A stretch of 64,000 nucleotides of DNA from Promethearchaeota archaeon (GTDB taxonomy: Archaea > Asgardarchaeota > Lokiarchaeia > Sigyniarchaeales > SOKP01): positions 1 through 64,000 of the forward strand of contig RDOA01000013.1 of the NCBI GenBank assembly GCA_011364925.1, read 5' to 3'. The translations under genes were made by a program, and so were the position numbers. Below are positions 1-64,000 of the stretch, in pieces. Numbering within the stretch: position 1 is the stretch's first letter; the number at the start of each line of letters is the position of its first letter. The notes beneath the pieces are model-generated. The model was not told the DNA's origin. It was given only the letters and a program-made list of their open reading frames with translations, and did no database searches.

Positions 1-373
1 GCTGTGTTTCTTCAATATCAGCGGTTGCACGAGATATTAGTTGCCCCGTTTCAGTCTTATCAAAATATGAAAAGGACTGCCTATATATCGCATTACTAAT
101 ATCTGTTCTTAAATGATATATTGCTTTAGAAGATACTACCGCACCTCTAAGTCTAGCACCTCGAGCTGTAAAATAAGCTAAGATTGCAAAAATCAAAATA
201 AATATGAAATTTATTAGTAAAGTACTTATGTTTATCAATCCTCCAATTAATCTTCCAATAAAAATCGGAGTTATAGTAGTGAATATGGTTGATAAAGATA
301 GAAGAATAACTTGAACGATAAAATCCTTTCGAGATTTTAACCAGTATTTTAGAATCATTTGAGCTGAGTTCAT
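1..373 (-). CDS. ABC exporter, N-terminal membrane part (truncated by window edge)
   Basis: Reading from an ATG at 371-373 toward position 1 gives an open frame with no stop before the edge. It begins MNSAQMILKYWLKSRKDF, has hydrophobic helices (FIVQVILLSLSTIFTTITPI and a second after GRLIGGLINI), and then runs into SYFDKTETGQLISRATADIE. That last stretch is the conserved end of helix 2 and the coupling segment of type IV (exporter) ABC half-transporters such as the MdlB/MsbA class. The ATPase domain must lie outside the window. The start lies 2 bp after the stop of the PadR-like gene upstream on the same strand, so the two are almost certainly one operon. Substrate unknown; drug or lipid export is usual for the family. 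Confidence 0.85.
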   Translation of the reverse strand, partial: MNSAQMILKYWLKSRKDFIVQVILLSLSTIFTTITPIFIGRLIGGLINISTLLINFIFILIFAILAYFTARGARLRGAVVSSKAIYHLRTDISNAIYRQSFSYFDKTETGQLISRATADIEETQ

Positions 374-375
374 TA

Positions 376-912
376 TTAACCCTCTCTATTATTTATTTTA
401 TGTTGTAAACTTTTTTTCTCTTTTCTAATCTTTTGAAGTAAATTATTAATATCAGACTCCATTTCAGACAAGACTTCTAATTTTTCTTTATCTGGAATGT
501 CTTTACTCATTAAATACTCAAGAGGACTTGAACTACTTTTAAAAGTAGCATCTTCTAAGAATTTTTTATGATCAAAATTAGGTATATCTTCAGGAAATTT
601 TGATTTTAACAAGTCAAAAAGTTCACCCAAATTATTGCGAAGTTCAACTAATCTCGATTCACCCTGCTGTGATAAAAAATATAAATGTTTAGGACGTCCA
701 GTCTCCTTACTAATATCGTCTTCTCGGATTAAATCTCCTTTTTCTTCTAATAGTTTCATCATACGATATATCTTTGAATGTGGAATATCTCCGAACTTTT
801 TCAAATCATAATAAGTGAGACCTTCAGGATAACTCTTGATTGTATTAAATATAAATACGGTTCTCAAGTTTTCCATGAAGTCCCTAAAGAATTTAAAATC
901 TCTTGGCCACAT
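376..912 (-). CDS. PadR-like winged-helix transcriptional regulator
   Basis: A 178-residue protein. Residues 20-90 fit a winged helix: LTYYDLKKFGDIPHSKIYRM carries the helix-turn-helix, followed by MKLLEEKGDLIRE and a wing ending GRPKHLYFLSQQG. The C-terminal half (DKEKLEVLSEMESDINNLLQ) is helical and probably a dimerisation coiled coil, as in PadR regulators. It sits directly upstream of an ABC exporter on the same strand with a 2-bp gap. Local regulators paired with an exporter in this way usually repress it until a ligand is bound; that role is inferred. No operator was identified. Confidence 0.75.
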   Translation of the reverse strand: MWPRDFKFFRDFMENLRTVFIFNTIKSYPEGLTYYDLKKFGDIPHSKIYRMMKLLEEKGDLIREDDISKETGRPKHLYFLSQQGESRLVELRNNLGELFDLLKSKFPEDIPNFDHKKFLEDATFKSSSSPLEYLMSKDIPDKEKLEVLSEMESDINNLLQKIRKEKKSLQHKINNREG

Positions 913-1081
913 CAGAAATATTTACATTAAAAAAAATAATTTTTTTCAAAATAAAATATTTTGGTATTGGAAAATTAAGCTAATTTATAATTTTTTTCAT
1001 TTTGAAATATTATTAATTTTTTAAAATCATTTTATAATTAATTTAGATTATAAAATCTAATACTATAGATAGATGACTTAA

Positions 1082-2419
1082 ATGACTGAAGTTTTTATCT
1101 CTGATACCAAAAAAGGTTTAACTAAGGCTGTAAACGAGATTTTTTCAAATCTTGAAGAAACAGGATCCATTTTAAAAGAGTCCAAAGAAGTTTACATTAA
1201 AGTGAATGGAATTGATTTTAAAAAGCATTCATACACCTCTCCAGAAGTATTAAAAGAAGTTATCAGATACTGTGTTGATAAGGGAGCAAAAATCTATGTT
1301 ATGGAAAATTCTACTCAAGCCAATATGACCAGAATTGTGTTTGAAATAACAGGGTATAGGCAGATATGCGAAGAGTTAGGTGCTAATATCATATATTTAG
1401 ATGAACAAGAAACTGAGAATTTTGAGTTTAACGGAAAACCTTCCATATCGGACGATCCAAAAGAGGGTTATATTCTGAAAAATTTCCGATTACCTAAGAC
1501 AATAGTGGATATAATAAAAAATCGTAATGCTGTTACTTACATTAACTTACCAAAACTCAAAACTCATTCAATGGCAAGAGTTACTCTTGGTATTAAAAAC
1601 CAATGGGGCTTTCCTCAACATGCTGATAGATCAATAGATCATAACTATAATTTACATTCAAAACTCGTTGATGTCTATGAATATATAAAACCTGATATTA
1701 CGATTATAGATGGAACTGAAGGTACAATCAATGGACATTATCCCCCTACGGCATGGGAGGATAAATTAGTGATTCCATTCAATATTTTAATCGCTGGAAG
1801 GGATACTCTTTCGGTTGATGTTGTGGGGGCGCGTATCTTTGGAATGGATATAGCTGAGGTTCCTCACTTAAAAATTGCTAGTCAAAGAGGATTAGGTGAG
1901 GGAGACATAAGCAAAATTAAGGTAATCGGCAAAAATTTAGAGGATTACAAAGAGAAATATGACTGGAATCTCCCTCAGATCTTTCCCGATAATGTAAAAA
2001 TTGTTAGGGGTAAGAAGCTTCTATGTATTGAAGGCTGTCAGAATAACACATTAGTCACATTACAGGTTTTCGCTAATGACTACAAAGAGAGATTTAAAGG
2101 TGGGTGGTTTCTAATTATAGGTAAAGGACATGATGATGATTTAGTAGAAAAATTAGAAACTGAAGGATATAAAAAAGGTCTAGTAGCTGGTTATTGCGCT
2201 ATCGAAGAAGTTGGAGAAAAACTAAGAGATGCTTTTGGAAAGAGGAAAGTCTTCTTTTCAGGAAATTGTAACAATTTAGCTGAAACTGTAAGAGCAATAC
2301 TTAAATTATCAGGAATGACTGTATTTGATCTTGTCGGAAATGCGCTAACAAATGAGAAACTAATGGATTTAATCGATCTAGCTAATAAAAACAATAGTAC
2401 AGCACTAACACCGCTGTGA
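1082..2419 (+). CDS. DUF362 domain protein
   Basis: A 445-residue protein starting at an ATG preceded by an AT-rich stretch. The segment YINLPKLKTHSMARVTLGIK and the following WGFPQHADRS are the signature of the DUF362 family, and TIIDGTEG plus the AGRDTLSVDVVGARIFGMD block complete the domain (about residues 20-285). DUF362 proteins are often linked to iron-sulfur ferredoxins, but no CxxCxxC cluster is present; only scattered cysteines occur (for example CIEGC near residue 318). The C-terminal third, about residues 290-440, looks like an extra alpha/beta domain. Molecular function is unknown for the family. It is transcribed alone, divergently from the PadR-like gene. Confidence 0.8.
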   Translation: MTEVFISDTKKGLTKAVNEIFSNLEETGSILKESKEVYIKVNGIDFKKHSYTSPEVLKEVIRYCVDKGAKIYVMENSTQANMTRIVFEITGYRQICEELGANIIYLDEQETENFEFNGKPSISDDPKEGYILKNFRLPKTIVDIIKNRNAVTYINLPKLKTHSMARVTLGIKNQWGFPQHADRSIDHNYNLHSKLVDVYEYIKPDITIIDGTEGTINGHYPPTAWEDKLVIPFNILIAGRDTLSVDVVGARIFGMDIAEVPHLKIASQRGLGEGDISKIKVIGKNLEDYKEKYDWNLPQIFPDNVKIVRGKKLLCIEGCQNNTLVTLQVFANDYKERFKGGWFLIIGKGHDDDLVEKLETEGYKKGLVAGYCAIEEVGEKLRDAFGKRKVFFSGNCNNLAETVRAILKLSGMTVFDLVGNALTNEKLMDLIDLANKNNSTALTPL

Positions 2420-2602
2420 TACTTTTACTTTTTCTTTCATTGAAAATAAATATGATCAGTATAAACAAATTGATAGTTGAGGATTCGTTCCTCAACAGAA
2501 GATTTCCATTGACAATATTAAAATCTATTAAATCACAGATAAGTAAATTATTAAATACAAATTTTGATATTATATTTAAAAAGACTTTATTTAACTCTCT
2601 AA

Positions 2603-4084
2603 GTGAGAATATTGGAAGAAAACGAAAAATCTTTAACTCCCGAAGAAATTGAAAAACAAAAGAAGATTGTTGAAGACCTCTATAAGAAAGAAAAAGAAGA
2701 AAGAGAGAACTATTTAAAAAGTTTCGAGGAAGAACGAAAAAGGTCGTTTGAAGAAAGCAAAGCTATGATTTCTTCTCTAATCTCTGAAAAAAGTTTCATG
2801 AGAGAAAAACAACGAGAACGGGATTTAGAAAGGATGGAAATAAAACCTGAATTAGAAAAAATCGGCGAAACTATTGAGAAATCTGTCAGTGAAAAAGCAT
2901 TTATGATTGAAAAACATAAAGAAGAAGAGCAGATAAGAAAAGATATAAAACCAGACATCAAAGGGGTAGGAGAAGTAATTAGTAAAATTATAGACGATAA
3001 AGCGTTCCTAATAGAGAAGAGAAAGGAATCAGATGCACAAAGATCAAAATTAAAACCAGATATTGAGAGTACGGGGCAAGCAATTAGTAATAACGTCAAT
3101 ACAAAAGCTTTCTTAATTGAAAAGAAGAAGGAAAGTACTTCAAGTTTACGTGAATTAAAACCAGAAATGCAAACTGCTAGTGAAGCGATTAGCAAATCAA
3201 TAGAGGAGAAATCCTTTTTAAGAGAAAAGCAACGACAAAGCGATCTCGAAAGAATGAAGATAAAACCAGATTTTATGAAAACAGGAGACGCAATCAAGAA
3301 TGTTGTTGCTGAAAAAGCATTTAGAATTGAGAAAAGAAAAGAATTAGAAGTGAAAAAATCACTATTACACCCTGACATAGCGGGAAGAGGCGAAGCTATT
3401 AAATCAGCTATTGACGAAAAAGCTTTTAGAATTGATTTACAAAAAGATAAAGAGAGACAGATAAAAGATTTACATCCAGATATTGAACAAGCAGGAGAAA
3501 GTATTTCAAAAGCTATAAGTGAAAAAGCATTCATGAGAGAAACACAAAGAGAAAAGGATTTCAAACGAATGGAAATGAAACCGGACTTTTCAACGACTAG
3601 CGATGCTATTAGCTCTACCGTTGCTGAAAAAGCATTTAGAATGGAAAAACAACGCGAAATTGACGAGAGAAAAAAGTATATAAAACCCGATTTTGAAAAA
3701 ACAGCCGAAGTAATTAATCCTTCAATACAAGAAAAATCTTTTCTCCGAGATCAGCAAAGAGATAGTGATTCTAAAAGAATGGAAATTAAGCCAGATTTAG
3801 AGAAAGCAAGCCAAGCGATAAAACCTTCTATTGATGAAAAAGCGTTCAGAATTGAAAAACAAAAGGAAATGGATAAACAAAGAATGGAGATTAAACCAGA
3901 AATCGAAAAATTTAGTGAAGCGATCGAAAAAACCATTGGAGAAAAGGCTTTCATGATGGAAAAGCAACGAGAAAGGGATTTGGAAAGAATGGAACTTAAG
4001 CCCGATATAAAAGGTATTGGTTCTAAAATCGAAAGAGATATTGAGAAAATTGAAAAAAAGAAGAAAGACGACTATTCTGAATAG
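2603..4084 (+). CDS. Highly charged protein of twelve exact 35-residue helical repeats
   Basis: A 493-residue protein starting at GTG 2603 (TTG at 2612 is an alternative). It has no signal peptide and no membrane segment. Residues 1-61 are a charged helical leader. Residues 62-481 are twelve consecutive repeats of exactly 35 residues, and a 12-residue lysine-rich tail follows. Each unit reads roughly EKaFriEKqrexdxxrmeiKPDiexxxeaIxxxix: a charged helix of about 17 residues, an invariant proline followed by an acidic residue at position 22, then a shorter helix. Repeats differ in sequence but never in length, so the spacing is under selection. It could form an elongated rod or a helical-hairpin solenoid. 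A TATA-like tttaaaaa lies about 25 bp upstream. I do not recognise a characterised family. Confidence 0.85.
   Translation: MRILEENEKSLTPEEIEKQKKIVEDLYKKEKEERENYLKSFEEERKRSFEESKAMISSLISEKSFMREKQRERDLERMEIKPELEKIGETIEKSVSEKAFMIEKHKEEEQIRKDIKPDIKGVGEVISKIIDDKAFLIEKRKESDAQRSKLKPDIESTGQAISNNVNTKAFLIEKKKESTSSLRELKPEMQTASEAISKSIEEKSFLREKQRQSDLERMKIKPDFMKTGDAIKNVVAEKAFRIEKRKELEVKKSLLHPDIAGRGEAIKSAIDEKAFRIDLQKDKERQIKDLHPDIEQAGESISKAISEKAFMRETQREKDFKRMEMKPDFSTTSDAISSTVAEKAFRMEKQREIDERKKYIKPDFEKTAEVINPSIQEKSFLRDQQRDSDSKRMEIKPDLEKASQAIKPSIDEKAFRIEKQKEMDKQRMEIKPEIEKFSEAIEKTIGEKAFMMEKQRERDLERMELKPDIKGIGSKIERDIEKIEKKKKDDYSE
2786..4045 (+). repeat. Twelve tandem 105-bp coding repeats
   Basis: Twelve 105-bp units inside the gene at 2603-4084, each coding 35 residues. 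Anchors are (D/E/T)K(A/S)F at the start of every unit and (K/H)P(D/E) at positions 20-22. The units are diverged at DNA level, with changes spread over codon positions, so this is an old, selected repeat array rather than a recent slippage product. No insertion or deletion interrupts the register over 1,260 bp. Confidence 0.9.
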
Positions 4085-4097
4085 AGGTTAGAATCTT

Positions 4098-4601
4098 CTA
4101 AATGTAATTACTAAATTTGATTAACTCATTTAAATCTACATTTTCTAATCTTTTTTTATATTGTAAAAATGAAGGATCAATATTACCATTAAAGTTTTTG
4201 ATTGCTGGTTCAAATTTGTAATAGAAATCTTCCATAACTTGATGTAAAATTACTCTTTCCGCTTGTAGGTTTGTTTTCTTTGAGATGCCAATAACAGTGA
4301 GTCTTCCTTTTCTCTCGTACAAAATTCTGCTTTCTCTAAAATTTACTTCTTGGATTTCATCGTCTATAGAATCTGGCTTTATTTCGTTCATAAATAAATT
4401 AAATGCATTCAAGAATCCACTTATTAAATCTTCGTGAGTTGATAATTTCATGTTATTTGTGTATTTTTTACTTAATAGGAGAGAACCAGTTAAATTGTCT
4501 AAAAAATAAATTGCATGAAACCGATTATTACTGGTTTCAAATTCCCCTAGATTAAATCCATACCACTTCTTGTAATTATTCACAGACCACTTATATGACA
4601 T
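4098..4601 (-). CDS. Longin/roadblock-like domain protein
   Basis: A 167-residue protein from the ATG at 4601; a TTG at 4652 would add 17 residues, but ATG gives a cleaner start. After a short strand-rich N-terminus, HAIYFLDNLTGSLLLSKKY, HEDLISGFLNAFNLFMNEIK, IQEVNFRESRILYERKG, RLTVIGISKK and a long helix AERVILHQVMEDFYYKFEP follow in order. This beta-beta-alpha-beta-beta-alpha pattern, with SGFL in the first helix, is the one seen in many small longin-like proteins of Asgard archaea thought to bind small GTPases. It is convergent with the repeat protein (13-bp gap). Fold assignment is by pattern; the partner is unknown. Confidence 0.6.
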   Translation of the reverse strand: MSYKWSVNNYKKWYGFNLGEFETSNNRFHAIYFLDNLTGSLLLSKKYTNNMKLSTHEDLISGFLNAFNLFMNEIKPDSIDDEIQEVNFRESRILYERKGRLTVIGISKKTNLQAERVILHQVMEDFYYKFEPAIKNFNGNIDPSFLQYKKRLENVDLNELIKFSNYI

Positions 4602-4781
4602 GTTCTTGCTTTTTATAAACCTAATTATACTACTATTAGAACATGAACTCAAAATCGCTTTAAAATGTAAATATTATCTTAGTGACACAATGAAATTATA
4701 AGTTTTTACAACAACACAAAAAAAACTAAAAATTAAAAATAAAAACATTTTATTATTAGACATATCACAGTTTAATTTTAG

Positions 4782-5255
4782 ATGAACATGGCTATAAACA
4801 ATAACAACCTAAAACAAAAAAATAAAATTTCAATAGGCAAAATTCTTTCAAGAGCAGATTTTAAATCTACTATTTTCCCAGATGAAGTTAAAAACGAAAT
4901 CAACGATGCTCCCTACTATTTATTAATTTTCATCTCTCGTGAAGATTCCATTAAAATTAGCTGCTTTCCTGCCCATAATCGTAATATTAAGAAAATTTTA
5001 ATAAAGTTGATTGAATTTTCACCAGATCTCGTTAAGGGTATTTCCACTGTGTTAAACGATCTAAACTTAAGCAGAGATATCCTCCATACAACTGGAATCT
5101 GTTATGAGCTAGAAAATTGCTTCTATGAGACATATTTATTAGGAGATTCATTGAATTCTGGGGATCTATCATTAGAAGAGATTAAAAATAAATTTCTGGC
5201 AATCGAGAAAATCGTCAATGTAGTCATTGAAGACATCCCTGTCCACAAAAAATAA
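4782..5255 (+). CDS. Hypothetical protein, possible ACT-like fold
   Basis: A 157-residue soluble protein with ATG at 4782 (a second ATG at 4788). From about residue 45 it alternates strand and helix: YYLLIFISREDSIKISCFPA, then NIKKILIKLIEFSPDLVKGI, then DILHTTGICYELENCFYETY, then a helix LEEIKNKFLAIEKIVNVVIE. That beta-alpha-beta-beta-alpha order resembles an ACT/ferredoxin-like regulatory domain, but no ligand motif is visible and I would not assign a function. It contains five cysteines without a metal-binding arrangement. The gene is divergent from the longin-like gene at 4098-4601, so both promoters lie in the very AT-rich 4602-4781 spacer. Confidence 0.6.
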   Translation: MNMAINNNNLKQKNKISIGKILSRADFKSTIFPDEVKNEINDAPYYLLIFISREDSIKISCFPAHNRNIKKILIKLIEFSPDLVKGISTVLNDLNLSRDILHTTGICYELENCFYETYLLGDSLNSGDLSLEEIKNKFLAIEKIVNVVIEDIPVHKK

Positions 5256-5407
5256 TCATATCATATTAAGAACGGGAAAAAATCGGCTCTACCTCTTATG
5301 CCACCACTAAGTTCCTCCAATTTAGATTTAGTCTTAAACTAACTTTTACTTAAAGTGAGCAAAATAAACCTGGTTTGAGAATAGTAATTGCGTCAAAGGA
5401 TATCATT
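5256..5407. other. Intergenic spacer containing a GC-richer island
   Basis: A 152-bp spacer between convergent genes. Within it, 5271-5320 is visibly richer in G and C than its surroundings. On the minus strand this part reads through as a 26-codon frame (5264-5341) containing EELSGGIRGRADFFPF, closed by TGA at 5261-5263 and with no ATG. It may be a structured transcript end, a degraded gene or chance. No tRNA-like fold was seen. Confidence 0.3.
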
Positions 5408-5827
5408 TTAAGTAATTTCTTTTTTACCACCAGTCTTAATCGAGCTTAAACTACGCCATGCTTTCCAAAATACTAACCACAGAATGATAAATATAAAAAT
5501 AGTCGTTGCAAATGTATATCCCCCAATAAAGGGATCGTTCAAAATCATAAATGGGACCCCCGCAATCGCAAATCCTATTAAATAGCCGTACCCCCAATAC
5601 CTGTTAATTAAAGCAATAATTACACCTGGAATCATTGTAGTAAGGATAATTGAGAGAAATGCTAAGACTTCAATTGTTCGAGGTGCATCCAAAATAAATA
5701 TCATGTTAAGCCATGAAACCACGAAACCAACTCCCGCAAAAATAAACATCCAAAAATTAACTTTTAGCTCCTTTTCTGAATTCTTTCTCATTCTTGTTTG
5801 ATCCTCATCTTTTACTTTAATTTTCAT
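5408..5827 (-). CDS. Small membrane protein, four predicted helices
   Basis: A 139-residue protein. A charged N-terminus (MKIKVKDEDQTRMRKNSEKE) is followed by four hydrophobic segments: FWMFIFAGVGFVVSWLNMIF, VLAFLSIILTTMIPGVIIAL, YLIGFAIAGVPFMILND, and TFATTIFIFIILWLVFWKAW. The C-terminus is basic. No domain was recognised. It stands alone, with at least 150 bp of non-coding sequence on either side. Confidence 0.65.
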   Translation of the reverse strand: MKIKVKDEDQTRMRKNSEKELKVNFWMFIFAGVGFVVSWLNMIFILDAPRTIEVLAFLSIILTTMIPGVIIALINRYWGYGYLIGFAIAGVPFMILNDPFIGGYTFATTIFIFIILWLVFWKAWRSLSSIKTGGKKEIT

Positions 5828-6100
5828 TTCAAAATGTATCTTGTAGGTAATAATTCACCATAATCAAAAACAATTCTTATTGATCTCTATTACTGAAAAA
5901 TCTTTTGGTGGATAGATTTGTAGATATTTACGACAAAACTTTCAAACCATTAACAATTCTTTTAAATAGAACGCAAGCTATTAATATCATAAGATAAAAA
6001 TTTAAATGTGTACTCTATATAATAATCATTAAAGATAAAAATTTTAAAACAACAAATCACAATCTTAATAATAATAAAATAGGGAATTAAATAAAACCAT
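5828..6100. other. AT-rich spacer, nothing recognised
   Basis: This stretch lies between the membrane-protein gene at 5408-5827 and the GC-rich RNA candidate. It is almost entirely A and T with many short runs. Apart from promoter-like TATA-type words I see no gene or hairpin in it. Confidence 0.5.
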
Positions 6101-6215
6101 GACTCCTGCCCCGCCCTGGATTTTTGTCTTTTGGTAGTGTGTTCTACACACTCATTTCGCCCTCCTCCCCCTATTTTATTTTTGACCTTCTTATTAGGTC
6201 TTGGTGGCAGGAGTC
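6101..6215. ncRNA. Structured RNA candidate in a GC-rich island
   Basis: A 115-bp GC-rich island in very AT-rich flanks. Its ends are perfect 10-bp inverted complements: gactcctgcc at 6101-6110 and ggcaggagtc at 6206-6215. Two inner hairpins lie between them: agtgtg/cacact (6136-6141 with 6147-6152, 5-nt loop) and gacct/aggtc (6184-6188 with 6196-6200, 7-nt loop). The result is a closed multi-branch fold. C-rich tracts on the plus strand (6109-6116, 6160-6171) are G-rich tracts on the minus strand and could add an alternative pairing or quadruplex. Strand is uncertain: a tatttaat box at 6229-6236 favours minus, and a downstream radical SAM gene favours a plus-strand leader. It does not match RNase P, SRP RNA, 5S rRNA or tRNA as I know them. 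Confidence 0.5.
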
Positions 6216-6450
6216 TCCCTTTACCCAATATTTAATCTTTTTGCTATGGGGAAGATGATCAACTATTTTCAAACTAAAAATTTTAAGTAGATGGAAATAA
6301 AGAATAAATAGTTGTTTTGGGAAGTAAATCATTATTTTTTATTCGATAATACTATAAATACTATTAATTTTCGTATAAAATTAAAATACAATAATATGTT
6401 ATTTAGTCAAATAATTATTTTAATAAAAAAAATCAAATTAAATATCAAAA
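6216..6450. other. AT-rich upstream region of the radical SAM gene
   Basis: About 235 bp of nearly pure AT sequence between the RNA candidate and the Tes-like gene. It contains several TATA-like words, including attaaatat at 6437-6445 close to the ATG at 6460. No coding region was seen. Confidence 0.45.
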
Positions 6451-6459
6451 TTGATACTT

Positions 6460-8160
6460 ATGACGGAAGAAATTATTAGACGAACTACAAGCATTTGTCC
6501 TGAATGCTTACAACCTATCCCAGCAGAAATTTATGTAGATCCGGAAACGAATTGGGTCATGATGCGGAAAGACTGTGAAGAACATGGACATTTCAAAGAT
6601 AAACTTTCAATTGATCCAGAAGAGTATATATGGGGTGAAAGTTTTACAGACGAAATAGGATCTACCATAGGTCATACTACGCAACCGGAGTCTGTTAATT
6701 CTGGAATAAAAGAGTGTAACGAAGGTTGCCCATATGATTGTGGTCTCTGTGAAAATCATAAAAGTGCTCCCAATATATGTCTTATCGACATTACAAATCG
6801 ATGTAATTTAACCTGTCCAATTTGTTTCGCGAACGCAAGTGCAAAAGGGTATGTAGTTGAACCTACATTCGATCAGATTGTGCAAATAATGGAACACTTC
6901 AGATCAATGAAACCAGTTCCGGCTGTTATGCTTCAGATCTCTGGTGGGGAACCGACAGTGAGAGACGATCTCCCAGACATCGTTCGCAAAGGAAAAGAAC
7001 TCGGATTCACAGAAGTAATGGTCACAACTAATGGTGTAAGATTTGCTAAGTCGATTGACTTTTTAAAACAATGCATGGATGCAGGAATGGATGCTATATA
7101 TTTACAATTCGATTCGACTGATGATCCAGAAGTTTGGAAAAAAATACGTGGCGTTAATCTATGGCCTCTAAAGAAGCGGGTTATTGAAAATTGCCGGAAA
7201 ATCGGATTTTACGGGACCATGTTAGTTCCTGTTATTGCCAAGGGCGTTAATGATCAACAAGTCGGTAAAATAATGGATTATGCTAAGGATAATAGTGATG
7301 TGGTTTCCGGTGTAATTTTCCAACCAGTTTCTCTTTGTGGACGTATTAGCTTCGAAGAACTTATGGATTTAAGATATACTACTTCTGATTTGAAAGCCGC
7401 AATTAATAAACATACAAATAATGCCATTCATAGGTTCTATCCAATCGCAACAACTGCAAAAATGACTCGTTTGTTAGCATGGTTCGACGACATGCCAGAA
7501 TTTGGAATGACAAGTCATAAAGACTGTGGTTTTGCAACTATTATGATAATCAATAGTAAAGACGAGTGGGAATCAATCGAAGAATATTTTGATACAGAAG
7601 GGCTTATAAGATGGTCAAACAAAGTTTATGACATGGTACAGGGAAGAGAAATTCCAAAACCTACTGGCTTCTTAAAGGGTGTAAACTTAGAAGATTTTGG
7701 AGCAATCGCCAATACTGTTGGCAAATTCATTGACGAAATGACTGATTTAGGATACCGACAAATGATGAAAGCCTACTATTTTGCGGGAGCAGTTAAATAT
7801 GTAAAGCATCCAGAAAAAATCCTAACAAGTAAAACTTATCAAGGTTTCGCACGTCTTATTGCCTCTCCTAACTTAGCAAGCGCTGCTAACTTTTTACACA
7901 CAAAAAATTTAATGATTAGTGCAATGCACTTTCAAGACGCTTACAACTTCGATTTAGACAGAGTTTGTCGATGCTTGGTTCATTATGGGGTAGTAGATCC
8001 AGAGGATAACACGAAAACCTTGGAAGTTCCCTTCTGTGCTATGAACACGCTGCACAGGGAAAGGCTAGAACTAGCCAACGCAATCCGGGGACAGGAGGCA
8101 AAGAAAGCTGAAGTTATCCAAGCAGAAATTAAAGAACTGCTTGAAACTGTAAAAGAATAA
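6460..8160 (+). CDS. tes: Radical SAM protein, tetraether lipid synthase (Tes)-like
   Basis: A 566-residue protein from ATG 6460 (a TTG three codons upstream is less likely). Order of motifs, numbered from the ATG: an N-terminal CPECL (C13, C16) with a CEEHG nearby; CNEGCPYDCGLCENHK (C86, C90, C94, C97); the radical SAM cluster CNLTCPICFA (C115-x3-C119-x2-C122); and the SAM-contact motif SGGEPT at 161-166. The pre-cluster CxxxC...CxxC set plus the CPECL head is the arrangement I know from the MJ0619/Tes family, which joins archaeol tails into tetraether lipids. Length also fits. Family membership is strong. Use for tetraether synthesis in this organism is inferred; related radical SAM lipid enzymes share much of this architecture. 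Confidence 0.75.
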   Translation: MTEEIIRRTTSICPECLQPIPAEIYVDPETNWVMMRKDCEEHGHFKDKLSIDPEEYIWGESFTDEIGSTIGHTTQPESVNSGIKECNEGCPYDCGLCENHKSAPNICLIDITNRCNLTCPICFANASAKGYVVEPTFDQIVQIMEHFRSMKPVPAVMLQISGGEPTVRDDLPDIVRKGKELGFTEVMVTTNGVRFAKSIDFLKQCMDAGMDAIYLQFDSTDDPEVWKKIRGVNLWPLKKRVIENCRKIGFYGTMLVPVIAKGVNDQQVGKIMDYAKDNSDVVSGVIFQPVSLCGRISFEELMDLRYTTSDLKAAINKHTNNAIHRFYPIATTAKMTRLLAWFDDMPEFGMTSHKDCGFATIMIINSKDEWESIEEYFDTEGLIRWSNKVYDMVQGREIPKPTGFLKGVNLEDFGAIANTVGKFIDEMTDLGYRQMMKAYYFAGAVKYVKHPEKILTSKTYQGFARLIASPNLASAANFLHTKNLMISAMHFQDAYNFDLDRVCRCLVHYGVVDPEDNTKTLEVPFCAMNTLHRERLELANAIRGQEAKKAEVIQAEIKELLETVKE

Positions 8161-8306
8161 TTATTATTTTAAATAAAAATCTTGTTTTATTCCTTAATTT
8201 TCTTTAATTTTAACGAAATATAGGATATAATTCTAGCAGATAGTATTTAAATTCAGACTCCTATTTATTAGATATATAAAGAAGTAGAAAATAATCGGAT
8301 TGTATA

Positions 8307-8891
8307 GTGAACAATACGGATATCATAGGGGAATATCGGGGAACAGTTAAAAATAGAGTATTAACTGCGTTATTACAGTCCTACATGGATAACTTAGATT
8401 ACGATGGCATGAAATCGATATTAAAGGAGGCAGGACTGTTAGAACTTAAAGATATCCGTGGAGTAGATCCCGAGGGAGAAATAGACTTTTTTTCGTTTAA
8501 GAAAATTATATCCGCTCAAAATTGTTTATTATACGATTCTTCCCATTTATTATCAGAAATTGGAAAGAAGTTTTCATTTTACTTATTCCCTTTTGGAAAA
8601 GTATTTGAAGAAATTGTTGAAGAAATAAATAAGTTGATCGTGGCTGATTGGCGAGTTATAATTGTCGAAAACAGAGCAGAATCAGTTATCATTCGCGTTG
8701 ATAAATGCATTTTTTGTTCAGAAATTGGAGTTTCTTGCGAGTTGTTTAAAAGTTTTTTAATCCATTCGTTAGAAAAAAGTTTACCCTCTGATTTCTGTGT
8801 TGTCCCTTACGAAATAAAAGAGAATATTAATAATCCAGATCATAATTCTTTCGTTTTAAAATTACGTATTGAGAAAAAAAATTCATCTTAA
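8307..8891 (+). CDS. V4R-like (4-vinyl reductase-type) domain protein
   Basis: A 194-residue soluble protein starting at GTG 8307. The helical N-terminus (KNRVLTALLQSYMDNLDYDG, then MKSILKEAGLLEL) and the C-terminal block IIRVDKCIFCSEIGVSCELF, SFLIHSLEKSLPSDFCV are laid out like V4R and heme-NO-binding-type small-molecule sensors, with cysteines CxxC and C in the last part. The call is by pattern only. It lies 82 bp upstream of a small GTPase on the same strand. A second V4R protein at 22630-23118 also neighbours a small GTPase, which suggests a ligand-sensing partner role. Confidence 0.5.
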   Translation: MNNTDIIGEYRGTVKNRVLTALLQSYMDNLDYDGMKSILKEAGLLELKDIRGVDPEGEIDFFSFKKIISAQNCLLYDSSHLLSEIGKKFSFYLFPFGKVFEEIVEEINKLIVADWRVIIVENRAESVIIRVDKCIFCSEIGVSCELFKSFLIHSLEKSLPSDFCVVPYEIKENINNPDHNSFVLKLRIEKKNSS

Positions 8892-8973
8892 AATAGAGAA
8901 AGCTTAAATATACCAAAAATCAAAATACTTTTTGTCATAATAATTATAAAATCATAAAATATTTCTACCAAAA

Positions 8974-9537
8974 GTGCCAGCAGAAAGTATGTCTACTGAA
9001 GTAAAGGAATATGTTTTCAAAATAACTATTTTAGGTCAAAGTGCTGTTGGAAAAACTTCACTGATTAATCAGTTTGTAGAAAATTCGTTCCAAGAAGATT
9101 ATAAACCTACGCTAGGGGCTAATATAATCCGAAAAGATGTAAACATAGATAAGGTGAATGCTAAGGTGCGGTTAATAATGTGGGATCTTGCTGGTCAAGA
9201 AAAGTATAATGTCATTCGTAGTATGTACTTCCAAGGATGCGTTGGGAGTTTGCTGGTATATGATGTTACTCGTCATGAGAGTTTCTCAGCGATTGAATCT
9301 AAATGGTTAAAAGATTTTAAGAATTATGTGAAAAAAGAGGGAGCGTATATCTTAATTGGCAATAAAATCGATTTAGACTCGCAGCGAGTTGTCACCACAG
9401 TAGAAGGCGAGAAACTCGCGGAGCAAATCGGAGCAAGTGCTTTTATCGAGACGAGTGCTAAATTAGGAAAAAATGTTGAGGAAGCGTTTAAGAACCTAGT
9501 TTACCAAATTTTAAGAAATTATGGAGAAGAAGTTTAA
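8974..9537 (+). CDS. Ras/Rab-type small GTPase
   Basis: A 187-residue protein from GTG 8974 (an ATG at 8989 gives 182). All nucleotide-binding motifs are present: G1 GQSAVGKTS (21-29), the switch I threonine in YKPTLGAN, G3 WDLAGQE with the catalytic-position glutamine, G4 NKID, and G5 ETSAK. The C-terminus (LRNYGEEV) has no CaaX or CC lipidation signal, as is usual for archaeal members. It is closest in style to arc-Rab/Ras proteins of Asgard archaea. It follows a V4R-like gene by 82 bp on the same strand and may be cotranscribed with it. The cargo or pathway cannot be told from sequence. Confidence 0.93.
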   Translation: MPAESMSTEVKEYVFKITILGQSAVGKTSLINQFVENSFQEDYKPTLGANIIRKDVNIDKVNAKVRLIMWDLAGQEKYNVIRSMYFQGCVGSLLVYDVTRHESFSAIESKWLKDFKNYVKKEGAYILIGNKIDLDSQRVVTTVEGEKLAEQIGASAFIETSAKLGKNVEEAFKNLVYQILRNYGEEV

Positions 9538-9616
9538 AACTTGCTCAGATAAAAAATTAACCTCCTAATTAATCTCTTTTAAATTACCAATCACTAGTAT
9601 AAATTATTTAAGGTAA

Positions 9617-10777
9617 ATGATAAAAATGAAAGAATTATCAAAAAAGATAATAAATTCCCCAAAATCAAAAATCCGCGAATTGTTTGATCTTGCTGCTGGA
9701 AGATCCGATGTAATAAGTTTAGGTATCGGACAACCAGATTTCTCAACACCTCAACCGGCAATAGAAGGAGCCATCAACGCATTAAAAAAGAAAATTACTT
9801 ATTACGCACCAACAAAAGGTATCCCAGAATTGTTACAGCAGCTTGAAATTAAATTAAAGGATAAAAATAAAATTAACGCGAAGTGGGAAGAAAACATCCT
9901 ATTAAGCAACGGTGGATCTCAAGCTCTTAACCTTACATTTGCATCGATATTTAATCCTGGCGATGAGCTTGTTATTTCTTCTCCAAATTTCATTTCATAT
10001 TTCTACTTGAGTGCTTTTTTTGATGTAAAATTAGTTGAAATCGAGAGGAAAAGTGACTTTAGTCCCGATATCGAAAAACTTAAAGATTCAATCACACCTA
10101 AAACCAAAGCTATCTTAATTAACTCTCCTAATAATCCTACTGGATATTCGTTGAATAGGAATGAATTAGAAGAAATTGTTGATATAGTTAAAACTCACGA
10201 CTTGTATTTAATCTCTGATGAAGTATATGAAAATTACTTATATGATGGCTCTAAACATACCAGTCCCGCATCATTAAAAGACATGTTCGAGCGTACGATT
10301 ACTTTAAACGCTATGTCAAAACTATACTCTGCGACAGGATTTAGATTAGGTTATATTGCAGCAAATAAGGAAATAATTGAAACGATGGAGAAATATCATC
10401 AATACACTGTAGCAGGTACGAATCATCCTGCTCAATATGGCTTTTTAGAAGCATTAAAAATGGATAATGGCTTTTTTGATGAGATTTTAAGGAGTTTTGA
10501 CAAAAGACGTTTATTAGTGTACAATCGATTAAAGGAGATGAATTTTGAGGTGGTTAAACCTAAAGGTGCGTTCTATATAATGCCAAGAATTAAAGAATAT
10601 AATATAACAGGTGCCGAGTTTTCGGAAAGAATAATGAGAGATCAAGCTGTCGCAATTGTCCCCGGAAATATTTTTGGATCTTTTTCAGAATCTATGTTAC
10701 GAATGTCTTACGCGACAAAATTAGAAAAATTAGAAGAAGCTATGAATCGAATCGAGAAATTTGTAAGAAAACTATAA
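9617..10777 (+). CDS. PLP-dependent class I/II aminotransferase (AspC-like)
   Basis: A 386-residue fold-type I enzyme. Recognisable parts are LGIGQPDFSTP near the N-terminus, SNGGSQALNLTF (cofactor phosphate region), INSPNNPTGYS, the aspartate motif ISDEVYENYLYDG, and the Schiff-base lysine in NAMSKLYSATGFRLGYIAA. The C-terminal small domain has KPKGAFYIMPR and RMSYAT, whose arginine binds the substrate carboxylate. It is likely an aspartate, aromatic or broad-specificity transaminase; the exact substrate is not readable. ATG 9617 and ATG 9626 are both possible starts. The next gene, an M20 peptidase, converges with a 9-bp gap. Confidence 0.9.
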   Translation: MIKMKELSKKIINSPKSKIRELFDLAAGRSDVISLGIGQPDFSTPQPAIEGAINALKKKITYYAPTKGIPELLQQLEIKLKDKNKINAKWEENILLSNGGSQALNLTFASIFNPGDELVISSPNFISYFYLSAFFDVKLVEIERKSDFSPDIEKLKDSITPKTKAILINSPNNPTGYSLNRNELEEIVDIVKTHDLYLISDEVYENYLYDGSKHTSPASLKDMFERTITLNAMSKLYSATGFRLGYIAANKEIIETMEKYHQYTVAGTNHPAQYGFLEALKMDNGFFDEILRSFDKRRLLVYNRLKEMNFEVVKPKGAFYIMPRIKEYNITGAEFSERIMRDQAVAIVPGNIFGSFSESMLRMSYATKLEKLEEAMNRIEKFVRKL

Positions 10778-10786
10778 CTTAGGATG

Positions 10787-11917
10787 TTATAAAAAAGTAC
10801 GTAAAAGAGCTCGGGACAGATATTCTGTAGATTTAATAACATCTTCTATCACAATATACTCATTTGGTTTATGAACTATACTTGGATCACCGGGGCCATA
10901 GATTACAAAAGGGACGGGTTTCTTTTTTCGAACAAGAACCCCTGCGTCTGTGGCATAAGGAAGACCTATGAACTCCTTTCCGCTTATTTTTTTTAAATTT
11001 TGAATGAAAAGATTATCGATTTCAGTTTGAAGTGCCGGAAGTGTATAGATTATTTCTACCTCTACTTTACAAGGAGATCCATCTATTGCGCGTAAGTTCT
11101 TATTCAATTTTACGTAATCTTGTTCTGGGATATATCTATAATCAATAGACAAGACAGTTTTATCTGGAATTATATTATTTGCGATCCCTCCTGTTATCTT
11201 CCCAATATTTAGCGTGGATTTTCCCAAAATGTCATTCTCAACATTATCTAAACAATTATAAAGATGTGGAATAATGTTTAAGGCACCCTCAATAGAATTT
11301 ATTCCTAATTCAGGCGTTGAAGCATGCCCTGCCTTCCCATAGATATGGATATCCGCCCATAATAATCCTTTTTCGGCTATACCAATGTTCAAATTTGTTG
11401 GTTCCCCCACGATAACAAGAACTGAATCGTCCATGACACCCTTCTTGACAAAGTTATAGGCTCCAGTCATGCCTGATTCTTCATCTGCACTACATAGGAG
11501 GAAAATTGAGTACTCTTCTAGTAATTTAGGATAATCTTTTAAAGTTAAAAGGGTTCCAATAAGCATTGTTAGTCCCCCTTTCATATCACATGCCCCTCTA
11601 CCGTACAATTTCCCCTCAATTACTTTTCCAGAGAAAGGAGGATATTCCCATTGTGAATGTTCACCCGCTGGTACAACGTCTAAATGCCCAGAGAGTATTA
11701 TTTTTTTCTTACCGGTTCCAATCCTCGTTATTAAGTTATTTAATTCGACTCCTTTCTTAAGATACTTCATAATTTCGTTCTGAAAACCTTCAGACTCCTT
11801 AAAGACATTTAGAATCAGATACTCGATAATTTCTTCAGTTAAACCTGGTGGATTTTCTGTAGGAATTTGTACTAAGTTCTTTAGAATCTGTGGTAGATTA
11901 ACATTAATGGTAATCAA
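10787..11917 (-). CDS. M20 family metallohydrolase (ArgE/DapE-type deacylase)
   Basis: A 376-residue zinc hydrolase. Metal and catalytic residues are visible: LSGHLDVVPAG (His ligand and the following Asp), GRGACDMKGG (bridging Asp), SADEESG (catalytic and ligand Glu), GEPTNL (ligand Glu), and the C-terminal His in IVHKPNEY. The dimerisation domain around residues 185-290 begins AEKGLLWADIHIYGKAGHAS. The family covers acetylornithine deacetylase, succinyl-DAP desuccinylase and carboxypeptidases. The substrate cannot be fixed, and no arginine or lysine biosynthesis gene is adjacent. It precedes nothing obvious in an operon; the M24 peptidase gene lies 49 bp upstream on the same strand. Confidence 0.88.
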   Translation of the reverse strand: MITINVNLPQILKNLVQIPTENPPGLTEEIIEYLILNVFKESEGFQNEIMKYLKKGVELNNLITRIGTGKKKIILSGHLDVVPAGEHSQWEYPPFSGKVIEGKLYGRGACDMKGGLTMLIGTLLTLKDYPKLLEEYSIFLLCSADEESGMTGAYNFVKKGVMDDSVLVIVGEPTNLNIGIAEKGLLWADIHIYGKAGHASTPELGINSIEGALNIIPHLYNCLDNVENDILGKSTLNIGKITGGIANNIIPDKTVLSIDYRYIPEQDYVKLNKNLRAIDGSPCKVEVEIIYTLPALQTEIDNLFIQNLKKISGKEFIGLPYATDAGVLVRKKKPVPFVIYGPGDPSIVHKPNEYIVIEDVIKSTEYLSRALLRTFL

Positions 11918-11965
11918 CTCTGTCGTTCATTTCATTAGGTCCTATTTTAAAATAAAAATAATTTG

Positions 11966-13168
11966 TTAAACATAATCGACTTCAAACGGAGTTTTTGGAA
12001 GCACTTCGGCTCCATTCTTGGTCACCAATGTTGGTGATTCTAATCTTAAACCTCCAAGCCCTGGACGGTTGAAAACGACAGCAGCTATTTCTACCATGTT
12101 TTCCTCGAACACCATAGACCCCCATTCTTTTCCAGGTACTACTACAGGCCAAGATTCGTTTCCGATTAGCCCGATTCCGTGTCCTAGCCCAAAGAATAAA
12201 TCATTAGCGTATCCTTCTTTGTCTGCCACTTTTCTAACTGCTTGATAGCAGTCTTCGAATGTATTTCCAGGATACATATTATCAATAAGACAGTAGCATA
12301 GTTGTTCATAGACATCATTAAACTTTTTTAACTCTGCTTGACACTTTCCTAACACATAATTGTGGCTCAAATCTCCGAGATAACACCCGATTTCACTGTG
12401 TAAGTCTACAAGTAAAGATTCCCCTTCTTTTACTATTTTATTTGTTGCTGGTGTACAGCCATTAAATGTCCAACTCGCACGATAACCCGAACCAATTTCT
12501 TGACTTCCTGTAAAGGTCCATTCATAATTACTTCCCGCTGTTCTCATAGCAAGCGTCCCTAGGCCAGCAATTTCGTTCTCTGTGAATATTTTTCCCTTAG
12601 GGCGTTCCTGTAGCGCGCTTTTAACTGCGGATTGTCCTATATCTGTAATCTCACTTGCTTTCCTCAACATTGCGATTTCTTCCGGTTCTTTGATGAATTG
12701 AATTCTCTCAGTTTTTTCGTTAAAATCGATTAATTCACAGCCTGGAAACACTTGTTTAAGTAATTGTGCTTCAGTATATGATAGCATCTGACCTGTGACA
12801 CATATATCTAAACCGAGCTCTACCCCAATTCTAGGCGGAGATCCTTTAGGATCGTACACTCCTGCCTTTTTTGCAGCAGATTGGATTTTTTTCTCCCAAA
12901 AGAATCCCTTCATCGGTCCCCAACCACTAATATTCTTCAAATAGCCTTCAGCTTTTACACGTTCCACATCCAACAATACTGTAAATAGAATAGGTTCACC
13001 CATCCCTTTTCTTGGCAAAAAAATTGCACTTTTCCAAGGAACGAAACATCCTGATAAATAGGTTATTGATTTTACTCTGGTAAGTATACAAAAATCAAGA
13101 TTAAGGTCTTCCATGGCGGCTTGATACTTATTTACATGTCCTTCCCAATTAATCTTAATATCACTCAT
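11966..13168 (-). CDS. M24 family peptidase (Xaa-Pro dipeptidase/creatinase-like)
   Basis: A 400-residue two-domain protein: a creatinase-type N-terminal domain (about 1-160) and a pita-bread catalytic domain. Dinuclear metal ligands can be placed: two Asp in LLVDLHSEIGCYLGDLSH, His in GLGHGIGLIGNE, Glu in NMVEIAAVVF, and Glu in GGLRLES. The usual EP after the fourth ligand is EI here. The family cleaves X-Pro peptides or, in creatinase-like branches, other amidinohydrolase substrates. With an M20 hydrolase just downstream on the same strand, a peptide-catabolic role is reasonable. Confidence 0.85.
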   Translation of the reverse strand: MSDIKINWEGHVNKYQAAMEDLNLDFCILTRVKSITYLSGCFVPWKSAIFLPRKGMGEPILFTVLLDVERVKAEGYLKNISGWGPMKGFFWEKKIQSAAKKAGVYDPKGSPPRIGVELGLDICVTGQMLSYTEAQLLKQVFPGCELIDFNEKTERIQFIKEPEEIAMLRKASEITDIGQSAVKSALQERPKGKIFTENEIAGLGTLAMRTAGSNYEWTFTGSQEIGSGYRASWTFNGCTPATNKIVKEGESLLVDLHSEIGCYLGDLSHNYVLGKCQAELKKFNDVYEQLCYCLIDNMYPGNTFEDCYQAVRKVADKEGYANDLFFGLGHGIGLIGNESWPVVVPGKEWGSMVFEENMVEIAAVVFNRPGLGGLRLESPTLVTKNGAEVLPKTPFEVDYV

Positions 13169-13329
13169 CTTTCATTCCTAAAAATAATTATATCACTTTA
13201 ATTATCTGGTTATTTATTAATTTCATTATTTTAAAATTATTATTGTTTAAGAAAAAAGATATTAGGTTACAAAAAAGAGATATTTAGAGTAAGTTTAAAA
13301 AATTAATATAGATGCTCAAATATTGAAAA

Positions 13330-15609
13330 CTACTGATATAAGTTGGAATCTCTGTCTTTTAATTTTTGGTCTTGAGCCATTTGTTTTGCTAGATTTTCGT
13401 ATTTATCGATAGTCTCTTTATGCAATGTTGAGGTGACTTTCGAAAGGGCATACTCAAAATGCTTAAATTCCACAACATCAAAATCATCCTTTTTCTCTCT
13501 TAAAGCTTGCATCCCTGCTTCTCTACACAAATTTTCGATATCAGCACCGCTATAACCTTCTGTCATTAATGCTAAATTCTTAAGTGAAATACTCTCATCT
13601 AAAGGCATATATCTTGTATGAACTTCTAAAATTTTGATTCTTCCCTTGTAATCTGGAGCAACAACATAAAGCATCTTATCAATTCTTCCTGGACGCAAGA
13701 GTGCAGGATCGACTAAATCTGGACGATTTGTACTCGCCAATATAATAATATTAGAATTGCTCTCTATTCCATCCATTTCAGTCAGTAATTGGGTTATAAC
13801 AGTATCATGTAATGTAAGTGTTCCCCTATTTTCAGTAAGAGCTTCAACTTCATCAAAGTAAATTATTGATGGTGCTAATTCCCTAGCTTTTGAGAATATC
13901 CCTCTAATATTTTTCTCAGATTCACCAAACCACTTCGATAATAATTCGGGGCCCTTAACAGTAATAAAATTTGAGTTTGTTTCAGTAGCAATTGCCTCTG
14001 CTAAAAGTGTCTTGCCGCAACCAGGAGGTCCAAATAGTAAGATACCACTTACTGGTCGAATTCCTACTTTGTCGTAAAAGCTTGGATGAATTAATGGCCA
14101 TTCAACAGATTCAATCAATTCTTGTTTAATATCTTCTAATCCTCCGATGTCATCCCACGAAACTTCGGGAATTTCCCTTATGTATCCTCTTATGGCAGAT
14201 GGTTTTATTTCTCTATGAGCTTTTTGGAAGTTTTTATCCTTTACATATAAATTTTGAATAACTTCAATAGGGATAGGTTCATCAATATTGATTTCTGGCA
14301 ATATGTCCCTAATCGCGTCCATAGCTGCTTCTCTAACGAATGCCATTATATCAGCACCAACAAATCCATGAGTAATTTCAGCATAATAACTAATCTCTAC
14401 ATCCTCCGTTAAGGGCATTCCTCGAGTGTGAATTTTAAAAATTTCATTTCTAGCCTTTTTATTTGGGACTTTAAAGCTTATTTCAGTATCAAAACGTCCT
14501 GGTCTCCGTAAAGCTGGATCTACAGCGTCTATTCGATTTGTAGCACCAATAACTATAACACCTTCTCTACCCTTCATTCCATCAAGTAGGGTAAGTAACT
14601 GAGAAACAACGCGTTTTTCAACTTCTCCCGTAATTTCACTTCTTTTAGGGGCGATTGAGTCAAGTTCATCTATAAATATTATCGCAGGTGCTTCATTTTC
14701 TGCCCGATCAAAAATTCCTTTTAAATTTCTTTCACTATCACCGTAAAATTTACTCATAATCTCGGGACCATTAATCATGAAAAAACTAGCATTAGCTTCT
14801 TGCGAAACGGCCTTTGCTACTAATGTCTTCCCCGTTCCAGGGGGACCATGAAAGAGTACTCCTTTTGGAGGTTCAATATTCAATCTATGAAATAATTCAG
14901 GATGTCTAATAGGTAATTCAACTACTTCTCTAATTCTTTGGATTTCCTCAGTTAAACCTCCAACATCATCATAAGTAATAATTTCACCAGAAACATTTAA
15001 TAGGGCAACTTTTTTGTTTATTTTAATTCTGGTATCCCGAGTAAATCTAACTACCTCACCATGAGGTTTCGTATTTAAAACTATTAACTTTAACGGTCCT
15101 AGCGTTGGTCTCCTCGCTCCGACTCCTCCTCCAAACATTCTCATAAATCCATTCATAGGATTATTGTCCTCTTCAACTTGAATGTAAGCTCCAGGAACAT
15201 CAATGATGTCTCCGGCTGTAATAGGTTTATCTATTAGTTTTCCTTTTATGATATCTGCCTGTTTCTTGATATCATACAATGGTTTAGTTGGAGCTAGTTC
15301 TATTTCTCTGGCTGGTGAAGCAATAGTCGGAGAAATTGTCACTATTTCTCCAATAGCCGAACCCAAATTTTGTCTTTGAATTCCATCAATTCTTATAATA
15401 CCTTCGCCTTTATCTGCAAAACTTGCTACGACAATACCCGCAGTTCTTTTTCTGCCGATTATCTCTATTATATCACCAGTAGATAATCCAATTTTTTCCA
15501 GTACGTCTTGATCAATATAGCATAGACTTCTTCCACTACGACTCGATTCTAACCTTTCTATTCGAAGTTTTGCTGATCTGTTTTCACTTTCTATACTCAT
15601 TTTCGTCAA
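13330..15609 (-). CDS. cdc48: CDC48/VCP-type AAA+ ATPase (VAT)
   Basis: A 759-residue hexameric unfoldase. N-domain residues 1-190 contain the double-psi barrel (LCYIDQDVLEKIGLSTGDII). The D1 module has Walker A GPPGTGKT, Walker B IIFIDELDSIAPKR and the arginine-finger region DPALRRPGRFD. The D2 module has GPPGCGKT, IIYFDEVEAL and DPALLRPGRID. The last helix carries the usual GADIENLCREAGMQAL. It extracts and unfolds substrates for degradation. Unusual in detail: the N-domain carries a methionine- and glycine-rich insertion (NPMNGFMRMFGGGVGARRP) near residue 155. A second ATG at 15600 is an alternative start. Single gene with its own promoter region. Confidence 0.97.
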   Translation of the reverse strand: MTKMSIESENRSAKLRIERLESSRSGRSLCYIDQDVLEKIGLSTGDIIEIIGRKRTAGIVVASFADKGEGIIRIDGIQRQNLGSAIGEIVTISPTIASPAREIELAPTKPLYDIKKQADIIKGKLIDKPITAGDIIDVPGAYIQVEEDNNPMNGFMRMFGGGVGARRPTLGPLKLIVLNTKPHGEVVRFTRDTRIKINKKVALLNVSGEIITYDDVGGLTEEIQRIREVVELPIRHPELFHRLNIEPPKGVLFHGPPGTGKTLVAKAVSQEANASFFMINGPEIMSKFYGDSERNLKGIFDRAENEAPAIIFIDELDSIAPKRSEITGEVEKRVVSQLLTLLDGMKGREGVIVIGATNRIDAVDPALRRPGRFDTEISFKVPNKKARNEIFKIHTRGMPLTEDVEISYYAEITHGFVGADIMAFVREAAMDAIRDILPEINIDEPIPIEVIQNLYVKDKNFQKAHREIKPSAIRGYIREIPEVSWDDIGGLEDIKQELIESVEWPLIHPSFYDKVGIRPVSGILLFGPPGCGKTLLAEAIATETNSNFITVKGPELLSKWFGESEKNIRGIFSKARELAPSIIYFDEVEALTENRGTLTLHDTVITQLLTEMDGIESNSNIIILASTNRPDLVDPALLRPGRIDKMLYVVAPDYKGRIKILEVHTRYMPLDESISLKNLALMTEGYSGADIENLCREAGMQALREKKDDFDVVEFKHFEYALSKVTSTLHKETIDKYENLAKQMAQDQKLKDRDSNLYQ

Positions 15610-15832
15610 AAAAAATTTTTATTCCTCTATTTTACTAGAAATAATGGTGCTTTATTTTCTTTTGCATTATTTATTATAATACTTCTGATTCATCTATTAA
15701 TTCTTCTTGATAAGATGTAGCTCGTTAAGTATTGTTTAAAAACGATATTTGCTTATCACTCATTATAATTTATTTTCTAATGTGAAATAAATCGCTAGTT
15801 TAAGACAATTAATTTAAGACTAAACTTTAAAA

Positions 15833-17131
15833 ATGCTTGAATTCAGGATAAACGATTACATAACTTTAAGATTAGAACATAATCATACTACGATTTATGT
15901 GAATAACGAGATATTTGACCAGTGCAGAAAAATACTATTTATAAATCCTCATAACAATGAAAAACAAAAAATGCTTGACTCAATAGACGAAGCAATTGAA
16001 ATCTTAAGTGATCATCCTCCAGTGGATTATAGATCGAGTGATTTTTATATCACCCCTGAGATGGAATTTTGGGCTCATTGCTCAAACCTACAAGCGTGGG
16101 TTGAAAACGATTATGATACTCGAATACTACATAGTAATTTAGCGTTTCCACTCTTGAAAAAATTGGTAGAACTTGGAGATACGAAAGCTTTCCACGTATT
16201 TAAGGAAGAGATTGCCAGGAGGTTTTTATCTGGATTTCCTCCAGTTATTCAATTTCTTCTTAACCAAGGATATTTAGAATATCTTAATAAAGAAGAATTA
16301 GAAGTGTTATTAGATGAGTTTGAGAATATTTTAGATAATCCTATATCAGATCTTCATGATGTCAAAAATTCAGCTATTCTTACAAATTTAACAGATTATT
16401 ACTTAAAACGAGGTTTGTACTATAATTTTGTAAGGTCAATCAAACTTGCTGCAAAAGAAACTTCGTTAGATAAAAGAACATTAAACAAACTCGGTGAAGC
16501 TTACATTTTTTTAGAAAAATTCCATAAAGCAATTGATGTATTAAAAAAATGCATAGAACTCCCACCGTTTGACCCAAAACCATATTTGGAGCTCGCTTAT
16601 ATCTATGATGAGATTGGGGAATATGATAATGCTAAAGTTATGTGCAATACTGTTTTAAACTTTCACTATTATAATAAGATTGCCTGGATTAAACTAGGTG
16701 ATATCTATATTCATAACAACGAATATGATAAAGCTATCGAAGCTTGTAACATTGCTTTAAGCATTGATGATCAAAATCCAATTCCATGGTGTACACTTGG
16801 TTCTGCTTATTTCTATAAGGGAAAATATGAAAGAGCAATTGAATTGGTCAAAAATTCTATGGAAATCGATCCAAAATATGTAGATGGATGGAAAACTTTA
16901 GGAGATATTTACAGCACGATAAATGATCTTGACAATGCTATTGATGCCTATAGGACATTGACACTATTTCGCCCTACTCACATTGGCGCATGGTATGATC
17001 TAGCGGAGATATACTTTAAAATGGAATTATATAACGAATCAATGAAAGCATGTAAAAAATGTTTAGAACTTGATTCGAAATTCGAGAAGGCATCAATACT
17101 TTTACAGAAATTAAAAGCCTTGAACATCTAA
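15833..17131 (+). CDS. TPR-repeat protein with a conserved N-terminal helical domain
   Basis: A 432-residue soluble protein. Residues about 1-170 form a domain with no name that I can attach: a strand-rich start (FRINDYITLRLEHNHTTIYV) and ITPEMEFWAHCSNLQAWVEN, DYDTRILHSNLAFPLLKKL. I have seen similar segments joined to repeat domains in Lokiarchaeal proteins (memory, not checked). Residues about 215-430 are six or so tetratricopeptide repeats, for example AWIKLGDIYIHNNEYDKAIE and PWCTLGSAYFYKGKYERAIE. TPRs act as protein-binding scaffolds. The 3' end overlaps the end of the convergent PSTK gene by 21 bp. Confidence 0.85.
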   Translation: MLEFRINDYITLRLEHNHTTIYVNNEIFDQCRKILFINPHNNEKQKMLDSIDEAIEILSDHPPVDYRSSDFYITPEMEFWAHCSNLQAWVENDYDTRILHSNLAFPLLKKLVELGDTKAFHVFKEEIARRFLSGFPPVIQFLLNQGYLEYLNKEELEVLLDEFENILDNPISDLHDVKNSAILTNLTDYYLKRGLYYNFVRSIKLAAKETSLDKRTLNKLGEAYIFLEKFHKAIDVLKKCIELPPFDPKPYLELAYIYDEIGEYDNAKVMCNTVLNFHYYNKIAWIKLGDIYIHNNEYDKAIEACNIALSIDDQNPIPWCTLGSAYFYKGKYERAIELVKNSMEIDPKYVDGWKTLGDIYSTINDLDNAIDAYRTLTLFRPTHIGAWYDLAEIYFKMELYNESMKACKKCLELDSKFEKASILLQKLKALNI

Positions 17132-17905
17132 ATTCTTTTTTAAAAACGCTTTAAAATCTTCCAGTATGATCTCTGAGTCAGAATTTTCGTATATTTTATT
17201 TTTTATAAATGATTTTCTATAATCTAATATTTTTTTTTTGGATTTACGATATTTTGGATTACTTAGAAGTTCACCAACATATTTTCGTGTGATCACATCT
17301 AACATCTCTCGAGTTGAGTTAGCGGTTTGGATTTGTAATGATTTATTACTTTTACTTTGTTTTTGAAGGATTGAAGCAATTTTATTGCTTAAATTCTCTG
17401 TAAATTGAATAATATCCTCTTTTTCAGTGAGTTCATAGGTATCGAAAGGAGTATCCCATTTGTACTTATTGAATGTGTCAAATTTTTTGTATACTTTCTT
17501 AATGACTTCATTTGGTATAGGTTTACCTCTTTCGTTGTTCCTTTTCAAACAAATGTCAAGAGGAGTTGAAATATGAATGATAAAGAATTTGATTTTTAAA
17601 TCATCAGCAATTGATTTTAAATCGTGTCGCATGCTTGAATAATAATTTAAATCGTCGCTAATAACGATATATCCTTTTAAAAGATTTTCTTTAACTAAGT
17701 CTATGTTTTTTTCTCGTATTTGAGGTTCATTTCTATAATCAAAACTTTTAGGGAATGCGATATCTCTGATAGCGTCTGGATCGATAATTTTTACTTGTTT
17801 TTGAAAAGTCGACTCCAGTATTTCTTTTAACTTAATAGCAAAAGTAGTTTTTCCCGATGCAGGTAATCCTACTAAAATAATTAGAAAATTAGAGTTACTA
17901 TTCAA
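17111..17905 (-). CDS. pstK: O-phosphoseryl-tRNA(Sec) kinase
   Basis: A 264-residue P-loop kinase. Walker A is GLPASGKTT at 13-21. SDDLNYYSSMRHDLKSIADD and NNERGKPIPNEVIKKVYKKF, then KYKWDTPF, closely follow the archaeal PSTK pattern that I know from Methanocaldococcus. PSTK phosphorylates Ser-tRNA(Sec) so that SepSecS can make Sec-tRNA, so its presence implies selenocysteine use. The basic C-terminal region (about 185-264, with REMLDVITRKYVGELL) would bind the tRNA acceptor arm. The gene overlaps the GIY-YIG gene upstream by 8 bp (one operon) and the convergent TPR gene by 21 bp. A generic tRNA or nucleotide kinase is the alternative. Confidence 0.8.
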   Translation of the reverse strand: MNSNSNFLIILVGLPASGKTTFAIKLKEILESTFQKQVKIIDPDAIRDIAFPKSFDYRNEPQIREKNIDLVKENLLKGYIVISDDLNYYSSMRHDLKSIADDLKIKFFIIHISTPLDICLKRNNERGKPIPNEVIKKVYKKFDTFNKYKWDTPFDTYELTEKEDIIQFTENLSNKIASILQKQSKSNKSLQIQTANSTREMLDVITRKYVGELLSNPKYRKSKKKILDYRKSFIKNKIYENSDSEIILEDFKAFLKKNLDVQGF

Positions 17906-18179
17906 TTAGATCCTCTTTATTAAATGTTTTTATCAGTTGAATTTTTTGTTTTCTCGTAAAAGTTTTAATCTCCATCTCTCTTTTCATGGCATCGCTTCTT
18001 TCAGAAAAGGTCTCAAAATACTTAAGCGAAATATTTTTCTTGCCCCGACAAAATCTAGCACCAGTTCCATTTTTGTGCTCTTCTAATCTTCTAAGAAGGT
18101 TATTAGTATATCCTGTATAGAATCGTTTTTTATTATTTTTCGCTATTGTTTCTAAAATATAGACGTAAAAAAGTGACAT
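17898..18179 (-). CDS. GIY-YIG nuclease domain protein (UPF0213/YhbQ-like)
   Basis: A 93-residue single-domain protein. FYVYILETIAKNNKKRFYTG and YTNNLLRRLEEHKNGTGA hold the GIY-YIG core (here YVY...YTG), the catalytic arginine and the first helix. FCRGKKNISLKYFETFSERS with a downstream Glu (AMKREMEIK) completes the family motif. Such small proteins are related to the UvrC N-terminal nuclease, but their cellular role is not settled. It lies upstream of and overlaps pstK by 8 bp. Confidence 0.9.
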   Translation of the reverse strand: MSLFYVYILETIAKNNKKRFYTGYTNNLLRRLEEHKNGTGARFCRGKKNISLKYFETFSERSDAMKREMEIKTFTRKQKIQLIKTFNKEDLIE

Positions 18180-18378
18180 GCCAGAATCACTATTAATTAG
18201 ATCTGTTTTCTTTTATTTATTTTTAATGGCAAATACTTAACCAAATACTTTCTACTGTTATATTTAGAGAGAAAAGTGTTCCTCTGAAATATATTATGTT
18301 TGTTATCTTAAACAATTAAAAATTAAATTTATTAATAAAAACTTTTATAATTTTTAAAGGAAGATTTAGGTTTTTCTG

Positions 18379-19027
18379 GTGAGTTACTTTTCCTCTCGGT
18401 ATATGTCTAATTAAGTGGGATGAGGTTCTTGGTGGAAACATCCACATGAAGTTTCCGGAAGATTTAGATGTTCCAGATAATGTCGTTCAACAAATACAAA
18501 TATCACACAATTTTGTTGAGTCGTATATTACTATCGAAGAAAAAGATTGGAACTCAATTTCTTACTATAATGAAAATAAAGAAATTATCATCGTTATGGT
18601 TTTAGATAAATATGACGATAGCTCTGATTACACAGGTATTTTAGATGAATTTAAGAAAAAACTTGAATTAGATTTAACCGATTCAAAACTTAAAGAGCAA
18701 CTGGAACAAATCTACAACCTTTCTTTACCTAAAGTATTTAGAACTCGAGACGAAGTAATAGGAAAACTAAGTAATGAAGTAGCTCAATTAAAGACATCAG
18801 ATTACGATTTAAAAAAAAGATTTGAGAAAATCTCAGAATCAGATCACCTTAAAGTTAAAAGTAAAATCCAATTCTTACTAGCTATTAATAATGAAATGGG
18901 GTACAAAGAGTTAAAAGATTCCATTAATACCAGTAAAAGCTGGTTAGATACTGTGTTAAAAACCCTTTCTGAAAATAAAATCATCAGTTATAATAGTAAA
19001 AACGATTCTTATTACCTTAATGTATAA
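18379..19027 (+). CDS. Longin/roadblock-like plus winged-helix protein, 5' end frameshifted
   Basis: The first in-frame ATG is at 18446 (193 residues), but the frame upstream of it still codes domain-like sequence, PLGICLIKWDEVLGGNIH, back to a TGA with no start codon. A GTG at 18379-18381 sits about 30 bp after a TATA-like cttttataa and reads M S Y F before leaving frame at four Ts (18388-18391). Removing one T joins MSYF to PLGICLIKWDEV. The protein then has a longin-like alpha/beta domain (about 1-105, including NKEIIIVMVLDKYD), a coiled coil around RDEVIGKLSNEVAQLKTSDY, and a C-terminal winged helix (SKIQFLLAINNEMGYKELKD). Either a sequencing error or a real lesion. Confidence 0.7.
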
Positions 19028-19128
19028 ATATGTTGAAATGCCTTTTTATAAAGAATTAGATTATTAAAAAGGCTACTATTCTATCTATCATACCATAAAT
19101 TTACTTTTTCAAATAGTTTTAATCAATT

Positions 19129-20262
19129 ATGAATCTTTCAGACGAAGAAGAGCAAGAAGTTTTAAAAGTAATGAGATCTCAGATGTTAACATTACTCCAT
19201 GGAGAGTATGTTAAGAAGTTTGAGGAAGAATTCGCCCATTATATTGGAGTAAAACATGCCATTGCTGTGAATACTGGAACGGCAGCACTTCATATAGCAA
19301 TAGCAGCGTTAGATATCGGTCCAGGAGATGAAGTTATAGTTCCACCATTTACTTTTATCGCTTCTGCTAGTTCTATCCTGCATAATAACGCAATTCCTAT
19401 CTTTGCAGATATTGACGATAAATCCTACACTTTAGATCCAAATTCTGTCAGAGAAAAAATAACTGACAAAACTAAAGCAATAATTCCCGTCCATTTGGCT
19501 GGAATTGGAGCAGACACGAAAGCTCTTACTGAAATCGCTGAAAAAAAAGGGTTATTCATTATAGAGGATGCAGCACAATCTATAGGAACAAAATGTTATA
19601 ACAAAAAAGTTGGAGCTATGGGTCATCTTGGATGTTTTAGTTTTTATCCTTCAAAAAACATGACTACAGGAGAAGGGGGTATGATCACTACCAACGATGA
19701 TTTACTAGCTGAACAATGTCGATTAATAAGGCACCACGGTGAACCTGAATGGTATGTATATAATAGATTAGGTTATAACTATAGAATGACTGAAATCCAA
19801 GGGGCAATTGGGAGAGTACAGTTAAAAAAAATAAACGATTTCATTGAAGTAAGAAATCAAAATGCCCAGTATTTAACAAAAGCCACTTTAGATATCCCTG
19901 GAATCGAACCACCCTTTGTACCTGACTATTGTGAACCCGCGTTTAATTACTGGATTGGGCGCATCAATCCAGACATATTAGGTTTGACGAAACCTCAATT
20001 TCTAAAGGTTTTTCCTCGAAGTAAAGTGTTATATCCAAAACCTCTTTATGAAACCAAAATATTTCAAGAAAAAATAGCGTATTCAAAAGGTTGTCCTTGG
20101 TCGTGCCCTTACTATGGGAAAAAGATCGATTACACAAAAATAAAATTACCAGTCGTAGAAAAAGTTACACAAGAAATATTCGCTTTAGACATCCATCCAA
20201 AAGTTACGAAAGAGATTCTTGACGAAAATATTGAAATCATGAGAAATTTATCAAAAGAATAA
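19129..20262 (+). CDS. DegT/DnrJ/EryC1/StrS sugar aminotransferase
   Basis: A 377-residue fold-type I PLP enzyme. Visible motifs: AVNTGTAALHIAIAALDIGP, DEVIVPPFTFIASASSILHN, VHLAGIGAD, the aspartate motif IEDAAQSIG, and the Schiff-base lysine in SFYPSKNMTTGEGG. The family transfers an amino group to keto-sugars for glycan or S-layer decoration. It is followed within 12 bp by acylphosphatase. The two could share a transcript, though their functions are not obviously linked. A second family member lies at 31530-32744. The sugar substrate is not readable. Confidence 0.92.
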   Translation: MNLSDEEEQEVLKVMRSQMLTLLHGEYVKKFEEEFAHYIGVKHAIAVNTGTAALHIAIAALDIGPGDEVIVPPFTFIASASSILHNNAIPIFADIDDKSYTLDPNSVREKITDKTKAIIPVHLAGIGADTKALTEIAEKKGLFIIEDAAQSIGTKCYNKKVGAMGHLGCFSFYPSKNMTTGEGGMITTNDDLLAEQCRLIRHHGEPEWYVYNRLGYNYRMTEIQGAIGRVQLKKINDFIEVRNQNAQYLTKATLDIPGIEPPFVPDYCEPAFNYWIGRINPDILGLTKPQFLKVFPRSKVLYPKPLYETKIFQEKIAYSKGCPWSCPYYGKKIDYTKIKLPVVEKVTQEIFALDIHPKVTKEILDENIEIMRNLSKE

Positions 20263-20274
20263 TCATTGGCATTT

Positions 20275-20547
20275 ATGAAAAGAATTATTATCCATGTGTA
20301 TGGGCTTGTGCAAGGAGTATTTTTCCGATATACCACACGTAAAATTGCTCGGAACTTAGGAATAACGGGCATTGTTAAGAATTTACCCGATGGTAGTGTC
20401 TATATTGAAGCTGAAGGTCCAGAAGATAAGCTAATAGAATTAATAAGGTTCGCTAAGAAAGGTCCAAAAGCCGCTAATGTCGAATTAGTTGAATTTGAAT
20501 ACAAGGAACCTCAGTATAAATTCAAAGGTTTCGAATACTCTTTTTAG
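20275..20547 (+). CDS. acyP: Acylphosphatase
   Basis: A 90-residue protein from ATG 20275; a TTG three codons upstream is less likely. It shows both catalytic signatures: the phosphate-binding arginine in HVYGLVQGVFFRYTTR and the asparagine in GIVKNLPDGSVYIEAEG. It hydrolyses acyl phosphates such as carbamoyl or 1,3-bisphosphoglycerate. Length and fold (beta-alpha-beta-beta-alpha-beta) match the family, ending KFKGFEYSF. Confidence 0.95.
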   Translation: MKRIIIHVYGLVQGVFFRYTTRKIARNLGITGIVKNLPDGSVYIEAEGPEDKLIELIRFAKKGPKAANVELVEFEYKEPQYKFKGFEYSF

Positions 20548-20598
20548 CTTTAGCGTTTTGGTATTGTGTATGCTCTAGGTATTATCTAAATATTATTC

Positions 20599-20985
20599 AT
20601 GATGATAAATAATATTCTAATATTAATGATTATGTCATTATCATTAAAGAGGAATAAATTCCTTCAATTATTTGAAACTATTAACAATAAGAGCGTTAAA
20701 TATCGAGGTCCTTTAATTTTAAGAATATTCGGCTTAATGAATGAACTAGAATTATCTAATGAGAATCGGTATATACTCTGTAATTTTATAGATCAAAATA
20801 GTGATACATTCAATCTTAAAAAAGATATATACGATATTAGTAACGATGTATCTTTAAATCAACTGTTTCTCTTCGCGTATAGCAAGGCTAGAATAAATAA
20901 CTTAATTCCGAACTTATATTCCGAATATATTAATAGTGTTAACGCGCTCTCGCAAAAAATAGAGATTCAGACTATACTTTCATAA
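20599..20985 (+). CDS. Small hypothetical helical protein
   Basis: Up to 128 residues from ATG 20599; ATG 20632 (MSLSLKRNKF) removes a hydrophobic leader and is equally plausible given a TATA-like taaatatta at about 20587. The core, KFLQLFETINNKSVKYRGPL then ILRIFGLMNELELSNENRYI, is predicted mostly helical, with no motif that I recognise. It lies 51 bp after acylphosphatase on the same strand. It is not a shadow of another gene, and codon use looks like that of its neighbours. Confidence 0.5.
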   Translation: MMINNILILMIMSLSLKRNKFLQLFETINNKSVKYRGPLILRIFGLMNELELSNENRYILCNFIDQNSDTFNLKKDIYDISNDVSLNQLFLFAYSKARINNLIPNLYSEYINSVNALSQKIEIQTILS

Positions 20986-21120
20986 GTCATAACTTTAGGA
21001 AGTGGGAATTCATTTTAAAAAAATTATTCAAAATTTATTCATAGTTTCGACATCAAAATGATTAATAAGGATAATTATTATTATGAAAATATAAAATATC
21101 ATTTTATATGGTGAATTGGT

Positions 21121-21645
21121 ATGACCGTTGATTCTAACTATATTATAAAAATTTGCCTTCTCGGAGAAGCAAATGTCGGAAAAACCTCTTTAGTGTATCG
21201 TTATATTGAAAACAAGTTTAGGGGGAATTATAAAAGTACCTTGGGGGTAAACTTATTAAAGAAAGATATGCACTTGGAGGAGTATGGAAACGTATCTGCG
21301 CAAATTTGGGATCTTGGAGGCCAAGAAAGTTTTCGAAGCCTTCGAAAGCTATATCTAGAAGGTGCAAATGGAGCTTTAATAATATATGATTGTACTAATA
21401 GAAGTAGTTTTGAGAAACTCGAGGACTGGATAAACGACTTCAAGGATGCAAGGGGAGATGAGCCTTTACTACTAATCGGAAACAAAACCGATTTGATAGA
21501 CACTATAAAAGTTCAAGAAAGCGAAGGTATCGACCTTGCGAAAAAATTTAACATGAAATTCGTTCCTACTTCCGCTAAGACGGGTTCAAATGTTGAAGAC
21601 GCTTTTATCGGAATCATTAAAAAAGTGTTGGAAAAGAAAGTATGA
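21121..21645 (+). CDS. Ras/Rab-type small GTPase
   Basis: A 174-residue protein with a complete motif set: G1 GEANVGKTS (15-23), switch I threonine in YKSTLGVN, G3 WDLGGQES (glutamine present), G4 NKTD, and G5 TSAK. Segment ALIIYDCTNRSSFEKLEDWI is typical Rab/Ras helix 3. The C-terminus is KKVLEKKV, with no lipidation cysteine. It is separated by about 135 bp from the gene upstream, and tbp follows about 180 bp downstream. Confidence 0.93.
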   Translation: MTVDSNYIIKICLLGEANVGKTSLVYRYIENKFRGNYKSTLGVNLLKKDMHLEEYGNVSAQIWDLGGQESFRSLRKLYLEGANGALIIYDCTNRSSFEKLEDWINDFKDARGDEPLLLIGNKTDLIDTIKVQESEGIDLAKKFNMKFVPTSAKTGSNVEDAFIGIIKKVLEKKV

Positions 21646-21677
21646 ATTAGCTTTCAATATTTCACCCCTTAAAAAGG

Positions 21678-21759
21678 TTATAAATGTGAAAATGTAAAAA
21701 ATAAAAATTAATGGCATTCATTTATAAATGCCTTTATAAATAAAAAATCATTTATAAAG
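21678..21759 (+). promoter_or_regulatory. Cluster of TATA boxes upstream of tbp, one within a palindrome
   Basis: Four close matches to TTTATAAA lie upstream of the TBP start at 21830: ttataaat 21678-21685, tttataaat 21721-21729, tttataaat 21733-21741 and tttataaag 21751-21759. The second is the centre of a perfect 12-bp palindrome (catttataaatg, 21719-21730) flanked by ggcatt/aatgcc arms (21713-21718, 21727-21732). A further atatttat at 21808-21815 lies close to the start codon. Palindromic TATA boxes can bind TBP in both orientations. Clustered copies before the gene for TBP itself suggest self-regulation, which is inferred. Confidence 0.55.
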
Positions 21760-21829
21760 AAATATCATTTTCACAAGAAATTAATTTTTCTTAATTAGTT
21801 CAAATCATATTTATTAAGATTGATGTAAG

Positions 21830-22489
21830 ATGGCAGAAGAAGAAGAAGATTTTGATGAAGATTTCGAAGAAGAGGAAGAAGAAGAAGGCGAGGAAGAAGA
21901 AGGATTAGACTACAAGATTGAAAATGTTGTAGCGACTGTTGTCGTCGAAATCACAGAAAAAATCGATTTAAATCAAATTGCTCGCAAGCACGCAGATGTT
22001 GAATATAATCCTGAAAGATTTCCAGGATTAGTTATGAGAATTGAGAAACCTAAAGCAACCATTTTAATTTTCTCAACAGGGAAGATGGTAGTTACTGGGT
22101 TACGAAAAGCTTCAGAAGCAGAAAGGGTCGTAGATAAAGTTGTGAAGAATATTAGAAAAGCGGGGATTAAAGTTTCCAATCCTGAAATCACTATTCAAAA
22201 TATCGTAGCTAGTGGTGATCTCCATACAAATATAGATTTAAACATGGCGGCTATAGTTATGGAATATGCTATGTATGAACCAGAAGTTTTTCCTGGATTG
22301 ATCTATAGAATGCAAGATCCTAAGACAGTATTTTTAATATTCAGTACGGGAAGGATAGTTTGTACTGGAGCAAAACAAAAAGAAATTGTTAAAGAGGCTG
22401 TAAGTAAATTAAATATACAAGTACGGGAATTAGGTGTCGCTAAAAAGGAACTTGGCGATACTGATTACCAAGATATTACTTTCATTTAA
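21830..22489 (+). CDS. tbp: TATA-box-binding protein with acidic N-terminal extension
   Basis: A 219-residue protein. Residues 1-28 are almost all Glu and Asp, ending at about GLDYKIENVV, where the saddle domain begins. Two direct-repeat halves follow: YNPERFPGLVMRIEKPKATI with LIFSTGKMVVTGLRK, then YEPEVFPGLIYRMQDPKTVF with LIFSTGRIVCTGAKQ. The paired intercalating phenylalanines are present in both halves. TBP nucleates transcription at archaeal promoters with TFB. Many archaeal TBPs carry an acidic C-terminal tail; here the acidic tail is at the N-terminus and long. The gene has an elaborate upstream region (see the TATA cluster). Confidence 0.97.
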   Translation: MAEEEEDFDEDFEEEEEEEGEEEEGLDYKIENVVATVVVEITEKIDLNQIARKHADVEYNPERFPGLVMRIEKPKATILIFSTGKMVVTGLRKASEAERVVDKVVKNIRKAGIKVSNPEITIQNIVASGDLHTNIDLNMAAIVMEYAMYEPEVFPGLIYRMQDPKTVFLIFSTGRIVCTGAKQKEIVKEAVSKLNIQVRELGVAKKELGDTDYQDITFI

Positions 22490-22629
22490 TTTATTTTATT
22501 TTTTTAAATTTACAGAATGATAGCATATTAAGGATTTATAAGTAAAAATTTAGTAGTTTTTGAATTTAGACTACCTATCAATTCAATTTAGCACAAATTT
22601 TCTTCGTTTAAGTGATATTTAATTTTTTA

Positions 22630-23118
22630 TTAATCTTGCTGAAATACAATCATAAACTCGCAATAACTCTTACCTGATTGTAAGCTACATTCTACTTCTT
22701 GTGCAAAACAATGTATGTTAGTCATTTTCTCGACTATACCTGCCAGAAGTCCCGCTTCGAAGGAACAAAAACTTCCTTCAGTTTTAATTCCTTTATTGAT
22801 AAGATCTTTTATTGAAGAATGGCCTTTAAGTCTCAACTGAACTATTTCTTCTGAACTCTCCGTTATTTCAACATCTCCAATGTTAAATTCAGCGATTTTC
22901 TCTTTAATCGCATTAGGTATCGTAGTAACATCACCAATCGGCTTAACATTCAAATGAGTCCCTAACTCGTGCCCTAAATAGTAAAATATAGCTTCCAACT
23001 GGTGACCGAGAGCTAATAAAGCTCCCACCTTCATATCTCCAATCTCTTTTCCCTCTTTTAAATGGTTTCTCATTTGTACTAAAATTTTTGATAGTAATTG
23101 TCGATCCATTTTTTTCAC
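22630..23118 (-). CDS. V4R domain protein
   Basis: A 162-residue protein (ATG 23118; ATG 23109 is an alternative). The C-terminal half matches the V4R pattern: GSFCSFEAGLLAGIVEKM, then CFAQEVECSLQSGKSYCEF with conserved cysteines. The N-terminal part, KVGALLALGHQLEAIFYYLG, contributes the helical wall of the pocket. V4R domains bind small hydrophobic ligands or cofactors. It is the third gene of a minus-strand run of small GTPase, thioredoxin-like and V4R genes, with an 18-bp gap to the thioredoxin-like gene. Confidence 0.8.
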   Translation of the reverse strand: MKKMDRQLLSKILVQMRNHLKEGKEIGDMKVGALLALGHQLEAIFYYLGHELGTHLNVKPIGDVTTIPNAIKEKIAEFNIGDVEITESSEEIVQLRLKGHSSIKDLINKGIKTEGSFCSFEAGLLAGIVEKMTNIHCFAQEVECSLQSGKSYCEFMIVFQQD

Positions 23119-23136
23119 TCTCTTATTTTAAATTTA

Positions 23137-23440
23137 CTAAATTTTTACGGAGGAAATAAACCCATATAAAATAGCGTCAATGATATCTTCCTCCTGAATA
23201 TTGACGCTTAATCTTCTATCCGCTACAATAATCGTTGGTAATGATGTAATTTTATATTCTTTTGTTAATTGGTAGTTTTTTTCTACATCTATTTTTTCAA
23301 CATATAATTTCTTTCCAAACATTGAAATATTTATTCTCTTTAGCATTTCTTCGATCGGTAAGCAAGGTCCACAATGAGACGATGAAAAGAATAAAACTTT
23401 CGGATAATCTTTCTGTAGCTTTTCGAACTTAAATCACCAT
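23137..23440 (-). CDS. Thioredoxin-like protein (CGPC), probable one-base frameshift near the start
   Basis: The frame covering 23137-23433 codes KVLFFSSSHCGPCLPIEEML, IDVEKNYQLTKEYKITSLPT and IIVADRR. That is a complete thioredoxin core with the CGPC active site at 23362-23373 and the cis-proline in SLPT. It has no ATG, GTG or TTG before the active site. The nearest good start, ATG at 23438-23440, reads ATG GTG ATT TAA and stops. Deleting one T of that ATTT gives M V I K F E K L Q K, in frame with the rest. Using the internal ATG (MLKRINIS) would lose the active site. It lies between a small GTPase (29-bp gap) and a V4R gene in one operon-like run. Confidence 0.7.
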
Positions 23441-23469
23441 TAAATACTAAGAGATTAATTAATTATGTT

Positions 23470-24018
23470 TTATTGATCTTTATATTTCTCGTAAAGATTT
23501 TTAATGATAGCTTGGAATGCTTCATACACGCCGCTTCCCGTTTTTGCGCTAGTTTTATAGTACCCTAGAAAATGTCTTTTATCAACTATTTCCTTTATCT
23601 TTTCACTTTCGATGGAATGTTCGCTAATTAGATCGATCTTATTGCCGAATAATATAATAGGAATATTTCCACAATACTTTTTAATATCTTCGTGCCAATT
23701 CAAGATATGATTAAAACTCTTCTCAAGTTCATTTGGTGCGTGTGAAAAAACTATAATAGCAGCTTTACTACCCTTGTAAAATGTAGGTCTCATAAATGAA
23801 AATTCTGCTTGGCCAGCAATATCCCAAAAAAATAATTTGACTGTGTTTCCTTCAATTTTTTCGTCGTATTTAGAGAATTGTGCTCCTAACGTTTTAATAT
23901 ACTCCTTTTTAAAACTTCCTTTAGTATATTTTTTAATTAAGGATGTTTTACCTACACCACCGTCTCCAATTACAGTAATTTTGAATACAAAATCCTTCCG
24001 TTCGTCCTCATCACTCAT
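23470..24018 (-). CDS. Ras/Rab-type small GTPase
   Basis: A 182-residue protein with G1 GDGGVGKTS, switch I threonine in YIKTLGAQ, G3 WDIAGQAEF, G4 NKID and G5 TSAK. After G3 it has FSFMRPTFYKGSKAAIIVFS. VFSHAPNELEKSF replaces the common YDVTxxxSF, an unusual helix 3 entry. The C-terminus (KNLYEKYKDQ) lacks a lipid site. It is the first gene of the run with the thioredoxin-like and V4R genes, 29 bp upstream of the former. Confidence 0.92.
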   Translation of the reverse strand: MSDEDERKDFVFKITVIGDGGVGKTSLIKKYTKGSFKKEYIKTLGAQFSKYDEKIEGNTVKLFFWDIAGQAEFSFMRPTFYKGSKAAIIVFSHAPNELEKSFNHILNWHEDIKKYCGNIPIILFGNKIDLISEHSIESEKIKEIVDKRHFLGYYKTSAKTGSGVYEAFQAIIKNLYEKYKDQ

Positions 24019-24202
24019 AAAATCACATTATAGTTTTTATTCAATATCTATTTACGGTCTCTTATACATCTTTAAAATATAAATTATAAATATTATTTTT
24101 TATTTATATTGCTTTTTATTATTAAATAGTTTGCTTTAAATCTTCAAGATTTTTAGTATATTAACCAGATAAATGTAATTTCCATAGGGTAATAGAATCA
24201 TC

Positions 24203-24679
24203 ATGGACAGTTTAGATGTCATAGAAGAAATTATCGCGAAATTTACAAAGCATAAAATTACTTTAGCAGTTGCAGAATCTTGTACAGGAGGGTACATTTC
24301 GAGTATGATAACCAATGTTTCTGGTGCTTCTAATGTATTTGAACGTGGTATAGTTTGCTACAGTAATTCATCAAAAATGGACCTCTTGAATATTAATCCC
24401 GATTATTTGATCCAATTTGGAGCTGTATCGGAAATTGTCGCCAAACATCTGGCTAACAACATTCGAATCCTTTCAAATGTCAATATTGGAATTGGGGTTA
24501 CTGGAATAGCAGGACCTACTGGAGGTACACCCGAAAAACCAGTAGGGTTAGTTTATATAGGATTTTCAACAGAAAAAGAAACTATAGTAAAAAAATATCA
24601 ATTCCAAGCTGATCGGATTAACTTCAAAAAAGCGGTCTTAAATGAAGTCCTTGCATTTCTCCAAAATTTAGAATTTTAA
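24203..24679 (+). CDS. pncC: Nicotinamide-nucleotide amidase / CinA C-terminal domain
   Basis: A 158-residue stand-alone CinA-type amidohydrolase. Key motifs are AVAESCTGGYISSMITNVSG (with the nucleophilic serine), CYSNSSKMDLL, FGAVSEIVAKHLANN, and GVTGIAGPTGGTPEKPVGLV. The enzyme deamidates NMN to nicotinate mononucleotide in pyridine-nucleotide recycling. The N-terminal competence or ADP-ribose domain of full-length CinA is absent, which is common. Confidence 0.93.
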   Translation: MDSLDVIEEIIAKFTKHKITLAVAESCTGGYISSMITNVSGASNVFERGIVCYSNSSKMDLLNINPDYLIQFGAVSEIVAKHLANNIRILSNVNIGIGVTGIAGPTGGTPEKPVGLVYIGFSTEKETIVKKYQFQADRINFKKAVLNEVLAFLQNLEF

Positions 24680-24772
24680 TCTTAATTTGTTTTCATTTTC
24701 TATTATTTTCATATCTTTTTATAGATTGAGTCGAAAGAATTAATACAAACTAAGAATGTTGAGCTTTTGGAT

Positions 24773-25960
24773 ATGTATTTACTAAAATCAAATTATATTT
24801 CGTTCTTCGTTGTTTATTTCATTATAAGTCTTATTAATACGCTTGTAACGCTATACATCCCTATCTTCATGTTAATTACTTTAGATGTGAACAGAATTGA
24901 ATTAGCATACATTCAATTCCTCTCTTATTTATCGCTCTTCTTAGGACCAATCACTGGTTTTTTTTTTGATAAATTTACGCATAAGAAGAAACAAATAATT
25001 TTAATCTCAAGTGTGCTTCTTTTTTGCAGTTTCGCTTTTTTCAATTTAAATTTTGATAATTTATCATTTTTTGGAATATTTTTGGCTTTAAATTTTACCT
25101 GCGGTCTTCTAATCAAAGCTGGAATGAGCAAACTAATGTTGGAAGCTTCAGAACAAAAAAGCATTCAAAAAAACATAATTTTAATATCAAATGCTAGCGG
25201 TTCGTTTGGAAGTATTATTCCTATTATTGTGTTTAATGTGTTAATTTCGGATGTAGAATCTATTAATTTATGGACTCTATTTTTTAATATCTGCTGGATA
25301 TTATCTTCCCCTATTTTAACGAGTTATGCTCTAATTAAAGATAAACATCCGAAAATCAATATCAAAGTTAAGAGAATAACTTTAGATCAAAAAGATCCTA
25401 CTAAAATTAAAGAGCGAAAATATGGTTTAGTGCTTATGTTTTTAACTAACTTTTTTATTTGGGGTGATAAACTTCTTGAGTATCCTTTTACATCATGGAT
25501 TCTCTCTAAATATGGCGAGATTGGACTTTTAAACTATACCTATCTATTTTTTATTTTTTCGTATTTATATATGGGCGGGTGGTTTATTTCAAGACGCCTT
25601 ATAAACCAATATAGGTCAAGAGTGTATCTTTCGAGTTCAATTGTTTTATACGCTCTTTTAATGTTTCCTCTTATTTATTCTAATATAACATTATTCCTAT
25701 TACTTAATGCGATAAATAAAATAGTTTCAGGTGTTATGATGTCGCAACTTACTGAACGAAATGTTGATGTTTCAAAATCGAATAATAACAGTGCTCTGGC
25801 GTATGAAATCATAAGGAGTGCGAGTTTGCTAGCTAACTTTATATTTGTTCCCTTAGGAACTTTGTTAAGTTCCTTTGTGCCTACTGAAATTATAGTTATA
25901 ATTGTTGGATTTATGGCAATATTTTCAATAACGCCGATTTATGTAAGTAAAATTAATTAG
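24773..25960 (+). CDS. MFS-type transporter
   Basis: A 395-residue polytopic protein from ATG 24773 (a TTG at 24767 is possible). About 11-12 hydrophobic helices are visible, beginning YISFFVVYFIISLINTLVTL. The loop after helix 2 reads GPITGFFFDKFTHKKKQIIL, a recognisable version of the MFS motif between helices 2 and 3. A long basic cytoplasmic loop (KVKRITLDQKDPTKIKERKY) separates the two halves. Substrate unknown. The last 8 bp overlap the end of the convergent M29 peptidase gene. Confidence 0.75.
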   Translation: MYLLKSNYISFFVVYFIISLINTLVTLYIPIFMLITLDVNRIELAYIQFLSYLSLFLGPITGFFFDKFTHKKKQIILISSVLLFCSFAFFNLNFDNLSFFGIFLALNFTCGLLIKAGMSKLMLEASEQKSIQKNIILISNASGSFGSIIPIIVFNVLISDVESINLWTLFFNICWILSSPILTSYALIKDKHPKINIKVKRITLDQKDPTKIKERKYGLVLMFLTNFFIWGDKLLEYPFTSWILSKYGEIGLLNYTYLFFIFSYLYMGGWFISRRLINQYRSRVYLSSSIVLYALLMFPLIYSNITLFLLLNAINKIVSGVMMSQLTERNVDVSKSNNNSALAYEIIRSASLLANFIFVPLGTLLSSFVPTEIIVIIVGFMAIFSITPIYVSKIN

Positions 25961-27137
25961 TTAAATTACCATTCTCCATTATCTGTTTTTTAGTTCCGTC
26001 CTTATATTCCACAGTAATGTTAGCTCGGGGTGCGGTGACGAAATCCCAATGAACCTGGGAAACTGAAGTGCCTCCCATCATTCTATTAGATCCAAATGCG
26101 ACATGGATACTTCCGTTGATTTTTTCGTCTGTAAGTATATAACCGATCGCCTTTGTTATTTCTGGATTGCATCCAATTCCTAATTCAGCAACATTATAAG
26201 TTCGTATTTCTGGTAAATTCTTATCTCTATCTATTTTTTCACCCTGCTTAAATGTATTAACTAAATCATTTAGATTCTCATCAGCAGTAACTTCATCAAG
26301 TAACAGTTTCCCATCTTTGAATTTCAGATCTATATTTTTGACAATTTTATTACTTAATCTATCTCTTGTTAATGGACAAAATAGAGATCCTTCTCCCATT
26401 TTCTCGTGCGGAGGAAAAAATACTTCACCAGCTGGTAAATTCCCACCTAATAAACCTATTGCTATTCTCTCATTAGTTAATAACCCGTTATCAAGAATTT
26501 TTGCTCGATCTTGGATGTTCACCCAAAAATTAGTTCCTAATTCGTCTGTGACGTAAACTTTCTTAGCGTTTATAAAGCGACTCCCTAAACTCTCCGTTAT
26601 TTCATTCATTTTCTCTTGTGGAACGCTTGTACCCCCTACAATGAACTTTTCTAATAATTCGTATTCGACGTTATAATAATTCGCAGCTTTTTTAGAAGGC
26701 CAACCTGCGTAGCACCATTTCTTTCCTGGTGCATACTCTTCTTTACCTCCATAAAGCACATCTCTAATTGGAGCTGCATATTTATTTCTTGCATTCAATT
26801 TTTCTCTTGGAGCCCTACTTCGAACTCCTGGATCTTCATTAGGTTCAATAACAATATAAGCGTCAATATTTTCAAGCAATTTCAAATAATGGAGAGGTGT
26901 AATCTCTAAAATGTTGCTACTGATTCTCGAGTCTTGAAACATAGTTTCATCGAAATAATCGCTATTAGATGTAATTACAGGTATTCCATCGTTTCGGTAG
27001 ACTTCCAGCGCTATTTCTTCCAATAGATCTTGACAATAAATTCCGCCCTTCACCAGGACATTTTCGCCAATATTTTGAATATTTATTGCGTTAACAATGT
27101 TTTTAGCACAAAGCATAATTTTTTCTTTGTCAACCAT
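25953..27137 (-). CDS. M29 family aminopeptidase (AmpS/PepS-like)
   Basis: A 394-residue metallopeptidase. Catalytic metal ligands of the family can be placed: Glu in AELGIGCNPEI, His in GSIHVAFGSN, and His/Asp in SQVHWDFV. The region FVGGTSVPQEKMNEITE and LGTNFWVNIQD fit the domain layout of the Thermus AmpT type. It releases N-terminal residues with broad specificity. With the M20 and M24 enzymes in this window it suggests active peptide breakdown. Confidence 0.9.
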   Translation of the reverse strand: MVDKEKIMLCAKNIVNAINIQNIGENVLVKGGIYCQDLLEEIALEVYRNDGIPVITSNSDYFDETMFQDSRISSNILEITPLHYLKLLENIDAYIVIEPNEDPGVRSRAPREKLNARNKYAAPIRDVLYGGKEEYAPGKKWCYAGWPSKKAANYYNVEYELLEKFIVGGTSVPQEKMNEITESLGSRFINAKKVYVTDELGTNFWVNIQDRAKILDNGLLTNERIAIGLLGGNLPAGEVFFPPHEKMGEGSLFCPLTRDRLSNKIVKNIDLKFKDGKLLLDEVTADENLNDLVNTFKQGEKIDRDKNLPEIRTYNVAELGIGCNPEITKAIGYILTDEKINGSIHVAFGSNRMMGGTSVSQVHWDFVTAPRANITVEYKDGTKKQIMENGNLTN

Positions 27138-27327
27138 AACTGAGAAAATTATTGTTCTTTAATATTAATTACTCTGAATTTAGTTTATCACTTTAAATAA
27201 GGTTTAAAAGTATCTTTAATCAACAGTAGATTTATTACATATAATTGTTAATATTAAAATATCAGTCGATTGAATTCTTAGTAAAATAAACTAAGACTAT
27301 TACTTTAATAACAAACACATCAGAAGT

Positions 27328-27792
27328 ATGGTTATACGAGAAGTAGGCTTATTATTTCGAGGTTTTACTCTAGTAAAGAAAAGCTTTCATAAAACTACTG
27401 TTGGAAAAATTGATGCTGATCTAAGAAGTGGATTACTCACCGCACTTTTAAATTTCGCAGAAACAGCATTTTCTACAGGATCAGTTGAATATTTTCAAGG
27501 AAATAGATTTACAATAGCGTTTATAAATTCGACAATCATTTCAGAAGATTCTATGGAGCCAGAATTGTTATTATCATATGCGATCATAGATAGGCAAAAA
27601 AAAATTGATAAATTCATCCGTAAAACCATTAATCCTTTATTACAAAAGGTTACTCAAGAATTCAAGTCGCAAAATGATGGGAAAAATCTATCAGAAGTCT
27701 CTCAATTTAAAAATTTTAAAACTTCACTTGATAAAATCTTTGGTTCAAGTACAAAAGTAGTAGATCAGAAGCTCGACGGCGTTTTTTTTTAA
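27328..27792 (+). CDS. Longin/roadblock-like protein
   Basis: A 154-residue soluble protein. REVGLLFRGFTLVKKSFHKT gives two strands, KIDADLRSGLLTALLNFAET the first helix, VEYFQGNRFTIAFINSTIIS the next hairpin, and a long helix with KFIRKTINPLLQKVTQEF the end. The DxDLRSGLLxAL helix is a recurring feature of Asgard longin-like proteins. No enzyme motif is present. Likely a protein-binding module, perhaps for a small GTPase (inference). Monocistronic; the deoxyhypusine synthase gene converges 17 bp downstream. Confidence 0.6.
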   Translation: MVIREVGLLFRGFTLVKKSFHKTTVGKIDADLRSGLLTALLNFAETAFSTGSVEYFQGNRFTIAFINSTIISEDSMEPELLLSYAIIDRQKKIDKFIRKTINPLLQKVTQEFKSQNDGKNLSEVSQFKNFKTSLDKIFGSSTKVVDQKLDGVFF

Positions 27793-27809
27793 TTTAACTT
27801 AAAATTAAC

Positions 27810-28763
27810 TTATTTAGTTGCTTTTTTCAAATACCATAATATTAAAGGTAATGCGATTGTAGCATCAGCAATAACCGTTGAATATTTAGCTTTTTCATTT
27901 ACCTTTCCCCAAGATACTGCTTCGGTCAATGTGGCACCAGATAAACCACCTTGTTCTGGACGGTCCATTGTTATCTGAATTGCATACGATGCTGAATTAG
28001 GACAAAATTGAAGCGATTGCATTATAAAATTTTTTGGTACTCCTCCTCCAACGATACACACTCCAGCTTTTTTTGCATCCCACGCTAAATCTACCATTTT
28101 TAACATGTCTATGAAATGATTAAAATTTAAATTCTGGTGATGAAATCCTAATTGCAATGCCAAACCTGAATCAGTAAACGCTGGACAAAAGATAGGAATA
28201 TTCTTTTCTGCGCAAATTTTTAAAATAGAATTATCGTTTTTTGGGAGTGTGTCTCCAAGGAACTTTAAAAATGAGCTTACAGGCATATTTGGATCAGGAA
28301 TTTCCAATTTTGATACAAATCCCTCAATGCCCTCGTACACATTATTAGGCAAAAACACATCATAAATCCGGTTTAAATCTTGGTTATGTAGCTCAGAATC
28401 GCTCATTTCTGTAACATTTAAATTCCCTTGTAAATGATGAAAACCTAGAGTTTCTGCGATATCATGAGTTAAAGAAGCTCCCGTAGTAACAAGAATATCA
28501 ATATATCCCTCTTCTATAAAATCGTGGATAATTTTTTGCATTCCTGCTGGAACTAACGCTCCTGCTAATCCAAAAAATTTTACGCAATCCTTATCCCGAA
28601 TCATTTGTTTATAAATTTCGCACGCAATAGCGAGGCGTTTCGCGTTAAATCCCGTACTTTTTAAAGAAGACATTAAATTAACAATATCATCATCATCTTC
28701 TATTTTAAACTGATTTACTTCCTTCATTAATTCTCTAATATTCTCTTTTGTTATAATTATCAC
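27810..28763 (-). CDS. dys: Deoxyhypusine synthase
   Basis: A 317-residue enzyme that transfers the aminobutyl group of spermidine to a lysine of aIF5A. NAD-binding features are FFGLAGALVPAGMQKIIHDF, TTGASLTHDIAETLGFHH and CIVGGGVPKNFIMQ. The active-site lysine lies in EAVSWGKV. Length matches the family. It follows agmatinase with a 1-bp gap, which ties putrescine/spermidine supply to hypusine formation. Confidence 0.95.
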   Translation of the reverse strand: MIIITKENIRELMKEVNQFKIEDDDDIVNLMSSLKSTGFNAKRLAIACEIYKQMIRDKDCVKFFGLAGALVPAGMQKIIHDFIEEGYIDILVTTGASLTHDIAETLGFHHLQGNLNVTEMSDSELHNQDLNRIYDVFLPNNVYEGIEGFVSKLEIPDPNMPVSSFLKFLGDTLPKNDNSILKICAEKNIPIFCPAFTDSGLALQLGFHHQNLNFNHFIDMLKMVDLAWDAKKAGVCIVGGGVPKNFIMQSLQFCPNSASYAIQITMDRPEQGGLSGATLTEAVSWGKVNEKAKYSTVIADATIALPLILWYLKKATK

Positions 28764-28764
28764 T

Positions 28765-29667
28765 TTATTTTGTTGTGGAAATAAAAGAAATTAATTCAAT
28801 TATTAATTTGGCTGCAAGGTTTGAAGTTACATTATTAGCGAGATCTAAATTAGGATATACTTCTACTAAATCAAAACCAATTATACTAATGCTTTTTGTG
28901 AGTTGTCTAAAAATTTGCCATAACTCACGATAGGAAAGTCCACCAGGGATAGCATATCCTGTTCCAGGTGCTATGGAGGGATCCAAAACATCGATATCTA
29001 TTGAGACATAAACGCTGTTTATTTGAGTTTTCTTAAAGAATTCAATGATTTTTTCGGCGAATGAGTCTACTCCGATGTCGTGAAGCAAATACGCGTTCAA
29101 ATGGGATATGTGTTCGTTTTTAGCGATATCTAACTCCGGGATGTCTATATCTCTCGTGCCAACAATAAGCAAATTGTTTTGGGAGATGAAATCTAAATCG
29201 TAAATACGATGTGAGACAGTTGCGTGAGAATATTCACCCTTATCGTAATTATCGTATAGATCGAGATGAGCATCGAAGATAAGGATTCCCACATTGTCTT
29301 TATCATCTATCAAATACTCAATTGTTTTTATAACGGGGTATGTGCAGAAATGATCACCTCCAACCATTATTGGGATCGCATTTTTATTTTGTTTAAATAT
29401 CGAGTTTATAAAACGGGAAATCTCTTTAATGTTGGTTTCTGTATTCAATGGGTCAATGCGTACGTCTCCAACATCTACAACTCTCAAATTTGGTATCTCT
29501 ATTCCCATTTCAGTTGTTAAAGCTAAATTTTTTGTTATTTCACGTATCTTTTGTGGAGCTTTTGAGGAATCTGCCCCTTCAAGAGTACTTAGAGAGTCCC
29601 AGGGGATTCCAAAAAACACAAATTCTGTAAAACTATCAATCATTTCGCCAAAATCAAAAAATGTCAT
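28765..29667 (-). CDS. speB: Agmatinase / ureohydrolase
   Basis: A 300-residue member of the arginase-agmatinase family. All manganese-binding blocks are present: GGDHFCTYP, DAHLDLYDNY, ATVSHR, and SIDIDVLDPSIAPGTG. The product in archaea is putrescine, a precursor of spermidine. The gene ends 1 bp before the start of deoxyhypusine synthase on the same strand and follows argS by 22 bp, so the three may be cotranscribed. Agmatine as substrate is inferred from context; guanidinobutyrase activity cannot be excluded. Confidence 0.92.
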   Translation of the reverse strand: MTFFDFGEMIDSFTEFVFFGIPWDSLSTLEGADSSKAPQKIREITKNLALTTEMGIEIPNLRVVDVGDVRIDPLNTETNIKEISRFINSIFKQNKNAIPIMVGGDHFCTYPVIKTIEYLIDDKDNVGILIFDAHLDLYDNYDKGEYSHATVSHRIYDLDFISQNNLLIVGTRDIDIPELDIAKNEHISHLNAYLLHDIGVDSFAEKIIEFFKKTQINSVYVSIDIDVLDPSIAPGTGYAIPGGLSYRELWQIFRQLTKSISIIGFDLVEVYPNLDLANNVTSNLAAKLIIELISFISTTK

Positions 29668-29689
29668 GATAAAATCTCGTTTTTTTAAA

Positions 29690-31423
29690 TCACATTTGAT
29701 TTAATGTGTCTATGCCCATTATATCTAGTCCAATTTTGATGACAATTTGGACACACATAATAAGCAAGAGTCTTGCTTTTTCTAGTTCTTTATCATCAGA
29801 TAGCACTTGACACACAGAATAAAATGAATTAAAGGCTTGACATAAGGTAAGTAGATATTGAGGGATTAAATGAATAAGGTACGTTTTTTCCACAGTTTCA
29901 ATTATTTCAGGAAAATATGCGAGTTGTTTAATTAAAAATCGTTCCTTTTCATGGGTCAATAATTGCCAATTTATGTTCAAATCTATATCTTGATCAGTTT
30001 TTGAGATTATAGATGCGATTCTAGCGAAACAATACTGAATATAAGGACCTGTTTCACCCTCAAATGATATGCTCTCATCTGGTTTAAATATAAATCCTTT
30101 AGCATAATTATACTTCAATATATAGAATATGATTGCTGCCAAACTAATTTTTTCTGCTCTACTTTTCTTTTCACTATCAGATAACAATGGATACCTTTTA
30201 TTAACCTCTTCAAATGCGAGTTTTTCTACTTCTTCTATAACATCATCTGCATCAACAATCGTTCCTTCTCGGCTTTTCATTTTTCCGCTAGGTAAATCGA
30301 TCATTCCATACGATAAGTGGAAATTATCTTCCTTAAAACCCAGCATATCCAAAAGAGCAAAAAGCCACTTGAAGTGTTGTATTTGTTCATCAGCCACTAC
30401 ATAAATGGATTTGTCGTAATTGAAATCTTCCTTCTTCCTATAAGCTAAGTAAATATCTTGGGTTATGTAGATAGAAGTCCCATCACTTCTAATTAAGATT
30501 TTATCTTCAAGATTATATTTATCTTTTAACCTCGCAATAACGGCTCCATCATCAGTATATTCAAATATTCCTTCCTTAAGTCCATCTAGAATCTTCTCTT
30601 TGCCTGAAAGATACAACTCATGCTCATAATATTCTTTGTCAAATTTTATGTCAAATTTAGCAAATGTTTTCTTAAAACCATCTATAGCCCATTGATTCAT
30701 CTTATTCCATAAATCAAGTGTTTCTTTATCTCCAGCTTCCCAGGATATCAATAAATCTTGAGCTTCCTTGGCTAAGGATTCATCTTCTTTAGCCTTATTA
30801 TTATAAAGCACATAAAAATCTCCGACAAAATGATCGCTTTTTCTATCTGGTTCTATTCCATTTCCCCATTTTTTATAAGCAAGCATACTTTTACAGATAT
30901 GAATTCCACGGTCATTATATAAATTAACTTGAAAAACTTCATGCTTTTTGTATTGTAACAAATTGGACAAAGATTTTCCTAAAACAATATTTCTTACATG
31001 ACCAAAATGGAGTGGTTTATTAGTGTTTGGAGAAGGATACTCAATTACAATCCTTTGTTTATTTTTTTTTTCTGAGTCATATCTTCCTATTCCGTAATCA
31101 CTTTTTAACTCGAAAATATTTTGAAGTATAGACTTTGGATTAATTTTAAAATTTAAGTACGGACCAGTTGCTTCTATTTTTTCAATGAACTCTGGTTTAA
31201 CAATCTTACCTAATAATTCTTGAGCTATTTGATTTGGAGCTTTTTTGAGAAATTTTGAAAGTTTGAAACAAGGAAATGCGTAGGTGAAGTCAATTTCCGG
31301 AGGAGGAATTTCAATTGATGATTCTATTTCTTCTACGCTAAGCCCTGAAATATATTCTTTCAGAAGCTCTGCTATTGATCTTTTATCAATCAGTTTCATT
31401 TTCAGTTTCCTTTCGACTTCCAA
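29690..31423 (-). CDS. argS: Arginyl-tRNA synthetase
   Basis: A 577-residue class I synthetase. The N-terminal Add-1 domain is about 1-110. The HIGH signature appears as HFGH in SPNTNKPLHFGHVRNIVLGK, and the second signature as GKMKSREGTIVDADD. The C-terminal anticodon-binding domain carries YIQYCFARIASI and ends with IMGIDTLNQM, where many relatives end in LGIxxxxxM. ATG 31423 is the first start; ATG 31399 (MKLIDKRS) is equally reasonable. It is the upstream member of a run with speB and dys. Confidence 0.95.
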   Translation of the reverse strand: MEVERKLKMKLIDKRSIAELLKEYISGLSVEEIESSIEIPPPEIDFTYAFPCFKLSKFLKKAPNQIAQELLGKIVKPEFIEKIEATGPYLNFKINPKSILQNIFELKSDYGIGRYDSEKKNKQRIVIEYPSPNTNKPLHFGHVRNIVLGKSLSNLLQYKKHEVFQVNLYNDRGIHICKSMLAYKKWGNGIEPDRKSDHFVGDFYVLYNNKAKEDESLAKEAQDLLISWEAGDKETLDLWNKMNQWAIDGFKKTFAKFDIKFDKEYYEHELYLSGKEKILDGLKEGIFEYTDDGAVIARLKDKYNLEDKILIRSDGTSIYITQDIYLAYRKKEDFNYDKSIYVVADEQIQHFKWLFALLDMLGFKEDNFHLSYGMIDLPSGKMKSREGTIVDADDVIEEVEKLAFEEVNKRYPLLSDSEKKSRAEKISLAAIIFYILKYNYAKGFIFKPDESISFEGETGPYIQYCFARIASIISKTDQDIDLNINWQLLTHEKERFLIKQLAYFPEIIETVEKTYLIHLIPQYLLTLCQAFNSFYSVCQVLSDDKELEKARLLLIMCVQIVIKIGLDIMGIDTLNQM

Positions 31424-31529
31424 ACTTTATATTTCTCTATTGAATGAAACTTTTATCTGTTTTGTTAAATTTATTTAGAATAACTCATAAAATTTATGAT
31501 TGTCTATTAATAAAAGGGTTGATTTACTT

Positions 31530-32744
31530 ATGCCGTTTGAACAAGAAGCGAGAAAAAATTTTCCTAAATGGCCTATTTACAACGATGAAGATATAGAAGC
31601 TCTAACAAATGTTATAAACTCGGGTAATTGGTGGTGTGGGGCTCCCGGTGCGCACCAAGGAAATAATGTTTGGGCGTTTCAGGAAGAATTTTCAAAGCTT
31701 CAAGGAGCAAAATACTGTGTAGCGGTTTGTAATGGCACTGTGGCGATAGAAGCTGCGCTAATGGGGTTAGATATCGGTCTGGGTGACGAGGTAATAGTTC
31801 CTGATTATACTTTCGTAGCCTCGGCCTCAGCAGTAATTGCAACGAATGCGATTCCAATATTTTGTGATATAGATCCCGAGACTCTCGTATTAGATGTTAA
31901 TAAGATTGAGAAATTAATCTCAAAAAGAACCAAAGCTATCGTACCCGTTCACTTAGGAGGGAATCCTACAGATATGGAACCTCTAATGGAAATTGCTACC
32001 AAACTTGATTTGTGCGTGGTCGAGGATTGTGCTCACGCGCATGGTTCAGTATATAAAGATAAAAAAGTGGGAAATTGGGGCAACGCGGGCGCCTTTAGTT
32101 TTCAAGCGTCAAAAGTTCTTACAAGTGGAGAAGGGGGAGCTATACTTTGTAATACTGAAGAATTAGCCGATAAAATTTATTCTTATATTGATTGTGGGAG
32201 GAAGAAGAATCAACACTTTTATAAGCATTTCTCTTATGGGACGAATTATAGAATGACAGAATACCAAGCAGCAGTTTTAAGAACTCAAATAAAGAAATTT
32301 CCCACGCAACATGAGCTTCGAAATGAAAATGCCCGTTACTTGATGAATAAATTAAACGAAATTGATGGTATAAAAACAATGAAACCTACTCTGGGAACTA
32401 CTAGTTTAGGATGGTATGTGTTTCCTATCGTGTTTGAGCCTGATAAATTTGGAGGAATGACCAAATTAGAATTTAAAAGAAAACTGAACAGAAATGGAAT
32501 CCCAACCGATGATAATTATCCTCCTCTTCACAGTTTAGATTGTTTTAAAGTTCCCAATTTAAAAAAAGGAATTGATTATTCTGATGCTAATTGGGGTGGA
32601 GAAAAAAGCAGCGATATAAATTTCCCTATTGTATCTGATATTTTCTCAAGAAGTATAGAATTCCCCCAACAAATGCTTTTAGCTAGTAAAGAAAAATTGG
32701 ATAATGTAGTAGACTTTGTTAAATCATTAAAACAAATGTCATAA
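31530..32744 (+). CDS. DegT/DnrJ/EryC1/StrS sugar aminotransferase
   Basis: A 404-residue protein from ATG 31530, preceded by an aaaggg stretch; a TTG at 31500 would add ten residues. Motifs: AVCNGTVAIEAALMGLDIGL, DEVIVPDYTFVASASAVIAT, VHLGGNPTDMEPL, the aspartate motif VEDCAHAHGS, and the Schiff-base lysine in SFQASKVLTSGEGG. It belongs to the branch whose N-terminus reads FPKWPIYNDEDIEAL. A Gfo/Idh/MocA dehydrogenase gene converges 9 bp away. Together they resemble sugar-amine (for example amino-inositol) pathways, but the substrate is not readable. Confidence 0.92.
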   Translation: MPFEQEARKNFPKWPIYNDEDIEALTNVINSGNWWCGAPGAHQGNNVWAFQEEFSKLQGAKYCVAVCNGTVAIEAALMGLDIGLGDEVIVPDYTFVASASAVIATNAIPIFCDIDPETLVLDVNKIEKLISKRTKAIVPVHLGGNPTDMEPLMEIATKLDLCVVEDCAHAHGSVYKDKKVGNWGNAGAFSFQASKVLTSGEGGAILCNTEELADKIYSYIDCGRKKNQHFYKHFSYGTNYRMTEYQAAVLRTQIKKFPTQHELRNENARYLMNKLNEIDGIKTMKPTLGTTSLGWYVFPIVFEPDKFGGMTKLEFKRKLNRNGIPTDDNYPPLHSLDCFKVPNLKKGIDYSDANWGGEKSSDINFPIVSDIFSRSIEFPQQMLLASKEKLDNVVDFVKSLKQMS

Positions 32745-32753
32745 AAGAAACAC

Positions 32754-33797
32754 TCAAACTACTTCTTCTAGCTTTTTTGATTTTGCACTCTTATACAGTG
32801 TTTCAACTATATTTAAAATTTTATAACCAAATTCGCTATTAGTAAGAGGTTTTTGATTCTTTAACATACAATCGATGAAGTAAGCAATCTCTTGAGGATA
32901 ACCAAAAGACCAAGCTTCAGAAGGCACTGGAAAGGTCCAACCCTTCGTAGTTTCAGCTTTTTCTACCGCGTAGCCGTATCCGTTTTTGCTATACACACTC
33001 ATTAAATTAGAGAAAGTAGGAGCCACTTTTATTTGACCCTCTGTCCCAAATAATTCAAATCTCATATCGTACCCTCCAGGAGCCGTCCAAGACTCTTCAA
33101 TTATTACCTGTGCGTCGTTTTCAAAATACATTACTCCGATTGCGTTGTCTTCCACTTCGCAAGCTCCAAAAATCCCTCGATCTGGTTGAATAGTCTTAAC
33201 TTGACAGAAAACTTCTCTAACATCACAATCAAGGTACCAAACTAAGCACGCAACATCGTGTATTCCTAAATCTAATAAAGCACCACCTCCAGAATCTTCC
33301 AGCTTGTAAAACCAGCTAGAGTGCGGTCCTGAATGTTGTTCTTTACCTCGCCCCATATAAATATTTCCTAAAGCACCCTCCTGAACAATTTCTTTAACTT
33401 TGCTGAACGAAGGAGCATACATATTGTTTTCGCAATAAAAAATCACTTTTTTCGATGATTTTTCCATGTCTAACATTTCACTTGCTTCTAAAGTGTTTTT
33501 AGCTAAAGGTTTTTCTACAAGTGCGTGTTTACCAGATTGCAAAATATCACAGGTAATATCCTTATGTAAGTTATTTGGAACACAAGCAGAGATGGCATCA
33601 CACTCCATTCGTAATAGTTCTCTATAATCTTTATAGTAGTTTTGGTCAATATTGTATTTCTTTAAAAGAATTTCGGCTTCTTTTTTGTTATTCGAGGCTA
33701 TTCCTACAATTTCTACATTTGGTAATAATGAATACGAATAGCAATGGTGATCAGCAATAAAACCAGAGCCAATTATTCCTACTTTAATTTTAGTCAT
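32754..33797 (-). CDS. Gfo/Idh/MocA family NAD(P)-dependent oxidoreductase
   Basis: A 347-residue protein. The Rossmann fold opens with KVGIIGSGFIADHH. The catalytic lysine is in HALVEKPLAKNTLEA, the equivalent of EKP in glucose-fructose oxidoreductases. GGGALLDLGIHDVACLVWYL carries the second conserved acid/histidine pair. Members oxidise or epimerise sugars and inositols. It is convergent with the DegT aminotransferase at 31530-32744, a pairing common in amino-sugar biosynthesis. Confidence 0.93.
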   Translation of the reverse strand: MTKIKVGIIGSGFIADHHCYSYSLLPNVEIVGIASNNKKEAEILLKKYNIDQNYYKDYRELLRMECDAISACVPNNLHKDITCDILQSGKHALVEKPLAKNTLEASEMLDMEKSSKKVIFYCENNMYAPSFSKVKEIVQEGALGNIYMGRGKEQHSGPHSSWFYKLEDSGGGALLDLGIHDVACLVWYLDCDVREVFCQVKTIQPDRGIFGACEVEDNAIGVMYFENDAQVIIEESWTAPGGYDMRFELFGTEGQIKVAPTFSNLMSVYSKNGYGYAVEKAETTKGWTFPVPSEAWSFGYPQEIAYFIDCMLKNQKPLTNSEFGYKILNIVETLYKSAKSKKLEEVV

Positions 33798-33867
33798 AAG
33801 AAGAATCCCTATACAATTATAAATTAATTATAATTTAGGTTTTCAAATTTATAATTATAGCTGGAAT

Positions 33868-34980
33868 TTACTTCCAAAATTCAGAAGAAGTGCTGAAGCT
33901 TTGAATCTTAGAAAATGGACACGCTGCTATACAATTGCCACAATCTCCCGAATTTTCAATCCAAAAATCAAAACATTTCTCTACATCTACATAGTATTTT
34001 CTAACACATGAATTGTTGGAAATAGAAGCTGGTTCGAACGTAGGATCTATTTCTTTTGTAATAGCTCCAGTTTCACAAGCATCAGCGCACTTATAACATG
34101 TTCTACATACTTCTTTAACCTTTTCAATAAAGCTTAAGTTTATATCATCAGTTATTAAAGGCATATCTGTAAAAACTTTACAGATCCTAACTCTCGGACC
34201 ATATTCTGGTGTGAGTAATAATCCATTTCTCCCAAGTGCCCCTAAACCAGCATCAATCGCGAGTGGAATACTAAGTGCAGTGTCATTACCGCATTGGACT
34301 GCTCGATATCCTAAATTTCTAATGAATTCTCCAAGGCAAGCAATTGCGAAAGCCATTTTTGAATAGCCCACAGCAGCAGCTGCCGAAGCCGGTTGCGCAG
34401 GAGCTGTTGAAATTGCCACTTGATCCATTTCGATGGCCATTACTATTACTTTATCCATCCCTTCTGGTAATTCTATAGGAGTTTCTAATATTGAAACGGG
34501 TGCGTCCCCTTTTCTAATAGCTTCTTTTGAATCTGTTTCGCTAGTTGCTGCTGGCCTTATAAATCCTGATTTATAAATCCATTTCGTATCAACATTCGCA
34601 ACACCAACTAGAGATGCCCCGTAAAATTTGGCTGCTTTTTTCACTTTTGCGGTAAATGTTTTTAAATCACTTATACGATATTTTTTTCTCATCCAGTTTA
34701 CGCCATATCCAATGTCCATTAAATCCTCTCTACGCCAAGTGAAAGCAAATGGAAATTTTTCATATACGGTCCATCCTGCTGCAACCAATGCAAAATCTAT
34801 TCTTGAATATCCGTCCTCTCCTGAGTTAATATGTTTATCAATATTATATTCAAACATCTTTCCATACGTAGGTAAGGATTTATCCCATAATCTCCTATAA
34901 ATCATGTTAAATTTCTGCTCGAAACGATTGTAAGATGTTTCATCAATTTCATAGGGAAATACTTGCTTTTTTGCTTGCAT
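33868..34980 (-). CDS. Reductive-dehalogenase-like iron-sulfur protein (cytosolic)
   Basis: A 370-residue protein. LGYRAVQCGNDTALSIPLAI, DAGLGALGRNGLLLTPEYGP and RVRICKVFTDMPL are close to the RdhA catalytic-domain consensus. Two [4Fe-4S] clusters are indicated: CRTCYKCADACETGAI (CxxCxxCxxxC), and a second set from CVRK, CFDFW and GDCGNCIAACPFSK. There is no twin-arginine signal and no membrane anchor gene (rdhB) beside it, so it is probably cytosolic. RdhA enzymes use a corrinoid. The epoxyqueuosine reductase QueG is a distant relative, but the sequence is nearer RdhA. Activity on halogenated compounds is inferred only. Confidence 0.8.
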   Translation of the reverse strand: MQAKKQVFPYEIDETSYNRFEQKFNMIYRRLWDKSLPTYGKMFEYNIDKHINSGEDGYSRIDFALVAAGWTVYEKFPFAFTWRREDLMDIGYGVNWMRKKYRISDLKTFTAKVKKAAKFYGASLVGVANVDTKWIYKSGFIRPAATSETDSKEAIRKGDAPVSILETPIELPEGMDKVIVMAIEMDQVAISTAPAQPASAAAAVGYSKMAFAIACLGEFIRNLGYRAVQCGNDTALSIPLAIDAGLGALGRNGLLLTPEYGPRVRICKVFTDMPLITDDINLSFIEKVKEVCRTCYKCADACETGAITKEIDPTFEPASISNNSCVRKYYVDVEKCFDFWIENSGDCGNCIAACPFSKIQSFSTSSEFWK

Positions 34981-35113
34981 CTCAATCCTTATTCTCTATT
35001 AAATTCTTTTTAACTACTTCTTAAAAGATAATCTTGTATTAAATATTATCTTAAAGCATGTAATATAAAATTTTGAGAAGAAATTTATAAGTAAAAGAAT
35101 CATCTATTTCTCT

Positions 35114-35407
35114 ATGCCGATATTTATTTTAGCAACTAAACTTCAAAACCCTAATTTAGTGAAAAATCGGAAGGAACACGGTGAAGAATTCTTAAGATTA
35201 GTTAAAGATAAGGTGCCTAGTGTTTCGTGGATCGCACATTACGCGATTCTTGGACCGTATGACTTTATAGATATTTTTAAAGCCGAAAACGAGCACCAAG
35301 CAGCGAAAGTGTCTTTACTTTCCCGTACTACTGGCGCTGCCTTTGCTGAAAGCTGGACAGCAATTAAATACCCCGAATTTCTCAAATTAGTAGAAGATTT
35401 AGAATAA
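35114..35407 (+). CDS. GYD domain protein
   Basis: A 97-residue protein of the GYD family. MPIFILATKLQNPNLVKNRK, SWIAHYAILGPYDFIDIFKA and KVSLLSRTTGAAFAESWTAI follow the family outline; GPYDF is the variant of the GxYD signature. Its fold is a dimeric ferredoxin-like barrel. Function is not established. It is the first gene of a plus-strand run with a Lin0512-family gene and tag. Confidence 0.85.
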   Translation: MPIFILATKLQNPNLVKNRKEHGEEFLRLVKDKVPSVSWIAHYAILGPYDFIDIFKAENEHQAAKVSLLSRTTGAAFAESWTAIKYPEFLKLVEDLE

Positions 35408-35425
35408 TAGAATTGTTGTTTTGCT

Positions 35426-35794
35426 ATGAAGAGGTTTCTAGTACAAATAGGGTCAGGTGTAGATCAACATGGACATAACGACGATTGCACTAATGCTGCG
35501 ATAAAGGCAATTAAAAACGCAATCTCAAATAATTGTTTGACAGGATTATCAGAAATCTGTGAAATAAAAGAACCAAAAGACCTGAATAAAATGTTTGTCC
35601 ATGTAAAAATTGGTGCTCCATATCCTGATAAAATCAAAAAGGAGAAAGTATTGAAAGCTATCCCATTTGGTACAAAATCAGTTGAAATAGAAAAGGGAGG
35701 TTTAGTCGCTGAGGGAATAATGATTAAAGAACTAGGAGATACTACTGATAAAATACTTGTTTGTAACGCAGCAGTCACAGTGTTAATTAACTAA
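35426..35794 (+). CDS. Lin0512 family protein
   Basis: A 122-residue protein matching the conserved family named after Listeria Lin0512. Hallmarks are IQIGSGVDQHGHNDDCTNAA read as VQIGSGVDQHGH here, AIKAIKNAISNNCL, VHVKIGAPYPDKI, and FGTKSVEIEKGGLVAEG. The function of the family is unknown, and its His/Asp-rich start hints at metal binding. It begins 18 bp after the GYD gene and ends 8 bp before tag. Confidence 0.85.
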   Translation: MKRFLVQIGSGVDQHGHNDDCTNAAIKAIKNAISNNCLTGLSEICEIKEPKDLNKMFVHVKIGAPYPDKIKKEKVLKAIPFGTKSVEIEKGGLVAEGIMIKELGDTTDKILVCNAAVTVLIN

Positions 35795-35802
35795 AGTTTT
35801 TG

Positions 35803-36384
35803 GTGAATAAAGTGGTTGAAAGGTGCAAGTGGGCAGATTACGACGATCTAATGAAGGAATATCACGATAAAGAATGGGGAACTCCTCAACATGAAGATAA
35901 AATGCTCTACGAACTTTTGATCTTGGAAGGTATGCAAGCAGGACTGAGCTGGAACACCATACTTAAAAAAAGGGTTAATTTCAAAAACGCTTTTGATGAT
36001 TTTGATTATGAAAAAATCGTGAAGTACAGTGAGAAGAAAGTTGAAGAATTGATGCAGAATGAAGGGATTATCAGAAATAGACTCAAAATACAATCCATAA
36101 TCACGAATGCTAAAGCTTTTATAAAGGTTCAAGAAGAATTTGGCTCGTTCGATAATTATATTTGGGGTTTTGTTAATTATAAACAGATTCAAAATTCGTG
36201 GAAAAATCTTGAAGAATTACCATCAAGTACAGATCTTTCCAATAGTATTAGCAAAGATATGAAAAAAAGAGGATTTAAATTCATCGGGACTACGATTATT
36301 TACGCTTTTTTACAAGCAATTGGCGTTGTTAATGATCATACCACTAATTGCTTCCGTTATAAAGTACTGCTAAAATCACCTTAG
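35803..36384 (+). CDS. tag: DNA-3-methyladenine glycosylase I
   Basis: A 193-residue helix-hairpin-helix base-excision enzyme from GTG 35803 (TTG 35800 and GTG 35812 are alternatives). It has the Tag zinc set: RCKWADYDDLMKEYHDKEWG with Cys and His at the start, and NDHTTNCFRY with His and Cys at the end. LILEGMQAGLSWNTILKKR and KFIGTTIIYAFLQAIGVVND form the substrate pocket. It removes 3-methyladenine from alkylated DNA. It is the last gene of a three-gene run, and its stop overlaps the end of the convergent gene at 36381 by 4 bp. Confidence 0.93.
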   Translation: MNKVVERCKWADYDDLMKEYHDKEWGTPQHEDKMLYELLILEGMQAGLSWNTILKKRVNFKNAFDDFDYEKIVKYSEKKVEELMQNEGIIRNRLKIQSIITNAKAFIKVQEEFGSFDNYIWGFVNYKQIQNSWKNLEELPSSTDLSNSISKDMKKRGFKFIGTTIIYAFLQAIGVVNDHTTNCFRYKVLLKSP

Positions 36385-37688
36385 TTTGCCTTAAGATTCT
36401 CTAATCCGATTTCGTTCTCCGCGTAATTCTTCAAGGCAATCCATTGGGATTCACTCGTTCCATAGTACTTGAATACACCTATTCCTAATCCGAAATCAAA
36501 AGTTCTAATTTGTTTTAACATCTCTTGAGCATTACACTCGACCGAGTTCGTAACTGCTAATACCGGATTCTTGTATTCATGGATTCTTTTTTTCATATTT
36601 CTTTTGAAATACCAGTAGAAAAGATCGCCCACTTTACCCCAATACCACCCATCGTCTCGCGTCCCCATTAAGTAAGGATATTCCATAGGAATTGAGATGT
36701 CCAAGATAGACGATAATTTTCCCCAATCTTGTCCGTGTCTCTTTAAAGTGAATAATTTTTTTGGTCCAACCTGGCTGTACCATCCTGTTATACAGCTTTT
36801 GTCAATACTTTTTACAGCGTTCTGAACTTTCTGAGCATAACTAGCAATTGTATTCGTTTTAAAATCAATCCAATCGTTGCTTTTAATAATTCTTGCGTTT
36901 TCGCCGTATTCTATTTTGAACTTCTTTACACATCGTTCACATGCGCATAAATCCGTAAAGGAACCATCATATCTAATGTAATCAGCTGTAAAAGCTTTAA
37001 TCGGGTAATTTTTGACTATCTCTTTAATAAGTTCTACTAAATAATCGACATGAGTGCTATTAGGGCACATAAAACTTTCGGTAGGAATAAAGCCACTGCC
37101 TCTGGCATTCCTCTTCTTACCAATCTTTTCATCCTTTCTATTTGTTAGAAACGGAATCTTTTTCTGATATTCTTCCAACGAAGTTCCCTCGGGTAAATCT
37201 ATTCTCATTTCTCCCGCATCATGAGTAGAAATTTCTCCTTTGTAGTGTTTCCTGCCGAACTTTTCACCATTTTTACCATGGACGCTAACCCTTTCAGGAT
37301 GCAAATATCCTTGATAAGCATCGTTCATACTAGTAAAAGAAACCATAATACGAATATTTCTATCTTTACCAGCGTCACAGAATTCTCCTAAAAGATCTCG
37401 TTTAATTGGATTCCAACCTATTCTAGTATCCCAAGTACAAGCTCCGTCCGTGTCTTTTATCACTAAACCAAAAGTATTGAAATGACACTCTTCAAGTTTA
37501 TTCATAATTTTTACTACATCAAGTTTTTTCTCAGCAAACTCGTAATCTAGTTTTCTAAACCCTATTGGTCCCCTTACGGGCATTAATCCCATAGCGAATA
37601 CTTTACTGGCTCCTAAATCGTTGCGTATGACTTCAAGTTGATCACTTGTAAAAGTCATGTATTTCGACCAGTCTATTTTGTCGACCAT
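36381..37688 (-). CDS. TIM-barrel glycoside-hydrolase-like protein
   Basis: A 435-residue soluble protein. VFAMGLMPVRGPIGFRKLDY is followed by alternating strands and helices: FNTFGLVIKDTDGACTWDTR, IRIMVSFTSMNDAYQG, IKAFTADYIRYDGSF, ITGWYSQVGP, DISIPMEYPYLMG. This order resembles bacterial GH10-like/DUF4015 barrels. The acidic residues in ADYIRYDGS and PMEYPY sit where catalytic carboxylates are found, but the assignment is tentative. CACERC near residue 245 may bind zinc. No signal peptide, so it would act on an internal substrate. Confidence 0.65.
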   Translation of the reverse strand: MVDKIDWSKYMTFTSDQLEVIRNDLGASKVFAMGLMPVRGPIGFRKLDYEFAEKKLDVVKIMNKLEECHFNTFGLVIKDTDGACTWDTRIGWNPIKRDLLGEFCDAGKDRNIRIMVSFTSMNDAYQGYLHPERVSVHGKNGEKFGRKHYKGEISTHDAGEMRIDLPEGTSLEEYQKKIPFLTNRKDEKIGKKRNARGSGFIPTESFMCPNSTHVDYLVELIKEIVKNYPIKAFTADYIRYDGSFTDLCACERCVKKFKIEYGENARIIKSNDWIDFKTNTIASYAQKVQNAVKSIDKSCITGWYSQVGPKKLFTLKRHGQDWGKLSSILDISIPMEYPYLMGTRDDGWYWGKVGDLFYWYFKRNMKKRIHEYKNPVLAVTNSVECNAQEMLKQIRTFDFGLGIGVFKYYGTSESQWIALKNYAENEIGLENLKAN

Positions 37689-37972
37689 AGTATCACTTGA
37701 ATCTTTCGAATGTTGTATTAGTTAAATTCTAGGTTCAAAGTAATTATTTCATTATACATATTGAAATCGATAATTTTTTAAGAGAATTTTTTTAGTAAAT
37801 TTTTAAGAAGTTATAGAATTTTTAATAATTCATTCATTTAAACATTTATATATGTCAAAACGATTAATATATAATTGAAATCAAATTAAAATACATACTG
37901 AACCCATTATTTCATTAAAGAAGACGAAATAGAAGGACTTTAAATATGAGCTTGGAGGAATATTGAACTAAA

Positions 37973-38503
37973 ATGTACGACGCTACTTTTAAGATCATCA
38001 TTTTTGGAGATGCTGGTTGTGGAAAGACAACTCTAACTCAAAGATTTTTAACCAACTTATTTGTATCTGACCAAACAATGACAATTGGAGTCGATTTTGA
38101 AGTTAAAAGCCTTTCAGTTGACAACCAAAAAGTAAAGCTGCAAATTTGGGATTTTGGGGGAGAAGAAAGATTCAGATTTTTACTTCCGACTTACGTAAGG
38201 GGGGCGCGTGGTGGGTTATTTTTATACGATATTACAAACTATTCATCGATCGCTCATATAGACGATTGGTTAAGTGTTATAAGGAAAGAAATTAGAGCTG
38301 AAGATATTTTTCCTATAATCGTAGTTGGTGGTAAGGCAGATCTAGTAGAAAATAGAGAAGTATCCTCCGCGGATGGAATAAAAATAGCGAAATCGAGAAA
38401 TGTTAATGGATTTATTGAGACAAGCTCCAAAACTGGAGAGAATGTAGATAAAGCTTTTGAAGCATTAACAAAGCTCATGCTTGACCAATTCTCACCTCCA
38501 TAA
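37973..38503 (+). CDS. Small GTPase with altered switch II and base-specificity motifs
   Basis: A 176-residue Ras-fold protein. G1 is GDAGCGKTT (12-20), and switch I threonine lies in QTMTIGVDF. G3 is WDFGGEERF, with glutamate 64 where the catalytic glutamine normally sits. G4 is GGKAD (119-123), lacking the asparagine of NKxD. G5 is TSSKTG. The C-terminus, LDQFSPP, has no lipid site. Loss of both key residues predicts slow hydrolysis or changed nucleotide preference. I believe similar GGE forms recur in Lokiarchaeal GTPases, so this may be a subfamily trait rather than decay. Confidence 0.88.
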   Translation: MYDATFKIIIFGDAGCGKTTLTQRFLTNLFVSDQTMTIGVDFEVKSLSVDNQKVKLQIWDFGGEERFRFLLPTYVRGARGGLFLYDITNYSSIAHIDDWLSVIRKEIRAEDIFPIIVVGGKADLVENREVSSADGIKIAKSRNVNGFIETSSKTGENVDKAFEALTKLMLDQFSPP

Positions 38504-38574
38504 CAATTCTCACATCTGGGTGCGACTCTTCAGCAGAAGGGAAATTATTTAAATAAATAAAAATCCATTTATTT

Positions 38575-39444
38575 CTAAAATGAGCTTAATTGCTTATTAT
38601 CTCCGTTAATTTTTTCAGAAATACGAGTATTTATTCTTCGATTTAAAACCATTGTTTGAAATTCCATATCTTTCTTATATTGATTTGCTAAGCTAATTAA
38701 TTGTTCAACAATCTCAATTTCTTGATTACTCTCTTCAAACTGATATCCTCCGAAATTTGGAATTTCAGCGTATTTCTTGATCAAAATTTCTTGAAGTTCA
38801 CTCGGTAAAACATCCGTTCTATCCTTAATTGCAGAGTTAATTGCCTCTAAAAGATCAAAATATTTCTCTTGTTTACCAAATTGGCACAAAATACATTTTA
38901 AACTTCGATTTTTAAGAATGTATAAAATTATTACTCCTGTTAAGTATGTAAAACAATCAACGATTTCATCATAATTTCCCTTTTTCATATGTTTTTTAAC
39001 AATGACATCAGCTATAGAAAATAAGCTCGAAAAATATATTGCTCTATGGAAATAAGCAGGATCAACACAAAACAATCTTGTGAACCAAAATGGACTAAGT
39101 TCACACGGAGGATTCTCATAAAAAGTGTAATATACTAATCTACCATCTCTTTCCTTGGCTAAGGTTCCTTCCTTTTTCAGTACATTTAAGTAAGTTGAAA
39201 TTGTTGAACGTGCGATGTCTTTATAAAATTTCTTATATTCTAATTCTACATCTCTCGTAGTTACTTTCTTTCTACCTTCAAGGTAGAATTTCAACATTAT
39301 TCCTAAAATTCGATTTTCGTGAAGTTGTCCGGTTTTTATTTGTTGTTCTTCTGATTCGTCTTCTCTGATATTATAGACATTTAATAATTCCGGTGCTATT
39401 TCATGAATTACTTTTTCCAGAATATAGATGGTAAGTTCAGTAAT
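38575..39444 (-). CDS. Winged-helix regulator, start uncertain (ATG only at 39297)
   Basis: From the first ATG (39297) the protein has 240 residues, but the frame upstream stays open to a TAG at 39451-39453. It codes ITELTIYILEKVIHEIAPEL and QLHENRILGIMLKFYLEG, the first helix of the winged helix that the ATG would cut. A TATA-like tttataaag at 39477-39485 predicts transcription from about 39455, just before an ATT at 39444 that reads as MTELTIY if used. The helix-turn-helix is RDVELEYKKFYKDIARSTIS. The C-terminal two thirds are helical with cysteines (CILCQFGK) and no named domain. Non-canonical initiation or a base error are both possible. Confidence 0.6.
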   Translation of the reverse strand: MTELTIYILEKVIHEIAPELLNVYNIREDESEEQQIKTGQLHENRILGIMLKFYLEGRKKVTTRDVELEYKKFYKDIARSTISTYLNVLKKEGTLAKERDGRLVYYTFYENPPCELSPFWFTRLFCVDPAYFHRAIYFSSLFSIADVIVKKHMKKGNYDEIVDCFTYLTGVIILYILKNRSLKCILCQFGKQEKYFDLLEAINSAIKDRTDVLPSELQEILIKKYAEIPNFGGYQFEESNQEIEIVEQLISLANQYKKDMEFQTMVLNRRINTRISEKINGDNKQLSSF

Positions 39445-39659
39445 TTTTAACTATCCTCAAAATTAATTAGCATTATCTTTATAAAAAAAATGTATATTTT
39501 TAATAATTTATATTCTAATCGAATAGAATTTTTAATCTACTATAATAAACCACAACAAAAATTAATTAAATTAATCAAAATTGTCTAAGTTCAATCTAAA
39601 AATGAAAATATAAAGAAAGTAAATAAAATTTGTATTGATAAAATGATTTATTTAAAATT

Positions 39660-41489
39660 TCAGCTGCCATATTTCTCTTTCCAAAGAGGATCGTTAATTT
39701 GAAGGATTCTACGCTGAACTTTTCCAAGAATATCTTTTGGAACGCTGGGAATAAATTCAATTATTGCAGGACATTTCCATTTTGTCATATTTTCTTGAGT
39801 CCAAGCGATTAGTCCTTCTTCCGTGATCTTTCCAACATAATCGGGTTTCAATTCAACCCACGCTTTTGTAACTTCTCCAACTTTTCCCGCTGGATCGGGT
39901 AACCCTGAGACAGCAGCTTCTGAAACCGCTTCGTGTTTCATCAACATCGATTCAACTTCTTTTGGGAATACTGAGTGCCCAGCTACTTTAATTAACTGTT
40001 TTTTGCGATCTCTTATCTCAATAGTTCCATCATCGTTCATAAAACCTATATCTCCAGTTAATAACCATAATTTACCGCCATAATTTTTAATCGTATCATC
40101 TGTTTCTTCAGATTGATTGAGGTATGCATACATAACTTGCGGGCCGTGAACACAAATCTCACCGGTATGTTCTTCTCCAAACTGAGTATCATCTGGGTTT
40201 CCTAAGCAAATAGGACCATCATCAAAATTTTCTGTTGGCCAAATTCCCCATTCTGTACCAGGAACTGGTAACCCAATAACTCCAATTGGACTTTCACCAA
40301 AAAGATTTCCAGCACTAACAAGAGGCGATGACTCTGTTAATCCATAACCTTCTACAATATTTCCACCCGTGTTCTTTACAAAAGCATCTCGTACAGGGCG
40401 ATGTAAAGGACCAGCTCCCGAAGCACATAACTTTAATTTGCCCATGACTCCCGGATACTTTTCTTTTATATCAGGAAATTCTGCTAAACGCTTAAACAAA
40501 ATTTCAGCACCTGCGTAAACTAAACCTTCAGGAGCAGGTAATTCTTCAATGTGTTCCAATAATTCTTCCGTGGGTGGAGGCGTTGGAAACATCATTATCC
40601 ATCCTCCAAATGCAATAGTTGCATTCATCACTATTGTATGAGCAAAACTGTGGAAAAAGGGAAGGACTGCAACATTCCCTATCCCTGGTTTTTCACCACC
40701 TAGCCAATACTTGGCTTGTTCTGCGTTAGAAACCGCGTTGAAATGTGTTAATACAGCGGCTTTTGGCAAACCCGTAGTTCCACCAGTCATAATATATGTA
40801 GCAGGATGTGTTTTAACATCTAGATCCACTTTAGGTACATTTGGTTCTGCTTCTATTAAATCCATAAAATTAACCGCTCCAGGAACTTTCACTTTCCCCG
40901 TGGGAATCACTCCTAACCTCTTTCCTAACGCCCTCTTGATTCCTAAACCATGGGCTAAATCAGCAAGATTAGTATAAATGACTTGTTTAACTGAACTTCT
41001 ACCGAGAATTTCTCCTATGTAAGGCAATCCCTTTTTTATACGAGATTTACTTTTTTCGTCGAAAAAAGCATCGTATGCTATTAAATATTTAGCGTTAGTC
41101 ACTTCTAATTGGTGAAGTATTTCAAGTGGTTTATAAGTCGGATTAATTCCAGATGCAATTGCTCCTAATCTCGTAATTGCGTAATAGGAAACAACGTATT
41201 GAATACAATTTCCCATAAGCATAGCTACAACATCCCCCTTTTTAACTCCAAGCTTGTGAAGAGCCGTAGTTAAACTTAAAACATAATCGTGGAATTGATG
41301 ATAAGTTACCCATGTCTCTAAAAACCAGATAAAATTCTGATCGCCATATTTTTCCACTTGCTCATCTAAAAATTGATTAAGCGTTTTATCTTTAAAAGCA
41401 ACATTTTTTGGAACGCTTTGTGGCCACCATTTTTTAAACCATATCTTATTTTCATTTACTTGGTACGTATCTTCTTTAATAATTGGCAT
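39660..41489 (-). CDS. AMP-forming acyl-CoA synthetase
   Basis: A 609-residue ANL-superfamily enzyme. The AMP-binding loop is YIMTGGTTGLPKAAVLTH, the A5 motif GYGLTESSPL, and the A7-A8 region WLLTGDIGFMNDDG then DRKKQLIKVAGHSVFPKEVE. The catalytic lysine lies in LGKVQRRILQI near the C-terminus. It activates a carboxylic acid, probably a medium- or long-chain fatty acid, as acyl-CoA. A full-length paralogue is encoded immediately upstream on the same strand (41661-43457), a tandem duplication. Confidence 0.93.
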   Translation of the reverse strand: MPIIKEDTYQVNENKIWFKKWWPQSVPKNVAFKDKTLNQFLDEQVEKYGDQNFIWFLETWVTYHQFHDYVLSLTTALHKLGVKKGDVVAMLMGNCIQYVVSYYAITRLGAIASGINPTYKPLEILHQLEVTNAKYLIAYDAFFDEKSKSRIKKGLPYIGEILGRSSVKQVIYTNLADLAHGLGIKRALGKRLGVIPTGKVKVPGAVNFMDLIEAEPNVPKVDLDVKTHPATYIMTGGTTGLPKAAVLTHFNAVSNAEQAKYWLGGEKPGIGNVAVLPFFHSFAHTIVMNATIAFGGWIMMFPTPPPTEELLEHIEELPAPEGLVYAGAEILFKRLAEFPDIKEKYPGVMGKLKLCASGAGPLHRPVRDAFVKNTGGNIVEGYGLTESSPLVSAGNLFGESPIGVIGLPVPGTEWGIWPTENFDDGPICLGNPDDTQFGEEHTGEICVHGPQVMYAYLNQSEETDDTIKNYGGKLWLLTGDIGFMNDDGTIEIRDRKKQLIKVAGHSVFPKEVESMLMKHEAVSEAAVSGLPDPAGKVGEVTKAWVELKPDYVGKITEEGLIAWTQENMTKWKCPAIIEFIPSVPKDILGKVQRRILQINDPLWKEKYGS

Positions 41490-41660
41490 TTTTACTAACT
41501 CTAGTTGTAATATAAATTGTTTTAATTGCTTTAATGCATCATACTATATTATTTTCGTTGTTTTAGATTTTGTTAATAAATTATCTTTTCTCGATTCACT
41601 AAGGAGAAAATCATCTCTAAAATCATTTAAGACTAAAACTTAACTACGAATAATAAGTAG

Positions 41661-43457
41661 TTAGGTTCTATCTCCATATTTCTCTTTCCAAATTGGATCG
41701 TTTATTTGAAGCGCTCTCCTCTGAACTTTCCCAACAATATTCTTCGGTAAATCTCCTACTATTGCAATGTGTTGGGGAACTTTGTAATGAGCCATGTTAT
41801 CCAAAGCCCACTCTTTGATTGATTTAGGAGACAAATCAGAATCCTCTCTAATTGAAACCCACGCTTTTATAACTTCTCCGTATTCATCGTTCGGTAAACC
41901 GGACACAGCTACTTCTAAAATATCAGGATGTTTCATTAGAAGTTCTTCAACTTCTTTTGGGAAGACTGAGAAACCTTTAAATTTAATGAGTTGTTTCTTA
42001 CGATCTCGTATTTCAATCGTACCATCCTCGTTCATAAATCCAATATCTCCCGTTAAAAGCCAAGTTTTTCCATCGTATTCAAGCAATGTATTCTTAGTTT
42101 CATCTAGCTGTTCTAAATACCCTTTCATTATCTGAGGACCGTGAACGCATATTTCTCCCGTATTTTCAACTCCAAACTTAGAATCATCAGGATTTCCTAG
42201 GCATATTGGACCCTTCGAAAAATCATCCGGATAAAAAATACCCCACTCAGTTCCTGGAAAAGGCATACCAATCACTCCTACCGGACTTTCACCAAACAAA
42301 TTACCAGCACTTACCGCGGGACTTGCTTCACTTAACCCGTACCCTTCGACAATCCTGCCCCCAGTATTCTCAATGAAAGCGTCTCGCACCTGTTTGTGTA
42401 AAGGACCCGCGCTTGATATACACAGTTTTAGTTTTCCCATAACTCCAGGGTATCTTCTATTTAAATGTCTCATTTCAGCAAACTTGATAAACAAGATCTC
42501 AGCACCCGCATAAATCAATCCTTCAGCACAAGGGAGTTTTTCTATAAGTTCGCATAACTCATCCTGAGACGGTGGAGTTGGAAACAGAATCATCCATCCT
42601 CCTACTGCTATAGAAGTGTTCATAACAACAGTATGAGCAAAACTGTGAAATAACGGAAGAATTCCAATGTTTCCCATACCTGGCACTTCACCACCCAACC
42701 ATAACCTGCATTGTTCAGCATTGGAAACAACATTAAAATGTGTTAGTACTGCCGCTTTAGGTAAACCCGTGGAACCTCCTGTCATTATATAAGTAGCAGC
42801 ATCATTTTTAACATCTATCTTCACATTGAGATCTGAATCTCTTGGTTCCGTTTTCATTAAGTCTTTAAATTTAACTGCCCCCTCATAATCGCATTTACCT
42901 GTAGGTATTTTTTTTAGGAATTTTCCGAGAATTCTTTTAGTGCTGAACATTTGCGCTAAATCAACAAGATTAGTATACACGACTTTTTCAATTTTTGTGT
43001 TGTCAATAATTGGTTTTATGCTTGATTCGTATAACGAATCTAATACAATCAGCACTTTTGGTTTTATAATTTCGATTTGATGAAGGATCTCCATAGGTTG
43101 ATAGTTTGGATTAATCCCGCTTGCGATCGCTCCTATTCTAGTTGTAGCGTAATATGCTACTACATATTGAATGCAATTTGGTAGGTGAATTGCGATAACA
43201 TCTCCCTTCTTTATACCTAGATCAACTAGCGCTGTGGCAAACCTCTTCACATAATCTTGAAACAATTTATATGTTACCCATGTTCCGAGAAACCAAATTA
43301 AATTATGATCTGGATATTTCTCAACTTGCTCGTCTAACATTTCATTTAACGATTTTTCTTCAAATTCTGCATTGTATGGTACATTTTCGGGCCACCATGT
43401 ATGAAACCAACGCTTTTTCTCGTTCACGCGGAACGAACTGTCTATTTTAGGATGCAT
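41661..43457 (-). CDS. AMP-forming acyl-CoA synthetase (tandem paralogue)
   Basis: A 598-residue enzyme from ATG 43457, chosen because its paralogue downstream starts at the equivalent point; an ATG at 43502 would add 15 unaligned residues. Motifs match its neighbour: YIMTGGSTGLPKAAVLTH, GYGLSEASPAVSAGNLFGES, WLLTGDIGFMNEDG, DRKKQLIKFKGFSVFPKEVE, and a C-terminal GKVQRRALQI. The two copies differ across the middle acid-binding region, so substrate ranges may differ. The intergenic gap to the copy at 39660-41489 is 171 bp. Confidence 0.93.
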   Translation of the reverse strand: MHPKIDSSFRVNEKKRWFHTWWPENVPYNAEFEEKSLNEMLDEQVEKYPDHNLIWFLGTWVTYKLFQDYVKRFATALVDLGIKKGDVIAIHLPNCIQYVVAYYATTRIGAIASGINPNYQPMEILHQIEIIKPKVLIVLDSLYESSIKPIIDNTKIEKVVYTNLVDLAQMFSTKRILGKFLKKIPTGKCDYEGAVKFKDLMKTEPRDSDLNVKIDVKNDAATYIMTGGSTGLPKAAVLTHFNVVSNAEQCRLWLGGEVPGMGNIGILPLFHSFAHTVVMNTSIAVGGWMILFPTPPSQDELCELIEKLPCAEGLIYAGAEILFIKFAEMRHLNRRYPGVMGKLKLCISSAGPLHKQVRDAFIENTGGRIVEGYGLSEASPAVSAGNLFGESPVGVIGMPFPGTEWGIFYPDDFSKGPICLGNPDDSKFGVENTGEICVHGPQIMKGYLEQLDETKNTLLEYDGKTWLLTGDIGFMNEDGTIEIRDRKKQLIKFKGFSVFPKEVEELLMKHPDILEVAVSGLPNDEYGEVIKAWVSIREDSDLSPKSIKEWALDNMAHYKVPQHIAIVGDLPKNIVGKVQRRALQINDPIWKEKYGDRT

Positions 43458-43596
43458 TATGAAATCAACCTTTATTTTACAAAAGTGATTGTTAAAGATC
43501 ATTTTGATAAGACTAAATATAAAATTATCCTAAAAGGTATAAACACTTGAAAAAATCGAAGGAAAAAAAAAATAAAATTAAATATATAGTTGAGAT

Positions 43597-45744
43597 TTAA
43601 AATCTCATATCTTTACGCCTTTTGATTAAAATGGTAGCAATACCAATTAAACCGACACCAGCGATTAAGAGGATCAAAGCCCAGAAACCTGTCGCTTCAA
43701 ACACCATGAAAACACTGAAAGTAGGATCGTGCCAAATTCCACTTCCATCTTCAAACATTGGGAAACATACAGCGTAAACCATTACGCTAAAAGAAATATT
43801 TAACCCAATATCTGCAGCGAAAGCTTCTACTTCACCAGGTGTTCCTTCAAAAGTCTCGTGCGCTTGGGTCTCAGCTTCAAACAAAGCGACTGGTAAAATG
43901 CTTGTGGAAGCAGGTGCACTCGTCGAAGTTCCTTCTGGGCCATAAAGATAATCAGGACCAGCGATATCAACAAATGGGAGTTTATCTCGTATATTTTGAG
44001 GTAGGTAATTTCCGATCTTAAGCGAATGGGTTGTCTCATCGTAGTCATCTGCAGGATTTAAGGGATCGACTGGATTATCACCAATAGTATCGATTTTAAG
44101 GTGAAAATGCAAAACTGTCGAAACATATATGATAGCAAGATCTAAACCTGCAATAGGATTATTCGCACCTGGAGCTGTAGGTCCATTCCAAGGAGCGAAA
44201 AATTGATCCAACTTTACAGCTCCATGTAAAACAGGTACAGTACCGCCATCTGTAGTTGCAAGGTTTTCTTCTTTTGGTTCGAAAGTGAAACCAAAATGGA
44301 TGTAAGCAAGAGATTCTGCAGTTGCTCCCAAATACGAATCTAACTCAACTCCAACTGGTACCGGAATTATTGTAGCGCGATCCAAAGTCAAACCCCATGA
44401 AATACTATTACCATTTTTAGCTGGTTTAGCGAAATTGAAATCATCTACGCTTCCTAGTATCAATCTATGGGTTAATTCTGAACTACGAGGTATTTCTACT
44501 GGATCTCCTTTATCATCATGCACAGGAACACCAAGATTGTCAGTCACTTGCGTATAATTAACAGATAACTTACCATCAGGAATAGGACCATTAGCAGTAT
44601 CATTGTACAAGAATGCTCCTGTTAAGTGATGTGTGAATAAGAAGAATTCAATATCTAAACCTTGGAAAATTGCGGCAGGATTAACTGAATCTCCTTCCAT
44701 TCCATAATTCACTAAGTTTAATATCTCACCGACGTCAATGTGAATTTCAAAATTTTTAACCCATAACTGAAATAGATCGAATGTAAAAGATGTAAATTCC
44801 TTCCTCACATTAGCATCGACATCAAGTTCGGTTAACAACCACTCCATATAGCTATCATTTTTCCGTTCAGCTGTTTGATTCCAATAGGCTAATATAGCAG
44901 TTCCATTTACCAATGAACTAACATCGAGGTCATTTCCATTAGCCATTTGCCAGTCGTTAGTTACCTTCCAGGTTTTGGATATAGAAAATCCGGCACTAGT
45001 TTTAATCTCTAACTTTTGCCAAGTAATAGGATTTAAAACAAACAATTCGTCCCCAGTGAAGATATCGTTGATATGAATTAAAAACCAAGTAATTAATTCA
45101 ACACCTTCTTGAATTAATTCTTCTGGAATTCCTCCAAATTCAGATGGAGATGAAGTAGATGGGCTTGAAGAAAGGGGTACATTAATATATAGAGCAATTT
45201 TATTGAAAAAATTTATAATCTTTTTCACTGCATTAACAAAAGTACCGTCATGATCCCAGATTACTAAAGTGACTCCAGCTCCTAAGGTAAAATTAAATGC
45301 GTATGAACCAGAAGTTGTCACCTCGCAATATGCGTATCCGTAGGTATTAGGATCATATACACCTTCATAATAATCATAAGGAAGCATATATGTATCTCTT
45401 TTAGGACTCGAGTAATCTTGCGTACCATTAATAGTTTTTTCGTAACTTGCACTTAAGGCATAAACACCAGGTAATATTTCCTTACCGCTAAAGTTAGTGA
45501 GTGTCTGCATAAACAACATTTCAAAAACGGTTGCTAAAACATTACCCCCGGGACCTAAACCCCTAAATATGCCTCCCATAATAGTTCCAAAACCCCCAAT
45601 AAGAGAACTAGGATCTACTCCTCCTAATTGGTCGTAGGTATAATCGTTGTTGTAATCGTAACCCGTCGCCATAATCGGCGCGGCTGTAAAAGAAGCTACC
45701 ATTAAAGTCATAACCATTAAGGCTTTAGTGCTTACTTTTTTCAT
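43597..45744 (-). CDS. Large secreted or surface protein with C-terminal membrane anchor
   Basis: A 715-residue protein. A signal peptide (MKKVSTKALMVMTLMVASF followed by TAAPIMA) starts it. The ectodomain is rich in Tyr, Asn, Thr and Asp with many Asn-x-Ser/Thr sites. The C-terminus has one transmembrane helix (FWALILLIAGVGLIGIATIL) and a basic tail KRRKDMRF. It has repeated beta-rich stretches, but no domain that I recognise. It is likely a cell-envelope protein anchored in the membrane. A T-rich tract lies just upstream of the start (about 45758-45770 on the plus strand). No sortase-like gene is adjacent. Confidence 0.8.
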   Translation of the reverse strand: MKKVSTKALMVMTLMVASFTAAPIMATGYDYNNDYTYDQLGGVDPSSLIGGFGTIMGGIFRGLGPGGNVLATVFEMLFMQTLTNFSGKEILPGVYALSASYEKTINGTQDYSSPKRDTYMLPYDYYEGVYDPNTYGYAYCEVTTSGSYAFNFTLGAGVTLVIWDHDGTFVNAVKKIINFFNKIALYINVPLSSSPSTSSPSEFGGIPEELIQEGVELITWFLIHINDIFTGDELFVLNPITWQKLEIKTSAGFSISKTWKVTNDWQMANGNDLDVSSLVNGTAILAYWNQTAERKNDSYMEWLLTELDVDANVRKEFTSFTFDLFQLWVKNFEIHIDVGEILNLVNYGMEGDSVNPAAIFQGLDIEFFLFTHHLTGAFLYNDTANGPIPDGKLSVNYTQVTDNLGVPVHDDKGDPVEIPRSSELTHRLILGSVDDFNFAKPAKNGNSISWGLTLDRATIIPVPVGVELDSYLGATAESLAYIHFGFTFEPKEENLATTDGGTVPVLHGAVKLDQFFAPWNGPTAPGANNPIAGLDLAIIYVSTVLHFHLKIDTIGDNPVDPLNPADDYDETTHSLKIGNYLPQNIRDKLPFVDIAGPDYLYGPEGTSTSAPASTSILPVALFEAETQAHETFEGTPGEVEAFAADIGLNISFSVMVYAVCFPMFEDGSGIWHDPTFSVFMVFEATGFWALILLIAGVGLIGIATILIKRRKDMRF

Positions 45745-46051
45745 TATTTTTGTTCACTCTTTTTTTTTTTAAAAATTAGTGCTTAAATCACAAATAAATT
45801 TTTTGTTTTTAATTGTTTATATTCTATTTCACTAGAAATTTTAAAATTATAGAATTAAGTAGAATAAATATAAAAAAAGTTCTCTTATTTGTATCTACTT
45901 ATTTTTACTTTTATTATTTTTGATCTAGATTGATTGAGAATACTTATCTTAAGGATTATCTTTAATTTAATACTCTATTTATCTTATATAGTTTCATTTA
46001 ATCGTTGAACATAAAAAAGCTACGACATAATATTGGTTTTATTTGAAAAAA
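45745..46051. other. 307-bp AT-rich spacer, nothing recognised
   Basis: This stretch lies between two minus-strand genes. It is nearly all A and T with long A and T runs, and must hold the promoter of the surface-protein gene. No hairpin or coding frame of note was seen. Confidence 0.5.
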
Positions 46052-47059
46052 TTAGTCTTCAATCGTAATAAAGGTATAAAACAAAACGAAGATGTATAAC
46101 ATTGCTGAAATTAATAAACTCCATGATCGCAATATCAAAGAGAATTCACCCGCTAATATTACGTTTGAACCGATAAATACAGCTGCAATGAGATAACCTA
46201 CAAAATAACTTTTAAAATTACCATATTTAGATTTACCTCTAACCATATTAACGATAAATGTAAATACCACGATTATCAGACCCGCAGTGTAAATCAAGCT
46301 TATGATCGGAAAATTGTAAAAATCTAAGAGAAAAAAGATGACAAAAAGGAATACTTCCAGAACTTTAACTTGAACAAAACTTTTTTTTTGCGATGTATCT
46401 GTAAAGAGTTGTTCGTATTCGCTTATCCCTGAATTCGAAAATAGTATTATCAATGAACCTATTGCTAATGCTGTAAATAAAGAATAGGAAATCATGTAAA
46501 GATAATCAATTAACTTTAACCAAACATTATTCCATAGAAATAGGGGTAATTTTAAGAATTCGGGTATTATACTCACTGTGCAGAAAATGGGTACTATTGC
46601 TGCCACCACCATTGCTATCTTAGTCAACAGCGATATTCGCGAGTCATCTTCCCAACTTTCTTTTTTAAAAGTTGTCAATCGCCACGCAAAAGAAGCAAAA
46701 CTTAAAATAGAAATGAATGGTGTTATTAATGGAAATACGAAGATTAAGAGAATATATACCGCGTTAATGCCATAAAAGAATTTAAGCCTTGAAGGTACTA
46801 CGCTAATTTTTTCATCAAACGAGTCCATGGTGTTAGCGAAGCGATTGGCAAATAAAATTAAAAAAAACAACCAAGAGACGCTAAATACCGTAGGGCAGAG
46901 AATCTTAATAATCCAAAAAGTTAAGACAGTATCTTCTGGTGAATACCATAAAGTAAAATCCACTAAAGAAAAGATTAAGAAGATGCTTACGGGTACTAAT
47001 ATAATAGCAAGCAAGACAATTAAACGGGTAACTATAACGCCTTTAACTGTTTTTGACAT
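46052..47059 (-). CDS. Polytopic membrane protein, eight or nine helices
   Basis: A 335-residue hydrophobic protein. Helices are visible from VIVTRLIVLLAIILVPVSIF, then TVFSVSWLFFLILFANRF, AVYILLIFVFPLITPFISIL, TKIAMVVAAIVPIFCTVSII, and on to LLISAMLYIFVLFYTFITIE. Loops are short except SNSGISEYEQLFTDTSQKKS. No transporter signature was recognised. It may share a transcript with the zinc-ribbon membrane protein at 47226-47963 (166 bp upstream), but the spacer is long. Confidence 0.7.
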   Translation of the reverse strand: MSKTVKGVIVTRLIVLLAIILVPVSIFLIFSLVDFTLWYSPEDTVLTFWIIKILCPTVFSVSWLFFLILFANRFANTMDSFDEKISVVPSRLKFFYGINAVYILLIFVFPLITPFISILSFASFAWRLTTFKKESWEDDSRISLLTKIAMVVAAIVPIFCTVSIIPEFLKLPLFLWNNVWLKLIDYLYMISYSLFTALAIGSLIILFSNSGISEYEQLFTDTSQKKSFVQVKVLEVFLFVIFFLLDFYNFPIISLIYTAGLIIVVFTFIVNMVRGKSKYGNFKSYFVGYLIAAVFIGSNVILAGEFSLILRSWSLLISAMLYIFVLFYTFITIED

Positions 47060-47225
47060 TAGTTTGTTTTGGCTATAGGTTATTAATAATTATATATATA
47101 ATGATGATAAGGTATTTTAAAATCTCTGTTTTATGACTATTTTTTTTTAGATATTAAAAAAAATTTATAGATCTATATTATAAAAGAAAAAATAAAGATG
47201 TATAATCACAATTTTAATACTATTG

Positions 47226-47963
47226 TTATAACTTCATTCCACAATTAGTACAAAAATCATTACCTGGTACCAGTTTTGCTCCGCAATTAGTGCAATGGGC
47301 GCCATCTAGCGTAGGTTCTTCATCGTATTCAATCTTAGATTTCCCTTTCTTGGATTTCAGCTTACCACCCTCTCCTGTCGGTTTATATTTCAAAGCTCCT
47401 ATAAATCCTCCAAACACTGCGCCTACTAGGCAACCTTCTAAAATCGCTGTAGAAACTGCTAACACGTACGGTAAATCCGTTAAACCGGTTACAGCACCGT
47501 TAATTAATCCTCCCAAAAGAGGTCCAACCACTGGTATCATGGGGAGCACGAAATATAGCACAAGGGCTATAATTAAATATCCTATTCCAATTGCCAAACA
47601 TGTGCGAATGCCTTTTCCAGGGCTTTTCGCATTGATAGCGCATATTGCTGAACAAGCTATTATCCACGGTAAGGTTACTGATAAAAGCAACATTACATCA
47701 TCAGGGCGATACATCAAACACCAATGAATTGGGAACATTAGTACTAAGAGTAATCCCATAAAAGCTCCAATTAAGAACCCTAATACAGTTCCAATACCAG
47801 GTAAAAGTGTACCTAAACCTAGTAGTAATTCATTTATATCCTCTAATAAACCACCGGATACTCTTGATGGCAAATCAAATGGTTCAAACATCATAAGGAG
47901 GGATGCAAAAAACAGAAAGATCATTCCAACGATTCCCGTCCACACTACTCTTCCAAAACCCAA
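47226..47963 (-). CDS. Membrane protein with C-terminal zinc ribbon
   Basis: A 245-residue protein. Several hydrophobic helices come first: VVWTGIVGMIFLFFASLLMM, IGTVLGFLIGAFMGLLLVLM, YLIIALVLYFVLPMIPVVGP. The last 25 residues contain CTNCGAKLVPGNDFCTNCG, a two-knuckle zinc ribbon of the type often appended to archaeal membrane proteins. The basic linker GGKLKSKKGKSKIEYDEE places the ribbon in the cytoplasm. No catalytic motif was seen. Confidence 0.75.
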   Translation of the reverse strand: MGFGRVVWTGIVGMIFLFFASLLMMFEPFDLPSRVSGGLLEDINELLLGLGTLLPGIGTVLGFLIGAFMGLLLVLMFPIHWCLMYRPDDVMLLLSVTLPWIIACSAICAINAKSPGKGIRTCLAIGIGYLIIALVLYFVLPMIPVVGPLLGGLINGAVTGLTDLPYVLAVSTAILEGCLVGAVFGGFIGALKYKPTGEGGKLKSKKGKSKIEYDEEPTLDGAHCTNCGAKLVPGNDFCTNCGMKL

Positions 47964-48210
47964 AAGAAATATCCTCCAGTTCTAATTAATAAAATTTTAA
48001 ACATTAAAATTATACTTATCTTACTAATTCAGACATGATTCATATATTTAAAATTATGTTTTTAACAATTCTTTAGATTCTCTCTTTAATAACTACAATA
48101 AAAAATGAGAGCGAGGAACGCTGTTTAAGGTTTTCTATGACTTCTATGTCTATAGCAATATAATTTCTTAGGATAATATAGAAATTTAAAGAAAAAAATT
48201 TGAAAAAAGA

Positions 48211-48906
48211 TTATTTTTGAATATTCGTAATTACTCCTTTATCCATTTTAATAATTTTACTAGCGTATGAAGATAAGGAACCTCTGTGGGTTACTACTAT
48301 TATTGTTGTTTCCATATCCTTATTGATTTTCTTAAGAAGGTCCATAACTTGTTTTTCTGATTCAGGATCAAGATTTCCCGTTGGTTCATCGGCTAAAATT
48401 ACTCTCGGACGATGGATGATAGCCCTTGCAAGACCACACCTTTGTTTTTCACCACCAGACATTTGCACTGGGTAATGATCTTTTCTTTCGAGTAAGTTCA
48501 CATCTCTCAGTGCCGCTATTGCTCTGTTTTCTATCTCTTTTTCTCTTAGAACGGTCGGCCATAACAAAGCCTCTATGTTCTCAATAGCAGTCAAAGTTGG
48601 AATTAGATTAAAATCTTGAAATACGAATCCTATTTTTTGTCTTCTCAGCTTACTCAATCTCGCTTCTTGAGCTCTGGCAATATTTTCTCCGTCAAATATT
48701 ATTTTCCCTGAATCTGGTAAGTCGATACCGCTAAGCACGTTAAGAAGGGTACTTTTTCCGCAACCTGTGGGACCTTGTACTAACACAAATTCTCCAGATT
48801 TAATCGTTAGGTTAATATCACCTAACGCTCGAATAATAGCACCTGCTCTTCTGTATTCCTTATTTACATCGATAGCCTCAATCATAGTATCTTTATCTAC
48901 TGGCAT
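48211..48906 (-). CDS. ABC transporter ATPase, LolD/MacB type
   Basis: A 231-residue ATPase. Walker A is GPTGCGKST (45-53), the Q-loop VFQDFNLIPTLTAIEN, the signature MSGGEKQRCGLARAI, and Walker B VILADEPTGNLD. The H-loop is VVTHRGSLSSYA. The GNLD ending and length are typical of lipoprotein or macrolide-type exporters that pair with FtsX-fold permeases. Exactly such a permease gene lies 12 bp upstream on the same strand. Confidence 0.95.
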   Translation of the reverse strand: MPVDKDTMIEAIDVNKEYRRAGAIIRALGDINLTIKSGEFVLVQGPTGCGKSTLLNVLSGIDLPDSGKIIFDGENIARAQEARLSKLRRQKIGFVFQDFNLIPTLTAIENIEALLWPTVLREKEIENRAIAALRDVNLLERKDHYPVQMSGGEKQRCGLARAIIHRPRVILADEPTGNLDPESEKQVMDLLKKINKDMETTIIVVTHRGSLSSYASKIIKMDKGVITNIQK

Positions 48907-48918
48907 ATTCTTCCCTTC

Positions 48919-49494
48919 TTATTCACCTACTCTTTTTAATGCAATAATTGGCCTGACTTTCAAAACTTTTCTATTTGCTAAAAGAATCGCAATAATTTGA
49001 AAGGTTAGAAAAATTAAAAAAGTCGCAAAAACCGGCAAAAGGCTGACTAAAGGTAATATCAACGGAGAGATCATATAACCGGGGTTGAGTTCAGCAGTTG
49101 CAGCTTCAAGATAACCCACAATAGCTGCGTAATGGAATAGAACTTCAATCACTATTATAAAACCAATTATAGTTGTGAACAAAATGAATCCAGAGATTAA
49201 GGAGTTAAGGTCTCTATTCGTCCATCCGATGCATTTCAATGTTGCAATTGTTTTAGAATTGCGTCTAACTATTATCCAAGAATATAATAATGACAAAAAT
49301 ATACCCACACCTAGAGCAATAAAAAAACTAGTGCTCGCAATACCAGAACCCGGTTGAGCCAAAACTAACTTAATTGAATAACTCGTCCAAAATATCAATA
49401 TAGTGTACATTAAACAAAATACAGTAAATTGCTTTTTCTCCCGTAATACCATTAAAATTGATTTCTTAAACAATCTAAAAGCCACAAAATTCAC
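48919..49494 (-). CDS. Small FtsX-like ABC permease subunit
   Basis: A 191-residue membrane protein with four helices: FCLMYTILIFWTSYSIKLVL, SFFIALGVGIFLSLLYSWII, FTTIIGFIIVIEVLFHYAAI, and LVSLLPVFATFLIFLTFQII. The coupling segment IVRRNSKTIATLKCIGWTNR and the end RKVLKVRPIIALKRVGE are the FtsX/MacB membrane module. It lacks the large extracytoplasmic domain usual in MacB, so it is a minimal permease or half-size partner. It starts 12 bp before the ATPase gene, and they form one operon. Confidence 0.8.
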   Translation of the reverse strand: MNFVAFRLFKKSILMVLREKKQFTVFCLMYTILIFWTSYSIKLVLAQPGSGIASTSFFIALGVGIFLSLLYSWIIVRRNSKTIATLKCIGWTNRDLNSLISGFILFTTIIGFIIVIEVLFHYAAIVGYLEAATAELNPGYMISPLILPLVSLLPVFATFLIFLTFQIIAILLANRKVLKVRPIIALKRVGE

Positions 49495-49573
49495 CGTTTA
49501 ATAAAAATTAATTTTTTAAATAAATTCTTTTATAAGAAGATATAATAAAATCAGAATAAAAATTTTAGTAATA

Positions 49574-49978
49574 ATGTCAGCAGAAATTGAAGCTATTATT
49601 GATGAGTTGCTCTCTGAAGAACAAAATGTTTTTGGAGTTGCGATTATTAACAAATCTGGTTCTCTTCTTACACAAACTCAGAACTGGAACCTTAGCAACG
49701 ATTTAGACCAGATTAACAAATTACTTAATACTCAGCTCGCTCTAGGGCAAAAAGGTATGTCAAGCATAACAATTCAAGGAATTAAATTCATGATGGTTGA
49801 AAATACTGAAGAAAGAAAGATTGGCACGAATATTACGGGTAAAGGGCACATTATTATTGCCCCGATTCCTATAGGCGGTACTGGTGCGTTAGTTTGCTAC
49901 ATTAACCCCCAAGTCGGTCCCCGAGACGCTCTGTTTACCGTTCAATCTTACGCTTTAAAATTACAAAACTTAGTTTAA
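49574..49978 (+). CDS. Profilin-like actin-regulating protein
   Basis: A 134-residue protein from ATG 49574. VFGVAIINKSGSLLTQTQNW followed by a helical stretch, SSITIQGIKFMMVENTEER, GTNITGKGHIIIAPIPIGGT and GALVCYINPQVGP align with the profilin order: a GxxxQ(T/S) strand pair, the central sheet and a C-terminal helix LFTVQSYALKLQNLV. Length fits Asgard profilins, which bind actin. A roadblock/LC7 domain was considered, but the TQTQNW strand and glycine-rich turn at about 90-100 fit profilin better. Actin itself is not in the window. Confidence 0.72.
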   Translation: MSAEIEAIIDELLSEEQNVFGVAIINKSGSLLTQTQNWNLSNDLDQINKLLNTQLALGQKGMSSITIQGIKFMMVENTEERKIGTNITGKGHIIIAPIPIGGTGALVCYINPQVGPRDALFTVQSYALKLQNLV

Positions 49979-50101
49979 ATTTTTCTCCTTTTTTTAAATT
50001 GAATTAGTTAGTATCTTCATTAGCCTTTTAAAAATAAGATTTAAATAACAAAATATAATCCATAAATTAATAAAAATTTATTTCATAAAAGAGGGATTGA
50101 A

Positions 50102-50470
50102 ATGCTAAATCAGTTGACCGTTATAGGGTTTTTAATAACTTATTTACCAACTATAGCGTTTCTTACATTCGATATAATCATATTAGTCTTTGGAATTCTT
50201 ATATTCAAAAAAAATTCTTATAGATACGGAATTCTTCTTATGTTTTCCTCCATTCTATCAATAGTCTACTATATACTCTACTTTTCTATTCAATATCCAG
50301 TGTTAATTTATCTGTTAGTTGACGATTTAGGCTTATCTTATAGTCTTGCTAGCATGATAATGATGATTTGGGGCGTTGTATTTACGATTTTAAACCTAAC
50401 CAGTGCATTACTACTAGTCATTTCAGTTTATCTGATATACAAAACTCATAAAGTAGAAAGAAGTAGTTAA
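50102..50470 (+). CDS. Small membrane protein, three to four helices
   Basis: A 122-residue hydrophobic protein: VIGFLITYLPTIAFLTFDII, a segment around YGILLMFSSILSIVYYILYF, another at SLASMIMMIWGVVFTILNLT, and a final LLLVISVYLIYKTH. The short C-terminus is charged. No family recognised. Located 123 bp after the profilin-like gene on the same strand. Confidence 0.65.
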   Translation: MLNQLTVIGFLITYLPTIAFLTFDIIILVFGILIFKKNSYRYGILLMFSSILSIVYYILYFSIQYPVLIYLLVDDLGLSYSLASMIMMIWGVVFTILNLTSALLLVISVYLIYKTHKVERSS

Positions 50471-50527
50471 AATCAATAACTTCAACAAAATTAAAAAAAA
50501 TTTTTATTTTATTCTTTAATCAAATCG

Positions 50528-51625
50528 TTAAAAGCTTCCCCAATAAGGATTTAATAAGCTCTTAAGGATTGTCTTTATTTTTTCTAACTCGTTGCGCTTA
50601 GAATCATTTAGAAATGACAGATTGTCCTCAAATTCGGGAGGATCATAGCGTTCATTTAGTAAAGCCTTAATTATAGCTTCGATACAATAAGGTAAGCCAA
50701 TTATATCGTATCCTCCTTCTAAAATAAATGCAATTTTACCTTCACATAGGTTTTCAGCAATTCTCATAATCTTCTTTGCAAATTGGAAGTAAGTAATACT
50801 AGTTAACAAGCAATTACCGATAGGATCAGCATAATACATGTCAAATCCAGCAGCAACAATGATTAATGCGGGTTTGAATTTTTTAAGAATGGGATCGATT
50901 AATTCTAGACAATATAAAAAATCATCATTTGTAATTCCTTCTGGCACTGGAAAATTAATATTTTTTCCAATCCCTTCATCAATTCCAAGTTCATTCATCA
51001 AACCTAAATCTCCTTCAGTGAAATCGAACTCGTGGATAGAAAAGTAAAGAACGGTTGGATCATCGTAGAAATATTGAGCTAAACCATCACCAAAGTGGTT
51101 ATCAATGTCAATTATTGCTATATTTTCGTGAAAATCCAATTTTTCTCTTAAATAAAGAATGGAGTTAGCAATATTATTGAATATACAAAGACCAGAAGCT
51201 TTTTCTCTAATCGCGTGGTGCCCTGGAGGTCTAATCAAAGCAAGCGATTGTGAGTACTTATTCCCTATAACACCCTCAATAGCTTCTATAGCGCCACCGA
51301 TTGCTTTTTTTGCAAGATTGAAGGTGTCTTCCGTGAGAAATACCTCGTCATCGAGTAAACCACCACCCATTTTAGAAATTCGCTTAATCGTTTCGATATG
51401 GTATTTAGAATGAGCTAATTCTAAAGTTGCCTCTAAAATTTCTTTAGGTTTTACATTAACAATACGCTTATGAGAGAAAATTTGAATCCTTTCAAGGTGA
51501 TTTAGAATCGCTTTTATCCTCAGAGGATTTTCAAAGGAGATAAAAGATGGTTTTGGATACGGAGGGATATGTCCAGATGTGAAATCATCGTCCACGATTA
51601 TTCCGATTGGTTTTTCTACTATCAT
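50528..51625 (-). CDS. HDAC-fold deacetylase (acetylpolyamine/class II type)
   Basis: A 365-residue zinc deacetylase. The active site can be read off: RPPGHHA with the His pair, DIDNHFGDGLAQYF with zinc Asp and His, VAAGFDMYYADPIGN with the second zinc Asp, and LEGGYDI with the catalytic tyrosine. The first shell cysteine/glycine region KASGLCIFNNIAN matches the class II/acetoin-utilisation branch. Substrates in the family are acetyl-lysine of proteins or acetylpolyamines. It converges on the gene at 50102-50470. Confidence 0.93.
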   Translation of the reverse strand: MIVEKPIGIIVDDDFTSGHIPPYPKPSFISFENPLRIKAILNHLERIQIFSHKRIVNVKPKEILEATLELAHSKYHIETIKRISKMGGGLLDDEVFLTEDTFNLAKKAIGGAIEAIEGVIGNKYSQSLALIRPPGHHAIREKASGLCIFNNIANSILYLREKLDFHENIAIIDIDNHFGDGLAQYFYDDPTVLYFSIHEFDFTEGDLGLMNELGIDEGIGKNINFPVPEGITNDDFLYCLELIDPILKKFKPALIIVAAGFDMYYADPIGNCLLTSITYFQFAKKIMRIAENLCEGKIAFILEGGYDIIGLPYCIEAIIKALLNERYDPPEFEDNLSFLNDSKRNELEKIKTILKSLLNPYWGSF

Positions 51626-51727
51626 ATCAAAAATTACACCATTAGAATAACTAGCTTCTTATAGTTATATTTGCATACTAATATTAAAAAATAATATCAA
51701 TTTACCCAAAAAGGTTTGAGTTTTGAA

Positions 51728-53947
51728 ATGGATGTTATTGAAATTGTAGCATTATATTTACTAAACGCTCTCCCTATTATTTTATTAGGAATACCCTATT
51801 TTTTCATAAGAAAAAAACTTGCTGGAAAGATCTACTTAAGAGTAATGCTAGGAGTTATGGTGTTTTATGTTGTCTATTGGATCTTGCCAATAATATTTCA
51901 ACTGGGAAGCACTCCAATAGAATTAGAAATACAAGCTGGAGACGATATTGGATTAGGAATTGGTTACATTGTCGCTCATATTGGCTCGCTTCTCTCACTC
52001 TTTGCGTATTATCCACTCGTAACTCTACCATTTATCTTCTTTGTAGCACCTTTTATCGCTATCATTTATGTGCGAAATCGGCTTAGAAAAGAAATAGGGA
52101 CTAAAAGCGAAAAATTGAAGAGTTTAACTTATCATGTCGTTGATAGCCCCTACAAGCGCGTTAGGACCGATTTATTCAAAAATGATTGGTCTCGAGAAAA
52201 AGACATTATGAAATTGCTCATCGTGTTGTTGCCAATATCTCTCTACTTATTACAGGTAATCCTGAAGATACTTCAAATCAAATCAGTATCAATTACAACC
52301 GGAGAAACTGCCTTAGGATGGTTTATCGAAATCTTATTTGTTTACCTTGCGACGTTCATCTTTAGTTTGGAACTTCTTTTTAGCTCGCAAATCGCACTCA
52401 GAGGAAGGTATTTTGGAGAAAATATCAGACAACAGACGTACAAAAGTCTATACACAGTTGGGGCACCAATTTCAATCTTATCTATCATATTATTTCTTGT
52501 CGAGGATATTGGCTCTTTCAATTTAATCCTTTATTTCTTTGCTTATTTTATTATGGCTTCAATTATATTCGTGTTGTTTCTTAAAATTTTTGAACCAATT
52601 TCTTTGTTAATATTTATCAAAATTATTGATTGGTGGAAAAATAAGAAAGAAAAAAGGAAGAAAATGAATAGATCTAACATCTATTACGGAATTGTGTTTG
52701 CATGTTTGGCGGTTTTCGTATTTTTCATCATTAATAACTTCGTTTTTGGTCTAACTATCCAATCAATCTTTGCTGATCCTAATAGCATTACTAACTCAGC
52801 TAATTTTGCTGTGAGTGGAACAGTCTATTTATACGAAAGTCTTGGATTTGACCTTTTAAACATTTTAAGTTTTGTAGCTTTAGTGGTCGTATCTTTGTTC
52901 GTAGCTGTGCTTTTCTTAAACTTTAGCTTGAAATACATGAAAAGTACATTTCTAAGTATTACAACATACATGCCTATCCTAATCGTCTTGTCGGTAGTGT
53001 TTGTAACAATAGGTATAAACGCAATAATAAATTTTTCCCCTGAAATTTATTGGATTACAGGACAAACGAGTTTTACTCCTATTTTTGGTTTTAATTTTTA
53101 CACATTAAGGACTGCTGCATTCGATGCTGAGTTAACAGGAGTTTTATATATTCTAGCGATTCCTTATCAAACTACACAATATATTTTTAATATAATATTC
53201 TGGAGCTTAGTTATATTCTACATGAAAAAGAACTTCAAAGCCAAAAATATACCTATTGATGAAAAACACTTAGAAAAGGTCATTTTTTCTTCCGTCCCAG
53301 AATTCCCATCTTACGATGAATATGCGAAAATCAAAACGCGTTATTTAATCATACGAAGCGAGGATATAGATTTAAAGGACTTCGAACAAGAACGAGAAGA
53401 AGTGAAGGCCCTGGTAAAAGAATTAGAAACAGAGCAAATGCTAGATAAATTAAAACCAGATGAAGAAAAGGAAATGCAAAGATTTTACTTTACTCTTAAA
53501 TACTTGTACAATAACGGCTTGATCGATGTTTTAAAACAAGAATTTAGCTATATTTTCGAAAAAGCAGAAAAACAAGGATTATACATCATATACGACGATG
53601 GTCGAGGCATTTTTGATTACAACTTTTCTAAAGAATTTCAACACGATCCTGGAATCATATCTGGTATGTTTTCAGCAATTACTTCTTTCATAAAAGAAAC
53701 TACCAAATCTCAAGAACTCCTAAAAACCATAGACCACGGAGATATAACTATTCTTATAGAGTACGGAAAACGCATTTTTGGTGCGTTATTTATTAAAGGT
53801 AAACAGACTTCTGAGGTTCGATCTTCCTTAAAAGAACTTGTTACCAGATTTGAAGCTAAATATGAAGATGTTTTAGCTGATTGGAGCGGTGCTCTCATAT
53901 ATTTTAAAGAAGACAACAAGTTAGTTGAAAGTATATTTAAAGATTAA
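51728..53947 (+). CDS. Polytopic membrane protein with C-terminal longin-like cytosolic domain
   Basis: A 739-residue protein from ATG 51728 (a TTG at 51716 is possible). Roughly the first 520 residues hold ten or more membrane helices, for example LYLLNALPIILLGIPYFFIR, IFSLELLFSSQIALRGRYFG and ILSFVALVVVSLFVAVLFLN. A charged linker (DLKDFEQEREEVKALVKEL) leads to a soluble domain at about 595-739: QGLYIIYDDGRGIFDYNFSK, IISGMFSAITSFIKETTK, ITILIEYGKRIFGALFIKGK, then a long helix to the end. That is the same longin-like pattern as the protein at 4098-4601. The architecture suggests a membrane receptor for small GTPases; this is inference. Confidence 0.75.
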   Translation: MDVIEIVALYLLNALPIILLGIPYFFIRKKLAGKIYLRVMLGVMVFYVVYWILPIIFQLGSTPIELEIQAGDDIGLGIGYIVAHIGSLLSLFAYYPLVTLPFIFFVAPFIAIIYVRNRLRKEIGTKSEKLKSLTYHVVDSPYKRVRTDLFKNDWSREKDIMKLLIVLLPISLYLLQVILKILQIKSVSITTGETALGWFIEILFVYLATFIFSLELLFSSQIALRGRYFGENIRQQTYKSLYTVGAPISILSIILFLVEDIGSFNLILYFFAYFIMASIIFVLFLKIFEPISLLIFIKIIDWWKNKKEKRKKMNRSNIYYGIVFACLAVFVFFIINNFVFGLTIQSIFADPNSITNSANFAVSGTVYLYESLGFDLLNILSFVALVVVSLFVAVLFLNFSLKYMKSTFLSITTYMPILIVLSVVFVTIGINAIINFSPEIYWITGQTSFTPIFGFNFYTLRTAAFDAELTGVLYILAIPYQTTQYIFNIIFWSLVIFYMKKNFKAKNIPIDEKHLEKVIFSSVPEFPSYDEYAKIKTRYLIIRSEDIDLKDFEQEREEVKALVKELETEQMLDKLKPDEEKEMQRFYFTLKYLYNNGLIDVLKQEFSYIFEKAEKQGLYIIYDDGRGIFDYNFSKEFQHDPGIISGMFSAITSFIKETTKSQELLKTIDHGDITILIEYGKRIFGALFIKGKQTSEVRSSLKELVTRFEAKYEDVLADWSGALIYFKEDNKLVESIFKD

Positions 53948-54004
53948 TTCAATTTTTTCTTTTTTCTTTTCTCTCAACATTCCCTAAGAAGGAGTAAATT
54001 TATT

Positions 54005-54601
54005 CTACTTTTTTCTTTCTTTATCCTTTTGAATCGCTTCCATTAAGCGTTTAACCTCGTAAGAATCAGGATATCTCTCAAAGATTTTTTCACAGCACTC
54101 AATTCCTAAATCATATTCTCCAAGTTCTTTATATGCAATCCCTAAATTGTACCAAGTTTCATATTTATCGGGTTTTATTTCCAGAGCTTTCTTCCAACAT
54201 TCAATAGCCTGTTCTATATCTCCCTTTCCATTATACGCATTAGCCATATTATTCCACACTTCGTGGTCATTTGGAGCCAGTTCCACCGCTTTTTTGTAAC
54301 TTTCAATTGCATTATCGTATTCCTTAAATTCTCTATAAGCGTTGCCCATGTTGTACAACACATCAACATCGTTTGGTTTAAGCTCCAATGCTTTCTTCCA
54401 ACAATCAATTGCTTTTTCAAGATTACCCTTCCCTAGGTGATAAACATTTCCCAAATTATACCACCCTTCAAAGTGGTTAGGGTTCAACTCCACTGTTTTT
54501 GTCCAACATTCAATTGCTCCATCAGCGTCACCCTCTTGACCGTAGTCTAAGCCCTTTTGATAAAATTCTTCTGCTTTCTTTGTTGTCTCTTTATCAACCA
54601 T
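54005..54601 (-). CDS. TPR-repeat protein
   Basis: A 198-residue protein of five consecutive 34- or 35-residue tetratricopeptide repeats: AEEFYQKGLDYGQEGDADGA, FEGWYNLGNVYHLGKGNLEK, VDVLYNMGNAYREFKEYDNA, HEVWNNMANAYNGKGDIEQA, YETWYNLGIAYKELGEYDLG. The capping helix is VKRLMEAIQKDKE. Tryptophans recur at the first helix of each unit. It is a scaffold with no catalytic domain; partner unknown. Confidence 0.93.
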   Translation of the reverse strand: MVDKETTKKAEEFYQKGLDYGQEGDADGAIECWTKTVELNPNHFEGWYNLGNVYHLGKGNLEKAIDCWKKALELKPNDVDVLYNMGNAYREFKEYDNAIESYKKAVELAPNDHEVWNNMANAYNGKGDIEQAIECWKKALEIKPDKYETWYNLGIAYKELGEYDLGIECCEKIFERYPDSYEVKRLMEAIQKDKERKK

Positions 54602-54733
54602 TCTTTTCGAACTTCATCTAATATTCCTAATAATTAATTATAGGTATTGATATTAGGACTTATAAAGGTTACATGAAAAAAATAAAGGAATCTCTATTGT
54701 CAGAACTTTTAGATTTGCAAATTTTCAGATTTT

Positions 54734-55033
54734 CTAATCCTGAGATTTTCGTTCTTCTCTCTTTTTCGAAAGGACTATTTTATAATAATTGAGGAAAGAA
54801 ACTACAATTAAACCTACACCAAAAAAAGCTAAGAGCATTAAGCCATTAAAAGATAAAAAGACCACGCTTTCACCACGATCGATCACTGACAAATCCGATC
54901 CTACTCCGTATCGTAAATAGTTGTAAAAACTGTTCCAAGCCAATATTGCCCACATTAAAATTGGTAATGAAATAGCACTCATTATTATCCCTATCCCGCC
55001 TATTTTCCAATCAAAATCAGTCCAAAAACTCAT
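54734..55033 (-). CDS. Small membrane protein, two helices
   Basis: A 99-residue protein with two hydrophobic segments, KIGGIGIIMSAISLPILMWA and FNGLMLLAFFGVGLIVVSFL. The C-terminus is charged (KKREERKSQD). No domain recognised. It lies between a TPR gene and an alpha/beta-hydrolase gene, all on the minus strand. Confidence 0.55.
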   Translation of the reverse strand: MSFWTDFDWKIGGIGIIMSAISLPILMWAILAWNSFYNYLRYGVGSDLSVIDRGESVVFLSFNGLMLLAFFGVGLIVVSFLNYYKIVLSKKREERKSQD

Positions 55034-55102
55034 CCGATTTCATCTTTTCAGCGATTCAAATTCTATTAGTTTATAGAAGATAAGAAGGAAAAAAAAATAT
55101 TT

Positions 55103-55990
55103 CTAAATATATGCTTTATCAGTATTTTTAACTATTGCTCCTACGACCTGAGGCCAAGTCTCACGAGGTAAACTATGGCCCATGCCCTCAATGATTAACA
55201 ATTCTGCTTCAGGAATTGAAGCTGCTGTTTCCTTGCCACCTTCAACCGGAACTAAAGGATCATCACCTCCATGAATTACAAGCGTAGGAACTTTTATCGA
55301 GCTAAGTTTCGGCACGCGGTTTTCAGCACCTAATATTGCAAACAATTGACGCGACATACCTTGTGGATAAAATGAGCGGTCATACAAAGTAGCCGCTTGC
55401 TCCCGAAATTCTTCTTCAGGATAAGGAAAACCTGACCCATAAAGAATTCGCCAACGTTTTACTGATTCTTCAATATATGCATTACGTTCGGTTGGTGCAG
55501 GTTTTAATAGAGTCTGCATAGCTTCTGGCCTAGCTTGAGGCAGGTTAGGATTTCCAGTTGTACTCATAATTGAAGTTAAACTCAGAACACGGTCTGGATG
55601 GCGAAACGCAATTATTTGAACAATCATACCCCCCATTGACGCACCACAAATATGAGCCTTCTCTATATTTAGGGCATCTAAGAGACCAACTGCATCATCA
55701 GCCATATCCTCTACTGTGTATGGAGGGAATATTGGGTTTCCTCGCATGCGTGCCATATATTCTTTCATAATATCTGGTACACCAACCTCCTCGAATTTAG
55801 TAGATAAGCCTATATCTCGATTATCAAATCGAATAACGTAAAATCCCCTATCTACAAACATCTTACAAAGACCCTCGTGCCACCTAAGCATTTGAGCTCC
55901 TAAACCCATTACCAAAAGTAAGGGTTTTGCTGAGGGATCCCCGAATGTATCATACTCTAATTCAATATTGTTAGCTTTCGCTTTTGGCAT
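55103..55990 (-). CDS. Alpha/beta hydrolase
   Basis: A 295-residue hydrolase. LLLVMGLGAQMLRWHEGL is the oxyanion strand. The nucleophile elbow is HICGASMGGMIVQ (serine). The catalytic acid is expected in VIHGGDDPLVPVEGG and the histidine in IEGMGHSLPRETW. FDNRDIGLST is typical of the lipase/esterase or prolyl-aminopeptidase-type branch. Substrate unknown; no signal peptide, so cytosolic. Confidence 0.92.
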   Translation of the reverse strand: MPKAKANNIELEYDTFGDPSAKPLLLVMGLGAQMLRWHEGLCKMFVDRGFYVIRFDNRDIGLSTKFEEVGVPDIMKEYMARMRGNPIFPPYTVEDMADDAVGLLDALNIEKAHICGASMGGMIVQIIAFRHPDRVLSLTSIMSTTGNPNLPQARPEAMQTLLKPAPTERNAYIEESVKRWRILYGSGFPYPEEEFREQAATLYDRSFYPQGMSRQLFAILGAENRVPKLSSIKVPTLVIHGGDDPLVPVEGGKETAASIPEAELLIIEGMGHSLPRETWPQVVGAIVKNTDKAYI

Positions 55991-56598
55991 TAATATTACC
56001 TTTATCGATTTTATTCTTATAATAAATTATATATAGATCAGTATTGCTTTCATCATTTTTAACAATTATTTTCTAAAAATTTTCTTCAGAAGAATGACTT
56101 CTGAGAAGAATAGAATTTAAAAAGAAGTTGAATAGATGAAATATGTTTTTGAATGTAATAATCAATAACCTATTTCATACTTTCTTCGCAACAAAACTTA
56201 AGATACTGAAGTTCGTGTGAATTGAACTTTGATCGTGCTTTTAAAGCTTTAAATTCTGATTTTTCCATAAGATTTGCCATCCTCCATTTATTTTTTTTTC
56301 ATATTTCTTTGTCCTTAATTAAATTAGGAGTAGAATACATATTTAGTTATCAAAACTAAACTAATAATGAACTCTTAAACAATTAGTAAAGTAAATTAAA
56401 AACAACCAAAATTGTTAGTAATTCAGAAAAATAGAAAGAAAAAAAAAATAACCAGAAGAGGAATTCATTTTTTCATTTTTGCTCAAACTTCTTAAATAGA
56501 AGCTCCTTCTTTCCGCAACAGTTCAAAAAGCTCCTCTTTTAAGCTCAGAAATGATGGAATGTTCCAAGATGCTATTTCTGGGTAAAAGGAAATAAAAT
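55991..56598. other. 608-bp spacer with one possible small gene
   Basis: This is one of the two longest gene-poor stretches, with 5828-6450. It contains a 36-codon minus-strand frame (56170-56280, listed separately). Near its right end (about 56490-56580, minus strand) lies a protein-like frame without a start, containing FYPEIASWNIPSFLSLKEEL. The rest is AT-rich, with A runs at about 56440-56450. Confidence 0.4.
56170..56280 (-). CDS. Possible small protein of 36 residues
   Basis: An ATG at 56278-56280 immediately follows a ggagg tract; ATG 56268 (five codons in) would have that tract 12 nt upstream. It opens a frame beginning MANLMEKSEFKALKARSKF and ending LKFCCEESMK before TAG at 56170-56172. 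It is charged, without membrane segments. The ribosome-binding-like tract is the best argument that it is real; codon statistics cannot be judged at this size. Confidence 0.3.
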   Translation of the reverse strand: MANLMEKSEFKALKARSKFNSHELQYLKFCCEESMK

Positions 56599-56988
56599 TT
56601 AAAACTTAAATTTAGTAAACTCTTCTTGTTTCTTCATCCATTTTTTAATTGAATTTATTGTCCTACTGCAATCAAAATAATTAAAATTATTATTGGATTT
56701 GTCCTTTCCTGAAACGAACTTAACATTATACATCCCTGGAATTTTTTGATAAGCAAACCGGCAACTGTTCCTTTCCGCTTCTTTCACAATTTCTAAAGCT
56801 AATTTATATATTCCTTCCGAAAAATAAAACTCACAGGGTACAACGGTTTCATTAAAGAGTTCAGCTGCTTGGACCCACGTAGGATCTTGGTACTCGTTCA
56901 TATTGGATTCTAACAAATGCCTTACTTTTTGTTCAATAAAGTTTTGGATACGACCTCTAGCATCAATTTTATGATCAGTTCCCGCCAT
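56599..56988 (-). CDS. Hypothetical protein
   Basis: A 129-residue protein, predicted mixed alpha/beta: RIQNFIEQKVRHLLESNMNE, then VPCEFYFSEGIYKLALEIVK, then a strand region MYNVKFVSGKD and a C-terminal helix SIKKWMKKQEEF. Cysteines at three points have no metal pattern. No family recognised. It lies 148 bp downstream of the chaperonin gene on the same strand; an mRNA link is possible but unproven. Confidence 0.6.
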   Translation of the reverse strand: MAGTDHKIDARGRIQNFIEQKVRHLLESNMNEYQDPTWVQAAELFNETVVPCEFYFSEGIYKLALEIVKEAERNSCRFAYQKIPGMYNVKFVSGKDKSNNNFNYFDCSRTINSIKKWMKKQEEFTKFKF

Positions 56989-57136
56989 TTTTAATTATTA
57001 CTTCTTTTAATTGTTTGATTTAATTACTATTTATTTCTTTATTTTTAAAGAGAAAAATCTCAAGATATTTATGATTTTAGAGATATAAAAATTTAAAAGA
57101 AAAATAGAAAGAAATAAAAAATAAAACTAATAGTTA

Positions 57137-58825
57137 TTAATACATATCGGGGGGCATTCCCATACCACCCATACCCGGACCACCCATACCACCCATCCCT
57201 GGTGGCATACCACCAGGAGGCATTCCAGGCGGGCCAGCACTTTTAGCTCCTGCAATAACATCGTCTATACGAAGAATCATAGAGGCTGCTTCAGTGGAGC
57301 TTTTAATTGCTTGCACTTTAACTATGGTAGGTTCGACTACACCAACGGACATCATGTTATCGATGACATCGCCCGTTTCGAGGTCGTGTCCTGCAAACTT
57401 GTTTCCTGCTTGGTGAGAGGCTCGTAATTTCATGAGCACTTCGATTTGGTCTAATCCAGCGTTTTCTGCGAGCGTTTTAGGGATAATGTCCAGGGTATCA
57501 GCGAAAACTTCGACAGCGAGTTGTTCGCGACCGCCTAGAGTCTGAGCAAATTTTCTCAACTGAATGGCAGTTTCAATCTCTGGAGCGCCACCGCCTCCAA
57601 CAACTTTTTGATCTTCTACGACATCTCTGACTACGCATAAAGCGTCGTGAATTGCTCTTTCCACTTCGTCAATGATGAGATCGGTTCCACCTCTGATAAG
57701 AATTACCACAGACTTAGGATCTTTACATTCTTCAATGAAAATCCAGCTATCGTTCATAATTTTGCGTTCTTCGACTAAACCAGCGTAGCCAAGCTTATCT
57801 TCGGTCACATCGTCAAGGTTGGTGAAAATCATTCCACCAGTGGCTTTTGAGAGTTTTTCCAAGTCAGATTTCTTAACGCGTCTGACGGCCATTACATTTG
57901 CTTTTGTGAGAAAGTGTTGCGCCATATCATCAATTCCCTTCTGACAGACTACAACATTAGCTCCCGAATTCACGATCTTTTCGACCATGGTTCTGAGCAT
58001 TCGTTCCTCTTCGTCGAGGAATTGTTGAATCTGATCTGGGCTGGTAATCTGAAGTTTCGCGTCAAATTCCGTTTTCTCAATTTCTAAAGCGCTTTGTAAT
58101 AAGAGAATCTTGGCGTCTTTAATGAGTTTAGGCATTCCAGGACTGACAACTTCTTTGTCCAAAATAATCCCTTTAATGAGGGAAGTTTCATCAATTGATT
58201 CTCCTTCCTTCTTTTGAATTTGGACTTTTTCAATGTCAGCGTCCCACTTACCATTCTCATCTTTTACGGCGATTGCTTTTATTGCGTCAATACAAATTTC
58301 AGCAAGCATTTCTTTTGACTCTGAAACGATTTTAGAGGACATACAAGTCATTGCAGAATTCTTTAATCCATCATTATCTTCAATTCCGCTTTTAATAGAC
58401 ATTTTATCTAAAATTTCAACGGATTTCTCAGCAGCTTTTCGAAAACCTTCGGTAATAACTGTTGGATGTATTTTTTGTTGTAAAAGTTTTTCAGCGCGTT
58501 TTAACAATTCACCGGCAAGGATTACGGAAGTAGTAGTGCCATCGCCTACTTCAGTATCTTGAGTTTTAGCGACTTCGACCATCATTTTTGCAGCTGGATG
58601 TTGAACATCGATTTCTTTTAGGATTGTAGCCCCATCGTTGGTAATAACTACGTCGCCAAATTGATCGACGAGCATCTTATCCATTCCTCGAGGTCCTAAA
58701 GAAGTTCGAACAGCTTCAGCAATAACTTTCGCAGCTGTGATGTTATTTTCCATAGCGTCTTTTCCACGGGTTCTTTCGGTCCCTTCCTTCATAATTAGGA
58801 TAGGTTGACCGCCTAATTGTGCCAT
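57137..58825 (-). CDS. ths: Thermosome subunit (group II chaperonin)
   Basis: A 562-residue chaperonin. Diagnostic blocks are GPRGMDKMLVD, ITNDGATILKEIDVQHPAA, the ATP-binding GDGTTTSVILAGELL, NVVVCQKGIDDMAQHFL and GGGAPEIETA. The C-terminus is a Gly/Met/Pro tail (GGMGGPGMGGMGMPPDMY), like bacterial GroEL and many archaeal thermosomes. It folds cytosolic proteins in a double ring. A strong TATA box (58851-58858) sits about 26 bp before the start. Base composition is more GC-rich than its neighbours, as expected for a highly expressed gene. Confidence 0.97.
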   Translation of the reverse strand: MAQLGGQPILIMKEGTERTRGKDAMENNITAAKVIAEAVRTSLGPRGMDKMLVDQFGDVVITNDGATILKEIDVQHPAAKMMVEVAKTQDTEVGDGTTTSVILAGELLKRAEKLLQQKIHPTVITEGFRKAAEKSVEILDKMSIKSGIEDNDGLKNSAMTCMSSKIVSESKEMLAEICIDAIKAIAVKDENGKWDADIEKVQIQKKEGESIDETSLIKGIILDKEVVSPGMPKLIKDAKILLLQSALEIEKTEFDAKLQITSPDQIQQFLDEEERMLRTMVEKIVNSGANVVVCQKGIDDMAQHFLTKANVMAVRRVKKSDLEKLSKATGGMIFTNLDDVTEDKLGYAGLVEERKIMNDSWIFIEECKDPKSVVILIRGGTDLIIDEVERAIHDALCVVRDVVEDQKVVGGGGAPEIETAIQLRKFAQTLGGREQLAVEVFADTLDIIPKTLAENAGLDQIEVLMKLRASHQAGNKFAGHDLETGDVIDNMMSVGVVEPTIVKVQAIKSSTEAASMILRIDDVIAGAKSAGPPGMPPGGMPPGMGGMGGPGMGGMGMPPDMY

Positions 58826-58850
58826 TTTAAATTCACACTAATTTGTTTTT

Positions 58851-58858
58851 TTTTATAA
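58851..58858 (-). promoter_or_regulatory. TATA box of the thermosome gene
   Basis: On the minus strand this reads ttataaaa, centred about 30 bp upstream of the ATG at 58825. The predicted transcription start (about 26 bp downstream) falls only a few bases before the start codon, giving a leaderless or very short leader. Confidence 0.55.
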
Positions 58859-58980
58859 TTATTAATAGTTATATAATGATCTCTAAGTCATAAAATTAAA
58901 AAAGTTTACGAAAATTGTAATTTTTAAACCATGGCAGGGTGAGCTTTTAAAGTATTTCTTCAAGGGAATTTTTTTTCTAT

Positions 58981-59028
58981 TTTTTCAATTGAATATTCAT
59001 CGAACTCAGACGCTGAATTTACTTTTCC
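58981..59028 (+). repeat. Imperfect 48-bp repeat, copy 1
   Basis: This segment aligns without gaps to 60643-60690, with 38 of 48 identical bases by hand count. The best-conserved core is gaat-ttcat-gaa-tcaga. Each copy lies about 115 bp upstream of a plus-strand start (59146 here, 60804 for copy 2). It may be a shared control element or a remnant of a duplicated coding end; the minus strand of both copies can be read as similar short peptides (SASEFDEYS and SMSDFNENS). Confidence 0.5.
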
Positions 59029-59145
59029 ATTCCGATTTCAAAGTAAATTGGGAGAAAATTTAAATTCAATATAAATTCTATATGCTAGGTGTAAATATTT
59101 TCAACATAGTACTATTTTATGATATTGCTCTGAGAATGGTTAGCT

Positions 59146-60057
59146 ATGAGTAAAATAAAATTTGGAGTAACAATAAATGGAGCGGTAGAAATGCAACATA
59201 GGTCAGATTACAATGCACTTAAAAAAATAGCAAAAGAATGTGAAAGTTTGGGTTATGATTCACTTTGGGCAATGGATCATCTTTTATGGGGAAATAGCAA
59301 TGAGGGGAATGTTTTCGAAGTATGGGTGCTACTTTCAGCACTTGCAATGGAAACCAAATCTATTAAACTCGGACCCTTGGTGGCTTGTAATTCTTTTAGA
59401 AATCCCGCTCTTACAGCTAAAATTACATCCACACTTGATGTTATCTCTAATGGAAGATTAATATTTGGTTATGGTGCTGGTTGGAAGGTAGAAGAATACG
59501 AAGCTTATGGTTTTCATTTTGAAGATTCAATCACAAGGGTGAACCAGATGAGGGAAGGAATAGTTTTAATAAAAAAGCTCTGGACTGAAGAAAAAACAAC
59601 TTTTAAAGGAAATTACTATGAAGCAAAAGACGCGATCTGTAATCCAAAGCCAATACAAAAACCACATCCTCCTATCATGATTGGTGGGGGAGGTGAAAAG
59701 TATACTCTAAAGGTTGCAGCCGAAATTGGAAATATTTGGAATGTATGGGGTCCTAACGCGGAAGATTATAAAAGAAAGGTGAATATTCTACAAAAGCATT
59801 GCGATACCATCGGAAGAAAAATGGAGGATATCTCTCTATCATGGACTGGTAATATTTTAATCGGGAAAAATGATAAAGATTTGAATGACAAAGTTAGAAA
59901 ATTTGGAAAAGATATTAGTTTTGTATGTACCTATAACAATTGCATAAATTTGCCACAAGATTATATAGATGTGGGATGTAATGAATTCATTTTTTCATTG
60001 TATACTTTTAATGAGGAAAAAGAGACCTTTATGGAAGAAATTGCTTCGTCATTTTAG
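59146..60057 (+). CDS. LLM-class (F420-dependent) flavin/luciferase-like oxidoreductase
   Basis: A 303-residue TIM-barrel enzyme. KFGVTINGAVEMQHRSDYNA starts it. YDSLWAMDHLLWGN, IKLGPLVACNSFRNPALTAK, RLIFGYGAGWKVEEYEAYGF and KPHPPIMIGGGGEKYTLKVA are the family blocks that bind the flavin or F420 phosphate. Archaeal members generally use coenzyme F420, so an F420-dependent reductase or dehydrogenase is most likely; the substrate is not known. Confidence 0.9.
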   Translation: MSKIKFGVTINGAVEMQHRSDYNALKKIAKECESLGYDSLWAMDHLLWGNSNEGNVFEVWVLLSALAMETKSIKLGPLVACNSFRNPALTAKITSTLDVISNGRLIFGYGAGWKVEEYEAYGFHFEDSITRVNQMREGIVLIKKLWTEEKTTFKGNYYEAKDAICNPKPIQKPHPPIMIGGGGEKYTLKVAAEIGNIWNVWGPNAEDYKRKVNILQKHCDTIGRKMEDISLSWTGNILIGKNDKDLNDKVRKFGKDISFVCTYNNCINLPQDYIDVGCNEFIFSLYTFNEEKETFMEEIASSF

Positions 60058-60121
60058 ATAGAATTTTATATAATATTGGGGATGCGGATTAGCGGAAGAT
60101 ATCAAGGAGAGTAATAAAAGA

Positions 60122-60628
60122 ATGAGGATTTTAGTATTTCTCCATGGAACCTGTATCATGCACAGGAATGCCTTAGGTCTATCAAGAATGCAAATAGTAC
60201 GGCAAGTTATTGAGAATACTGATGAATCAATCTCAGATTTTGCTTCCTATATTCCAATTGGTAGAGCTGTTAAGAAATTAACATCATGGCAAAATCAAGG
60301 GGCTGAGATTTCATATCTTAGTTCTCATTTAACTATTGAAAATATGAAAAAGGACGAAATGGTATTAAAAAAATATAATTTCCCTAATGGTACTATATTT
60401 TATCGGCAAAATGAAGAAGATTGGAATTTACAAATTGAAAAAGCAAAACCTGATCTAATAATTGAAGATGACTGCGAGAGTATTGGGGGAAAATATCAGA
60501 TGACATTCCCTAATCTTAAGCCGGAATTTCAATCTAATATAACTTCAATTGTTACAAAAGAATTTGCTGGAATTGACCATCTTCCTGATGATATAGATAA
60601 GCTAAAGGATTTTGCTGCTGAACTATGA
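60122..60628 (+). CDS. HAD-like protein lacking the usual nucleophile
   Basis: A 168-residue protein. MRILVFLHGTCIMHRNALGL aligns with the first HAD strand, but the DxD is missing (HGTCIM instead). GAEISYLSSHLT holds a motif II-like serine, and KPDLIIEDDCESIGG is a clear motif IV acidic pair. IDHLPDDIDKLKDF ends the domain. The layout is that of haloacid-dehalogenase phosphatases without the catalytic aspartate, so hydrolysis is doubtful and a binding role is possible. It lies 64 bp after the F420-type gene. Confidence 0.6.
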   Translation: MRILVFLHGTCIMHRNALGLSRMQIVRQVIENTDESISDFASYIPIGRAVKKLTSWQNQGAEISYLSSHLTIENMKKDEMVLKKYNFPNGTIFYRQNEEDWNLQIEKAKPDLIIEDDCESIGGKYQMTFPNLKPEFQSNITSIVTKEFAGIDHLPDDIDKLKDFAAEL

Positions 60629-60642
60629 TATTATCCATAAGA

Positions 60643-60690
60643 TTCTTCAAATGAATTTTCATTGAAATCAGACATTGAATGTCCCTTTCC
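60643..60690 (+). repeat. Imperfect 48-bp repeat, copy 2
   Basis: This is the partner of 58981-59028, in the same orientation. Its end is 114 bp before the ATG at 60804. The minus strand reads a short frame, MSDFNENSFEESYG, preceded by a ggaaaggg tract. Confidence 0.5.
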
Positions 60691-60803
60691 CTTTTAAGAC
60701 AAAAGTTTTTGATAAATTTGTAAAAACTTTTATTGAATAGAATTATAACTAAACTTACCTTTGAATCCAAATATTAAAAATTAAAGTAAAAGAGGTGTGT
60801 TTC

Positions 60804-61109
60804 ATGATTTTTATGGTAACGAATTGGTACCCATTTCATAAAGAAGAAGAAGTAGCCAAAATACAACTAAAAGTGCCTCAACAATTTCCACCTTATATTA
60901 AAAAATGGCAATTGTTTGGAACTGCTGACGGAAGAAGGGGTCTTAAAGGTTATGGTATTGTGTATACAGATCCCGAAAAAGTGGATGAAGCAGGAAGATA
61001 TATAACAAAAGTAATGAGTTTATTTAATGAAGTTGAAGGATATACCTGGAAAGTAGAACCGTTAATGGGTATGAAAGACTTTCAAAAAATGCAATCTCTG
61101 AAGCTGTGA
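60804..61109 (+). CDS. DUF3303-like small protein
   Basis: A 101-residue protein from ATG 60804 (a GTG at 60795 would add three residues). MIFMVTNWYPFHKEEEVAKI, YIKKWQLFGTADGRRGLKGY, GIVYTDPEKVDEAGRYITKV and YTWKVEPLMGMKDFQKM suggest a ferredoxin-like dimeric fold of the DUF3303/Dabb type. Function unknown. The short repeat upstream may be its regulatory region. Confidence 0.6.
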   Translation: MIFMVTNWYPFHKEEEVAKIQLKVPQQFPPYIKKWQLFGTADGRRGLKGYGIVYTDPEKVDEAGRYITKVMSLFNEVEGYTWKVEPLMGMKDFQKMQSLKL

Positions 61110-61381
61110 TTTTTTATCTGAAATATGCTATTTAGAAAACTAAATTTCTTTTTTTATTCTTTTTTTTGAAAATATAAGTTTTTAAACTTGAAGTAGTGCT
61201 TAATTTTCATTTTCAAAATAATCAAATATAAGAATAAAAAACCTATATGATGCTCTCTCGACGAAATTTCTGAAAGAGAAAAAAGGCACTGATATTAGGA
61301 TTCAGCTTAGGTTTTTATATTTCAAACGAATATTATAAATTAACATCTTGAAATGAAGAATCGAAATACTTACAATAGAGA

Positions 61382-62671
61382 ATGAAGAAATATAAACAAA
61401 TCCTATATCATTCAAATAGGTTAAGCACAGTTAAGAAGTGCTTAATTTCACTAATATCAGTCAACCTTTTTCTGGTAGTTCTATTTCAAGGACTACTTAT
61501 CTCCACAGATGTTTTACCTCTTAATAAAAAGATTGGTATTAAAGCATCAGTTCCACAATATTGGCCAACTAATGGCTGGCGCACCTCCCAACCTGAAATT
61601 CAAGGAATGAGTTCTGCAAAACTACAAGAATTGCATGCGTATATTCGTGATGCGGATTTACCGCTAGATTCAGTAATAGTGGTTCGGAATGGTTACATTG
61701 TTTATGAAGATTATCCTAACTCTCCTAGATATAGAGAACATACACTTCACATTCTCCATTCTGTAACAAAGAGTTTTACATCTGCTCTGACGGGAATTGC
61801 TATTCAGGAAGGTTACATCGGAAGCGTTCATGATACTGTTCTCTCTTACTTCCCTAACAGAACAATCGCCAATGTTGATGCATGGAAACAGAATATGACA
61901 CTGGAACATTTACTTAATATGATGGCAGGAATGGAATGGGATGAATGGACCTACCCATATTCAGATCCACGTAATGATCTTAACCAAATGGTTAACAGCG
62001 GTGATTGCATCCAATTTATGCTGGATAGAAATATGACGGCACCCCCAGGATCAGTCTGGCTTTACAATACCGGTGCTTCTCACCTTTTAGCAGGAATTAT
62101 TCGCCAAACTACGGGAAAAACACCACTTCAATACGGTTTTGAAGTCTTGTTTACCCCACTTGGTATAACAGATGTACAATGGACGAGTGATTCTCAAGGT
62201 CTCAATTTTGGGGGCAGCGAATTACGCCTTAAACCTCGTGATATGGCAAAGTTTGGATTCCTTTACCTTAATAATGGTACGTGGGATGGGCAACAGATTG
62301 TTCCAGAAGCTTGGGTTTCCCAATCACGCGAATCCGCAGTAATTCCTTGGAGTGGGACAGGGTATGGGTATCTATGGTGGAAATCTCAAAGCTTGGGTAC
62401 ATTTGAGGCTCGGGGACTTTATAATCAATGGATTATTGTAAATCCTGAAAACGATCTTGTAATTATTTTTACAGCAACTGATATCTACGGACATATTCCA
62501 ATTGTTTATCTAGTTAGAGATTTTATTATTTCAGCTATAGGGGTATTTCCCTTAGACGATGCGGTATTTCCGTGGGAAATGACATTAACTTTGTCTTTCA
62601 TTATTGGAGTTCCTAGTACAGTAATTATTATAGTAATGGTGCGAAAAAAAAAGCGGGTCAATAAAAATTGA
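61382..62671 (+). CDS. Secreted serine beta-lactamase-fold hydrolase (class C/EstB-like)
   Basis: A 429-residue protein. An N-terminal hydrophobic segment (SLISVNLFLVVLFQGLLIS) is a signal or anchor. The SxxK nucleophile motif is in HSVTKSFTSALTGIAIQEG. WLYNTGASHLLAGIIRQTTG carries the tyrosine motif, as YNTG rather than YxN with an extra residue. A C-terminal helix LSFIIGVPSTVIIIVMVRKK anchors it to the membrane. So the catalytic domain should face outside. Such enzymes hydrolyse esters or peptides; beta-lactam resistance is not implied. Confidence 0.88.
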   Translation: MKKYKQILYHSNRLSTVKKCLISLISVNLFLVVLFQGLLISTDVLPLNKKIGIKASVPQYWPTNGWRTSQPEIQGMSSAKLQELHAYIRDADLPLDSVIVVRNGYIVYEDYPNSPRYREHTLHILHSVTKSFTSALTGIAIQEGYIGSVHDTVLSYFPNRTIANVDAWKQNMTLEHLLNMMAGMEWDEWTYPYSDPRNDLNQMVNSGDCIQFMLDRNMTAPPGSVWLYNTGASHLLAGIIRQTTGKTPLQYGFEVLFTPLGITDVQWTSDSQGLNFGGSELRLKPRDMAKFGFLYLNNGTWDGQQIVPEAWVSQSRESAVIPWSGTGYGYLWWKSQSLGTFEARGLYNQWIIVNPENDLVIIFTATDIYGHIPIVYLVRDFIISAIGVFPLDDAVFPWEMTLTLSFIIGVPSTVIIIVMVRKKKRVNKN

Positions 62672-62764
62672 AGTAGGCGTTTCGAATTTGGGAAGGAGAT
62701 TTCGAATAGTTTAATAATAGGATTAGAAGACTAAATCTTCAAAATTAAAAATGCAAAAATTTCT

Positions 62765-62926
62765 TTATTTTTGAAGTTCTCTTTTCTTTAAGCGTAAATC
62801 TTTAGATCTGCATCTACGACATTTTTTTGCTCTTAAGGGATTTAAAGCTCCGCATTTGCGACACACCGTTTTCATTAATAAGTGATGTCGCGCTATTTTT
62901 CTTTTATAAGGGTCATCGATCGGCAT
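62765..62926 (-). CDS. rpl40e: 50S ribosomal protein eL40
   Basis: A 53-residue basic protein, [18 protein letters not shown] then [19 protein letters not shown] and [16 protein letters not shown], with the C-x2-C...C-x2-C zinc pattern of archaeal eL40. In eukaryotes this protein is made as a fusion with ubiquitin; here it stands alone. It is too short for automatic frame lists with a 60-codon floor. Its 3' end lies close to the end of the beta-lactamase-fold gene. Confidence 0.88.
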
Positions 62927-63167
62927 CTGATATTCACATTTATCTACTGATTTTTCTGTTCAATTTAATAATTTTTTAACTGTTATTCTTTTTGAAACTA
63001 TTATACTAAGCTTTTAATTTAGTTTCATTTAAAGAATAAATTGAAAAACATTGGAAAGCTAAAAAATTTTATGATATGATTACAGACTATAAAGAAATAA
63101 AGTAAAAATTAAAATTTTATAAATAATTTTAAGCTATAAGTTAGAGTCAAATTAATAACAAATTTAG

Positions 63168-63371
63168 TTGAAAAAGTTGCCAAGCGAGATATTTAACGAG
63201 GAAAAGTTTTTAGAATTAGCAAAGACTGCTGTCCATTGTCGGGTTAAACGAGTAAAAGATGTTGTGAAGTTGAAACTAAGGACCAAAAATCAGCTTTATA
63301 CATATAAGACGGATCCTGAGACTGCTGATCGACTTGTAAGAAATCTTACATGTGATATTTTAGAGATATAA
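63168..63371 (+). CDS. rpl38e: 50S ribosomal protein eL38
   Basis: A 67-residue protein. EIFNEEKFLELAKTAVHCRV, KRVKDVVKLKLRTKNQLYTY and KTDPETADRLVRNL align with eukaryotic eL38, whose core is a short helix, two strands and LYT. TTG 63168 is the first start; TTG 63177 gives MPSEIF, closer to the eukaryotic MPRKIEEI. eL38 is absent from many archaea but known in Asgards and some others. It is followed 16 bp later by the KH/NusA-like gene. Confidence 0.85.
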   Translation: MKKLPSEIFNEEKFLELAKTAVHCRVKRVKDVVKLKLRTKNQLYTYKTDPETADRLVRNLTCDILEI

Positions 63372-63387
63372 GTGGAAAAGAAGCTAA

Positions 63388-63897
63388 ATGAAAAATCTTC
63401 CTGCGTGTAAAACATGTATAAATTCTGGATTTTTATGTACTAGTTGTCAAGATAAACTAGATACAGGAATTCTGACTCAATTTGAATTAGATTTAGCAAA
63501 AGATTTACTAGTTTTGGAAGATGAAGAACGTTTTGGATTTCTAAAAGAAATTTCTTTCTTCAAAGCAATTGACTTCGAAGACGTTGTTATATTCGTTATT
63601 GGAAAGAAAGATAAAATCAAAATCTCTCAAAACTTAATAAACTGGATAAAAGAAACGTACGAAATAGACGAGTTAATAATAGTCGAACAGACAAAAAATC
63701 CTCGAGTTGCTTTAGAAAGTATAATTGCTCCAAGCAAATTAATTTCACTTAACGAAATTTTTCTCGCTACTGGAGACATTGAATTTAAAGGAGTTCTCTC
63801 TAAAAAAGATCAAGATACTATCTTATTTACTAAGGAAGAACTTGAAGAATTAATTCTTGAACTCACCGGCAAAATTATTCGAATTGAATTTGAATAA
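63388..63897 (+). CDS. NusA-like zinc-finger/KH-type RNA-binding protein
   Basis: A 169-residue protein. The start ACKTCINSGFLCTSCQDKL has two CxxC pairs for zinc. The segment LAKDLLVLEDEERFGFLKEI, AIDFEDVVIFVIGKKDKIKI and NLINWIKETYEIDELIIVEQ resembles an archaeal KH-domain protein related to NusA. The KH GxxG appears as GKKD, so RNA binding may be altered. It probably works in transcription or translation, and it sits between eL38 and a peptidyl-tRNA hydrolase gene. Confidence 0.7.
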   Translation: MKNLPACKTCINSGFLCTSCQDKLDTGILTQFELDLAKDLLVLEDEERFGFLKEISFFKAIDFEDVVIFVIGKKDKIKISQNLINWIKETYEIDELIIVEQTKNPRVALESIIAPSKLISLNEIFLATGDIEFKGVLSKKDQDTILFTKEELEELILELTGKIIRIEFE

Positions 63898-63957
63898 GAG
63901 TAATTGCTTTATTTCTCAATTTCTTAATTTCATATTATCGAATAGGTTTGATATATT

Positions 63958-64000
63958 GTGGATGAATATAAACAGATTATCTTAGTGCGGACTGATTTAA
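63958..64000 (+). CDS. pth2: Peptidyl-tRNA hydrolase 2 (N-terminus, cut by window edge)
   Basis: A GTG at 63958 opens a frame MDEYKQIILVRTDL that runs to the edge. That is the N-terminal strand of archaeal/eukaryotic Pth2 (YKQxxxVRTDL). Pth2 frees tRNA from stalled peptidyl-tRNA. It is 60 bp after the KH-like gene on the same strand, forming a translation cluster with eL38. Only 14 codons are visible. Confidence 0.75.
   Translation, partial: MDEYKQIILVRTDL

Follow-up and report, generated by a model that had tools for sequence, protein, structure and literature searches.

A gene of a Lokiarchaeal genome encodes a protein in which a 35-residue unit occurs twelve times in tandem, and raises the questions of what such a string does and what holds its unit to so strict a length. 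The gene lies in the window, by which we mean the whole analyzed stretch of 64,000 nucleotides, and is present in a single copy in that genome. An earlier note, made from the DNA letters, had read the product as an extended rod or a helical-hairpin solenoid with one proline hinge per unit. Asgard archaea have actin filaments but, to our knowledge, few proteins that bind along such filaments or set their length have been described in them. A literature search revealed no paper on this repeat protein, and by sequence comparison it is a new, previously unclassified and lineage-specific repeat family centred on Lokiarchaeia.

Organization of the repeat gene

The gene and its product are organized as follows.
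2603-4084, plus strand: open reading frame of the repeat gene, GTG start, 493 amino acids
2603-2785, plus strand: head of 61 residues, conserved and helical (homologue search, AF2)
2786-4045, plus strand: twelve tandem 35-residue units, unit k starting at 2786+105(k-1)
2843-2851, plus strand: KPE at positions 20-22 within unit 1; from here a (K/H)P(D/E) site recurs every 105 bases, twelve in all
4046-4084, plus strand: charged 12-residue tail KIEKKKKDDYSE and stop codon (open reading frame sequence)

The reading frame bears out twelve diverged units of exactly 35 residues with no insertion, the register of the first unit being a conventional choice. Self-identity of the protein is 0.376 at lag 35 versus roughly 0.05-0.14 at lags that are not multiples of 35, and mean pairwise identity of the units is 43% in protein and 58% in DNA, too low for the array to have expanded recently in this genome. 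The (K/H)P(D/E) site at unit positions 20-22 described in the earlier note was found in all twelve units, and K2, F4, P21 and I30 are invariant across them. Charged residues make up 47% of the protein, near-neutral overall (117 basic versus 115 acidic). GTG rather than ATG is the apparent start in nearly all orthologues of the family (f1) to which the genome belongs, including that at 2603.

Conservation of the array and of its unit length

The repeat protein was found in most genomes of f1, with about 4 to 13 units per complete protein and 12 in most of genus g1. A unit profile built from 412 unique units of relatives in f1 (about 430 units in all) is dominated by K2 (96%), I30 (95%) and F4 (92%). 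The gene is under purifying selection: in comparisons among seven 12-unit relatives, and of the window with the relative L002, dN/dS was about 0.07-0.2 for most pairs and 0.32 for one close pair. Each window unit finds its best match in the unit of the same number for 12/12 units in L002 and L003, and mostly also in L008 and L009. Judged from these matches the order of units is conserved across the genus; the array is old, and its units evolve by descent.

Two genera, g2 and g7, have no repeat gene at the locus, and no homologue was found elsewhere in their genomes. The syntenic place is taken by an unrelated protein of ~255 residues that has no confident Pfam match:
L067, 5148-5924
L068, 4298-5077
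L069, 4467-5231
L070, 932-1705

Spacing equals 35 almost without exception among the about 430 units of f1, the deviation being a 32-residue unit in five proteins of genus g8, and repeats are 37 residues long in sister family f2 and ~40 in f4. The 35-residue constraint thus belongs to f1 and not to the whole lineage. That the periodicity is selected, as had been proposed, holds within f1. Relatives in which register or length is not kept had been named as evidence against the earlier reading, and such evidence is in part at hand: the length is near-absolute in f1, the g8 variants apart, and is a different one in the two sister families.

The proline is far less constant than the length. It is kept in 99% of units in g1, 76% in g8, and 48% and 47% in the sister genera g6 and g3, and in L023 it is absent from 11/11 units, which retain the spacing of 35 and carry glycines near the same place. 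A mandatory proline hinge is contradicted by L023 and by about half of the g3 and g6 units, and the length is set by something other than such a hinge. The fixed repeat length here persists without the residue that seems to define it. The units of the L023 array (L023:1483-2856, genus g8), all lacking P21, are nearly identical to one another, which suggests recent homogenisation or expansion.

Predicted structure

Structure prediction with AF2 gave low confidence for both inputs: pLDDT 63.9 and pTM 0.19 for the full 12-unit protein with 29 sequences, and pLDDT 66.8 and pTM 0.19 for five units with an 82-row in-register alignment. The five-unit model contains exactly one helix of 30-31 residues per unit, separated by four-residue breaks at K-P-D. 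The predicted helix begins at D22 of one unit and ends near L19 of the following one, so that P21 would mark the start of a helix and not, as the earlier note had it, the divide between a 17-residue helix and a shorter one. The breaks fall at (K/H)P(D/E) in most units and not at unit 1; a helix is predicted over residues 13-115, most of the head reaching a pLDDT of about 90. No packing between units is predicted in the monomer models, and Foldseek found no PDB match for either of them, a result that carries no meaning at such low model confidence. An extended architecture with one predicted helix per unit is the best fit, and the hairpin solenoid is disfavoured by the single helix and the lack of packing.

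A hydrophobic stripe (I23, I30, I34, A3 and I6) makes half of each unit an amphipathic helix. As to the continuous heptad periodicity of left-handed coiled coils such as tropomyosin or spectrin-type rods, the picture is mixed: in the helical range the hydrophobicity of the unit profile peaks at 35/9 = 3.89 (0.234, versus 0.104 at 3.5), and inside one helix the hydrophobic moment is larger at 3.5. A hendecad pattern in the amphipathic half was considered and dropped, as the periodogram gave it no support.

Models of this kind would also be obtained for an oligomeric rod, in which helices pair between chains as a bundle or a segmented coiled coil, or for a generic scaffold whose F4/K2 surface docks a soluble partner with no lattice involved. 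A single helix with its conserved stripe in every unit, together with the conserved helix of the head, would suit either, and an unpacked monomer is what is expected if packing is intermolecular. There is in addition a weak profile match (E 3e-4 to 0.01) to designed single-chain antiparallel coiled coils such as PDB 8qad, which share long Lys/Glu-rich tandem helices with the repeat protein; 8qad is, however, a de novo design matched by composition, and a heptad periodicity is not clear here. The main periodicity of 3.89 instead of 3.5 may speak against the rod, and a free string of docking helices has no need of exact 35-residue spacing. We regard this explanation as possible but doubtful.

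Comparison with known repeat families

The view that the repeat stands outside the named families was upheld: no acceptable match was obtained in Pfam, NCBIfam or PHROG and no fitting family in PDB, and the Pfam models of TPR, HEAT, LRR and spectrin repeats were not among the matches (window protein, with families shown for a 29-member alignment). Matches to PHROG and NCBIfam entries, YdaS and sigma factors were weak, the Pfam and NCBIfam ones lying far below their cut-offs, and were rejected. Entericidin, UBA_SIK3 and Phage_L5_gp82, matched in Pfam by relatives, are unrelated families that vary from member to member, and were put down to the adding up of weak matches over the repeats.

The best PDB sequence match was the designed protein dPPR10 (PDB 6een; phmmer E 5e-5), which brings in a PPR-like helical-hairpin solenoid, possibly binding RNA. 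Both have a 35-residue unit with K-P-D at its boundary. The match was nevertheless gone once KPD was replaced and was reached by 5/100 column-permuted decoys that keep KPD, while no Pfam PPR model matched the repeat protein. PPR units are two antiparallel helices stacked as a solenoid, whereas one long helix per unit is predicted here, and in our reading of the alignment charged residues occupy the positions of the PPR second-helix core. We consider this kinship scarcely credible.

The closest parallel in organization is offered by the simple repeats of nebulin, which are helical units of ~35-40 residues, about 5.5 nm apart and binding one actin each (PMC7109182, PMC9140763), and vary in copy number (PMC4126377, PMC7109182, PMC9140763). 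The Lokiarchaeal protein resembles them in its tandem units of ~35 residues, mainly helical by prediction, in its variable copy number, in one acidic-x-x-aromatic motif per unit and in a unit contour close to the strand repeat of actin. Present at unit positions 1-4 in more than 90% of units, the motif bears a loose resemblance to the SDxxYK of nebulin; among 436 units the strict SDxxYK does not occur (0/436) and the relaxed S[DE]xx[FY][KR] occurs in 23. The Nebulin model PF00880 gave no match at the repeat locus up to E 10 in ten genomes, nor did an approximate nebulin consensus when searched against PDB. The Lokiarchaeal protein differs from nebulin in having no SDxxYK, Pfam match, super-repeat order, SH3 or LIM domains.

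Gene neighbourhood, the head and a possible membrane role

The neighbours of the repeat gene in the window are the following.
1082-2419, plus strand: DUF362 protein (PF04015), upstream neighbour, syntenic across f1
4098-4652, minus strand: convergent neighbour, weakly longin-like, adjoining the repeat gene across f1
4782-5255, plus strand: 157-amino-acid protein of unknown family, conserved neighbour
6451-8160, plus strand: radical-SAM enzyme kept in the vicinity of the repeat gene; it is matched best by tetraether lipid synthase Tes, slightly below the Tes cut-off

Across f1 the repeat gene keeps its place between the DUF362 gene and the convergent gene, and the Tes-like gene lies a few genes downstream, with intervening genes on both strands. 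Among orthologues of the convergent neighbour 9/21 match Fuz_longin_1 (best E 0.0012), and nearly all of the Asgard genomes tested contain weak relatives of the 4098-4652 product (about 22-35% identity). The window has frequent genes for Ras-like small GTPases: one at 8974-9537 is confirmed by Pfam, and those at 21121-21645, 23470-24018 and 37973-38503 were read from the sequence.

A profile covering the head and unit 1 detected stand-alone head homologues of ~65 residues in two distant Asgard families, f10 (L098, L099, L100 and L104) and f17 (L101, L102, L105 and L106), and in one f4 genome (L103). It is thus possible that the head is older than the repeats. The small head gene of f17 is flanked by genes for myo-inositol-phosphate synthase and a Tes-like radical-SAM enzyme. 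The presence of a Tes-like gene near both the repeat gene in f1 and the head gene in f17 hints weakly at a link to the membrane.

Such a link would accord with a membrane or lipid scaffold, in which amphipathic helices punctuated by proline rest along the surface of the membrane, as do apolipoproteins or repeats of the alpha-synuclein type, and shape or protect membranes. The amphipathic helix with its hydrophobic stripe in half of each unit fits this explanation, and both apolipoprotein A-I (E 0.013) and A-IV (E 0.039) were matched in PDB, below threshold; the likeness lies in proline-punctuated amphipathic helices of high charge. Exchangeable apolipoproteins are built of 22/11-residue units, whereas the period here is 35, with no 22-residue peak, and the proline is dispensable. 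The stripe is moreover narrow in a unit that is otherwise strongly charged, most helices carry a negative net charge or none, the hydrophobic moment is a modest 0.24-0.45 (on an index which an apoA-I peptide fails too), and the f1 genes between the repeat gene and the Tes-like gene use both strands. On balance a membrane scaffold appears unlikely.

The same high charge, near-neutral net charge and low-confidence fold would be found in a disorder-type stress protectant of the LEA or hydrophilin kind that becomes helical on drying or crowding. The near-invariant F4, I30 and K2 and the strict unit length point to specific contacts instead, and we judge a protectant very improbable.

Proposed mode of action

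The explanation that we tentatively favour, as a possible rather than a probable one, is that of an extended string with many binding sites, which would attach side-on to some regular partner, the Lokiactin filament being the preferred candidate. The protein would join an old helical head to an array, peculiar to the lineage, of units with one helix each. A 35-residue unit would consist of a helix of ~31 residues and a break of ~4 residues, usually proline-capped, and would display one copy of a conserved surface (K2, A3, F4, R/K10, E11 and I30) instead of packing into a globular solenoid. Units might then bind side-on, each to one subunit of the partner, in the way of nebulin and actin. Side-binding, the actin partner and any ruler role are what we infer from these features.

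In favour of this explanation are the exact spacing throughout f1, kept even by the proline-free L023, the low dN/dS, the unit-by-unit correspondence between relatives and the single helix predicted per unit. A unit number varying from about 4 to 13 is as expected of a multi-site binder. Actin genes are present in 12/12 genomes tested, the window's own included; against an actin partner, the g2 and g7 genomes have actins without a repeat gene at the locus. Lokiactin rises by 27.9 Angstrom per subunit (PMC9834061). The contour of one unit, made up of a helix of about 46 Angstrom and a break of at most about 13 Angstrom, brackets the strand repeat of 2 x 27.9 = 55.8 Angstrom (5.6 nm), a numerical coincidence that is weak because 35-residue periods are common to many proteins. 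Units of 37 or ~40 residues in the sister families, the lack of strict SDxxYK and of a Nebulin model match, and the low AF2 confidence count against this explanation. A stricter version, in which the protein would be a convergent prokaryotic counterpart of nebulin, with each unit on one Lokiactin subunit and the unit number setting or marking a stretch of filament, seems to us distinctly improbable.

The repeat string together with its perhaps older head provides a defined candidate for cytoskeletal or membrane organisation in relatives of eukaryotes.
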